From the NCBI RefSeq assembly GCF_027942865.1, contig NC_134516.1, positions 18,990,822-19,054,821 on the forward strand: a DNA stretch of 64,000 nt, read 5' to 3'. The position numbers and the translations under genes were made by a program. Below are positions 1-64,000 of this stretch, in pieces. Under the pieces are notes generated by a model. The model worked only from the letters and a program-made list of their open reading frames with translations. It searched no databases and had not been told where the DNA came from. This DNA comes from Odontesthes bonariensis (Eukaryota; Chordata; Actinopteri; Atheriniformes; Atherinopsidae). Positions within the stretch are counted from its first letter, which is position 1. The number at the start of each line of letters is the position of its first letter.

Positions 1-3000
1 AGGCAGCAGGACTTTTGATGGTGTAAAAGCGTTGAATTTCAGTTTTATTTGGTGCTGCTCTGCTGCACTTTAGCAAAATGTTTTTGGCTCCAATCTTGGC
101 CTAAAAGACAAAGCTTTCGCTTTTTTAAAATCGTAGAGTTCTCCTGCACCAACATGTCACTTTGTGTGTGGTTTCTAAAGTTTTATATCACTCCAGGAGG
201 TCGTCCTCGTACTGACACAAATCTGATCCCCAACCAGCTGTTAGAGATGGCTCATCCTCTGTCGACTAACATCTGCAGCTCATCTCCACAGTTTGATGGA
301 AAATGCAGGGTTTCAGCTCCCTTATGCTCTTTTTTTTCTTCCTTTCCTTTCTTTTATTCCTGGTTCTGTCTATGTGTCTGATGTTTGTTTTTCCCTCTGA
401 GCCATCTGCTCCCGATAGTTTCTGATATACCGGCTTTAACACACAGAGGCAGACAGAGGTGGGAAGAAAAAACAAACTTGGTTGAAGGGCTTCTCCTTCT
501 ACTTTATTTTCCTCCACTTCATTCTTTGCGTTGCGTAAGGTCTCGACACTCGTGGAACATGTCTTCCACATTGCACGTTTGAACTTTCACCCCCTTTGAT
601 TCGTCACAGTCGTCACGCAGGTGCTCAGCCTCACACCTGTTAGCAAAAAGCGGTGGAGGCACGGCTCCAGAATTACAGATAGTCGTTCGGAAACAAACAT
701 TTGACCAGAAAAACACTGATGCAGATTAACATCAACAGACCCCCGCAATAAATCAAAAAGGAAAAGTTCCACATAAAACATTTTTTGGCCCTCTACGTAC
801 AATTACTTCAGTTTTTGTCCTTGTTCCAGCTATTCAAACTGTAAAGTTCTGCTTTTTCCAGTGTTTGCCCCTTATTGTTATTTAGCTCCATTTAGTCCAT
901 CATTAAGCCTTCATTAAAAGTCAGAATTGATCTACTTATTTGTTTCCTAACACCAGCACGTGACAGTAGAAGTGTTTTTGCAATGTTTTAACCCATAGTT
1001 TACAGATTAGCTATCACTTTAAACTCGTTAAAAGTGTTTTTCATGATGATTTAAAATCAGGTAAAGAAGGAGATGCAACCAAACCATACTCGCTTCGTTG
1101 AGGGTTTTTAAAAAAAAAAGTATGTGTCAGCGTGAATGAAAATCAAAACAAAAGCATTCGTAAACACATGCATGTGACAGCAAAACAGAACAATAAAGAT
1201 AAAACACATGTATCCTGACACACTGACGTCACACAGACACAGACAGACACAAAGTTATGCTTCAGATTGTATGGCGTAGACCACACATTGCGCCGGCTGT
1301 GCGTTAAAACAGTTATTCACGGTCCTGCATTCTGCTGCCCAGATTCAGAGATGAGTCGGCCTTGTAACCCGAGCTGCTGGCCTACGTCTCTGTGTGTGCA
1401 TCTGAGGTGTACATCCATCTTAATATGACTTCAAATGTGCATTTTTAAAAAAAAAGGGAAAATCCATACAGTACTCTGTAGGTGAATATGTATTTTAGAT
1501 GATGTAGACCAAGGATTACTGGACTCAGAAATTAACCCGTTGAATACCAGAATACTTGCTGTCAAACTGGATTCATTGTCAGTGGTGGAGCGGCCAGACC
1601 CGCTGAATATGGGAAGCTATACTGTCTTTTGTCAAGCGAGGCTTCATAAATAACTTAGACTTCCTCCTTTGGACGCCGGCCAGTGGCTGTTCACTATAAA
1701 CTACACAACCCCCATGGCTTTCTCTGAGCAGCCAACTGCAAAATGGACTGTTGGCTCCTGACCCTTGAGGAGTTCTGTAGCTGCCGCCATCATATTGTTT
1801 ATGTAATTTGTTTACCTTGTGTAAGATGTCATAATTGAGAGTACATTTGCTGCACATTATTTCTTTTAGCACTATTAGTCGTGCCAGTATGATTAGGTTT
1901 AAGGGTACTTACACGTCCTGGTGGGTTGATCTGACCTGAATAAAACTTAAAACCAATATGTTTTGCATGTTTAATGCAGAGCTAATGTCATGCTTTTGGG
2001 TTTCGTGGTATATATTTCTAAAGAAGTGTTAGGAAGGCTGGATAAGCTGCAGTGATGTTTTTCCATTTTTCAAATTTTCCTAACCCAGTAACTGAGGCAC
2101 ATTGTTAACCCATAAAGCCAGCGCATTGATACAAGTTTATGGTCCTTTTCTCCATATCGTGTCTGCGTTGCTATGTTGTGATTTAAGACCTCTGTCCATA
2201 AATGGTTCGCAATGATTATCGTCAGAACTGGAAGGAAAAATGAGCCATGGTAGCTCATGGGAAGAGGGAAGGGAGACCAAGTATTTGATTGGAATATGGT
2301 TTCACAATAGTATAAAAAGTCAACAGGTAGAAAGTCATTAAAATTCTCCATTCTTGAGGATGAGACAAATGGGACAAAAGGGTAAATGAGAATACTTGAG
2401 TGCTGGGTTTGATGATGGGTGCAACTAGAAATAAGGCAAAAGTAGTATCATATTAGCAAGAAATAACAGGAAAAGAGGTCAAGAGTTAGTACTAGCATTA
2501 GCATTAGCAATTAATTTTTTTAAGAGGGGATTTTGATCTATCAAAAATTCAAACCACCAATTTGTCCTGTGACCTCAGCACTTCATTTATCATCCAGTAT
2601 AACAAATCACAACATTTTGTAACTTAAATACTTTACAGACACACAGGGTAAAATAGAAAGTGCTAAAATGGCAGGGTCACGATGTAGCAGTTAGCAGAAA
2701 CACACTCTTAAAAACTCAGCTTTCAGAAACTGGGCAAAAAAGTTATAAAATGGGGAATATATATTGATAAAATAAGAAAAATTATTTTCCTACACAACAA
2801 TTAAGTTTTAAATGCCCATATTTTTTTAATACAAGTAGCTTTCTTGCAAGTACAGGAACCAGATAAGAACAGTACTTTTCTCTTGTTGTGGTCTTATTTT
2901 TAGTTTGGCCCAGGCTGTTGTTCATCTAAATGCGTTGTCATTTCGGTATTTCTAGTTTAAAACATTAAATTACTTATAAATATCAACACAATCATATATA

Positions 3001-3288
3001 AAAGTTAGAATATCTCATTGATAATTAAGATAATTAAGGATTAATAGCTTGATTGAAGTGTAATACTCTTAAATTTGTTATATATATATATGACAAAAAC
3101 AAGCACATTTTTTGCCTTGATTTAGGATCAATTTTGTCTGAATTGATTAATACAATTTTACCAAATAATTTATAACCACAAGAAAAATAGTTTAATTCAA
3201 GTTGACGTGTAAAGAATACTTTTCTCTCAAGATAAAACTAGCATGTTGCCGTGTCCACAGGCACAAGGAAAGCACAGATTTCACATTT

Positions 3289-3290
<2 letters not shown>
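1..3290. other. Intergenic DNA, no gene seen
   Basis: AT-rich sequence with only short open frames and no recognised protein family, RNA gene or transposon. The stretch around 1,560-1,830 is more GC-balanced than its surroundings and could be a conserved element, but nothing in the sequence proves that. Confidence 0.5.

Positions 3291-3291
<1 letters not shown>

Positions 3292-3326
<35 letters not shown>
3292..3326. repeat. (CA)n microsatellite
   Basis: About 17 uninterrupted CA dinucleotides followed by an A run. Confidence 0.95.
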
Positions 3327-3331
<5 letters not shown>

Positions 3332-5226
3332 TGCCGCTCCACATTCATCATAGCATAGAAACAGCACTGGTGCTTCCATCAGGGGAAGGTCCTCTACCCC
3401 CCATGACAGAGAGGAGTCTTCCCATGCACCGGGTGGCCACAGTGGGCCCCATGCACGGATGACATCAGCGCTCAGCCTGGAGGAGCTCTGTGACAGCCGT
3501 ATGTAAATTGAATATGACTAATCGCCTCTCTGCATCACCTCTCGCCACCTCTGGGCCGCCACGATGAAAGATGGAGTGGGGAAGGAGGAGAGGCAGAGAT
3601 CCACAAGAGCGTCCTCTTTTGAAGTGTGAGAGGAGGGCGAGAGGGTAACCAACCAGACGGGCAACACACCAGTCGGCCGGTCATTGTTTTAATTTTAGCA
3701 GAACAATCTAACAAACGATATAAAAGATGGTGAGTTATGGCCGTTGGCCCGCTGTGCTGCGAGTAAAAAAGGGAGCTCTATTTTGGCGTACACAGCATAT
3801 GTGTTCTCTCCTCGTAATGATCATGCTGACCGACATGCCAATCTCCCCCCCCAAAAAAAAAGAAAAAAGAAGAAGCAGTGCATTGCTTTAACAGCTCGTC
3901 TGAAGCCTCTCGAGGTGGCGGTGGTATTTTCATCGATGACCATCCTGCTCTCAGAGCTCAGGGTTTCTCAGTGGTTCACACACAGACTGACAGAGAGGCA
4001 GGGAGAAGGCAAAGTGCTTCCACATGTGGAAGACATGAAGAAGAGGCAGAGGTGTGTGTGACCACCCATACAACTGCAGAATCCCAGGTGCCCCTGCCTT
4101 TGTTCTCATTGTTTTTGTCTGTGTATAAAATGATGTGCGTTCGCATACCTCTGCTGGAAAGTCACCTTGAGAATAAAAGTGTATAAATTCATGCAATCCA
4201 CACGTCCCTTTATGGATTTTATTTTCCCCTTTGGCTCTAGCTTTTACTTGAAAGATATATTGTTTATACAAAAGTTGCACAGTTTTACGTTAGTCTGTGT
4301 CCACGGTTTTGGAGTCAAATCCCTTAAATTAAATGACTTTTCCTCCTTTTTTTTTCCCTGTATTTCTGCACCTCCATGATGAAACGGGTTAAAGAGAACT
4401 CACCAGCAGCCTTAAATGATGTGTAGCGGCCTGAATATTATTTTAATTTTCTCTCAAACTTAGAGCTGAATAATTGTCCTTCTGAGTGAGAATACATTGG
4501 AAAATTACACCTTTTCGCTGCAGGTTGATTTTAAGCTAATGCAGAGCAGGCGAATGATTAACAAGAACCAAGAAAGAGAGAATTTTTATCCCTGTAGGAC
4601 AAATATTTGGATGTTTTGGGTTTTTTTTAAATCTAAAGTAGGGAGGAAAAATACTTAACATAAGAGTTTTTGTTTCCACATGAAAGAAGACCAGCCTTTA
4701 TGCGGTTGTGGGATCCTGGAGATTTCAACTTGGTTTTCTGACCTATTTTTAAGTACTCCTCAAATAAGGTGAATAAACAGATACTTGAGAAAGTTTACCA
4801 CCACTTTTGGCATGGCCAGTGTGTTATTGATGCCCGATGGCCCCCCACACCCCTCTGCACACCCCGCTCTGCTCAAATCACCCCCTGACGGGCAGAGTAA
4901 ACAAGTGGCGCTGTGTATATCCCCCATGTAATCTGGATTTAGCGCGGTGAGATCACGGCTGTTGGAGCAGAGAGCCCCCTGGACGCTCAGCTGCATTGTG
5001 GGAGGTTCCCTCTCAATGCCACCTTTGTCTGTTTGTGTGTGTGGGTCTGAGATAGTGTGTTCCTGTTGACAGGGTAGAATAAGCCAGGAGTAAATTTTCC
5101 CCGTGGTGAGAACCAATCTTTGTACTCATAAAGCTAGAAAAAAAAACAAAAAAAAACTCTCATAAGTTCAGGGTCAGACTGGTTTGAAATTCATTTTTAC
5201 ACTTTCTTTGAAAGCCAGCTGTCCTC

Positions 5227-5236
5227 ACGCACACAC

Positions 5237-5273
<37 letters not shown>
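5227..5273. repeat. (CA)n microsatellite
   Basis: CA dinucleotide tract with two CG interruptions near its left end. Confidence 0.93.
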
Positions 5274-5276
<3 letters not shown>

Positions 5277-6590
5277 TGCTAATGTTATTGACCTCTCAAC
5301 AGCTCACAGACAAACTTATTTCTATTTGAGCCGAATGAGAAGTAAAACTTTGTTTTATCACTAAATTAGAGCTGCAGCTTTCTACAGTTTCCTTCTTGTC
5401 TTTAGTATAAACTTCAGACAATCCTCGACTACCGTTTCATTCTGCCCTACAAAACTAAGCTATATTCATTTATTTGTTCTTTAAAACAGCATGTAAATCT
5501 ACTGAGCTATAAAAGCCACATTATCTAAAAAATAGCCTTACCCAGTTTTAGCTCAAACAAAAACAAAATTTACTTTTGTATATATATATGTGTGTGTGTG
5601 TATGTGAAACACATATAGTTTTTTTGCTTATTAAATTTAGAAAAATGCATTTGAGGAAGTTGATGTGTTGTAAAAATGAGAAATTAGCTGAACCTACTCA
5701 GGGTGGATAATAAAAACCCAGCTTACACCTGCTAAAGGAATGCTAACTAGCTGGAGTCAGAAGCTAGCATCCTTTAGCTAACACAGACCCAAAGATGCTT
5801 CATAGTTGAATAACTGCTATTTGGTCTTGTTACCTCGTTTTTTTATCACACTTTTAAATGTCCTAAATTATAAGTTAGTTAATTAAAAGATTGAAAGACT
5901 CAAAGATTGACACCTTTGATTGTTTAAATGCTGAAGCCGAAATGCACGAGGAAACAAAAAGCTATAGTTTTTTGTGTGTTTATCCCCCGTTTCTTCTTCA
6001 CGTGAAGCTGAAAGTCTCAGCAGTGGCCCAGCAGACCTACAGTAGACCACATAATCGACAATATCATGGTTGCGTGTATATTTCCCGTGTCCGCCTTGTG
6101 TTTCTTCCTCTTCTGTACACTAAAACACGACATCGTCTCTTTTTTCTTTCATTTAAAATGCTGCAATTTGCAGCGACTTTTCGCTGGATTCCAAAGATGT
6201 TTGTTCCTGTGCTGACAACAGATGTTTAATTAAACAAATACGCCGAGGAGCAAAATAAATATGCGCTGTAAAGTGAGCAAGCTAATGTGGAACCATCTGT
6301 AGTAATTTAAGGTAAAAAGAAGAGGAGACGTGAAGGGCCGCTGACTGTAACGGAGGCAGCAGCTGGGAAGGAATTACACAGAACTTCTCCACTTAGCACC
6401 ACCACCACCGTCACAGGGTAGTAATCTAAGAAGCTATTTTAAATGGCTTTGTCTGTGCGTGTGTTTTTAAGCCCGGGCTGTTTTCCTGCCTTCTTGCTCG
6501 TGCTTGCGCGTCATGTGATCTCTTGTGTTTGTCTCTGCAGCTCAAAGCTTCCACTCTTCTGTGTTGATGTGTGTTTTCCAGATTAAACGA

Positions 6591-6615
6591 CACACACACA
6601 CACACACACACACAC
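6591..6615. repeat. (CA)n microsatellite
   Basis: Roughly 12 perfect CA units. Confidence 0.9.
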
Positions 6616-7489
6616 TCTTTGGTCTGAATGACAGGTGGTTTGCCAGCTTGCATGTTTTTTGACGGGGACCCCGGTGTTTTAAGTGTTTTAAGCTTCTTGT
6701 TTTGGTGAATTATTGAGTCAAAACACCAGAAAACTTATTAATATAACAACAATCAGATCTCATGTTGCCTCCCTTTTGTGACACATTTAGCATAGTTACA
6801 CATGCATGAATTACTTATAATAAACAAGTTAAGAGCTTAGAAACTCACGAAAATAGAGAATTTTTATCAGATACGTTACTCCTTAAAATTTGGATTGATT
6901 TTTATTTTTTTAATTGATAGAGACGGAGCTGATGGGAATTATTAGAAATGCTTTTAAGGTGGTTAATTTGCTACAATTGTATGTTATATTTATAGATATT
7001 CAAACAGAAATATTTATAAATAACGTATTTTATTAGTCAGGATGTATGTTAAGGGGTGAATGTGTGTAAAATCCTGTAATTACAGCGACCACATTAACTT
7101 CAATGCGAATCTTTGAGTTTCTTCAGCTTAAAAGCATTTAACAAAGTGGGAATTATAAATGAGATTTTACAGAATTGAACTATGACTGGATTGAATTGGA
7201 CTGTATTTAACTGAAGATGAATTGGAAGCGTCCTGGGTAAATAAAGTGAATCCTTATCCCTGAACACGCTGAGGGAACGCTGAGGCAGATCACCGGTTCC
7301 TGAAGTTTGAGGGGTCACCGTGGAAAGGCGGCTCTCTCTCAGAGGCAGAAAGCACCAGCGGTTCCTGCTTGTTATATAACTCTGTTGTTCTCGGCTCAGG
7401 CTGTCTGTGCCTGATTTTGTGGATGAATTCTAGCTGCTATGAATCCAACTCTTCCCCCTTTTAAACAGCCGAGATTTCCAGTGTGTATT

Positions 7490-10059
7490 CTCCTTTTATT
7501 GCTTTCATTTGCATATAAATTAAATCTATATTGTGCCTGCGAGGCAGACTATGCTAACTATGCAAACGATCCCTGGCTTTTCTTTGTTTTACAGATAAAC
7601 CCTCGGCTTCCTCAATGACAAGGTGGGAGGGAGAAGTGTGTGTGTGTATGGGGGGGGGGATTCTCTCTCTGTTTCATAATTGTATGAATTTTAAATACAC
7701 TGTCATAAGAGCCTCTTCCGCATTCACAGCAGGGAATGAAACTATCATGATAATATTAGAGCTACAGGGTTAGCTGACCGTGAAGAGCCAGGCAGCCTCC
7801 TCACCTCTGTTCACACATGCAGGCCAGATGGCCGCAGGGACTGCATTTAGAATCACATTGTTTCCTAAACATTATCCACCACAACTCATTTAATTCCTCA
7901 GGACGAGGAAACGCGTTCAGATTGCATTAAATGTTCTTTAACTGGTGTAAAAATGCAGAGCGGTGCATCGATTCTGTTGTTTTTTTATATGAGCAGAAGC
8001 AGATTTCATCACGTTTAGCATAATTTAAATTCATTGTCACAGTGAAATCAACTCCTATGAATATTCATTCGTATATTATAGAGAATAGTGACATTAAATT
8101 AGACCCAATGTCACTGTGGGTCCCCTGGAAACCCCTTCTTGGACCCCTGGAGGGTTTCACTGGCTGCAGGGAAGCTGATAGTCATTACAGGACAGTTTTA
8201 TGCACAAAGAAAACCAAAACTGCTCCTGCTGCTATATCTGAAATGCAACATGAAAGGTTAAAACCTATTAATTAACTTACAAATATAATAAGGATGAGCT
8301 GTCTTACACTCTTTGTTTTACTTGTATGGCTCTTTTAAACCCTCTTTTCCTAAATAAAACCCTTTTATTTCCAGGTGCGGTGATGTTCTCCGAGATATCC
8401 ATAAATAAAAGCTAAAAAACGCTAATAAGTTAGGAGATAAATTGTTAATTAAAACTTGAATCTTGTGGAATAACCTGCCTGTGGAGTGACAGCGAGTCCC
8501 TGGCCGTCACTGAAATCAATTATTAGCTCGCTATGCTGCGCGCTTATTAACTCTCGGCTCTATAGGAAGAGGAACACAAAACGCAGCGCTTGAAATAATT
8601 ATGAAAAACTCCTGAAACGCGGAGGCCGTGAACTCCTCCGCTGCGGACCTCTGCAGGCTCGTTAATTAAATAATCCGATCTGAGATCAGTTGTATGTGTG
8701 TGATAAAAACACAAAGGGTGGAAATCATGCAGGACGCCTTCCTGCTTCGTCCTTAAATATTTTCTGTGTTTATATTCCTCTGTTCTGGGCACGTTTTGGC
8801 CTGTTTTTTTCTGTGGCTTAAAGAGGGATATTTTGGAATAGGAGGCTGGGGTTTGGAGTAAATCCGTGCTGGGGGAAGCGCGGAATATTGAAAGTGTGAT
8901 GAAGCTCGACTTGATGATAGAGGTGAACGCGAGGGCACGTGAAAAGCAGCCAAAAAGCTTCCCAGGCATGATAAAAACAAGATGCTGAGAAAGAAAAATG
9001 ACGGAGGAGCTCACACGTTCGGATTTTTTGCTGCTAATATAAAGATGTTGCTTCACATATTCTGTTAGTAATAAAAACCAAAATCCTGTTTTCATTTTCA
9101 AAGACCCAACCTTTCTCTCATTAACACCGGTTTGAGACGTCTGATGAGTTCAGTTTGCGGGTTGAATCAAAAGAAGGGAAAATATAGGTTTTTTTCCACG
9201 CTTTAGGAATCAAAGTGTGACCCCGGAGTCACGGAGTTCACAGCCAACCTCAGCCTGGGGTCACGCAGGGCCAAACAAAGTGCTCCATTCACCCTGAGGA
9301 CGCGCAGGGCCTCTGCAGTTCCTTAAGGAAAGGGCCAGAGTTGTTTAATAGGGTGAGATGTTGTCCAAATAATTAGAAACAAGCAGTGAGCGAGGCTGTT
9401 TAGCTGTGTGTCATACACACCACCTATTATAAAACTGGGAGAAGCCTCTTATTATTTACAGTTTGCTCCTTTAAACGTGCCGTTTAATATCGGGGTTTAT
9501 AATAGCCTAATTATAATAATAAGATATAATAATGATAATTTAGCTACGTTTCCATTTGAAAATGGGAAATAAGTTAGATGCTGTTTCCATAATCCGGTTT
9601 ATCTGTGTAAACAGATGAAATGAAGAATTATTCAGCCCGTTCTCCTTTTTTTTTATTAGTTTTTTATTATTATTATTATTATTTCAGACTACATGTGAAC
9701 ATATTAAAATCTTTGGCTTGAGTCTGCGGACTGATTTGTTGAAGGAAAATATGGCGCTAACATGGAGAACCTAACGAGCCCAGACATCCTAAAAACAGCG
9801 AGAACAGACTGGAAAGAACCGGATGAGAGATGAGCCTCAAATCAAATATACTGTGTACAACATGATAACTGTGTGGCTATATAAACTTTAATAACGCTCG
9901 TTCATTTATATAATATGTCCATATACTGTTACCATAAACAGAAATCTGTGTGTTTTTTTTGTTTTTTTAAATAGCGTTTCGCCTCTTCCAGTTCATTTAT
10001 TTTAGCTCCAAAAGTCCAGCGTCCCACGGCGGCCCTGTGTAGGAGGGGCCCGGGGCCGC
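7490..10059. other. en1 downstream flank, candidate non-coding regulatory DNA
   Basis: About 2.6 kb between the last microsatellites and the en1 stop. It has no recognised transposon and contains many homeobox-like TAATTA/ATTA cores (for example around 8,440-8,680) within moderately GC-rich islands. This composition is usual for conserved non-coding elements beside developmental genes, but conservation cannot be measured here. The longest open frame on the minus strand (8547-9101, 184 codons) has no recognisable domain and is judged spurious. A (TTA)n tract lies at about 9,664-9,684. Confidence 0.35.
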
Positions 10060-10379
10060 TCATTCGCTCTCCCCCTTGTCCTCCTGCACGGTGGTCGTTG
10101 AGTGGTTGTAAAGTCCTTGAGCCATGAGCTGCAGGGCCAGGCCGTTTTTGTAGCCGCTGGCCTTTTTAATCTTGGCCCTCTTATTCTGGAACCAGATTTT
10201 GATCTGGGACTCGTTCAGGTTGAGTTCCTGGGCCAGAGACTGTCTCCGCTGCTCCGTTATGTACCGGTTAGCCTGGAACTCGGTTTTGAGTCTCTGCAGC
10301 TGCTCGGCCGTGAACGCTGTCCTGGGCCGCTTGTCCTCCTTGCTGCTCTTCTTCTTTTTCAGTTTCCGTGTCCTTGGGC
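10060..10379 (-). CDS. en1: en1 coding exon 2 (homeodomain)
   Basis: Encodes the basic linker, the whole homeodomain and the C-terminal tail, ending in TGA at 10062..10060. Acceptor is ...CGCCAG before GCCCAAGG. The homeodomain keeps the invariant W-F-x-N-x-R of helix 3. A possible AATAAA on this strand lies at 10001..9996, only about 60 bp after the stop, so the true 3' end may be further down. Confidence 0.96.
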
Positions 10380-12908
10380 CTGGCGTGGAAACAACAATGG
10401 GAATAAAATATTTATTCTAAGGCTCGACAAAGGACACAAGTGGAGCTCAAAGCTCCAGCTCACATCGACCGAGCGCCTCACTGCTGGGTGATGATGGCGC
10501 CTGATTATCTGCTCTCTGTGCTCAAATGTAGGTCAACAAACTGTCTTGGTCTCCATATCTGCTGCACATTAGAGTCGGCCTGCTCAGGGGCTTCACCCCA
10601 AACCAGAAACAACTTAAAACCAACATCAGACATGAAACTACAACGCATTTCAAAGCGTTATTGACGCATTTTCACATTCCAGCGTGTTAACTGAGAAGCC
10701 TCTGGTCTGAAAATAATAACAAAAAAGCCTAAACACGTTTGAATCTGATTGTTTGGCTTCCTTTTAACCAGACGTTGTCTAAATAAAACACATCGCTGGT
10801 TGATATGTTGACAGGATCGCATGATTATTTAATTAGTGTGCGTAAAGGTGAGCGAAATCAGCCAATCAGAGGACAAATATCCCAATAAACATGAAACCAA
10901 ATGTGTTTTACACGTTGGAGAGTTTAAGATGGTGATCAAAAAAAATTAACAGAGCTGTTAAAGAACAGGTTATTTTGTCATCTTGAGCTAGGCCACAAGC
11001 CGCCGCCACGGTTCAAATAAAGCAACTTTCGCTTCTGACAGGAGTAGACGGAGACTTCTACTACACACCGTCACCGCTTTCCTCCTAAAAATCCCACATA
11101 GCCAGCAATTCAATTAACGCAATCAATCCAAGATATGACCAAATCTACTTCATCACATAAATACGACCGACGAGAAATGCGGCTTCCTGTTCAAATAAAA
11201 GCTTAAAAGCGACATTAGGCGTTTAGGAGGCGCGTTAAATGAGTCAGTAGACTGATATCAGCTGATATCTCTGAGCAAAAGCGGTGGTTTACATGCACTG
11301 TGTACAGCAGACATAAAAAAGGACACAGCACGTATCACGTAGGCCCAGAAAAATTCAAAATATGACCAAATATTGGATGAAAAAGCAGCGGAATGGCGTC
11401 TAACTTCCACTGCAGCGCGTAATAACAAACGACCCAGTTAAAAATCAGTGTCCTCATCGTGTTTTGGACAAACACAACACACAAAAAGATACAATCCAGA
11501 TTTCCCAGATCGAAACTGGTCTGTCTTACCCAGCTGATCAGCAGGCGTTTGTTTGGGATTTCTCCCTGGTTGTCAGTTTAAAATCCTCCAAATTCGTCTC
11601 CAAACACGGAATCTATCAACTCCACCGACCCCAACCGGAGTAAAACAAACTAAACAAATGCAGGAATTCTGTTTTTTTTTTTAAATAAACTACAACCATG
11701 GTGGAGTCTTTGGCTCACCCCACCACTACCTCACATTTTTCTGCAGTCTGTCTTGTGAAAGATGGTGAAATCCGTTCAAAATATCATATAAAACACAACA
11801 TGTGGTGTTTATACCGTCCTGCGTGGTGTTAGTGGCGAAATAAGGTGGAATAAACTACTATTAATGTGTAATATTCAGTGAGTAACTGGTATTGTTGTGG
11901 ATTTTTTTTTTTTTACAATATGTCAGCTATGTTGTTTTGATGCGTATGAGCACATTTGTTTTTCCAGATTTCACTCATATAAAAGTCTAAAATGCTCATC
12001 TTTGATGTTTTATGCTACTTTAAATTAATTAAATTTAATTACAATTAAAATTATGGCACTTAAATATGACTTTAAATATATAGAAACAAACTTAGGTGAA
12101 CTAGCTTCAGCCTCTTGTTTTAATATTATCTTTATTTTGGTAATATCTTGTGTTTTTAAGCCTTTTTTATATATATATAAAAAAATAAACTTAATATTTA
12201 AAGATTTTCTTTCAGTTTTTACTGAATGAGTTAAAGCCAAACCAAGCTTATGTTTTTCTGTTTCTTATGGTCAACATGTCCGACCCTACGAAGGAGTTAA
12301 ATATCTGTGGAAAAAAAAAAAAAAAGCCAGCAAAGTTCCCCGGCTCCGCGTAATTCGGGGACTACTAGCGCCTTACCAGATGAGGGTCGGTCCGAGTAGC
12401 GCGTACAGTAAACCCAAGCGGGCCACAGCAGCGGCTGGCTCTCCTTCGTTAAAGGCGGAGACCCTGCGTTGCTGCCACTCATAGTAATTGACGACGGGCT
12501 GTCCGAGTATCTGCCAGTCCCGTTGCTCGCCGCTTCGCCTTGCTTGGACGAGTTCTGCTTGGACGAGGGCGACGAGGACGTGGACGACGACGAGGAGGGC
12601 GACGACGCGGTGCTGTCGCTGCTGCAGTTGGAGTCCAGGCAGAGGCTGCCGGCGTGCGGCGGCCTCGCTCCCAGCGGGTTGACGTTCTCCCTGCCCGGCG
12701 TCTGGCTCCGGTCGCGGTAGCTCGGCTCCTTCCTGCAGCCGAAGTCCGGCCGGAGGATGTTGTCTATGAAAAAGTTCGTGGTTCTGTGGGCCTGCTGGGC
12801 GGCCTGGTGGGGTAAAATCATGGCAGGCGATGGGAGGTTCGGCGACAGGGACATGCTCTCGTCCTCGGTCGAGTCCCGGCCGCCGTTGGGCTCCTTGCGC
12901 TCTTCCAT
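10060..12908 (-). CDS. en1: Engrailed-1 homeodomain transcription factor (2 exons, 283 aa)
   Basis: Nuclear homeodomain repressor that patterns the midbrain-hindbrain boundary and ventral limb/fin ectoderm (family knowledge). CDS joins 12908..12377 and 10379..10060 on the minus strand: 532+320 bp, 283 codons plus stop. The donor GTAAGG follows base 12377 and the acceptor CAG precedes base 10379; a glycine codon is split 1+2. Visible domains: EH1 Groucho-binding motif around residues 43-57 ([12 protein letters not shown] core), a Ser-rich tract around 97-124, the PBX-binding WPAWVY hexapeptide region around 162-175, a basic KLKKKK stretch just before the homeodomain, and a homeodomain around 193-252 with helix 3 [14 protein letters not shown]. 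The C-terminal tail [11 protein letters not shown] followed by an acidic end fits EN1 rather than EN2. It is much shorter than human EN1 (392 aa from memory), as the long Gly/Ala/Pro stretches are missing. The ATG at 12908 is the first in frame that gives the family N-terminus. Whether this is copy a or b cannot be decided here. Confidence 0.96.
10380..12376 (-). other. en1: en1 intron
   Basis: Single intron of 1,997 bp with GT and AG ends, at the position I know from vertebrate EN genes (just upstream of the basic linker before the homeodomain). It is AT-rich, with short A/T runs at 11670-11690 and 11900-11915. I see no coding sequence or recognised repeat inside. Confidence 0.85.
12377..12908 (-). 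CDS. en1: en1 coding exon 1
   Basis: Encodes the N-terminal 177 residues plus the first base of a glycine codon. It carries the EH1 repression motif, the Ser-rich low-complexity region (dense TCG/AGC codons, CpG-rich) and the PBX-interaction motif. The exon ends at CATCTG before GTAAGG. Reading on past the donor gives 25 unrelated residues, so the splice is well supported. Confidence 0.95.
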
Positions 12909-13460
12909 AGCTGGTGATGGTGAGGAAATCTCGGCCTCTCCACGCCAAATTCCACTTGTTGCTCGCGCTCCCGTCCCTCTTCGGTATCCAATTTAGACGG
13001 TCAGCATGCAAAACAGAAACAGCCCTTTTCACTAGAATAAACACCAGTGTTGGTTTATAATATCACCTACAGAGGCGACATGTCTCCTAATAGCCTTCCG
13101 AGACCTGGCATAGCCAACAGCTCCACGCAGTCACCAGTGCCCCTTCCTCTCCCCGGTGCGGCGTAATATCTCTGTATTCACTCTTCCCAAACTCTCCTAA
13201 AACCGTTACCCTCCCCACCACCACCCCTCCCGTGTGTTTTTTCCCTTTCTCTTACACCCAGCCGGAAGCACGTGTGCGCGTACACACGTGCTACGGGCCA
13301 ATCGGGTCGGCAGCTCGTCGCTGTCACGGGTGACGACGTCCAATCGGAGCTCAGGAGGGTCTGCGCGCGGGCGCGCGTTGTCCCGCACAGCTGGATCAAT
13401 AACCGAGAAACGCGCGCGCGCGCATGTACACAACAAAACAAAAACAAGAGCGCGGCCACC
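12909..13460 (-). promoter_or_regulatory. en1: en1 5' UTR and CpG-rich upstream region
   Basis: The block directly upstream of the en1 ATG becomes strongly CpG-rich at about 13,260-13,450, with many CG dinucleotides and a CGCGCGCGCG run near 13,415. This contrasts with the AT-rich sequence on both sides and fits a CpG-island promoter for a developmental gene. A TATTATAA-like stretch on the minus strand near 13,060 could be a TATA-type element, but the transcription start is not determined by what I can see. Confidence 0.5.
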
Positions 13461-13754
13461 ATCATCATAAAGGCGACAAAAAAAGCTTTTTAAAACGTAT
13501 TTAAACAACAATAAAGCCGCGTTTTGGTTTGATAAACGTATTGTTTGGAATATTTAACAAAACACAGATAAATAAAGGGAATTAATCTGGAACAAAGCTG
13601 AATAAAATGTTATGTTTAACTCTGATTTACACTACATTTACACTCCTTATTGACACCTAAATGGGTGCATGCTTCAACTGAAGCAGCCTAATATGAGACG
13701 CTGCTTTTCTTTAAAGGAATAAAAGGGAAGGTGTGAGTTTATAAAAGGATCATT

Positions 13755-14650
13755 TCAGTAAAAGTTCTCCCCACTACGTGTTGTTGCCACCAGCAGGCTT
13801 TTTCTTTTTAAAGCGCGTGGCTTGCTCAGGTGAAATCTTTGATTTAAACGTTTTATTTTAAAAAACGGACAAGTTATAGTTTCCTTGACAGCAGCACAAA
13901 ATAACACTTTATGCCCACTTTCCCCCCCTTCCAACGTGGACAATATGAAGGAAAAGGGGGGTGTGTGTTGCCATGCAGCCAGGAAGGACAATGCGTTTTA
14001 TAGAAATCTTCTTAAAATTGTCATCAAGTTGTAATTGGCGATTTGAAATAATAATAGTAATCATAACAGCGACAGCATGAAAGTGGGGACGTGGTGATGG
14101 TTAACTCTGCCGCAGTGAAATCTTTATCCCACAGGCCGGAGCGGAGAACCATGGCTACTTAATTAAATTCCAATTAGGACAGCATCAATATGCTGTTTAG
14201 CCGCTGCGCCATTGTGGGTAAATGAGCTCTCAGTCTGCTCTTATCTGGCGCCGCAAAGAGAGGCTGCTCGAGAGGGGGGCTGCAAAAGATAATTTATAGC
14301 TTTTAATTAGTCTTCATTCCGCCCGAACTGCCCGGTGTTCATCACCGGGAGCGGGCTGAATAAAACCCGAGTCAAAAGCGCTGTCACCGGTCCCTGGCAG
14401 GGCCCTTAATCAAAGTGAAGCAGGGGCCGCGCTACACGCCGCGCACGTAATTTCCAAGGTGCTGATAAAGCTTGTTGAATAATAGCGGGGGCCCTCAGAG
14501 ACACCATTTACAGAAATGACTTTATTGACGGCTTAACGTTGGTAATTCATTTTACCTTTCATGTATTGGGAGCCGGATTTGTCGCCGTAATAGGATGATA
14601 AATGCACCGGCGGATCGCAGCCGAGGTTTTTATTGAGTAGCCCAGAGTCG
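13755..14650. promoter_or_regulatory. Candidate conserved non-coding block upstream of en1
   Basis: Between about 14,090 and 14,640 the sequence is GC-balanced and free of visible repeats. It carries several TAATTA/TTAATTAA-type homeobox cores (for example near 14,160 and 14,305) and GATA-like sites, within 2 kb of the en1 ATG. Interpretation as an enhancer is inference from position and composition only. Confidence 0.3.
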
Positions 14651-14808
14651 GGGTGCTTCAGCACACACTCTCACACACGCGCAGCCATGAGGAGCCTCTT
14701 GTTGGAGAGCTGATATAAAAAGCTGGGCTGCATGACAGTGTGTGTGGACTGCACACGAACCGGTTCTTCTGCAGAGGAAGAAAACCCGGTGATATGTTTT
14801 TTTTTAGA

Positions 14809-14835
14809 GGGGGGGGGGGGGGGGGGGGGGGGGGG
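14809..14835 (+). repeat. Poly-G tract (27 G)
   Basis: Uninterrupted run of 27 G residues about 1.9 kb upstream of the en1 start codon. It can form G-quadruplexes and is prone to length error in assembly. Confidence 0.95.
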
Positions 14836-16780
14836 AGACACAGCTGGTTGTTTCCTTCCTGAACGCGCAGCCTCGCGCCAAACAAAAGCAAACGCACATT
14901 TCTTTTCTTTTACTCTTTTTTTTTAAACGTGCCCGCCTGACGCATCTGTTACACCCCAATAATAATATAAAATATTATTTAGACGTCACAGAAAAATACC
15001 CCCCAAATAGTTTAATTATCCAGTTTTCTTCATTCTTTTATCAGTTAAATTCACTGCAAACACCACGTGCGATATTTGAGCCACAGGCAGTAAGATTATT
15101 TTTATTATTTAGTTTATCAAGAAATAAAATCGTATTTTTTTAGCCTCATGAAATAAAACAAGTTTTCACCTCTGATTTTTGTTAAAAAATCCCTGAAATA
15201 AAGACACCGCGTGTAAAACAAGGCCTGCTCGTGCTTTGAAATCCCATAATATTCACTGTAAACATTTGTTTTAATTTCTATAATTGCCCTCAAAAATGTA
15301 ATTGGACAAATTATTAATTATTTTCCCCCCACACGCCAAAAACACTGCAGATATGTATTGTATAACACGCCAGTTAACATAATGTTTGACTGGTTTACGG
15401 ACACTTTGTGGAGCAGAACTCCTCTGTGCTGGCAGGGTATGATATTTAGTCATTTTTCTCACCTTATTTTCCACTTCAAGGTGCTTGTGGTCAGTCCTCA
15501 AATGATCTGGGAGATTAGAAAGAGTCCCAGAGGACATGTAACTGTGTCATACCCAGCTGAAAGTTGTGAAAGTTTGGCCTGAGCTCCTCTCGGGTGTGCA
15601 GCTACTTTCGTGTGCTGCCACCCAGTGGACGAAGCTGGGAAATGCAACGAGCTCCACTTGACGCTTTAAGATGCTGCGGATGTGTTCTGCCAAACAGATG
15701 TGCATTTTACAAAAAGAGGAAGAAAGAAAGGGTCACAATTGTTGAGCAGATGGCATTCTTTGCTGCTAATCAATCAAAAAGTGATGAGCCTCAAACGTTG
15801 AATGTTTAACCTTTTAAAATGTTATCTTTGTTCGTGGCGTGACGAAGCTTTTAGAGTCATTTTAAACATGCGTGACGCAAGATTATAACAAGTTGCATCC
15901 ACAAGAGAACATAGAAAAGGATCAAAAGAAGAAAGATTTTAAGTTGACCTATCGGGGGTTTTATGAGATTGCTCAAGCTGCTTCTCCATGATTAGATCCA
16001 TTTCCAGGGACAGAAAGTAAACACGTAAGATGACTGGAAGGTTCGTAATACACCCAGAAATTTGAAACCTATACCATTTTAAGCTTTAACAGCAGGATTT
16101 TTAAATTAATCTGACTTAATTGTCGGCTTGATTTGGCTGTGAAGAGTCGAAAATGATACCAGACATAAAGATAAAGCCAGAATACTCACTTGAGTTTGAC
16201 TTAGTTTTAGTTTTTATCACATTTTGAATGTTATTCTACATGTGGGCTACACTCCTGACTTGTTGCAATTGAGTGTTTTATGCCAGTTTTGACTCTTTTA
16301 GTGTTTTCCACCCCACAAAACAAACACACTCGCCTTAACCTGCACATTGAAGACCACCTTTGTGCCCCTAAAAACAAATGAAATCATTTTAGGTTTAGAA
16401 GTTTTACTTCTCAGCCACCATCCCTTTCAAAATATACACAAACTGGGTAAAACTGATGAGATTCAGGTTCTTTTAAATCAGTCATGTTACTTTGGCGCCA
16501 TCTAGTGGCGCTGATATGTAAGGGTTGTTTTCACCGTCTAATTTCAGAAAGGTTAAAAACTGCTTTTTTTCACTGGAATCTAATTCTATTCAGTACATTA
16601 ATCAAGTAATGATGCAGTTTTGAGTCCTACTTCACTACTTCTCAGAAGGAAATATAGATATTTAATTTATTTGACAGCTATAGTTAAGTTTATGTTACAA
16701 ATTGAGATTTTATTTTTAAAATAAGTCATATTTACAGTGAGAGTTGTACAGTTTTTAACATTATCGTCAGAAATACTCAG
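14836..16780. other. Intergenic DNA, no gene seen
   Basis: AT-rich flank without recognised repeats or domains. Short open frames near 15,270-15,810 look random. Confidence 0.45.
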
Positions 16781-16782
16781 GA

Positions 16783-16990
16783 TTATGGGAATACTCGAAC
16801 CCCTCCACATCTGGTCTCCTCGCTTTGGAGGTTTTTGGGCCCATCCACCCAGGAGGAGGCAGACCCATCTGACCTGGGAACGCCTCGGGATCCCACAGCT
16901 GGGGTGAGGGATGTCTGGGTTTCCCTCCTGGACCTGTTGGGATAAACAGATGAAAGTGGATAGATATACGTCCAGGTAGCTTTTGTCACA
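16783..16990 (-). repeat. LINE 3'-end relic
   Basis: About 200 bp resembling a tail seen repeatedly in fish LINE-type elements, with the GGAACGCCTCGGGATCC and GGATGTCTGGGTTTCCCTCCTGGACCTG-like blocks. No intact frame remains. Confidence 0.45.
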
Positions 16991-19090
16991 ATTTTTGGAG
17001 AATTACTGAAAACACCTGAGGCGGAGGCTCCAGCTCTGATAAAGGTGAAGCTGCACCTCTTGCTGAGCTGGTGTATTTAAATGGCCACTTTACAAATGAT
17101 CCGCTTGCAGTACATTGCAGGATTGTGGATTTGTCGTGCATTCAAAACAGTTTTTGGTTTTATTATAATTGTAAGTTGCAGTTAAATGTTCAATCTTATT
17201 ATAGGTTTAGTTTATATTGTGGCATTTATAAACAAGTTCAAATCCAACTTATTTAAATCAAACTGAAATTTGAATCAGTTTAGTTCATTCTGATTCAATT
17301 TGAATGAACACTTAATTGTATTTTGTTATCACAGCACAGTATTATCTGACTAACAGACCCCGCTCATGCTCACTCATTGACATCGTGAATGTAGTGGGCT
17401 GCTCGACAGATGAAAATCCCTGTTGTCGCAGAATTTTATGATAAAACTCGTGATTTGTTCTCAGGAAAGTTTGGGAATCAAAGAGCAAAAACGGTCCCAA
17501 CCAGGAGAGTTTTACCTGCCTTTTTAATAGAATCATATAATGTTGATATGCACCATTTTACAGAATACGGTATTATACTGTTAAAGGGTTAATATTATAG
17601 GGAAAAACACCTTTTTCTGTTATTGGGAGCATCAAAAAACTCTCCCCTCTGTTTGAAAGCTCCTCGTTTAACGAGCCGTTCTGATTTTCAAAATGATGTC
17701 ACTCCTCCAATTTACTCCACCTCCTCTGCTACGCCTCGACCTCTGGCATCCACCCCCAAGCCCGATGAAGCCGGTGTCAGCAGGGTGAGGAGCATGCATC
17801 TCAGCCTCAGAGGGTATCAGAGGTCAAATAAGCCAGCTGTGCTCACACCAACAGGTGTTTTGACCAAAGCCTGCCTCATACATCTCAATAAGAAAGGATA
17901 TCATGAGTCTCCTTTAAAATGGATTACAGAAGATCACATCTGCATGAATCTCACTTTAGTAAGTTGTGATTAAATACTGAGGAAATGGAACTAAACGGAT
18001 AGATTAAATGTATATGTATGTGTTAAGATGGCTGCACTTCTCTGCTCGTCCACCAGATGTCAGACAGCAGCTGTTTCACCACAGAAGGAGGTTCCAACCT
18101 AAAAAACAGTATTAATCAGTAAAGACTGATGACACACGAACACTATGACCAGGTTTTCTTTGCGGTTACTCATTGACATTTCTCCACCTTCATAAAAAAA
18201 AAACTAAAACCAATAAAACCACAAAATTTCAAATAAAACGTCAAGATGAATAACTTCTGTTGGTTTGAAATGTCAGAGTTACAAGTCAAACTGTCAGAGA
18301 GACCCGAACCTAAGAAACGAGGCTGTAAAAGCAGCAATAAATGACTAAAAGCGAACAATGATTGATCAAAGAATACCAACTATCCGGTTACTGAGTTTAA
18401 ATCCAGTTGGATTATAAAATTGATGCCGGCTGTCACCTGCGCCGCCAGTTTGAGATTTAAGTAGATTAATGTTGTGACGAGTCAAACGTTTCAGAGATTG
18501 AACAAATAAGTATTAAGAGTTTTCCGTTAAGTACCATCATATATTGAAATGCCAGCAATGTACAGGGGACATGTTTGCATACTGAACAGTGATTAATATT
18601 CTCCGGCTTTCTTCCGTCTCTTCCTTTTGTCCCTTTCTGTCTGTATCTCTCTCCAAGGTCCAGGCTCTCTCCAGTAATAATACATGAACGGCTCCTCTTC
18701 CTCATCCATTAATCAGGAGAGAGGCCGAGGTAACGCAGGGCTGATCTTTGGCCCTCACACACACACACACACACACACCTTATCAGTAATAATTGAAGGG
18801 ATATGAATGCAGATGAATAATTAAGCTTTGGGGGATCTCTTTAGAGTCCTAATGAGAGGTGAGGACAGATTGCTCCTTAGTCTTATTGCGTCTTGCTGAG
18901 AAGTTTGGGGAAGCTTAAGGTGATGATTAATGGGCTCCATCCGGTAATTGGCAAATTAAATCGATGCAGGCGGACTGAGCCGTTTGCTGCTGCACAATGC
19001 AGATGTGATGTAGAGATCTCAGAGGCAAAGTCAGGCCAGACTGAAATGTCTCAGCAACTGTTGGCCGCATTGTTCAGACGTTTGTGACTG
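16991..19090. other. Intergenic DNA, no gene seen
   Basis: AT-rich with a (CA)n microsatellite at 18,756-18,778. Nothing resembling an exon or a known repeat was recognised apart from that tract. Confidence 0.45.
18756..18778. repeat. (CA)n microsatellite
   Basis: About 11 CA units. Confidence 0.9.
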
Positions 19091-19250
19091 TGGTGACCCT
19101 AAATTTCTCGTAGGCAAGGCCATTCAAACAAAGAGACATTAAAACGGTAGAAATAAAAAGCAAATGTAAAATGTAAACAAAAAAGAAAGAACTAAGAAAA
19201 ATAGATAAAATGTGATTAAGTTTAGAAACTCAAGCTTCAGATTTGGAGCT

Positions 19251-20827
19251 TTATTCAAACGCAGCTGAAAATAGGTGTGTCTTCAATCCACTGAGTGTTT
19301 CAGCTGATCTGAGGCTTTCTGGGAGTTTGTTCCAGACATGTGGAGCATAGAAGCTGAATGCAGCTCCTCCATGTCTGGTTCTGACTCTGGGAACTGATAG
19401 AAGACCGGATCCAGATGACCTGAGGGGTCTGGAAGGTTCATACTGGGTCAGGAAGTCACCGATGTATTCTGGTCCTGGACCATTCAGAGCTTTATAGAGC
19501 AGCATCAGAGCAGCATCAGAGCTTTATAGAGCAGCATCAGAGCTTTATAGAGCAGCATCAGAGCTTTAAAGACCAGCACCAGAACTTTATAGAGCAGCAT
19601 CAGAACTTTATAGAGCAGCATCAGAGCTTTATAGAGCAGCATCAGAGCTTCAAAGACCAGCATCAGAGCTTTATAGAGCAGCATCAGAGCTTTATAGAGC
19701 AGCATCAGAGCTTTATAGAGCAGCATCAGAGCTTTAAAGACCAGCATCAGAACTTTATAGAGCAGCATCAGAGCTTTAAAGAGCAGCATCAGAGCTTTAA
19801 AGACCAGCATCAGAACTTTATAGAGCAGCATCAGAGCTTTAAAGACCAGCATCAGAGCTTTAAAGAGCAGCATCAGAGCTTTATAGAGCAGCATCAGAGC
19901 TTTATAGACCAGCATCAGAGCTTTAAAGACCAGCATCAGAACTTTATAGAGCAGCATCAGAGCTTTAAAGACCAGCATCAGAGCTTTAAAGAGCAGCATC
20001 AGAGCTTTATAGAGCAGCATCAGAGCTTTATAGAGCAGCATCAGAGCTTTATAGACCAGCATCAGAGCTTTATAGACCAGCATCAGAGCTTTATAGAGCA
20101 GCATCAGAGCTTTATAGAGCAGCATCAGAGCTTTATAGACCAGCATCAGAGCTTTATAGAGCAGCATCAGAGCTTTATAGAGCAGCATCAGAGCTTTATA
20201 GACCAGCATCAGAGCTTTAAAGAGCAGCATCAGAGCTTTATAGACCAGCATCAGAACTTTATAGAGCAGCATCAGAGCTTTATAGAGCAGCATCAGAGCT
20301 TTATAGAGCAGCATCAGAGCTTTATAGACCAGCATCAGAGCTTTAAAGACCAGCATCAGAACTTTATAGAGCAGCATCAGAGCTTTAAAGACCAGCATCA
20401 GAGCTTTATAGAGCAGCATCAGAGCTTTATAGAGCAGCATCAGAGCTTTATAGACCAGCATCAGAGCTTTATAGACCAGCATCAGAGCTTTATAGACCAG
20501 CATCAGAGCTTTATAGACCAGCATCAGAGCTTTATAGAGCAGCATCAGAGCTTTATAGACCAGCATCAGAGCTTTAAAGAGCAGCATCAGAGCTTTATAG
20601 ACCAGCATCAGAACTTTATAGAGCAGCATCAGAGCTTTATAGAGCAGCATCAGAGCTTTATAGACCAGCATCAGAACTTTATAGAGCAGCATCAGAGCTT
20701 TATAGAGCAGCATCAGAGCTTTAAAGTCTGTCCTCTGATGGACAGGCAGCCAGTGTAAAGACCTCAGAGCTGGACTGAGTTGGTCCACATCGTAGCATCG
20801 AGAAACACCGAGTCTTTGTCGATTCAT
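19251..20827 (-). pseudogene. L2/CR1-like LINE ORF2 C-terminal relic expanded by a coding minisatellite
   Basis: On the minus strand the sequence begins with the typical reverse-transcriptase C-terminal segment of L2/CR1-type LINEs (LSPALRSLHWLPVHQR, then DFKALMLLYKAL). After a huge internal expansion it ends with the usual tail (RTRHGGAAFSFYAPHVWNKL, then LKTHLF). The expansion is the 21-bp array annotated separately; it multiplies the LMLLYKA heptad 57 times without a stop. A truncated repeat unit near 19,505 shifts the frame, so the upstream 440-codon frame and the downstream 84-codon frame are not continuous. This is a dead transposon fragment, not a host gene, although the long open frame would fool a gene finder. 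The catalytic RT core and endonuclease are absent. Confidence 0.75.
19486..20727. repeat. 21-bp minisatellite, about 58 copies
   Basis: Tandem unit AGCATCAGAGCTTTATAGAGC (plus strand), about 1.24 kb long. Variants alternate TATAGAGC, TATAGACC, AAAGAGC/ACC and AACTTT, giving ALMLLYK, ALMLVYK, ALMLVFK and VLMLVFK/VYK heptads on the minus strand. Variants recur in blocks, which suggests higher-order duplication. One partial unit at the left end (about 19,505-19,515) breaks the phase. Confidence 0.97.
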
Positions 20828-21117
20828 TGGAGCCGGAGCTGCCGTTATATGAAGATGTTCGGTGGAAGCAGATGTGTGTCTTGATGCATCATCTGTGTTG
20901 TGCAGTCATTTGCTGATGACAAATTAAAAAGTGTCGATTAGGATTTAAATGTCTCACTAAATATTGGATGCATTTTGTAAAGATATCCATAAAAGCTGCT
21001 AATGAAAGTGATCCTCCAGCACCTCCCTGAGACTTTAAGGTTTGCACAAGTTCTTTTTCTCTGTGGTAGATTTCATCTTTCTTCAAAGGTCTGGACTCAT
21101 CAATGATTTAAACTGGG

Positions 21118-21275
21118 CAGCGCTTCCTCTCCCAAAGGTGCAGCAGCTGGTCTCCTTGGTTCCCAGATGTTTGCAGATGTTGTGAAAAGAAGAGGGGACG
21201 CTTCACAGTGGAAACCATGGACCTGTCACAGCTTTTTTTGAGGGATGTTCCCGCCATTAAATGGAAAAATTGGTG
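21118..21275 (+). repeat. Fragment of fish interspersed repeat family A
   Basis: Shares a block with copies at 24.3-25.3 kb and 40.5-41.0 kb, including CTCAGTTCCCAGATGTTTAC-like and AAAGAAGAGGGGACGC-like stretches and CATGGACCTGTC. Only the inner part remains. Confidence 0.7.
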
Positions 21276-21489
21276 TCTACTGGTCCACATGTGCACCAGT
21301 AAGACCGATAGAAAGGATTCAGGTTGTTTTGCTAACACATTTTGCTCTAAATACTTTGATAATCTCCTGATTCCATCCGTCCTTTAATCCTTTAACAGTA
21401 TCTTACCTACTTTCCTGCTCATGGTGGTGTCCTCCTCGTCTGTAGAGCAGATGCTCAGTATTGGTCCAGGTTATCCCAAAGCTCCAAAG

Positions 21490-22138
21490 ATGTCTCGTAT
21501 CCGTTCATAAATCAAATCAAATCAAGTTTATTTGTAGCACATTTCATGTACAAAACAATTCAAAGTGCTTCACATAAAATAAAAGCATTGCAGCAGGGAG
21601 TGGAAGAAGCATTAAAATACATAAAAGAATATAAAGAGAAACAAATAAAATAATTTAAATTAATTTAAAAACATGCAACAGTCAAGATAAGTTAAAAGAT
21701 AGCATGCAGATTTCATGCATAGACACATGAGAACAGAAATGTTTTTAACCTGGATTTAAAAATGTCTCCATTTGGTGAAAGTTTAATCTCCACTGGCAGT
21801 TTGTTCCACTTGTTTGCAGCATAACAGCTAAATGCTGCTTCTCCATGTTTAGTCTGGACTCTGGACTGGACCAGCTGACCTGAGTCCTTGGATCTAAGAG
21901 CTCTGCTGGGTTTATATTCTCTGAACATATCACAGATGTAAACCATCAGCAGGCTTTTAAAATCTATTCTGTGACTGACTGGAAGCCAGAGTAAAGATTT
22001 TAAAACTGCTGTGATGTGTTCAGATCTCTTAGTCCGGGTTAAAACTCTAGCAGCAGCGTTCTGGATGAGCTGCAGATGTTTAATGCTCTTTTTAAACACT
22101 TTTGGCATTGAGATGTGTTTTTTCTTCCATTTTTCCAT
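21490..22138 (-). mobile_element. L2/CR1-like LINE 3' fragment
   Basis: Minus-strand frame of 141 codons with the LINE RT C-terminal signature (LQLIQNAAARVLTRTKR, LWLPVSHRIDFK, KHGEAAFSCYAANKWNKLP). It is followed by a 3' UTR that ends in the AAATCAAATCAAATC-type sequence typical of fish L2 tails (plus-strand 21,505-21,530). 5'-truncated, as usual for LINEs. It is a different subfamily from the copy at 19.3-20.8 kb, since many residues differ. Confidence 0.8.
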
Positions 22139-22311
22139 TCATTTTTGAAGATATTTTATATTCTATGCCTACAATTCAAAGGTGCCAGTAGCTCTGAATA
22201 GAAACCATAGACCCCAACATCTCCTGAAAATGTTATTTTAATGTTTCTTCCCGCCTCCTTTAAAGCTGCGGCCTGAGGCAGGCGGTGTATTGACGAATCG
22301 AGCAATGGCTG

Positions 22312-22358
<47 letters not shown>

Positions 22359-24270
22359 TTCATCAGCCATGCTGCTTGAGGCCAATCTAACCTTTCAGTC
22401 GACTCTCTAAGGATCTCCTCTCATCTGGCGTCCCTTAGCCTGTCACTGTCATCAGCCAGAGGAGAGATAAACCATACAGTCCTTATTGGCTTTCTTACAA
22501 TAAAAAACACCTGCTTTTATGGCTTCTTTGACCTTTTATCCACAATATGGAGAAATGACAGACTGCTTGACGTGGGATGCCAAAGTCCTCCCAAGATACA
22601 CAGAGATGAATTCATGAAATCTTTGATTTGTAGTATTTTTTAGTGTCATTCACAGGCCGCTGCTGACGCCGCTAACGCTAACATGCTGATATGTTTTTAA
22701 CGGGTGTGGATGCTCATCAAGTGCTAACCTGCCAACATTTACTCATGATGGCAGGTTAGCTTTGCTAGTATTTGGTCATCAATTAAGCTGCTGGATGAGG
22801 TCAAATATGGAGCTGAAGACAAAGTAAAGGACCAGAAACCTAAAGAAGGAAAATGAGCGTTATTTCACAGAGGAATTAGTCATGTGAAGAGCTTTGGACT
22901 GAACAGGAGGCTGCCAGTGATGACAGGCTGAGGAAGGAGGCCGGACATAGATGATGACGACATAAATGTGGGAGAGAAATTCAGCAGGGAGAGGCAGAAG
23001 ATGATGGCTGACAGGATGGAGAGAAATTGATCTCCTTTAGCCTCTCATTATGTTTCAGCTCTGAGAACAACACAGAGATGTGTTTCCGACAGTTATGCCA
23101 TTTGAAAATCAAATGTCCTCACAGAGATATAGAAACAACGGTCACGGCAAATGCATTTTAGCTGCGTTTGAGAAAGATTTGATAAATTAGAGGAAGCTGG
23201 TACAGAAAATGGATGAACTAGGCTTTTATAAGCGCTTTTAAGGCCTGCAATCAGGATCAGATTCACATCTGGGTCAGGCTTTCTTTTCCCTTACTTTAGC
23301 AACAAAGCAAGAAGAACATTTCTGTATAACATTCCAAAATAACTTTTTGTTTTAATATGTCCTGATACGTAACACTTTGGGCAAGATTCTGTCTCAGCCA
23401 AAGCAACAACTTTAAATCGGATATATGACATCGTGCTGTAGTGGTAACAGCAGAGATGTAGCGTTTCTTCATGGCTTTAATGTCACTTCAGCTTATTTTC
23501 CTTATGCTTAAGGGGGTGCTACATGACAAAGTCCATAAAGGAGTAACTTTTATCACCGTTATTTTCTTAACTAATAGAATAGATCAAATGTCTGACATCT
23601 AATAACCATATTTAAAAATATATATATATATATATCCACACTTAAGCAGCAGAAAACAGGTCATTTTCTTCCAGAAACAACTCATCAGTTGCTTTAATTG
23701 TTGCTGTTTATTTCCAGCTGATGGACTTCAGGGTTTTAACAAACATGCACCTTTATTATTCTGTTCATTTTAATGATACGATCTCTGAAAAGCTCTTTCT
23801 CATGCGGCTGCTTGAATGTAACAGAGGTTAAAAGATGCATAAGGTCACTGACACACTGTGGAATAAAGCAGCCTCCAGAGTGGATAAACATGCTGCTATG
23901 AGCAGGATCTGACAGAGGAAGCTACATGCGTGTTGGGTTCATAACAGCACACATTTGTAAAATAAGCACGGCCCTGCAGCCGTTTGCCTTTGTCGCCTTT
24001 ATTTTCTGTCTTATTAACCTCGATTTTAGAAAAAAAAACAAAAAACAACCTTCATCTTCTTTGTCTTCTCTGCTCCTTGGCTCCGTTTCCCCTCCGTTTC
24101 CCCCCGGTCCTCCTTATTTGGACGATTAAAGCTCAGAGTAGATTCCCGAAGTGCCGAGTGACAGACAGAGTGAGTCAGCGTTTGGCCAAATCATTGTACA
24201 GCATATGAGTCGTAATACTGAGCAATAATTCCACTGAAGCACAGCATCTCAGGGTCGGTCTTCGCCTTAC
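22139..24270. other. Intergenic DNA, no gene seen
   Basis: Holds the (GT)n tract at 22,314-22,357 and a short (TA)n run at about 23,617-23,635. Otherwise no recognised exon or repeat. Confidence 0.45.
22314..22357. repeat. (GT)n microsatellite
   Basis: About 22 GT units. Confidence 0.95.
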
Positions 24271-24277
24271 TTGCAAA

Positions 24278-25275
24278 GTTAAAGTTATGCTGTGTAAAAT
24301 GTTAATAAATACAGAAAGCAAAGATTTGCAGATCACAGCGACTCATATTTTATTCCACTGCAGAACAAAGAAAACGTGTCAAATGTTGAACATTACTTTC
24401 ACTACATCGTGAAAAATATCAGCTCATCTTGAGTTTGATGGCAGCAACACGTCAGCTCCATGTTTCCCACTGTGCAGCATCCCCTCGTCTTTTAACAACA
24501 TCTGGGAACATCTGGAACTGAGGAGACCAGCTGATGGACCTTTGTTGTCCCATTCTTGTCTGATGGAGGATTCTGGATCTTCTTTGTTGTATTTTAAGTG
24601 TTTTCAGGTGGTGAAACATCTGGACTGCAGGCAGGTCAGTCCAGCAGCTGGACTCTTCCACCATGAAGCCGTGCTGCTGGAATAGATGCAGGATGTGGTT
24701 TAACTTTGTCCTGCTGAAATATGCAAGGCCTTCCCTGAAGAAGGAAGGGAGCAGATGTTGCTCTAAAACCTGTTTATATCTTTCAGCATTGATGGAGCCT
24801 TTCCAGATGTGCAGCCCCCCCCCCCAACACCATCAGAGATGCAGGCTTTGAACTGAGAGCTGATAACAAGCTGGATGGTCCCTCTCCTCTTTAGTCTGGA
24901 GGACGCAGCGTCAGATTCTGATCCATCTGACCACAGAACAGTTTTCCTCTTTGTCGTTTCTGGGTTTCTGGATCATGTTCACATGTGGCTTCTTCTCTGC
25001 CTGATGGAGCTCTAACGTGCATCTGTGGATGTTACGGTGAGCTGTGTTCACAGACCATGATTCCTGGAAGTGTTCCTGAGTCCATGCAGTGGTTTCCAGG
25101 ACAGAATCAGAGACTCTGCCTCTCTAAGGTGCTCTTTTTATACCCAATCATGTCACTGACCTGTTGCTAATTAACTTAATTAGTTGCCACATGTTCCTCC
25201 AGCTGTTTCCTCTTAGTTCTACTTCCTTTTCCAGCCTTTTGTTGCTCCTGTCCCAACTTTTCGGCGTTGACACCT
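24278..25275 (-). mobile_element. Near full-length copy of fish interspersed repeat family A
   Basis: About 1 kb with no coding capacity. Reverse-complement segments recur at 36.64-36.82 and 40.46-40.98 kb and a fragment at 21.1 kb. Recognisable blocks include the GTGAAACATCTGGACTGCAG stretch, the CTCTAAGGTGCTCTTTTTAT stretch and the AGGAAACAGCTGGAGGAAC (reverse) stretch. The GTTGGGACAGGAGCAACAAA-type end is common in fish genomes. Class not settled; non-autonomous DNA transposon is my guess. Confidence 0.6.
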
Positions 25276-27005
25276 TTAGCTTTAACGGCGGCACCCGTTT
25301 ATCGTGGCGTTGTTCTCCATAAGCGTGTCACAATCTTAATTTTAAAAGATTATGAGTCGTGAGTTGTATTTATTTTTCCTGGGTCAGTTCCTGGGTGAAA
25401 ATGATCTCTGATGCTTCCAGAACAACTCTTACAATTTGAGCCCAATGTATCCTGACACTGTCATCTTTAAATATACTATCTAGACTAATCTAGATAAAAT
25501 TGAGTAATAGATGAGTCGAGATAATTTTTTTTGGACGTCTTTTGCGTACAAAGTAATCAGTATGTCAATAGATAGAGATTTTATACAGTTTTTTTTTTAC
25601 CCCCATTAACAAAATTTCCTTCAGTCTTTATATTTTAATCGACTTCTGCCACGTCTTCACTGCACATTTTCATCTGTAATGTGACAACTCCTTGATTTAA
25701 CCTCCTCTCTTTGGCGCTCTGCGAGCAACCGACTTACACATTAACAAAAGAATATAGGCAGAAGGTGTCCAAGTGTCATTCAAAGTGAAAATTCTCAGCA
25801 TGCGCGCTCTCTGTGGGTCTCCTTTATATTTTACTCATGCCATGTTGGCATTTGCATCTCAGGCATGAACATGGATCAATCATCGCAGGGATGAAATCGT
25901 TGGAGTGAAAGAATGAGGAGAGGTTTTAAAAATGCCCCGATGATTGGCTGCCTGTGCGGAGAGCTTGTCAGACGCAATATTTCATGCCGGTTAGGCAGTC
26001 AGAAGCTCGCTGGAATCAGGCGAAGCCGACTGCTCTTTACTGCCAGAAACACACGTCTGGGTGTCAGGTTGGTGTGTTTTTTTATATCGAAAGATTAGAC
26101 TCAGTAATCACTGTAATTAATTAAAATGATCATTTGTGGAGATGGCAACTATAACAGCAGCTGGAGTGCCTGATGACACATGCTATCATTACTCCAATAT
26201 GATGCCTGTTGCTCAGCTGCCTGTCAGGCTGAATTCCCATGAACAAGGCCTGTGTGTACGTGAAGGTTTGGCCCACTTATCTCATCCATCAGAGAATTTC
26301 ACTAGTCTCCCTGTCAGTCAGCAATCGCTCACTGTCACCCCGGCCGGGGGGGGACGGAGCGACCCGATCATCTATCCTGTTCGGAGATACGTGAGCTTGT
26401 AAGCATCCGTCAGGCAGTCTGTGACACGTACTGCTGTTGATGTCTCAGTTGGTGTCAGCAACTCCACTTTTCATCCTTGATGGGTCTGCAGTGGGGGCTC
26501 TGCAAGCCCATCTTTAAACAGTTTAGAAGACTTTCACTGGTGACATCATCGCTTCAGGTCACGCCTTTTTTATCTGTCTGAGCAGAAGTTGTCTGAAGCA
26601 GCCAGTGAATAAAACCTGCCTCCAGTGTTATAACACGACAACACTTCGATGATCCTGAGAAAAATATCAGACATAGGTCATCTTTAGGCCTTCATCAGAC
26701 AATCATTTGGTCATCTTTGGTGGAAAAGATTGAGGAAGCCGACAGGTAACATCAACAAGGAAACTGACTCAGATGAACACAGATCAAGTTTAACATTATG
26801 ACATCAAATGTCTTCATCAAATAAAGCTACCCTGACCAATTGAGTCATGGACTCTATTCAACCTCTGAGGTTCTGTACCAGAGGAGCCCCCATGGATCAG
26901 ACTGGTTTGTCCCTCACTTTCCTTCTTTGCTCAATTGGATTGAGATCTGGAGAATTTGGAGACAAAGTCATTACCTTGAACTCATTGTCTTGTTCCTCTG
27001 ACCAT
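25276..27005. other. Intergenic DNA, no gene seen
   Basis: No recognised domain, splice-supported exon or repeat. Short open frames near 25,913 and 26,136 have no family features. Confidence 0.4.
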
Positions 27006-27029
27006 TCTTGAACTTTTTTTGTCGTGAGG

Positions 27030-27345
27030 AATGGTGCATTAGGCATGTGATGTGGTGGTTAGCACCGTCGCCTCACAGCAAGAGGGTTCCAGGTTCAATT
27101 CCCAGCTGGGGCCTTTCTGTGTGGAGTGTTCATGTTCTCTCTGTGTATGGTGTAGCTCCGGCTTCCTCCCAACATCCAAAAACATGCACGTTAGGAGCCC
27201 CGGGGAAGGAAAACCTCGGAGAAACAAACCAGGGTAGGGGAAGCTCTTCAGCCTTGGCTGGCAAGTTGTTTACGAGAGGGAAAACTCGGACTAGAAAACC
27301 AACGCCGAAGACGGATGTACTGGGCCCTGGCGTGTAAGGGCAGTA
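27030..27345 (+). repeat. Fish interspersed repeat with tRNA-like B box
   Basis: Begins with GTGGTGGTTAGCACCGTCGC and GGTTCAATTCC, close to a pol III B box (GGTTCRANYCC). It continues with a TTTCTGTGTGGAGTGTTCATGTTC block familiar from many fish genomes. May be a tRNA-derived SINE or part of a larger element; I cannot assign a named family. Confidence 0.5.
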
Positions 27346-27519
27346 CAACGCAATGGAGACGAACGAGACAACAGGGCAAACTGTTTCCATGAGGCATGTA
27401 TTAATGTAACATCATCATGAGTGGCAGAATCCAAGGTTTTCTGGCATAACTTTGCTCAAAACATTACATTTCCCCCACAATTGTCCTGCAAGCTCTTCTG
27501 TTGGCTTAAACAATACAAG

Positions 27520-27800
27520 CCCAAGTGCTTTAGTTGGCTTTGGCCACCCAAGACCCTGTCGTCAGTTCATCTTTTGACCACTTTTGGTAGGTGCAGACCA
27601 TTGCATACTGGGAACATCCCATAATGGTTCTCTGACTCATCCATCCAACCATCACAAGTTGGCCTTTGTCAAAGTCGGTCAATTCCTTAAGCTTCACCAT
27701 TTTTTCCCCACACTTCCTGCCTAATATATCCCGCCCACTGCCAGGTGCAAATGTAATGAGATTCATACCAGTTTCAGTATAAATTATAATGTACAAAACC
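27520..27800 (-). repeat. Degraded Tc1-like non-autonomous repeat
   Basis: Contains the AAGTTGGCCTTTGTCAAAGTC, CTGCCTAATATATCCCGCCC and CTGCCAGGTGCAAATG blocks, which I recognise from a very common fish repeat associated with Tc1-like ends. No intact frame. Confidence 0.4.
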
Positions 27801-28029
27801 ATTTAAAGCAAGCACAACATTAGGCTAAGTTGGTTAGAGAAGGGGGAAACTTGGTCTAACTGACCAAAGTAAAGGTATTGGAAGCCTTTCCAAAGTATTA
27901 GCCAGGAATGTGGAGTATTAAATCCCTTTCTTCGCCTTCTGGCTGGGATGTTGAAAAAGGCTGATGGACAGAAAGGTAATACAGTAGTGAGGTCTGCTTG
28001 ATGTAAATCAGCAGCTACGATAAAACCAT

Positions 28030-28120
28030 CCAGTTGTTTTGAGGTTGTTCAGGCATTCGATTGAGATACCTCGTTGACATCTTCCTTGGGGAATTCCAGG
28101 CACAGTATAATGCTGTCCAA
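28030..28120 (+). repeat. LINE tail fragment
   Basis: Short stretch with CTTCCTTGGGGAATTCCAGGCAC, resembling the conserved 3' segment of fish LINEs also seen near 16.8 kb. Heavily decayed. Confidence 0.3.
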
Positions 28121-28399
28121 CCATAGAGTTGTAATGGCACCCGTCTCTGCAGGTATGTGCACACAATATTCTCTAATTTCCTAAAGCTTTTTGTTACATA
28201 TCGGTTGCAGCCTTCAGTCCAACTTATCTTACAGTAACTTGCAGCCCTCTGTGTATGGGTCAATCCCCCTACGATACAGTTGTGAGATTTGACTGGTATT
28301 GATGGTATGGATGATAAATGAGAGGACACCAGGGGCAGAAATGATCTGAGGGTCTGTTGAGCTGAATCTAAGACTAAGTAATACATGCTTCAGTTTAAA

Positions 28400-30016
28400 A
28401 CTAAGTAGGAAAATAGCAAATTAAAACAAAAATAGCCTAAGGAGTTCCTTGCCAATGTCATGCCCTGCTGACAACATGGCATTCCAAGGCACCAAGCCAA
28501 GCTCGGTTGCTCGAGTTATGAATTATGAATATATCTTTTCCTCTTTGTGTCTCACACACTGTGGCCTTCAAAGCAATTATCCTGTCTTTCATGGATTTAA
28601 ATGTGGGATTTATTTGGGAAATCTGTGACTTATGCTTTCATTGCTGTAACATCGAGGGAGCCTTTATGTCAGTAGGCAGCACAGGTTTTTCTTGCTGTCT
28701 GCCATTTTGCACTGATATGAACCCATGGTAGCCTAGAAGAGACAAACCAATCCTGGTTCCTGAGGGCACTGTTTTTGTTTTTTTGTGGCCACCATAGGAG
28801 GGAGGATTCGTCTAATCTCCTGCTGCTCAGTACCTTCCCCAGAGTTTTGTATGGAGATGTAAGGTGTGCCCACTCACTCTGGATCAAATCCTTAGTTTAT
28901 GGCTCCCTCCTTTAAGTGAAGTGTACAACATGTGGATGATCCAGGAGTCCGGGTACATTGTTAGTGTTTTATATGTGCTGTATTTGGTGCATAGATGTCT
29001 CAGGGGCTCCCAGGAGCGTCTTTGTGGTTGTTCAGACACAGTGAGAGAAGTTAGGATTAGAAAGAGGGTAGAGGGGTCAAAGTGTGCCATTTTTGAGGTT
29101 GCGGTTTAAATTAAGGGTAGGGTTAGCATTGGAAGATTTTATAAAGAGCATGTAAAATACGTAAGCACAGTCAGCATGTTCTTACCCAACTTTTGTTTTT
29201 GGAGAACATGCCTGTTATCACAATAACTCCAACTTAAAAGAGAATTTCAAGACTAATTGTCGACGGTGTTGGGGGCGGTTTGAAAAGAATTAACAGTGAA
29301 TGATAATACAGAAAAGTTTAAAATGAAGGCTTATGATCTTCTTTTCCGTCTCACAAGTTTTGTTTTGATGTATTTACATAAATTCAATTGAGTGCTGTCA
29401 AAAAACTAATTCAAACCACACTACACTTGTCTGTCTTTCCAAATATGCTCACAACCTGTACAATATGATCAGTTGCTAATCATAAACCTGGCAATGACAA
29501 ATGTGAACAAAGGGTTCCTTTCCTTGAGAAGCTCAGTAATGGCACAATCCCCTCAGAGGAGGAAAGAGTTTGTTTGTAGGGTGCAGGAAAATAAGCCAAC
29601 GCCTTAATAGAGGTTTATCTAAGCAGACATACTAATATTTGTTTCCCATGATTTCCATTTAAAGTGACAAGAGTGGTGTGTAAACAGCTGGTTTGTATGC
29701 CTCCCAGAGGAAGGAGGGGTATTAGAAAGAAAATACAAAACACACACAAAACAGCCATCATCTTAATGAGGGCTTACAGCAATATTTGAGCCTGGTGGAG
29801 CATTTGCAAATATCAATACAAGCTCTTCAGGAGTGAAACACTCAGTTTTTTTATTTCAGAATGTTTATGATGACACGAAGAAGACTCAAGCTGCTTATTC
29901 TTGCGTAACCGTATTTTTTCCCTCATGTCTCGAAGCCCCTGAGCCAAGTTGCTGTGCTGTAGAATTTGACTGACAATTTCATACAAATATATATATATAT
30001 GTATGAAGAAAGTTAC
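28400..30016. other. Intergenic DNA, no gene seen
   Basis: AT-rich, short open frames only. Nothing recognised. Confidence 0.4.
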
Positions 30017-30025
30017 ATATTCCTT

Positions 30026-30333
30026 TAGCCTGATAAACCAGCCTAAATGGATTGGATGTCTAATTTAGTCTGGCTCCGATGAATGGATACAACGGAACAT
30101 TGTTGATGAGCACAACCCGTTGTCTTTCAAACCGTGTCTGTGCCTATAGGCCAACGCTCTGACCCTCTGCCCCGCCCGCGTTGATTCAAAACACATCTCT
30201 GCGTTGTGATTGGTTTAGTTGCCATCTGCCAGATTCAGGGCAGTATTTTCAAAATGAAAAGTGGTTCGAAGCCAGACCCAACCGCAGGCAAAACATTTTG
30301 CCGTCCAGCAGTTGGCGCTGGTTTTCCAGGCTA
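30026..30333. mobile_element. 308-bp TIR element with 9-bp target duplication
   Basis: Ends are TAGCCTGATAAACCAGC on the left and GCTGGTTTTCCAGGCTA on the right, an inverted pair with small differences. It is flanked by perfect 9-bp duplications ATATTCCTT at 30,017-30,025 and 30,334-30,342. Non-coding MITE. The 9-bp duplication would fit a Mutator-type element, but the ends do not identify a superfamily for me. A second member of the same end type lies at 50,189-51,174. Confidence 0.8.
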
Positions 30334-30342
30334 ATATTCCTT

Positions 30343-32738
30343 AACTTACAGTAGCTCGATCCAATAGTTTTGCATCACAGCTGAACATCATCTATTCACG
30401 ATGGAGTCAAAAGTGTCAAAAGGTGACGTCCAACAAATAGGTGAAATAAAAATAAAAAACAGCTTGTGGAAATAACTAAACTGTGCAGAATACAAATATA
30501 AACTATTAATACAGTTCGACTTGTTCCACGGCCAGCCCACTGAAAATATCCAAAAGTCCTAATGGAGCTAAAGGACATTCGGGGCGGCACCTGGAACCCG
30601 AGGGACCCGCTGCAGAGAAGCCGGTTTGTGAACGACAACGTGGTGCAACGCATTCAGACAGGCAATGGTTTTCAGGCATCTGTGAGAGAAAATATGTGCA
30701 GGCAGATTTCAGGCAGACGTGAACTCCTTGTATTTGATTAAAAAAGAAAAAAGAAATGTCTGAGAACAGATAAATAAGCTAAGAGCAACTTTTTTTTCAA
30801 ACTGTATTTATTGGCATATATGAGAACAAAACCAGAACAGAATATGAAAAAAGATTCAGTGTATTTGGTTATAACGTTAAACACATTACTCCAAGACCCA
30901 CAGTTTTGCTTGCTATAGCAGCCTAAGTTACCGTTTAAAGTTCTTTTTGCAGGTTTTCAGTTTGCACTGACCATTTAGAAATTTCAGCGTACTGCAATTT
31001 TAAAGCTGGGTTCATATTTGTTCTCAAATCTGTCCTCAAACAATTCTCACAAGCTTCCAACAACCTTCAAAGATGTGTAGCTTTGAACAGTAATTCCTCC
31101 CATTCGTAACAGCCATTACCACGTTCAGTCCACACAGGCTTAAGGGTAAAAAGAAGACATAATCCACAAAAAATACATGTTAAAAGTTCTATCTGTATCG
31201 TCTAAAATCTGTTGTGAAAGTACGGTAACACACACACACACAAGTAGATGACTCTTGAATCCTAATATTGAACTTCGGGGGGATATTTTTTTGGCAACAA
31301 AGAAAAATCTTGATTTATTTTTGATAAACAGTAGTAGTGACAATAGTATAATTTCCCATGTATATGCTTACTTATTTAGAACGGACATGAAAAACTGTAT
31401 GCCTGATCTTTATCACTTTGTTAATTTTTTTTTTGTATATGACAACATGCTTGCTTTCTGGTGGGGAAAAAATGGGAATAAAACTGTGCTACGAGATAAA
31501 ACTAAAATAATGTGGCTAAAAAACTCATTATAATTGTCTTTTTGAAATGTGTGATTCCATAATTTTGTAACAGTTACAAAGAAATCTTTAAAACATCTCT
31601 AGAACAAAGCTAGGCGTTTAGCTTTGTTCGGCAATTAGCTTACCAGCTAGCTTTGTCTATTAGCTTACCAGATAGTTGGTAAGCTAAGGGCTATCATGCC
31701 CGCTATTAGCAACATGCTAGGACTACTTATTCAACTTAGCTTTCTATTTCTGTTGTTGCTAGCCCCTGACATTTTGTTTTATATATCATTTTGTGTCATG
31801 TGACAACTAGCTAGCTAGCTAGCTTTGTCACTAATGGCAAGTACATTTACAAAAGATTTATTCAAAAAGATGTCTTTGGGTGGCTGCACTTTTCCGCAAA
31901 TTTGTTATTGTAGAGTAAGTCAACTGCGTGGTACAAACTGCATTATCTTTGTTTTTTACTGTACCATTTATAGCCTCTTACGGTAACTTTGCTAACTACT
32001 TTCCTCCATTTTCATTGCAACATTTCAAACATTATTTCATGACATGTTATTATTTTATTTATTGTAGGTAATCCAGGCTTGTGTCAAGTTGAGACTAGAC
32101 CCCCCTCTGCTGGATCACGGGGCAAACTACTTCTAGTAGTCAAATGCGTATTCTGTCTGAAGCACTTATAAACTTTAATTTTTATTCAAACCATTTACTG
32201 AAGGTTGACAGCCTTTGTGTCTCTTGTTTGGAAGTTTTGTCTCAGTTTCTGTAGAAGTCAGTGATGTGAAGATGGTCAAGTCTGATCAAATTGTTCTCAT
32301 ATTTCTTTATTTTTCAGATTGATCCCAATGAAAATGATGGGTTTCATCTGAACATTTCAGTTTTTAATTATGCTTTGAAAAGGCCAAACAATATATGTTG
32401 CATTTCCTTTAACCTTTTTTGCAAGATTAAAGTATTAAGGCCTGTCTTTTTAAGTTTCCTCAAAGGACTTTAGGAAGGTGGACAACTTTAGAAACATTTT
32501 CTCCTCTAAATTACGCTCTAAACTACCTGAAACCTCAGTTCTTCCACGCTCTTTCCCTCACGACCTCCAACTGAACATAAGTTAAAATAAATACAGCCTT
32601 ATCTGTTAAATGAAAACAGAATACAGATGAGGATAAGCCAGTTTATGTGACATTGATGTGCAAAATAGTAATGCATTAGAATTTTTACTTGTGGTAAATT
32701 TCAAGGATGATTACAGTCCAAGGCCTACTGCAGCAGGT
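30343..32738. other. c1ql2 downstream flank, no further gene seen
   Basis: AT-rich. Includes a short (CTAG)n run at about 31,807-31,824 and a TAGCTTACCAGC-type inverted stretch around 31,630-31,690. The c1ql2 3' UTR must start here on the minus strand, but its end is not clear: minus-strand AATAAA candidates lie at about 32,179 and 32,305. Confidence 0.4.
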
Positions 32739-36550
<3,812 letters not shown>

Positions 36551-37116
36551 GTTTAGCTGAAGCCGTGCACCCCCACCCAACCCCCAACCAATTCCAGCTT
36601 GTTCTCAGTTCAGCTGTAAACATGCCGCCAGCTTACCTGCTCATGTCTGTAGGTGAGAAGGAGCACGACAATGTCGACATTTTACCATTTAATGAAAAAT
36701 ATGAGCTCATCTCGAATCTGATGGCAGAAACACGTCTCAAAAAAGCTGCGACAGGAGCAACAAAAGGCTGAAAAAGTGAGTGGAACTAAGAGGAAACAGC
36801 TGGAGTGTCATGTCCATGGGGTTGAGTCTTTTCTTGTTTTATCATGTTTTAGTTTATTTCATGCCTTAGTTTTCTTAGTTCAGGTCTTGTATTTAGTTTT
36901 GCCATTGTTTCCCCCACACTCATTAATTCATTCACTTCACCTGTCGATTTTTCTCAGCTGCATCCAGTCATTCATCAGTTCCCTCAGTATTTAGTCTCTC
37001 TGGTTTCTCACATTCATTGTGAGTTCCTTTTCACTTTACATCCTTCACCACAGTCACAGCCAAGATAAGTACTTTCTAGTTATGCCACGTCATGTTCCTT
37101 GTTTTGTTTTGCCTTA

Positions 37117-37560
37117 TAGTCCGTGAGCCAGAGGGGTTGGTCGTTTCCGAAAAAGTGGCAAAGGTTACCATACCTTTTCTGAAAGCCTGGAATCTCAGCT
37201 TTTCAATGATATATGATGGCCATCCGACAAGAGTAGCTGTTTTGAGTTATCACACTTAATGTAAACTAAGGTTGAGAAAATAATGCATATAAAAAAGCAG
37301 AACACTGACATAACTGAAAATCTATATTGGACATGTTGGAATATTTTAGTTTGTTATGTTTGGTATCATTTTAAAGGGGAGACTCTGGGCCTTCTTTTTA
37401 AATCCTTTTGTGAACATTTTGGATAAGTACAGCCAACCCTGGAGCTCTTCAAACTTTTAATCACACACATTTTCCTGCCATTTCCGCCTAAGTCATCTTA
37501 TGTCTTTTAATCCTGTGGCACCAGGGAGCATCATAGAAACATAATCCAAACACTGAAATA
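37117..37560 (+). repeat. Left terminal inverted repeat of the XPG-type transposon
   Basis: Pairs with about 39,860-40,310. Shared blocks include CTGAAAGCCTGGAATCTCAG, AACTAAGGTTGAGAAAATAA (with small changes), and the inner CCTGTGGCACCAGGGAGCAT block. Confidence 0.85.
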
Positions 37561-37877
37561 CTGGCATGACCCTAAGGATTCAGAAAATGTATAATTTACC
37601 CATATTATCTGATTTGGAGGGGGTGATTTTCAGTCTTATTTCAGACATGGCGTTTGAGAAAATAATGCGTATAAATTAAGCAGAACACTGACATAGCTGA
37701 AAATCTGAAAACAGTATCACAAATAACAAATGAGACATGGATTCCTATGTTTTAAGGTGTGGTAAACCCAATTATGACATTGCCATTACTGTAAGAGGTC
37801 AAGGTCATGACCTTTAGGCATGGTCAATGACATTTTATGACATTTTTGCACAGATTGCATCATTCAAGGCCACGACA

Positions 37878-39847
37878 CTAATCAAACTCCTCGTTGGAAT
37901 CTTCATCAGAGGAATAGGATTGTTCCTCATCAGCAAGATCATCCTTCTGGTTTTTGCACTGTCTTGCATGGCATAGGTCAGTGCAGGCCAAGTTGTTGGC
38001 AACACACTGACATGATGGAGTGACACAGTCCCTCTTGCATGAGCAGGACAGAAACTCAAGCGCTGCTTGTGGACTAGAGTATGGCTACCCGACCGAAGCC
38101 CGACGGGCCCGGTCGGAACCCGACGGGCCGGGCCGGACTCGGACAAAAAATTTGAATGTCTTGTCGGACTCGGGTCGGGCTCGAAAGCAAGCAGACATCG
38201 TGAAAATTCTAAACAGCCAGAGGACAGGTGTCAGTTCATTGCAAACGTCAGTTTTTGTGATAAACATAAATAATTGAATATGCATAAATGAAAATGTTGG
38301 TAGGCTATTCGTGCCTCATGCCGTGCAGCATGCATCTGTGTGCATCTGTGGTCTGTGCATGCTCGGTGCGCACGCACGCATATCGAACATTCGAACAACT
38401 TTACATTAAACACGTGCGATCAGTGCAGCCGAGCTCAGTTGGCTGGAAGCGCTATGAAGGACATTAAAAGAAAAATAGCTTCCGGAGAACTGAAAGTCGT
38501 GGAAAATGAGAGGGGGAAATCCACTGTGTGGAAACGCTTTAAGCTATAATGGATTATGGTGGATAATGGTGCGCTGTCACCAATGTGTATTTACTGATTA
38601 GGGTGCGCCGTCTTGCGTTGGTCACTGGTCTCGGGCTTCCGGCGGGCTCGGACACAAATATTTTAATTAATCTCGGGCTCGGGTCGGATTTGAGAACTTT
38701 TCTGTCGGTTGAGGGCCGGGCTCGGACAGAAAAATCCGGCCCGAGCCAGGCTCTATTGTGGACCAATGGAGACATTGAACCAGTCTATGGAGAGCTGCAA
38801 GTCACCATCTTGGGCCACTCTAGACCACCCATGCTCAACTGGGGAAGGAACTTCAGGGTTGTTCTCGAGGCATCTTCTCCAGATAGCACCTTGATAGTTA
38901 GCTCTGAGACAGTGCTTCCTGAGAGAATCTGAGCATGGAGGTAACTGCCAGGATTCTATGCCTTTCTTTGCACAAAAAAGTGCATACCTCATTTCATTGA
39001 TGTTGGTGATTCTGGACTTGGAGCTGTACATTTGACATGTGAACTCCTGTAAGGCTGCATACAACTCAGGTGTCATTGTCCAGTCTGCCCCAACCTTCTG
39101 ACAGGTCTCACAGAAGTTTTCGTTCTTCTGAAGAAGTTTTAGGGCTGACACTTTACCACGACCTGCAAATGCACTTACAGTGTCGCAGCCTGTATATGCG
39201 TGTAAACCAGGCAAAGCCTGACACAACTGTGAACCCAGACCACGAGCGAGTTGTGAGATGTTTATGTCACTGGTGCGATTCTTTGTCCCTGTCTTCAGGA
39301 ACAGGTCACATGTGAGTACGTCACTGGTAGCCAGGCTTATCACCAAGACATCAGTGTCATCAGACACAAGGATGACAGATTTGTGACCAGTCCTTGAAGC
39401 ATGGCAAGCATGGACTAGCACACGGGTGTCAGCCTCTTCCTGAGTGGACGAAAGGTCTGCTACCTTGTGCACTCCCTGTTGGGTCAGCTTGTAACACTGA
39501 TCTTTGGCTGTAGTGTACAGAACCTTTTCACCGAGTCTTGTTCTAGACTGTTCTTTGCCCCACTTTTTGAGCAAGAAGGTAGCAAGATTTGTTTTGTTCT
39601 TGTTGCTTTGTAGGAATTTCTTCCATTGTTGAACTCTGTGCCCTGCAGTGATCTGTTTGACCTCTGTGCCTGAGTCTGCACCTCTGGCCACTCTCTCCAT
39701 GTGTTTGATAGAAGCCTCATCATATACATCAAAAACAATGTCAACACGGGTGCTGCGGCTTGCTTCAGCTAGCACAGTGGACAAGGCATAGTCTGCAATA
39801 TCAGCAAATGTCTTGCCATCACCGTTCAGCTTCTGAACAAGTGCCAT
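37878..39847 (-). pseudogene. Transposon-encoded XPG/FEN-like nuclease gene, interrupted by a hAT element
   Basis: The 364-codon minus-strand frame from the ATG at 39,847 ends at a stop created by the hAT insertion (about 38,753). Its layout follows FEN1/XPG nucleases: an acidic STQEEADTRVLVHA motif at residues 133-146, SDDTDVLVI at 162-170, and TGCDTVSAFAGRGKVSALKLL at about 219-239. The last resembles the GCDY/SDY plus helix-hairpin-helix block (GIGxxxA) of FEN1. Skipping the insert and one copy of the 8-bp duplication, the frame runs on without a stop from 38,066 to TAG at 37,878-37,880. That part adds a Cys-rich tail (LSCSCKRDCVTPSCQC, then DLCHARQCKN), probably metal-binding, and an acidic end. 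The interruption is thus recent and clean. It is a transposase-type gene, not a host gene, and its activity as it stands is doubtful. Confidence 0.75.
38075..38755. mobile_element. Fourth layer: 681-bp hAT-type non-autonomous element
   Basis: Flanked by perfect 8-bp duplications TTGTGGAC at 38,067-38,074 and 38,756-38,763, the hAT signature. Ends are TAGAGTATGGCTACCCGACC on the left and, reverse-complemented, TAGAGCCTGGCTCGGGCCGG on the right. Sub-terminal regions are rich in GGGCTCGGGTCGG-type repeats. No transposase inside, so it moved in trans. It inserted into the nuclease gene and adds a stop six codons after the junction. Confidence 0.9.
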
Positions 39848-39859
39848 GCCATCTGCTTC

Positions 39860-40310
39860 ATTTGAGTGTTTGGATTATGTTTCTCTGATGCTCCCTGGTG
39901 CCACAGGATTAAAAGACATAAAATGACTTAGGCGGAAATGGCAGGAAAATGTGTGTGATTAAAAGTTTGAAGAGCTCCAGGGTTGGCTGTACTTATCCAA
40001 AATGTTCACAAAAGGATTTAAATGAAAGCTCAGAGTCTTCCCTTTACAATGATACCAAACATAACAAAATAAAATATTCCAAAATGTCCAATATAAATTT
40101 TTAACTATGTCAGTGTTCTGCTTTTTTATATGCATTATTTTCTCAACCTTAGTTTACATTATGTGTGATAACTCAAAACAGCTACTCTTGTCAGATGGCC
40201 ATCATACATCATTGAAAAGCTGAGATTCCAGGCTTTCAGAAAAGGTATGGTAATCTTTGCCACTTTTTCGGTAACGGTTTCCATATTTTGAGGCCCTGGC
40301 TCACGGTCTA
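39860..40310 (-). repeat. Right terminal inverted repeat of the XPG-type transposon
   Basis: Reverse complement of the left terminal repeat, with scattered mismatches and small indels. It ends GGCTCACGGTCTA next to TTA. Confidence 0.85.
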
Positions 40311-40999
40311 TTAGTCATGTTTTGGTTTTTCCACAGTCAAGATTTTGTCTTCCGGCTCAGCCGCAATTTTTGTAAACCTTGTTTTTTAAATAAATAATCA
40401 AGTCTTGATTTTTGAGAGTCCGCATTCCGTGTCCTCCTACGTATCACACCCACCCCCAGCTGACATGGAGGAGCATGTTGGAAATAATTGGGTTAATTAA
40501 CAACAGGTAAGTAACATGAATTGGTATAAAAAAAAAAAGAGCACCTTAGAGAGACAGAGTCTCCTCGGGCAGCTCTGCATTAAAAACAGACCTAATTCAA
40601 TCCTGGAAATCACTAAATGGACTCAGGAACACTTCCAGGAATCATCGTCTGACCTGCCTGCAGTCCAGATGTTTCACCATCTGAAAACATTTAAGATACA
40701 ACAAAGAAGATTCAGGACTGCTGAGCAGCTAGAATCCTCTTATCAGACCAGAATGGGACAACATTCCTCTCCCAAAGGTCCGGCAGCCGGTCTCCTCAGT
40801 TCCCAGATGTTTACAGATGTTGTTAAAAGAAGAGGGGATGCTACACAGTGGGAAACATGGACCTGTCCCAACTTTTATGAGACGTGGTGCTGCCATAAAA
40901 CTCAAGATGAACTGATATTTTTCATGAAACAGTAAATTTCTCCCTTTGAGCTTTTGTTTTTCTTTCATTTCATCAGCAGCAATAAAACAACAAATTACG

Positions 41000-42760
41000 A
41001 AACAAAACCCTTAAAAAAATAATTATCAGGAAGGCACAGAGATCTTGTTATGCTCTCTAACTCTGCTGCAAGACAGAATGACCTTTAGTCAGGATTAGTA
41101 CAGTTAACTGTGACTCCAGGCTGTGGTGAGCTGTGCACGACACACTGTCCGCATTATGCACCGCAGCTTCAGAGATTATCTCGCCCTGCGGCGCCGTCAC
41201 AGCGCATGTTAGAGCCCTGCTGCGTCATGCACACAAGCCATACGGTGAATCAAATGAAGCAGTCCATCATTAGCAGCCTGCAGACGTTAAACTGTGCATA
41301 ATCAGGTAAAAGCTGACGCATTAAATTGGTTTGTAAGTGCTTTGGTTAGACATCATAGAGGATTTTATTTTAAACAGTATGACGGCTTTTAAGAAAATAC
41401 ATGTAAAGACAAGAAATCGTCCTCCAAAATGTGACACCACAGGAGGAACAAACATGTCAGATGCACAGACGTATTTACTGTGGTGAATGGTGCCGGGAGA
41501 GTGTTGAATCCTATTGCGTGAGTGACATGAATGTCACCATCATTTACTGATAGAATATGATGGCACTGACTTGCCAGCTTACTTCATTTGTTTTGTGCAC
41601 GTGTCACACATCTGTCTATCGATGCCAAACCACTGGGCCGCGGGCAGAAACCATAACAATATCAAATATGCAGCTTCAAGAGGCTGAAATTGTCCCTTAG
41701 TTCAAAGAATAGATGGAGATCTTACAATCAGCGCTGGTCTTAGAAACTAACCATGATTGTTTTCTCACCCTAAATCAGTAATGTTATCACATAAACCCAA
41801 CCAGGAAGTGATGAAAAGTATGATTGGTGTGCGTTACAATACAATGCACCGTCCATCTACTCCAACTTCCAGCCTCATTGGGAGGACTTTATGGCTTCTT
41901 ACACAAAATGATTGAGGAATACGTCTTAACTGATGTGGAAACACTGATTTGAGTCACATATCCTTCTTGCTGCTTCTACAAGGGAGCGTGTCATTATTGT
42001 AGGTATTTAAGAGTATGAAGAAATGACAATTGGAGACCTTAATGGAATATTGGACAGTTGTTTTCTCAAGTCTTTGGGTTTTGATGCCATTTCAGCCAGT
42101 CCTGCCCCTCGCCTGTGAGAGTCATTTAGAATAACAGGAATGGGTGGAGGAAAGATTGCGTGAGATTATCCGTCTCTTTCAGCGTCTGTACGAAGCAGCA
42201 AAAACCTAAAAAGGTACAGTTCACGTTTCAAAAAAGATCAAATACGCAGTGTAGCTGTGACATTTCCTCAGTGGTGACAGAAGGTGGAGATGTCACAGTT
42301 CGCTGTGTCTGGTGTAAAGGAGGCATCACATGTACAGCAGTGTTGTATTTTCCATGACCCTGAGTCTGCAAGCTCTGCTGGGCAGAGTGTGACGTAAATG
42401 TCTTCATCAGTAGATTTTCCAGCCAGTCAGCGGCAAAGATGGTCGATAGCTGCGTATGCCCTGCATTAAACTACTAATGATAACAAAGTACGTTTCTTTT
42501 TAGCCTTTTATCTGCAACAGAAAGTATTCAAATCCAGAATTATCCTCTGTGAGTTCACTGCTTACACTGTTTTGATTGGTAGAAGCAGAGCATTCCTTTC
42601 TGGCCCTGGATTGTGATGTTGGAAATGTTTGCGACCGTAAACTCTTACTGCATGGTTCGGATAGTTATGCGTGTATTTTCGGTTGCATTGGCCTCATCAT
42701 CTATTCAAATTGGCTTATGAATTAAACACGAGAGTCAGAGGCTGTCGGTCAAACTAGAAT
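41000..42760. other. Intergenic DNA, no gene seen
   Basis: No recognised exon or repeat; short open frames only. Confidence 0.4.
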
Positions 42761-42769
42761 GGTCTTGGA

Positions 42770-43240
42770 ATATAACCTCGAATCAGAGGACGCGGGGATG
42801 GTAAACAATGCTTAGAAGGCATTGGCATATTTCTTCATCTAACGTGCATCGTATCTTCAACTTAAGCAAGAAATCTGGAGGAATTTCAGTGTGTAAAGGG
42901 CAGGGATGCCAGCCTAGGAGCTCGGAGGCATCTGGGATGGACCATCTCACGTTGGAAACGTGAACTGTGATCAGACCGATCAGTGTTCCACATCTTTGTT
43001 GGAAGAAATGGACGCCGTGTGCAAAAGAGCCAAAGAGCAAAAGCAGCATCCAGACTGCTGTCAGCCACCAGTCCCTGCAGCCAGGCTCTGTGATGGGTTG
43101 GATCAGAGCTCCTGGCAAAGCTCATTTCCACCTCTGTGATGGCAGCATTAAAGCAGAAAAGCTCACTGAGATTTTACAGCAACGTATGCTGCAATCAGGA
43201 CCACATCTTTTTCTGGGGTGAAACCACATAATGCACATAT
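42770..43240 (+). pseudogene. Tc1-like transposase relic
   Basis: Decayed DNA that still aligns in several frames to the DD34E catalytic region of fish Tc1-like transposases. It shows an ATGGACGCCGTGTGCAAAAG stretch, then CTGTGATGG followed by a GGTTGGATCAGAGC stretch, then CAACGTATGCTGCAATC, corresponding to V-M-x-W-G-C-I and the QHMLPS block. Multiple stops and frameshifts. Confidence 0.5.
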
Positions 43241-43668
43241 TACAAAGGCAGGGCTGAGGAAGAAGAGTGTACGAGCAGGTTGTTCATCTCCATCAACGAG
43301 GTGGGAGCGTTTATGAAGATTCGCCCACTGTGTTTTCATTACAGGGTGAGTCGTTGGTCAGTTTCAGAGTAAAATGTCACAGGCTATTACTGTAAAACAT
43401 GCGTGAGGAACCATCACTGAACCACAACAAGACAGTGAGGGGAACTTGCAGCATCAGCTCCTGTCTTACCGTGTGACCCTAATCCCACATGAAGGCCACT
43501 ATAGACACATCTGTCCTCGGTAGAGGTGCCGTCCTGAATGTGGCGCCCTGACAGTGAGATCCTGTCAGATGTTAACATTGCTGTACCTGTCTACCTCAGG
43601 CAAGCTGTTTATGATGTTTAGGACCTTCCCTCCTGTGCCACGTTTCCCAGCGATGAAATGTTGCTTAA

Positions 43669-44431
43669 AGGGATAGTTCGCCTCTTTTGACATGAAGCTA
43701 TATGACATCCCATATTAGCAATATCGTGCATCAACGTTTTCTTACCCCCTGCTGCGTCCCGTGAGCAGAGTTCCAGCCTCGTTTTGGTGTTGGCGAAAGT
43801 AGTCCGGCTAGTTGGCTGGGGTTTAAAAAATAAAGCGTTTTGCTTCTCAAAACAATATGCGTTCAAAAGAGTAATACATTTACATCACAAAATCGTTCTC
43901 CAGGAAAAAATCAGACCTCACAATCGCTTGGCGCTATTTTCTCTCCCTTCTGCCGCCTGCCGACAGCCGGCCTGTTACGGTGTTTGCTGCTCGGAAGCAG
44001 GGGACTGCTCAGTCTACAATTCGGTCTGCACGGCCTACACAGCACGCAGTGATACGAAGGGAGAGAAAATAGTGCCCGGCTCACAGGACGCATAGGGGCT
44101 AAAGGCTGATTTATGGTCGCCTACGGAGAGCTCTCTCCGTCGACAGAGCCATCGTTCACTGTGAGGAGCGGAACGGAACCGGAAGGTGAACAATCAATCA
44201 ATGACTTTCACGACAGACGTCGCGAGATTGGATCGTTTAACGTAGCGACGCCTACTGATCGGGAGGTGAATTGCCTTGCGTATCCGACATCCCGACGGAG
44301 AACTTCGAAAGGACGGAGACCTGACGGATAGTGACGGAGAAGCATACTGAGGCCTTAAGTCAATGTTCATAAACGATATTGCTAGTATGGGATGTCATAC
44401 AGCTTCATGTCAAAAGAGGCGAACTATCCCT
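43669..44431. mobile_element. 763-bp TIR element in a TTAA target
   Basis: Bounded by TTAA at 43,665-43,668 and 44,432-44,435. Left end AGGGATAGTTCGCCTCTTTT is the exact reverse complement of the right end, and the match continues through TGACATGAAGCT and beyond (CATCCCATATTAGCAATATC against GATATTGCTAGTATGGGATG). No transposase. TTAA targets are used by piggyBac and Kolobok elements; the AGGG start fits Kolobok better. Confidence 0.85.
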
Positions 44432-44435
44432 TTAA

Positions 44436-45353
44436 CCCGTTAACATACAAGCTGAATGAAACCTTGAATCAAAGGGTAAATTACAGACAACATAATTTTA
44501 AATCCAAGACTTCTCCATGAACAGCAGTAAACTAAACGCTGCTGCCGGATCAAAAACACTCCATTGACACGAATTGTAAGATTAATGGGTGGCCACACAC
44601 GGCTAATTGATACCTATGAGTGAGGGAAATTAAATATGTATGTCAAGGACTGTGACCTTAAGCAATATAAACAAAGAGGAGGCCGTGGCAGAGAGAGCAT
44701 GAGAGAGGAAGAGGAGCGTGTTTGTGTGCCAGAATGTGCGCACATGTTGGTGTGTGGTGACACTGATGCAGCACAGCGAGCCGGGGGGATTCAACCTTTT
44801 GCAAGTGGCAAAGGCAGACATGATGAAGTCATGGTGACAACTCGTATCCCGCGGTCAGACATCATTTTAACACGCTTTTGCTTTTTTTACTAATCCCAAG
44901 GCCAGCTTATCAAATACACCAGCTTTACAGCAGGAGGGGGGAAAGGCAGACTTCAGTATTACAATATATTTACAATGAGAGAATATGAAAAATGAGCCCC
45001 TAAACCATTGAAGCTATAGCTATAACGGGATCTATAGCCATGATAGCAGCTAAATGCTAATGGTGACACTATACAAACTGATAAAAACTCTGGTCCTCTC
45101 CAGGTCTTAAAATGAGTTAAACACAACCTCAGATGAAGAGCAGCACATGGTAATTAACACCATATCATTATTAATTTAGGAAGAACTGAATTTTTCATAC
45201 ATGACATCTGCATTTTGCTTAAGTCCATCCTTCCTGCTTCAATGGGAGTTAAGAGGGTAAGAAGCAGCCAGGTGCTGCTGATCAATGCACTGATTAATTG
45301 ATCATCAGTAAGTGTGAGCACCTCTATAAAAGCAGACGTTTTGGAGCATTCTG
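44436..45353. other. Intergenic DNA; flank of a Tc1-like relic
   Basis: No gene seen. The last 250 bases or so probably belong to the 5' end of the Tc1-like relic that follows. Confidence 0.35.
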
Positions 45354-45556
45354 GTGCGTGTGAACACGATGCCATGGAGGAAAGACATCAGTAATGATCT
45401 TAGAGAAGCAACTGTTGCTTCCCATCAACCTGGGAAGAGTTATACGGCCGTTTCCAAACCATCTGGAGTCCATCGTTCTACAGAGAGAAAGATTATTCAC
45501 AAGTGGAAAACATTCAGGACAGCTGTCAATCTTCCCAGGAGTGGACGTCCCAGCAA

Positions 45557-45860
45557 GGTCACCCCAAGGTCAGAGACCCAAGAGCTACATCTCAGACTCT
45601 GCAGGCCTCAGTTAGCATGTTAAAGGTTAAAGGTCACCCCAAGGTCAGAAACCCAAGAGCTACATCTCAGACTCTGCGGGCCTCAGTTAGCATGTTAAAG
45701 GTTAAAGGTCACCCCAAGGTCAGAAACCCAAGAGCTACATCTCAGACTCTGCAGGCCTCAGTTAGCATGTTAAAGGTTAAAGGTCACCCCAAGGTCAGAA
45801 ACCCAAGAGCTACATCTCAGACTCTGCAGGCCTCAGTTAGCATGTTAAAGGTTAAAGGTC
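45557..45860 (+). repeat. 75-bp in-frame tandem repeat, four copies
   Basis: Units start at 45,557, 45,632, 45,707 and 45,782, with a partial fifth at 45,857. Each is 25 codons (GHPKVRNPRATSQTLQASVS then MLKVK), so length changes keep the frame. Units differ by only a few bases, which points to recent duplication of part of the transposase N-terminal domain. Confidence 0.95.
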
Positions 45861-46139
45861 ATGACAGCACAGTTAGAAACAGACTGAACAAGTATGGCTT
45901 GTTTGGAAGGGCTGCAGGAGAAAGCCTCTTCCCTCTAAAAAGAACATGGCAGCACAGCTTAGGTTTGCAAAGCTGCATCTGAACAAACCACAAGACTTCT
46001 GGAACAATGGGCCTCATGCAAGAACATTTTCGTATTTTTATTCTAAATTTCTCTCACTTTTTTCGTACGAAGATCTCGGACGAACACGCCACGTCAGATT
46101 CAACAAACGCTCTTAACTTCGGAAAAAGTGTGTAAGAGA

Positions 46140-46319
46140 ATGACATCAAGAAGCAAAAAGAACAACTTTACGGGCTCTGAGACTGAAGTTCTGCTTTCAG
46201 AGATCCAAAAAGGAAAATCTGTCCTTTTTAGCAGTGTCAGCAGTGGAATTACGGGACCTGCTAAAGCGAAGAACTGGGAAGCAATTACGAGTGCTGTTAA
46301 TACCATGTCACCGAAATAA
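46140..46319 (+). CDS. Harbinger Myb/SANT-like protein (60-64 aa)
   Basis: Open frame to TAA at 46,317-46,319. It contains the N-terminal part of a Myb/SANT-type DNA-binding domain (NFTGSETEVLLSEIQKGKS ... KAKNWEAITSAVN), as in the second gene of PIF/Harbinger elements, which brings the transposase to DNA. The ATG at 46,140 is the likely start. It is much shorter than typical Myb-like partners, so it is probably a truncated copy ending just before an AAT repeat at 46,316-46,335. Confidence 0.55.
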   Translation: MTSRSKKNNFTGSETEVLLSEIQKGKSVLFSSVSSGITGPAKAKNWEAITSAVNTMSPK

Positions 46320-46429
46320 TAATAATAATAATAAAAAAGAAATGGCTTAATATGAAAATAGCTTTTAAAAAAAAAACATTTCTCGCCCTGGGCAGGCGAT
46401 CGATGACTGCAACTAAAGCCGTGCAATCA

Positions 46430-47027
46430 GTTGTTGCCTCATCATGATGGCTCTTCGATGGGGTGGTCCATGAGGGGGGTCTTCTGGCACCACACCTTCT
46501 GGTCTGCCTGGGCTGGTTCAGGTTGTAGGAGACCCTTGTTCATGGCAATATTGTGCAAATCTGGCATGCCTTCTCTGGGTTATAGAGCAGTTTGCCCCCC
46601 CGCTGTATCGAGACACACCCACCCGGCCTTCAGCTCAGTGCGCTCCACAACAGCACGAGTGCTTTGATGTGTATATGTGTCTCGTGCTCCGATTATGTTT
46701 GGCAGTCCAGCCACGGCATGAAAGTCCCTCTTAATTTGTTCTTGTTGGACAGCGGTGTATGGGAATTTGATGTACCATGGGTGATAAACTGATGAGAGCT
46801 TTGATGACCAAGGGGAGCGCACGACTCACAGAGGACTGGGACACACCGATCTGTCTCCAGTCTCCCTCTGAAAGGTTCCAGTGGCCAAAAATCCAAGGGT
46901 GGTGAGGACCTGGACGTGTGGTGGAATTGGGTTTGATCGGCGTGTTTCTCTCTAGAGTTGTGGCTCTAGCAAGTTGCATATTTGCAGTAGCACAGTCCTT
47001 GGGAATCTTAATCGAGAGGTCAGCCAT
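46430..47027 (-). pseudogene. HARBI1-like transposase relic
   Basis: Minus-strand pieces match the N-terminal half of Harbinger transposases: WRQIGVSQSSVSRALPLVIK (the helix-turn-helix) in one frame. Another frame has PWYIKFPYTAVQQEQIKRDF, then VAGLPNIIGARDTYTH, where the first catalytic Asp region (IGAxDxxHI) should lie. A frameshift near 46,760-46,790 separates them, and the later catalytic residues are not seen. Dead copy. Confidence 0.7.
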
Positions 47028-47879
47028 TCGTCTGTCTCTACACGGTCTCTTCCAAGAGCCTGATGCGCTAAGGCATCCGAAAGTAGCAAGTCAGCCGCTG
47101 GTTCGTGTTATATACAGAGTCAGATTAACCTTCAGTGCATAATTTAAGTCAAACAGAATAATTTCAGCATCATTATGGGGTATAATGTATATATTTATTT
47201 ATGTTTGCTTCAAAGTAATTAAATATACAATCCATTAGTCAAGCAAACTTGATTGGAATAACAGCGGACTATTTTACGAAACTCCTACGACAGGTCTGGA
47301 TCACTCGTAAATTCTATTCGTACCTGAAAGAAAACGTAAAATACAAAGATTGCGCAATGCGCAAAATCTCTTAAATCACTCGAACGCATGACTTAAGAAC
47401 AAATCTGTTTGTACAAATGGTTCGTGCATGAGGCCCAATGTCCTTTGGACAGAGCAGACCAAAGTGGAGATGTTTGCTCATAATGCACAGCAGCACGTTT
47501 GGAGGAAACCAAACACAGCATATCAGCACAAACACCTCACACCAGCTGTCAAGCACGGTGGTGGAGGGCTGATGATCTGGGCTGGTTCTGCAGCCACAGG
47601 ACCTGGGCACCTTGCAGCCACTGAGTCCACCATGAACTCCTCTGGATACCAAAGTGTTCTAGAGTCAGATGTGAGGCCGTCTGTCCGACAGCTGAAGCTG
47701 GGCTGAAACTGGCTCATCAACAGGACAAAGATCCCAAACACAGCAGCAGATCTACAGCAGAATGTGTGAAGAAGAGAAGAATCAAGGTGCTGCACCGGTC
47801 CAGTCAGAGTCCAGACTATCCATACTGGGGATTTTACGGCCTTTCACCATAGAATAGTACTGAAACTGAGAGCTGCCTT

Positions 47880-48350
47880 GTCTTTGACCATTTATTTTGA
47901 TGCCATTATTTCAACATAACAATAACAATAATAATGTGAAATCGCAACATTTCGTAACCTTTTATCTTGAGGAAAAAAGCCGTTGTTTCTTGAGATCACA
48001 AGGTGAATATGATGAGCTTGAAAAGGAGAGGTAAGCACCTTAAAAATCATTCATTATCGCTGTCATAACAGTTAGAGAACATTCATGAGATTGAGTCTTC
48101 TTAATTTAAGTTCTATTGTTAGTTTATCGTAAGAAGTTGGAATAGATGATTTAGTTTCCCTTTGAATTGATGTGAAATATGATGTTTCAGTTGGAAAACA
48201 TAGTTGTTAAACTCATGTTTTAGTTAGTTTTTCTAACTAGGTCGCACACTAAAGTCCACTTGTACTTATATACTGTCAAAGTCCCGCTGTCTCTGTCTTT
48301 TTATGTAGTTTCCTCATTGACTCTTTGGTTAAAACAGACGTTTTATGGTT
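47880..48350. other. Intergenic DNA upstream of steap3
   Basis: AT-rich, ends of the Tc1 relic then unique-looking sequence; no exon seen. Confidence 0.4.
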
Positions 48351-48379
48351 TTTAAAGACTCAGTTATGGGAGGCTCGTG

Positions 48380-48503
48380 CTCGTGTTTTATCTTCCTCGC
48401 ACAGGAGGGGGCGTGGCTTTGGCTGCTGCGTCATGATATCAGGAAGAAACGTTCCAGCATTTTCACAGAAAGCGGCGGAGCGGGTGGAATTTAACTGCTG
48501 CCA
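48380..48503 (+). promoter_or_regulatory. steap3: Candidate steap3 promoter and non-coding first exon
   Basis: GC-richer block with GGGGGCGTGG (Sp1/KLF-like). It ends at ...AACTGCTGCCA followed by the good donor GTGAGTAAAG at 48,504. The ATG exon of steap3 begins with an acceptor (CTACAG at 49,335) just 22 bases before the ATG, so an upstream non-coding exon is required; this is the best candidate. Exon start is not determined. Confidence 0.4.
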
Positions 48504-49357
48504 GTGAGTAAAGTTATCTCTGCAAGCGCGAAAAGGAGGTTGTTTGTGTGTTTTTAAGTTATTGTTCTAGCAAAATGTCGGGGTTTGGTCGGCTTAAACG
48601 AAGTGTGTGTTGAGGAGAATAACTTAAATCGGAGGTGAAGTTTCCACGAGTTCAGTCAAGGACAACAAGCGAGGCGGCTTCAACCCGGTTGTTTTGTTGT
48701 AGACAGAATGTCCTGTTAATTTCTCGCACTTAAAGGTTTTATCGCTTTCTGATCAGGTTTAACAAAGGGCACAACGGTAATTGGGACATGTTTGGAATAT
48801 TCACGGTTGTTTTTTTTAATTCGGCGTGTGAATGGATAAGCGTAGAAGCAGCTAAAAGTGACTATTATCAATGTTTATGCAGGTATTGAGTGATGTAGCG
48901 AGCCGAATTAGGACGGGCTCGCATGAATGACAGGTTGGTTGGTAAAATGTGCCTTATGTTGCAATGATGCCGTGTAATTTTTGACTAAAAAAAATAAGTT
49001 GTTACCGTGTATTCTATCTATGCTATTATTGGATGTAGCCTCCTTTGACAGAGCAGCTACAGAACTGGGACATGCCAGTTGAGACTCAGAGATAAGAGGA
49101 ATGAGGACTTCTCTGTTCAAAAGAAGCAGAAAAAACACAAACAGTTAAAGCGAAACTTCATGACAAATTTAATTTTAGTGTCACTTTTTACATCCTTATT
49201 TTCGTATTATGTCAAATGAAATGGCAAGTAACAAGACTAGACTACTGAATCTCTTTTCAGTGACTTGATTATGTGCTTGATCTAATAACCAGTTGAGTCA
49301 TAAAACTAAGTTACGATCCCATCTGCTGTCTACAGATTTGTATTTTGTAAGAGCATT

Positions 49358-49585
49358 ATGCCTGATGAGATGGGAAAGCCATTAATCCGAGAACGAGGCG
49401 AAGGAGGAGGCTCCAGACACCTTGAAGCCTGTGTGTCTGATCCCGGAGCTCCGGTGATTGGCATCCTGGGCACGGGTGACTTTTCCCGCTCGCTGGCCAG
49501 ACGGCTGGTGGCCTCAGGATACCAAGTTGTGGTGGGGAGTCGGACCCCGAAGCGCTCTGTGGCTCTGTTCCCCGAGGAGGCCGAG
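49358..49585 (+). CDS. steap3: steap3 coding exon 1
   Basis: 76 codons, [10 protein letters not shown] to FPEEAE, with the NADPH-binding glycine loop. Preceded by a 22-base 5' UTR after acceptor CTACAG. Donor GAG|GTGACG. Confidence 0.93.
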
Positions 49586-52500
49586 GTGACGCACACACAC
49601 TGATCCTCACCATGTAATTAGTGTTTTTCTTTCCTCCTGGAGATAATTATATGTACACCTTTGACTTCACCCACCGGGGATAATAACTGTCAGCGAAACT
49701 ACAAATAAAACAAAAGCAGCGTGTCTTTTATTTCCAGATGACGTCCCAGATGGAGGCAGCCAGCCAGGCGGACCTGGTCTTTGTCGCGGTGTTCCCTGAG
49801 CACCACTCCACGTTGGTGGCATTGAAGCCGGTGCTGGCAGGGAAGACTCTGGTGGACGTGAGCAACGGTTTCCGCATCAGCCAGTACGGTCCCTCTAATG
49901 CTGAACTGCTGGCAGACCTTTTTCCGGAGAGCTCTGTGGTCAAAGGGTTTAACACCATTTCAGCCTGGACGCTCCAGATGGGACCACGTGATGGAAGCAG
50001 GCAGGTGGGATACATCCGGTGCAATCTGTTGGTTTCCTTAGCCAGGAAAGTGTTTTTGAATTGGCTCTATATGAATGAATTGGATTATTTTATAAATAAT
50101 TATGATTACAATTAGGGTTGCAAAATTCCCAGAATTTTCAAAGACGGAAACTTTCCATGGGAATTTAAGGGAATTAACGGGAATTTATTAGCCTGGCTGA
50201 CGCGTCCACAATCTCGATGAGATGGTGGTCTGGGAACTAGGTGTGCATTTTCTCGTATTTGAGGCGTGGTTTACGAATGCCTAGAGCCGTTTATTGGGCG
50301 CTACGAATGTCTATCAAATGACGTCAGGTTCTTCCCATGCTGCTTTGCGCGCGATTCATAGCCAATTGTATCACTTATACCAGATGACGACAGAAATTCG
50401 ACGAGGAAGAAGAAAAAAAAAGTAAAATAAAAGTAAACTTGCGCTCTAAGCTACTTAAATTGACAACAAAGTAGGCCTATATGCTATATTCTACATGAAT
50501 TTTTATGTTGTAGAGTTGTGAATTTATTTTATCAATGGAGAAATTGAGCAGCCTTGCTTTGTTGTCTACAGTAGTAGATCAACCCTCATCTTACTTTGAA
50601 GCTCCCAGCTCCCAGAAGTGACGTCAACGAAGCTTTAGCAGCAGAAAAGCTATCAGGCTTGTGTTGATAATAATAAACTCCTGGACTATGTACAAACTTC
50701 CAAATGCATCGTTTTGTGAGTACAGACCATATTTGTGCTACTGTAGAAGTTTGGTGTTATGGCATGTGATTTTAGTGTGGTAATTTTGGAGATACTGCCA
50801 GGGTCCGTCAGCGCTTGTACTAAGCTATTCGGGATAACTCAGTAACTCAGCTGATGTTCAGCCAATATCGGAAAAACTTCGGGTGGGCTACTTGGCTGGA
50901 TGTCACGGTTCAAATGACCCTAGGGTGAATCTACTCCGAAACACTTTCTAAGGCTGCATCGAACGGTAACGTTGTGTCCGCTGTCATGTTGGATTAACAC
51001 TCTACAAGCTTCGTGTAGCGCATAGACGTCGTCATCGTCTTGCTGCTGCTGCTGCTGCCCCCCCGTTCTGTGATTGGTTCCCAAACTCTGGCAAAAATAA
51101 GGGCGGTGGTTTCCAGGCTGACTTTGCAGTGAGAATGAAATCGAGCGCAAAGCAGCATGGGAATTCCCAGGCTAGGGAATTTATGGGAATAAACTGGGAA
51201 TTTTCAAAATTGAAGGTTGGCTCTTCTAGGGAACTTAAATATAGTTGAGGAAAGTATATTTTAGCATAATCTTGACTAAAACAAACAGATGGAATTCCTC
51301 AATCACATGCACAGAGCACACTGCTTACTGCACGGCTATTGAGACCACACCCCCTAGTGGCACTGTGCATGCCTCCATCACATGTACAGAAGATTGAACC
51401 CAAAACTCCTGTTTTTGTTCATCCATGAAACCAGTAATTAGAACGTGTTCTATTCTACTTACCATACCATACCTACTTTATTTATAAAGCACTTTATACA
51501 CCCACAGGACCAAAGTGCTATACACAATCATAAAATACAATACAATCATAAAATAGAAGGGTCAAATATAAAAGCAGTACTAAAGTAATTAAAATGTAAA
51601 CACAATAAAACAAAGTCAAACATCTCAGATTGTGCCAAAAGCCAAAGAAAAAAGATGGGTCTTAAGCTGGGATTTAAAAACAACAAGTAAAGGGCTACTT
51701 ACAAATAAATCTGAAAACATTTTGTATGGATGTTTTCTTATGACTTCTGTTTATATTTATGCTTGGATATAATATATTCCCAGTTAGTTCTCCTAAATTC
51801 CCATTAGTTCCCATTATTCCCATGGAAAGTGTCCAATATGGAATATATCCAAAATTCCCAAGCTTAACTTCCCATGGAAATTTACCAGAAACTTTCCGCC
51901 CCTTTGCAACCCTAATTACAATGAGTTGAATTCCAATTGGCTGGAATTGGACTTTATTATTTAAGTGCCTTGAGATGACATTTGTTGTATTTAGCGCTAT
52001 ATAAATAAAAATTAATTGAATTGAATTGAATCCGCAGGGAGAACCAGTGGAGGATGTGCTGTTGGATAAACAGTTTGAGGGAGAAATGTTTCATCCTCTT
52101 GTGATAATTTCTTTGCAGGTTTTCCTGTGCAGCAACAGTCAAAAAGCCAAGAACTCAGTGAAGCAGATCTGCCACAGGATGGGCTTCATCCCTGTCGACA
52201 TGGGCCTCCTTTCCTCCGCTCTGGAGATCGAAAACCTCCCGCTCTACCTGTTTCCCTCCTGGCGGGTCCCCATCCTCTCCACCCTTGCTCTCTTCATCTT
52301 CTTCTACCTGTACAACTTCACCCGAGACGTCCTGCATCCCGAAGTCACAGCAGGAAAGAGCTTTTTCTACAAAATGCCCATCGACACTGTAAATGTCACT
52401 CTTCCCTCTGTGGCCTTGGTGATGTTGGCGTTGGTTTACACGCCCGGTTTGTGCGCCGCCTTCCTCCAGCTGTGGTGGGGCACCAAGTACAATCGCTTCC

Positions 52501-55500
52501 CCAACTGGCTGGACGGGTGGCTAACCACGAGGAAGCAGTTTGGGCTGTGCAGCTTCCTGTGTGCAGCTCTTCATGCCATTTACAGTCTGTGCCTTCCCTT
52601 GAGGAAGTCTGCCCGCTTCAAACTCGTCAACTTGGCTTATAAACAGGTCTGTGCAGACGTAAGATGCAACATCTTGATCAAACTTTTTAAGTTGTGTCAA
52701 TGGGTTTAAAGTAACAGACATGCACTGCTTTTCAGTGATCTTGTAGCAACTAGTTTGTGTAATGTGTGAATTAACAGGCTAAAAACCACCGCCAGAGACC
52801 AAGTTTTGCACCTTGTTTTTACCGTTTTCATTCACCTTTTCCTGCTCTCCAGATACTTAAACTGCCTCCAGCACAGCAAAATGAAATTAAAAGCTTCTAT
52901 CCAATCAGATTTTTTTAACTGGGCTTTACAGAAACACTTCAATGGACACCGGCTGGAATAGGAGCAGAAGAAGTTTATGTTGTCGCGCGTTTTCTGGCAA
53001 AATCTTTCTCGAGAGGGAACTTTGTGTTCTAGTGATGAGCATCTTGGATTGTAATGTCTTTACTAACGATTCCCAGTGCCTCTAGCGTGCATCTCCTCAT
53101 ATCTTGCACATTGAGAGCATTATGTATCGATAGAAAAATGGCAGCAAAGCACTTTGTTGTATGCAACTGTCAGGCTGTCTGTTGTTCTGTGGTGTGAAGG
53201 AGAATGATGGACGGGCTTTATCCTGACTCTGAGTGAGCTAACAGACCTTCAGAAGGACTGATGCTCAGTTTGGATCATTGCTGGGGTTGTAAATGATGTT
53301 TTGTTTGGTGAAATGTGAGTTTAAGCTCGAGGTGTTTTCATTGCTCGCTGCTCTTGTTTCTTTGCTTATGACGTAGATTTTTGGATTTTTACTGTTTGTG
53401 ATGCAGCTTCCTGTCTAACTACCAGTTAAAAACCTTTTATGCTTTTTAAACCTTTCAGTCGTCTCTCTCCAATTAGTTACTGTCACCCTTACAAGTGGGG
53501 AGTCTTTAGCTATATCGCTCAGTTCCTCTTGATGAAGGGTTACTGTTTCTGTGAAATTCAGATGGTTGCATGATTTTATAGGTGTTTTAAAGCCATTTTT
53601 AAAGCAAAAGAGTGGCACTGAATGCCTGGGTACACAATGCGTGAACACAGGGAAGATACAAACCCAGGAAAGGCTTGTTTCTATTGCGACTGGCTAAAAT
53701 AGCAGCAATAAGGCAGAAGACAAAAATATTCATCAAACCCGAATAAAATACAGTGGAGTTGATCAGTTAATCAGTTCAGTTTAGTGTAATCCGTGGATGA
53801 CATGACTGTAACGGTGAGCGTGTGTACATAACAAACAGACTTTTGGGGTAACAATGACATCTATGTACCAGTTTCTCTGCATCTATTTAACTTTACTTGG
53901 GAGAAACATATGTGTACAACCACATTTGACAGTTCTGCACCAACCTTCCAGATGTCTTCCTTGGTCGATATTACTTTGGCCCAGTGTCTGACATGCAGAG
54001 TCCGCCATGAGCAACGATTTTGGATCGGACCCAGTCGAACCAGCAGATGGTGGAACAATTATGAACGAGCGTAATCATTGTTTTGGTTTTGAAGTCGCAG
54101 CCAAAGGAGAATCGGATCACTCAGAGTTGTCTTCTCGTGTATTTTGACCCGTCGGTGTGGACGTTATCGGCCTGGTATGATGACTCCAGCGTTTGGGGGG
54201 GATTTGTACGTTCTTATTTTAAGAAAGAAAGCTCATAAAGTTGTTTTTTATATATATGTTTTTGTTACAAATAGAGGGATAAATATCTGTTTAGAAATCT
54301 CCAGATTAGTGAAGTCAAGCCTGAAAAATGGTGGCAGATTGTGAGTATAACTCATCTGTTACCTTCTCCATCCCTCATCCTCCCCCACACGGCTGGAATC
54401 GCACTAGAAGATGACGTTTTATAGGAAGTATTGTGGTTTTATGCGTTTTCTATGACTAAGTGACCTTTGGAGTAACTTTACCTTCCTGGGTTTCGAACAG
54501 AGACAGATCTGCTCACACAATCCTGCCTCCAACTCGTCCGTTTTTCAGGTGCACAGACGGGCCAAAAAGCACCAAAGCACACTTGGTGCCAGCTGTTGTG
54601 ACATCACTTCAGCATTTGTGAGGTCATAAACGAAGCATAAGGAGCATCAACGGCGTTGTATTAAGTTCTGAATGGGCCACGTTTAAGAGAAAGACTCCTT
54701 GTTGCCTTCAGACTGCAAAGTATTGTTTGATTAGATCATCCATATCTTAGATCAGCATACAGTAATACATGTGAGGTGTGTCTGAAGGTGAAGCAGGATG
54801 ATTACTTGGGAAAACAACAACTATATTTCTTATAAATTTACTCCCCTCCACTTTTTTATATATTTTTTTAAACTATACATTCCCTCCCTTCCTCAGCTTT
54901 GTAATCTTTATGATCAATTTTTTACCTACAATGGCAAAAGATGCTGTTGTACAATTAAGTTAACACTCTTAACTTATGGATTACAGTTAAATTTAATGGT
55001 GTTTTTCCATTTTGTGGTATAGTACTGCTTGCTTTATTTGCTACTAAGGTTCCAAGCTAGCCTAGCTGATGGTATACAGTGACGTAGAAACACATTTCAG
55101 AAGGCCAGCATGCAGTTTATAACACACCTCACGTATTTAGTGACTTTTTAGAAATGCGTTTTGTTTTGCGTGTGTGTGTGTTCAGGTGAAGGCGGGTGTG
55201 GAGGACTCGTGGGTGGACGAGGAGGTGTGGAGGATGGAGCTGTACCTCTCCGTGGGCATCATGGCCCTCGGGCTGCTCTCCCTGCTGGCTGTCACCTCGC
55301 TGCCTTCGGTGGCCAACACCCTCAACTGGAGGGAGTTCACCTTCATACAGGTACGCATACACGGATCATCCGGCTCGCAGGGCTGCGTGATGGGGAAAGA
55401 CACTGCAGGCGGGCTGACATGAGTCTCATTCATGTGCTCACAGTGAACTCAGTGTTTACACCCCTGAAGCTGCCTCATATTCTCAGTTAAACTTGTGCTG

Positions 55501-58500
55501 TGACAAAGACACCAAAGTGTTGTGAGTCAGTGTACACACTTCCTCCTCTCGTCCTCTACTTCCACCATCATGGCCTCCAGGCTTTCTGCTTTTTTCCCCC
55601 CTTTTCGTGTCTCAGTAATCCGTCAGCTGTCGGATTAGTCAAAGTTTCTGCCCAGAAACACCGAGACTTTATGGCATAGCTGCAGGACACCATGCTCATG
55701 CGCTTGTGTTGATACATCATGAGACTTTAAGACTTCCAGTTGACCTACACTTTGCTTTCTTCTAGTCTGCTTTAGGGATATTTAAATGATCAGGAAACTG
55801 TCCCATCAGTTATCTGAGATTCTTCCTCTAATTTAGCTCGGTCCCTAGTTTTCTCATAGACGCCCACTAAAGTAAATCGGCGCCAAATATTGATGAAAAT
55901 AGATCCATTCAAAGGCAGCCATTAGTTTGTTGTGGGCGTGCGAGTTTTTTTTTTTTTTTCTTATATTTAAAATGCTTTTATTTTGTTCTCTGGCTGTAGT
56001 TTTGGATTTTAAAGAAACACTTGGTTGTGTTTGTGACCTTTTGTGTTTCTTTGCATTTCAAGCAGGGAAAAGAGTGCTGATCCAATGTGGTCACTTGCAT
56101 TTTAATGGCAGCTGTGAGCCACCGTACTTGCAGCTGTCCACTTTCTGATCAGGTCACACGAGACACATGTTAATGCGGTGTAAACGGGACCAGAGCTTCC
56201 ATGTGAACTGGGTACTAAATGACCAGTTTACTTTCAAATGCAGCAGTGATTAAAATTCAGCTCTTCACTTGCACAATTTTGTGGATCTCTGGTGAACTCA
56301 CTGATTTCTGATGTAGAAAGAAGCAAATATCTGTCTGAGCCCTGCACATGCACAACCATGCACGTGAATTTGCTTTCATGCTGAAGAGGCCGACAAAAAT
56401 ATCAAGCAGGGTAAAGTTACAGGAAGAATGCTTTTACGTAAACATGAGGAGAGAAGCTGTTATGAGGCTGAAAAACCAGAATAAAACCATCAGAAACACA
56501 AGTCAAACCTTAGGATGACCAAAAATCAGCTGTTTGGAAGGTTGTGAAGAAGACAGAAGAATCCTCAGGCCTGTCCAACAGGTCAGAAACAGTCTTCAGG
56601 AGGCAGGTGTGTCTTTGTCAGAGACGACTATCCACAGAAGACTTCATGAACAGAAACACAGAGGCTACACTGCTACATGCTAACCGCTAGTTAGCCACAA
56701 AAACAGGATGGACAGATTAGAGTTTGCCAAAAAGTCCTTAAAGGAGCTGCAGAGTTCTGGGAAAAGGTGCTCTGGACAGATGAGACCGAGATGAAGCTGC
56801 ATCGGAGTGATTGCAGGACCAACAGGAAGTGACCAAGACCCAAAGCATAGCAGCTCCTCTGTTAAACACGGAGGTGGGGGTGTTATGGCTGCCACAGGTA
56901 CTGGCACACTTATTTTCATTAGCCGCATTCAGACGGAGCCGTTCTAAGAACTGTCCACCTCAAATGTCGTTCTAATAACTGTCCTTCCCCAGGGGAACTG
57001 TTTAATTTGACATTCGCACACGAGTCAGGACTGATGGGACGCAACCGTCTGCGACAGCGACGTGTTACTTTAGCGCCACATTCAACAACAAAACAAAACA
57101 AAACAGAACAAAAAAACCCCGGTAAAAGTAAGGAGAGAAGAAAAAACACCACCAAGAAGCTAATATGGAGAGCGGGGAGGCCACCGTGTTCATGGTCTGC
57201 ATGATGCTGATATTAATCATGGACGATCACATCGGGCGTCTAACATGGAGGCTGGAAGAGCTCACAGAGAGAGTCAGGAGACGCAGGATGGAGCGCAGGC
57301 CATACTTCTTGGTTTCATGAAGGAAGGAGAGCAGAGCGCCGCAGACAAAGGAGACGATGTGTAAGTTTAACTTATTAAACACGCGCCGGTTGTGTCTGTG
57401 TCGTATGAGGAAACATTTCAGCCTGACAACATGACAAGGGGCGGAGCTACCGACCACCAAACACCTACGTCAGATGTGTTGCTATGGAAACCAGAACAGA
57501 CCCAGCTGAGGAGAAGGAGCTGAAATGGTTATAGGAACTGAGGGCCGTGGTCCCGAGTTCCTGTATGTCCGAATATCCGCTTTCGGACTGTAGGAACTCG
57601 GGGCTATCTCCCTCAGTTCCTATAACCATTTCAGCTCCTTCTCCGAGGTCGGGTCTTTTCATGGTTCTATAGAACGCATCTGACGGAGGTGTTTGGTGGT
57701 CGGTAGCTACGCCCCATGTCATCCTGCCACGGCTGAAATGTTTCCTCATACAACACGGACACAACCGGCGAGTGTTTAATAAGTTAAACTTACACTGGTC
57801 TCCTTTGTCTGCGGCGCTCTGCTCTCCTTTCTTCCTTCATGAAATGAAAAAGTATCGCCTGCGCTCGACTGCGTTCTTAGAACGGCTCTGTCCGAAAGCG
57901 GCTAATGTGGGAGAAAACAGCCCCGTTCCTGAAAAGGTTATAGGAACTGCCAAAGGTTCCTTCAGTGCGAATGCGTCTAATGATGATGAATGAATTCTGA
58001 GCTGTAAAGAAACATCTGATCTGCTCCAGTTCCAGTAAATGCCTCCAAAGTCATTGGAAGGAGCTTCATCCTGCAACAAGATAACAATCCCAAACATCCT
58101 GCTGAGTTTCTAAGAGCTGAAACATGGAAAAAAAAAAACATGAATGGATCAGTCGCCTGATTTAAATCCACCTGAAGATGTGTTCTATGTGCTGAAGAAG
58201 ACGAGCAGAGAATCTTTTGAGAGGTTTAAAAACTGAAATGACGAAAAAAGAAGAAAAAACTAATCAAACATGTTCAAGTCGATATAAAAAACAAGGTTAT
58301 AACTTATGTTTCAGTCTTTTATAACTCATCTAACACGTATGAACATGCTGCTGTTGGAATGAGCATTTCCTGTCAGCTGATATTCATCATCTCGTGTATA
58401 TAATTTATCTTGGAGTCTTATTGAAGGAAAAGACATCAAGGAGAGGAGAGTAAAGTGAGCGCAAGGAAGATTACGCAACGGGGAGCGTCCTGTTTGTCGT

Positions 58501-59397
58501 CCGAGCGAGTGAAAGCCTGCCCGATGTTCTCTTTTTGTCAGTTTTTGTTTAACCTTTCAGCTCCAGACTCGCCTTTGCTCTGCACCAACACGTCCGCAGC
58601 GTGTGCTCCAGCTTAAAGTGCTGTGAGAGGACGTATTTAATCCTGTGAACTGAAGAATAATTGTGTTCCATGCAGCCAGTTTGTCGGTGCACATGGAGAA
58701 ATTTGGCAGTTTTATTTATTTATTTATTTATTTATTTTTGTTAACCCCTGGCCTCTACCCGAGTCATATTTGGAAGGTGTTTTGAGATTAGTGCACCCTG
58801 AAGGTGCATTATATGGCACACATGCAGACACGGATGCACCAGTGGGATTTCTTCCGGTCATGAGTGGTGGGTCAGCGTGTTTCCTCAGGGCAGGCAGTGG
58901 ACTGCAGAGCAGTCAGCTGCTGCTGCTGCTGGGAACTGGTTGACTCTGCCTTCTTTTTTTAGCATTTGTCACACATTTGGAGGATTTTAATGGTACATTT
59001 CTTGTGTTTTTCAGTCTCCACGTTTGAGTTGTGCCTGAACAACAAGAGCAGTGGTGGCTCACGCTTCAGTATCCTGCTTTTTAAAAGTCTCCCTCTTCAT
59101 GTTTTGCAGTCCACTCTTGGTTACTGTGCCTTGTCCATGGCCACCCTCCACACGCTCATATATGGCTGGGATCGTGCCTTCGATCCAGTCCACTACCCCT
59201 TCTTCCTGCCCCCCACTTTCATGCTGGTCCTGGTCCTTCCCCTCTCGGTCCTGGTGTGCCGCCTGGCTCTCTTCGTGCCCTGCGTGGCCCTGCGGCTCAG
59301 ACAGATCCGCCGCGGCTGGGAGCGGAGCCGACACATCCGCTTCACCCTGCCGACCGAGGACTGCCGCAACGGGATGGAGGACGTCAGCAATGTGTGA
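49358..59397 (+). CDS. steap3: STEAP3 metalloreductase (5 coding exons, 491 aa)
   Basis: Endosomal NADPH-dependent ferric/cupric reductase that reduces transferrin-released iron before export to the cytosol (family knowledge). CDS joins 49358..49585, 49738..50004, 52119..52646, 55186..55350 and 59110..59397, all phase 0 with GT-AG ends: 1,476 bp, 491 aa against 488 for human STEAP3 from memory. The N-terminal F420H2:NADP+ oxidoreductase-like domain starts with the nucleotide-binding loop [16 protein letters not shown] (about residues 35-50) and runs to about 200. A six-helix membrane domain follows. Heme-ligand histidines are visible at residue 317 (CAALHAIYS) and 410 (ATLHTLIYG), within one residue of human H316 and H409. 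WREF near residue 391 marks the FAD/substrate side. The start [10 protein letters not shown] is nearly that of mammalian STEAP3. Long introns 2, 3 and 4 carry transposons. It lies divergently from c1ql2. Confidence 0.96.
49738..50004 (+). CDS. steap3: steap3 coding exon 2
   Basis: 89 codons, from [20 protein letters not shown] to [14 protein letters not shown]; oxidoreductase domain. Acceptor TTCCAG, donor CAG|GTGGGA. Confidence 0.94.
50189..51174. mobile_element. 986-bp TAGCCTGG-ended element with 9-10-bp target duplication
   Basis: Left end TAGCCTGGCTGACGCG, right end GGGAATTCCCAGGCTA. GGGAATTTAT is present on both sides (50,179-50,188 and 51,175-51,184), so the duplication is 9 or 10 bp. 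It contains a (CTG)n run at about 51,041-51,058 and no intact gene. Same end type as the 308-bp element at 30,026. Confidence 0.75.
51465..51720 (-). repeat. LINE 3'-end fragment
   Basis: CTTTATTTATAAAGCACTTTATACA and the AAGTGCTATACACAATCATAAAAT stretch are typical of fish LINE 3' UTRs in reverse orientation. Inserted in the MITE. Confidence 0.5.
51925..52031 (+). repeat. LINE tail with (TTGAA)n
   Basis: TTAGCGCTATATAAATAAAAATT followed by AATTGAATTGAATTGAATC is the usual 3' end of a fish LINE, 90 bp before steap3 exon 3. Confidence 0.65.
52119..52646 (+). CDS. steap3: steap3 coding exon 3
   Basis: 176 codons, [20 protein letters not shown] to LVNLAYKQ: end of the oxidoreductase domain and the first membrane helices, with the first heme histidine (317). 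Acceptor TTTGCAG, donor CAG|GTCTGT. An in-frame extension upstream to 52,026 is intron read-through. Confidence 0.95.
52650..55185 (+). other. steap3: steap3 intron 3
   Basis: 2.54 kb between exons 3 and 4. No recognised transposon. A (GT)n run directly before the exon 4 acceptor forms part of the splice-site pyrimidine context. Confidence 0.6.
55186..55350 (+). CDS. steap3: steap3 coding exon 4
   Basis: 55 codons, from [20 protein letters not shown] to [10 protein letters not shown], covering one membrane helix ([14 protein letters not shown]). Acceptor TTCAG after a GT-rich tract, donor CAG|GTACGC. Confidence 0.94.
56920..57979. mobile_element. ~1.06-kb foldback (palindromic) element
   Basis: Ends TTAGCCGCATTC and GAATGCGTCTAA form a short inverted pair. 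Inside, arms of nearly 300 bp (about 57,285-57,560 and 57,590-57,865) are near reverse complements around a centre at about 57,575. Shared blocks include CTCCTTTGTCTGCGGCGCTC, AACATTTCAGCC/GGCTGAAATGTTTC and ATAACCATTTCAGCTCCTTC. A 51-codon open frame (57,165-57,320, ending [13 protein letters not shown]) lies in the left part and could be a fragment of a transposase N-terminus. A TA at each boundary is the only duplication I can propose. Confidence 0.75.
57285..57865. repeat. Large near-perfect palindrome
   Basis: Two arms of about 275-280 bp with a short loop, able to form a cruciform in DNA or a long hairpin in intronic RNA. Confidence 0.85.
58710..58738. repeat. (TTTA)n microsatellite
   Basis: About seven TTTA units. 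Confidence 0.9.
59110..59397 (+). CDS. steap3: steap3 coding exon 5
   Basis: 95 codons plus TGA, from [20 protein letters not shown] (second heme histidine, 410) through two hydrophobic helices to [20 protein letters not shown] and the C-terminal VSNV. Acceptor TTTTGCAG. A possible ATTAAA polyadenylation signal lies near 60,184. Confidence 0.95.
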   Translation, partial: STLGYCALSMATLHTLIYGWDRAFDPVHYPFFLPPTFMLVLVLPLSVLVCRLALFVPCVALRLRQIRRGWERSRHIRFTLPTEDCRNGMEDVSNV

Positions 59398-60480
59398 GAA
59401 AGGCTGTTTTTAATGGTGTCCAGACACAAGGTGAATATCAACGCAGAGAGGATGAAATATTCATGCTCTCCTGGAGTGTTTTAAAGACTCGTCTCTTTAG
59501 CCTGATAAGAGTTTTCAGTTTCTTTTCCACAAATTGTCTGGGAGATTCAGATATTTATCTTTCACCAACCTTAAAGCACGGTGGACCGCCAGCAGTGATC
59601 ATTTAGTTTGTACCTATTTTTCTTTAATTTATTGATCTATCTCAATCCAAACTGCAGAACAGTATTAACTTTGGTTTAAAGTGAATGCAGCGCAGTCGCT
59701 TTTAGACTTTAGAAACAACTAAATCGGTTCACAATTGAGATTATAGTCACTTATAGACTTCTTTTTCTTGGCTTGCCTTCATCTCTTTCGTGTTATTTAC
59801 TTGCATTTGAAGAAATTGCAACAAAGATTGTTCCATCTGCATCTTTTGAGGTCAATTGTCTTAAATATTGTTGAGAAAACCCAAAATGCTGTCGTAATGA
59901 AACAATGTTTTCTAATTTAAACAGCAGTTGAGTGCCCCGCCCCCAACCTTTTTAATGAGGTGATGAGTTTTTAATGTTGTTATAACACTTGACATCAGTT
60001 AGGGTGCCAGCATACGATTTTAAAAAAAGAAAAACAAGGACAAAAGTCATCTGATGTCAGATGTGAAGCTGATGTACATAAACTTCTCTCATGAAATACG
60101 AAGCTGGTAATCTTTCCATCAAGTGTTTTATAGTCGTTAGAGCTAGATTTGCACCTTCTGGTTGTTCTGAAAACTATTACATGATTAAAGATTTATTTGG
60201 CCTCAAAGTCCTTTCAGGTTTCTGTCTCCCGCTCCGCCCTCTCATCCAAATATGATCACGTCCAGACGTGGCAGTCAAAAGCAAAGATCCGCTTACACTT
60301 TATTAAGATTATTTACTGGAAATGTCGCCGTTAGCGTTTGATAACATCGGCTGACGTTGCAGAGAGCGACTCTGTGATCTGTTGTTGTTTTGGTGAAGAT
60401 GAACTCATCCTTTGTGCCGTGGTCTTCTGGAGAGGGAGGGTCAAACATGTACTAAAGAGACATTTAAAGTGACTTTTTTA
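59398..60480 (+). other. steap3: steap3 3' flank and likely 3' UTR
   Basis: AT-rich sequence after the steap3 stop with an ATTAAA near 60,184. No other gene seen on either strand. Confidence 0.5.
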
Positions 60481-61014
60481 AAGGGACGGGACTAGTTTAA
60501 TGGGGGGACCTGGGGTAAAGTAATAATAACCGGGAAATCTAGTCCCGTCCGAACGCGCCATGTCAGTAAAGATAGCGGAGTATGTCGGTAAACTTTGCCG
60601 AGAATTCTACCTCCTGTGAAACGGTCCGGAGTATCTACCATAGGTAATACTAATCCCTTGCGAATGCGACCTTCGGTAATAAGTACGGAATATGTCGTCA
60701 CATCCTTTTAAAGAGAGAAACAATTAGGTGTGTCTGTTTGCAAACATGGAGGTTCTGGATGAAGCGCTGCTTGCAGGCACGCATGGTCGGCGCCATGTCT
60801 TTACAGATGGGGTTTACAGAAGTGAAATGAAGACGTGCATAGCATCCAGGATGTGACGGTTGTGCGTAACCAACAACTCCTCCCATGTTAGATGAATATT
60901 ACAGGGATTTCTTGTCCCGTCCGAATTGGTCATTTCTTCTCCCTGGCGTCGTCTGGTTAACCAACATTACCATACGTCCCCCCATTGAACTAGTCCCGTC
61001 CGAATAGGGCTTTA
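60481..61014. mobile_element. ~530-bp foldback MITE
   Basis: Left GGGACGGGACTAGTTTAATG followed by GGGGGAC pairs with right GTCCCCCCATTGAACTAGTC and CCGTCC. CTAGTCCCGTCCGAA-type blocks recur internally in both orientations (near 60,540 and 60,915-60,930). No coding capacity; target duplication unclear. Confidence 0.65.
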
Positions 61015-62560
61015 GTCACGAACCTAACCATTTCTGAGCCAGAAAAGACTTAGAAGTGGCTCAAGCATCAGCCCAGAACCATCACTGGCACCGCTTCGGT
61101 TGAAAAGCGGTAGAAAACCGCCCCAGTGTGCAGGTGATGATTTGGACTGTGAGGTATGATGTAATCGTCTTTATTGAGGCACTCTTTACTCATAATCAGC
61201 AGTTTAATTCGTCGTTGATTCGAGAAGATGTGGACTTTACTCCACAGTCGCTGCTGTTTGACACAATCTCCTGATAATTCCTGATAATTCCAGTTTTCCC
61301 ATCACAACATGTCGTTTTTCCATAAAAATTCACACCAGTCACACAAAGACACAGAATTGTGTTTAAACTAAATGGTTCAGATGATAATTAGACAGAAAGT
61401 GGAAGCTTCGGCTGCAGCTCGGATGATGTAAAGCACAGTTTTCTCAGTCTCAGATGATTAAAAATCGATGCCGTAGCTTATTACAGCTGTGGAGGGAAAC
61501 GTTTGGATCGTGCTGTTATTTATCTAATAAATTAGTTTATCAGCTTCCTCTGAACAGATGGCAGAAATCACATGAACCTCCCTCTATTATGTGCATTATT
61601 AATCAGATAGCATGGGGCATTTTACAGCATTTCAATGCATTTGAAGCTTACATTTCCCACCTTTAGCCTTAAGTAACAAGGCTCAGTCAAACCTCAAGCT
61701 TCTTGCTGTTATATTTAATTCAGCCACCCACCAATGCACTCATTCATATAAATATCAGCTAAATGTAAATAACACAGCTTTTGCCAAGCTTTCCAGCCAC
61801 TTATTGTGCAACAAAGCCAAGCTGCTAATACGTGAGAATGAATCAGAGGGCGTCTGAAACTGTTCTCTTCTCCTGCAGTAAAGCAGCACTTTGTGAGAAG
61901 CTGCCTGTCTCATGCTGGGAGTTTGAATAAAGAAAAGCAGAGGGAGGAAAAGAAACTTTCTGTTCACCTTTCCCTCATTTAAAATCAAGCTGACCACCGC
62001 TCCTCACTGAGAACTTCTGTGTGATCTCGTCCCCTGGTGCCATTCACTGGTGTGTTAAAGGGAAGCTCAGTCTGAAGCACTGCTGCTGTGGGTGAGCTTG
62101 AATGGTCAAACACAGACAGCTGTGTACAGTAATCAGAGACTGCTGACAATCAAAGCACATCAAATGTGTGTATTTTCTCCCTTTTTTCTGCCAATGTCTC
62201 ATATAAAATCTTGTGTTTTAGTGTGCTGACATTCAACATGTTACCAAGACAAGAATGTAAAGATTTTAAATGAAAAGATTGTAGAAAAATGGAATAAAAT
62301 GTGTTTTCTACAACAATACATCTTCACCGTGTGTTTGTCTTTAAAATGTTGAGGCTCATTTGGTTCTTTTTACTTCATTTAATAGCCTGCAAGTATGATT
62401 ATTATGAAGTCGATGCTCATTGTTGCAGCAGTAAAGCGGAATCTGATCGACATAAATACGTGGATGCTGCCATCTTGTGGCGCCTTCCTCGGTTGGCATG
62501 AATAAAAATGCAGAAGCTCCCTCCCTCTTTGGTTTCCTCATCAGATCTCGACTTTGATAA
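61015..62560. other. Intergenic DNA between steap3 and dbi
   Basis: No gene recognised. C2orf76, which sits here in human, was looked for and not found, though short exons could be missed. Confidence 0.4.
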
Positions 62561-62633
62561 ATGACTGCTGGACAAGTTGGGCAAGCATTGACTCGCAGCT
62601 GCAGAGTGAGTGCAGAAGCGTCTAACTGTCGTC

Positions 62634-62639
62634 ATGGCT
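62634..62639 (+). CDS. dbi: dbi coding exon 1 (two codons)
   Basis: ATG GCT then GTAAGT. Choice rests on the good donor and on phase agreement with exon 2; an alternative upstream first exon is possible. Confidence 0.6.
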
Positions 62640-64000
62640 GTAAGTCTAAACCTCTTTCATTCAACTTTGTCTGAGCCGTTTGTGGACTCTGAGGTCGTTT
62701 CAGAAAGCAGGATTCTTTGTGTGCTGCCTCACATGTAGAGATGTGACGAGGCGGAGGGTTCAAGTGGTACAAAAGTTTGGCAGGTGGGGGTGAATCTGAA
62801 ATGCTGTGTTCTTTAAATCCAAGCAGGGTTCCTTTGAGAAAGCGGCGGAGGAGGCGAAGATACTCAAACAAACACCGGATCATGGAGAAATGAGCGGGCT
62901 GTATGGTTTCTATAAGCAGGCCACAGTTGGTGACATTCACTCAGGTGAGTAACTGCGGGTGTGGTCGAGTGGGGAAAAATGAGGTCTGACGAGTTTGGAG
63001 ACGGATCAAATCTAAACAAGTCGGACCTGGAAAATGCAAACAAAGGGTTTGAACAAAAAAACAGTGCTTTTTATTTTTTTTACATCAACTTTGAATGAGC
63101 TGAAAGTATTTCATGTTTAGTTTATTTAATCTGTTCAAAAACATTTGAAGCTTTTACTCCTTTTTAACCTCTCCGTCTCACATCACTCCTGCAGTTACTA
63201 AGTGATGAAGACGTTCAGTAATTTTGTCCTTTTCTTCCTATAAACTCGTGTAAAGTTGTGGAACTGAAGACGGTCGTGATATTAAAACTTCTCCGCATAT
63301 CCTTGACTGGAGACGGGTCAGTCCAGTACCCTGAGCCCTCTAACCAGCCAAGGGTGACCAGATGACAGTCACGCATTTCCATTACTTTCCACACGTCCCG
63401 CACATTGAGACTTTGTCCCGCATTGTTACTGACAGTCAGACTCCAGTTTTGAGATGCGTGTTTTATAATCTGGCATTTATCAAATGGCTGTGTGGAGAAA
63501 GCAGTGAGGGCTCTTTGATCATGTCAATCAAACAGGAACGCAGACGCAGGTTTGCCGTTCTGAAGCAGGTTGAGAAGAATCAAAATTAGGCAAATACCGG
63601 AGACAGCAGTAAACATCAAAAAAGCGAGGGGAGGGGTTCTTAAACATTGCAGACGACTCAGAAAAGAGGCTTAATGTTGAAAATACCGCAGTTCCCCTTT
63701 AAGAAAAGAAAATGCAGCTACAACAAAGACTGGGAAACTATCTGCTCAGTGAAACCAGAGCAAGGCGAGTCTGGTAAAGTTGGATGAATACAGGAAAGCC
63801 TTATTGAGCAACTATAATTGAAAGAACAATTGTAGTCCTGACTGTCTATTCTGTTTAATTGTACACAGTCAGGTGTGTTGACCGGAGAGACAATGGGAAA
63901 TAGTATGAAAGCTCCATGCTTGTCTGTTTTCTTACATGAGAACTTGGGAAAGTTGCATTTAAATAAAATATATATGTAAAGCTACTGAATCAACCAAAGC
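62634..64000 (+). CDS. dbi: Acyl-CoA-binding protein, 5' part (cut by window edge)
   Basis: Small cytosolic protein that binds medium- and long-chain acyl-CoA; processed forms act as diazepam-binding inhibitor in vertebrates (family knowledge). Exon 1 is ATG GCT at 62,634-62,639, followed by donor GTAAGT. Exon 2 is 62,827..62,944, from acceptor AAGCAG to donor GTGAGT. Together they give [19 protein letters not shown] then [20 protein letters not shown]: helix 1, the helix 2 start and the conserved [11 protein letters not shown] block. The phase-1 exon end fits DBI. The remaining exons lie beyond the window. The gene could be dbi or its close paralogue acbd7; position next to steap3 favours dbi. 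Confidence 0.85.
62827..62944 (+). CDS. dbi: dbi coding exon 2
   Basis: 118 bp encoding the N-terminal helix and ligand-site start of the ACB domain. Ends TCA G|GTGAGT (phase 1). Confidence 0.9.
62945..64000 (+). other. dbi: dbi intron 2 (partial)
   Basis: No sequence matching the next expected block (RPGMLDFTGKAKW) is present up to the window end. No repeat recognised. Confidence 0.6.

Follow-up and report, generated by a model that had tools for sequence, protein, structure and literature searches.

The element at positions 37117–40310 of the window (the whole stretch of 64,000 nucleotides of Odontesthes bonariensis DNA analyzed here) is a dead, internally deleted transposon copy, further split by a hAT-like insert, and its nuclease frame belongs to a larger protein of DDE+FEN type and is not a transposase in its own right. 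Hereafter this copy is called the window element, and the copies that share its ends (those on C27, C28, C7 and others) the window family. The product of the undeleted gene is a single protein with a length of about 1,500 amino acids, consisting of a Cys/His region, a DDE-like core, a FEN/XPG-like domain and a CXC-like tail; the window element keeps only the last two parts, the FEN/XPG-like domain and the CXC-like tail. The first-pass annotation had taken the nuclease for the only gene of the element, a view that the longer copies and an intact relative overturn, since in them this frame forms the C-terminal portion of a protein of DDE type. We are highly confident of the identity and architecture of the undeleted element as an Academ-type DDE+FEN transposon, and we judge it probable, from the length of the target-site duplications (TSDs), the nuclease and the size, that the window element is an Academ-type cut-and-paste DNA transposon of the AcademX lineage. 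As a genomic feature the window copy is an ordinary dead transposon; the points of interest are the putative two-nuclease design and the conserved stretches that lie deep in the ends of about 500 bp.

The element is real, and the limits drawn for it at first, with a TTA duplication, were recovered: TTA is found at 37114–37116 on the left and at 40311–40313 on the right. Its two ends read TAGTCCGTGAGCC and TAGACCGTGAGCC, that is, TAG(T/A)CCGTGAGCC, and its inverted ends match over 267 nt at 93% and over 163 nt at 98%. In the window family the two ends agree in about the first 17 tip bases, apart from position 4 and one or two bases close to the inner margin, and the C28 copy has a single tip base altered. 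The left tip, TAGTCCGTGAGCCAGAG (37117–37133, plus strand), is followed immediately inward by a side-specific box, constant in all tip-keeping copies (the same in 5/5 and 4/4 arms that keep their tip). Target duplications of exactly 3 bp, never of 4 bp, flank 8/8 fetched copies with both ends found, which represent three families. Read on the strand as fetched, they are TTA, CTA, TTA, TAA, GTT, TTC, TTT and CAG; TTA (the window element), CTA (C27), TTA (C28) and TAA (C7) belong to the window family, GTT (C26) and TTC (C19) to a relative family, and TTT and CAG to two copies of a short family. Because the ends and arms of the window element recur at other loci, and because of the 3-bp duplications, chance is excluded as their origin. 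An Rfam scan of positions 36500–41000 gave no match.

The genome searched comprises 945 Mb; places similar to the element were retrieved for comparison from C27, C28, C24, C6 and C7. Longer copies sharing the terminal inverted repeats (TIRs), a search suggested at the outset, were found on C27 and C28, and they have both the same ends and the same nuclease frame; capture of the frame from another element, considered at first as a way in which the reading could fail, is not what these copies show. The C28 copy (5,689 bp) keeps both ends and is free of a LINE-like insert, and the C27 copy (6,213 bp) likewise keeps both ends and carries one, an extra stretch of about 718 bp that is LINE-like by its frame and is absent from C28 and C6. 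The C7 copy is deleted, with the same ends in a length of 1,148 bp. On C27 and C28 the inverted arms extend for 513 nt and are 97% and 96% complementary, respectively; the arms of undeleted copies measure about 538 nt (with the 513-nt core) and the undeleted element about 5.7 kb. The very long TIRs noticed initially stand as such, but the length of about 450 bp given for them is that of the shortened right arm (39860–40310, minus strand), which adjoins the 5′ end of the gene and whose inner end was shortened by deletion. The left arm, which adjoins the 3′ end of the gene, has its full length (37117–37655, plus strand). With the left arm as query, 31 matches among 19 candidates were obtained in the genome, and these matches were grouped by hand into 13 window-family loci and two loci at 67% identity. 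At 75% or more protein identity, at least six loci contain parts of the nuclease gene (on C16, C27, C6 and C28, and two on C24) among the 110 of 504 candidates that were scored. One of these six is the window element, whose gene is truncated and interrupted, and in the other five there are stops or disrupted frames; no intact copy of the window family was present among the gene-bearing loci listed from these 110 candidates. Relatives were also looked for in viral contigs, prokaryote genome contigs and plasmids, and none was found there.

Two events separate the window element from its longer counterparts. One is an internal deletion, with its joint at approximately 39854–39860, by which the window element lost what corresponds to positions 4060–7777 of C27, or about 3.0 kb of element when the LINE-like stretch is left uncounted. 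The deletion removed the 5′ two-thirds of the gene together with the inner part of the right arm, and the main frame of the window element begins at the joint (about 39854/39860). The same joint occurs at none of the five loci compared: on C27, C28 and C6 its two sides lie far apart, and the C24 and C7 loci are without one side. The other event is the nested insertion of a non-autonomous, hAT-like sequence of 681 bp (38075–38755), foreign to the Academ-type element and flanked by an 8-bp duplication, TTGTGGAC (left copy 38067–38074, right copy 38756–38763). At the corresponding position the C27 copy has an uninterrupted site. This insert is a common repeat, for 34 of the 56 genome matches of the window element cover essentially the insert alone, at 94–99% identity, and the name hAT-like is given for its 8-bp duplication and short inverted ends, which we take to be hAT traits. 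It splits the frame of the Cys-rich tail (37878–38084) from the main frame (38753–39874).

The layout of the undeleted protein is seen best in the closest intact relative, L044:972–5606, an open frame of 1,544 codons, in which an N-terminal Cys/His region, a DDE-like core, a FEN/XPG-like part and a CXC-like tail follow one another in this order. Copies of the window family match residues 176 to 1536 of L044 piecewise, several of the pieces having stops; the first 175 residues found no match in window-family copies, and the ends or TIRs of L044 were looked for and not found. In a nine-sequence alignment that includes many partial sequences, a DNID motif is present in 5/5 sequences covering it, a second Asp motif of the D(Q/E) type in 7/7, and DxxxE followed by GG in 9/9. 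The core of the L044-type protein may be read as DDE, and its three catalytic residues are those that we infer from these motifs. A single polypeptide carries the DNID, D(Q/E) and DxxxE motifs and then the nuclease. The C-terminal Cys-rich tail of the transposase gene, of CXC/TCR type (37878–38074, minus strand), matches the TCR model with E = 0.0011 and 19.7 bits, below the cut-off of 23.5.

The FEN/XPG-like nuclease domain of the window element occupies 38764–39854 on the minus strand, with D8, D49, K57, R64, E146/E147, D149, D173, D175 and D231 as candidate catalytic residues. The frame to which it belongs (38753–39874, 373 aa, minus strand) holds the EEAD, DDTD, GCD and GRGK motifs, which had been reported together with the Cys-rich tail and are present as described. 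The FEN/XPG reading itself gains from profile alignment, residue register and weak database matches, and finds no backing in the Pfam cut-offs or in PDB sequence searches. When a profile of 14 nuclease copies (12 after filtering) was compared by hhalign with four archaeal FEN-1 sequences and five host exons, the score was 30.6 (29.1 against the four archaeal FEN-1 sequences alone), to be compared with a maximum of 19.8 for 60 column-permuted profiles and with 14.9 for the reversed profile; the probability of the alignment is low (9%), with E = 0.0037 for one comparison. Its confident core is formed by 60 columns around GCD/GRGK, the other motifs aligning only in relaxed form, and in global mode hhalign of the nuclease against the FEN-1 profile produced no useful alignment. 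In the relaxed alignment D27, D80, K87 and R94 of Pyrococcus furiosus FEN-1 fall on D8, D49, K57 and R64, and E152, E154, D173, D175 and D236 on E146, D149, D173, D175 and D231. Thus, nine FEN positions (D27 to D236, which we take to be the catalytic ones) meet identical or conservative residues of the window frame in this relaxed alignment, with the K/R pair included and the order kept; moreover, GIG (244–246) of the P. furiosus enzyme aligns to GRG (238–240). Among the 14 copies D49, K57, E147, D149, D173, D175 and D231 are unchanged wherever covered, and D8 is kept in 9/10, R64 in 10/12 and E146 in 12/14. Single-sequence searches gave weak matches to the Xni flap endonuclease (two of the five proteins searched; E = 0.014 for the window frame and 0.098 for L044) and, for the window frame, to PIN_4 (E = 0.0073, below the cut-off). 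The profile search proposed in the first-pass annotation, against XPG_I/XPG_N, turned out negative, the Pfam XPG models having no match in the element proteins scanned. Genome-wide, XPG_I was found at five places, none among the element copies, and we read these places as the host's own FEN-family exons; FEN-1 relatives sought by means of these exons yielded no confirmed loci. Sequence searches of the PDB with the window frame, L044 and the profile found no FEN match, and for L044 no match at all. The best match of the profile was a SWI/SNF subunit (E = 0.82) and that of the window frame CalC (E = 0.00038), which was set aside because it covers residues 5–70 only, is not repeated with L044 or the profile, and has no bearing on the motifs. 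A single-sequence structure model of the 373-aa frame had a mean pLDDT of 40.4, too poor for use. We conclude that the C-terminal domain is FEN/XPG-like by sequence, not by fold.

Inward of the side-specific box the arms of the window family are homogenized, being 94–97% alike within a copy. The relative family on C26 and C19 differs: its copies are 99.2% alike, but the arms within a copy only 55.4%. Each of the two arms of this relative family nonetheless aligns in register to the window-family arm, one with a score of 616 (best of 100 shuffles, 186) and the other with 533 (best of 100 shuffles, 223). The best segments are one of 127 columns at 74.8% identity (E = 1e-18) and one of 255 columns at 68.6% (E = 3e-18); the whole-arm identities of 54–55% come from free alignment and mean little alone. 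Blastn between window-family and C26/C19 loci gave four matches, each of them within the arms; the gene gave none, its protein being 28.2% identical and its coding DNA 40.1% (688 codons). Because the arms are still alignable between families with so divergent a protein, they are old in this pair, and their inner part, about 240–490 nt from the tip, is likely constrained (approximately 37358–37606 of the window, plus strand, transferred from L009 2257–2504). Binding sites would be the simplest reason for such a constraint. When the arm was compared with sequence flanking L044, L045 and L055, similarity did not exceed that of shuffles in 6/6 cases.

DDE enzymes link 3′ ends to the target strands at staggered positions, and FEN-type enzymes act at junctions of single- and double-stranded DNA. 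Possibly, the zinc-binding parts and the core of the transposase bind sites in the arms, and the DDE core makes nicks at the 3′ ends and transfers these ends to target positions 3 nt apart. Given this stagger, donor DNA that remains linked to the 5′ ends of the element would constitute a 5′ flap bordering on a gap, a structure that FEN-type enzymes cleave, and the FEN domain could cut the flap and free the element. That the nuclease cuts the non-transferred 5′ strand is a tentative proposal, put at somewhat less than an even chance. The fuller version, a two-nuclease transposase in which the DDE core would act on the 3′ strand and the FEN domain on the 5′ flap, as a eukaryotic counterpart of TnsB and TnsA, and in which the decisive binding sites would lie 240–490 nt inward in the arms, is more doubtful. 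The main rival, also unlikely on the present evidence, is that the nuclease does not cut the 5′ strand and instead resolves hairpins or cruciforms, chiefly arm hairpins, formed by the arms of about 500 bp, or repairs donor or target gaps. Being almost identical within a copy, the window-family arms could form long hairpins when single-stranded, and work at strand junctions is what FEN-type enzymes do. In the relative family, however, the same protein layout goes with arms so unlike each other that such hairpins would hardly have formed. In any event, D49, K57, R64, D149, D173, D175 and D231, together with the candidate inner segments of the arms, make a role of the nuclease in Academ transposition testable.

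As to classification, AcademX is described as nuclease-bearing with TSDs of 3–4 bp and AcademH as having a helicase in place of the nuclease and TSDs of 9–10 bp, a difference suggested to go with their enzymes (PMC10045372). The 3-bp duplications, outside the range given for AcademH, and the nuclease fit the AcademX lineage; the XPG type of this element-encoded nuclease is recognized by profile and residue register, at the 9% probability given above and below the Pfam cut-offs. No helicase was matched in the frames scanned against Pfam. The Academ connection made from the beginning therefore agrees, in TSD length and nuclease, with the description of AcademX. Curated bivalve Academ consensus elements have a mean length of 5,565 bp (PMC10294476), and Academ is listed in zebrafish, medaka and stickleback (PMC4746887). 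It is improbable that the DDE core comes from another superfamily and that the FEN domain was acquired independently of Academ. The Pfam scan left the core of the window family without any match, and one relative, L045, matches DUF6589 (E = 6.4e-8, above its cut-off), a family for which our literature search found no link with Academ; against this, the nuclease, the 3-bp TSD and the length of 5.7 kb fit the AcademX and Academ descriptions.

The nuclease could also be a passenger, taken up from the host or from a foreign source and irrelevant to transposition. In favor of this, a short relative family that lacks an intact nuclease frame has nevertheless multiplied, which shows only that the nuclease is dispensable in cis. 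We hold the passenger reading to be quite improbable. Nuclease and DDE core share one open frame in the two families with long frames, and the catalytic positions of the nuclease are mostly kept. Moreover, between L044 and the window family amino acid identity is 49.8% in the DDE part (512 aa, C27), 48.9% in the linker (141 aa) and 49.3% in the nuclease (355 aa, window), and pN is 0.352 and 0.347 for DDE and nuclease, pS being saturated. Because the two parts diverge equally between families, we take the nuclease for an integral domain of the transposase protein. In pairs of close copies pN and pS are nearly the same (0.023/0.024 for L026/L045 and 0.011/0.017 for L035/L036), as expected for dead copies. 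A self-contained, nuclease-only transposon with the FEN/XPG protein itself as transposase is very improbable, even if the nuclease frame is the only one that the window copy holds between its two ends, with a TSD outside them, and the short family (L054–L056) has ends, 3-bp TSDs and nuclease-domain remnants, because longer copies with the same ends have the DDE core before the nuclease, the window frame has no start codon ahead of the first catalytic Asp and is interrupted by the insert, its joint is absent from all other loci compared, and the majority reading of 23 short-family copies shifts frame after GCD, for which reason nuclease-only short elements were dropped as a functional class.

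Academ elements with a nuclease are known already, and the window family probably adds one more; our literature search found no paper joining Academ, XPG and transposon. The family resembles AcademX in its nuclease, 3-bp TSD, length of about 5.7 kb and DDE-like core, and may be distinguished by its very long, nearly identical arms (about 540 bp), the inner segments of which are conserved. With AcademH it has the superfamily name in common, whereas AcademH has a helicase and TSDs of 9–10 bp. The likeness to FEN-1/XPG nucleases lies in the nine presumed catalytic positions, including the K/R pair, of the relaxed alignment; in contrast to those enzymes, the domain of the element falls below the Pfam cut-offs, is fused behind a DDE-like core and is followed by a CXC-like tail. 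In Tn7, TnsA accompanies the DDE enzyme TnsB as a second nuclease that could cut the other strand, as proposed here for the FEN domain; TnsA, however, is a separate, restriction-enzyme-like protein, unlike the fused FEN domain, and the comparison implies no homology.

The entire transposase has an intact relative in the same genome, a frame of 1,544 codons on contig C20 (locus L044, positions 972-5606), which may represent an active element or a kept gene. Inverted ends were looked for at this locus and none were resolved; the first 980 bases of the locus have three matches in the genome, itself counted. A short non-autonomous family of about 2.3 kb, with the ends TAGGCCGTAAGG, was also seen (loci L054-L076; for example L055 342-2684 and L056 749-3075), and it retains a decayed portion of the nuclease domain. 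The 23 copies fetched are 93.2-99.6% alike to their own majority reading, and 3-bp duplications are present in both of the two copies in which both ends were located.

Within the transposase gene of the C27 copy, a longer copy of the element sharing its ends, lies an insert that is LINE-like by its frame (L009 6142-6859) and is missing from the C28 and C6 copies. The element itself (window 37117-40310) carries a nested hAT-like non-autonomous repeat with an 8-bp duplication (38075-38755), which has at least 34 matches in the genome at 94-99% identity.

Some way off on either side of the element stands a 75-nt inverted pair, 81% identical (36681-36755 and 40862-40936), possibly an older repeat into which the element inserted. 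Elsewhere in the window, a long minisatellite (19424-20758) with a unit of about 21 bases is open on both strands, its translated repeats reading QHQSFIE and ALMLLYK. The element is placed between a frame that we take to resemble a collagen/C1q-like gene (33446-34288) and one that appears to be a STEAP-like exon (52020-52709); a third frame (12297-12992) looks like engrailed. The vertebrate gene order is EN1-C1QL2-STEAP3, and the three frames, if so named, would fit it.
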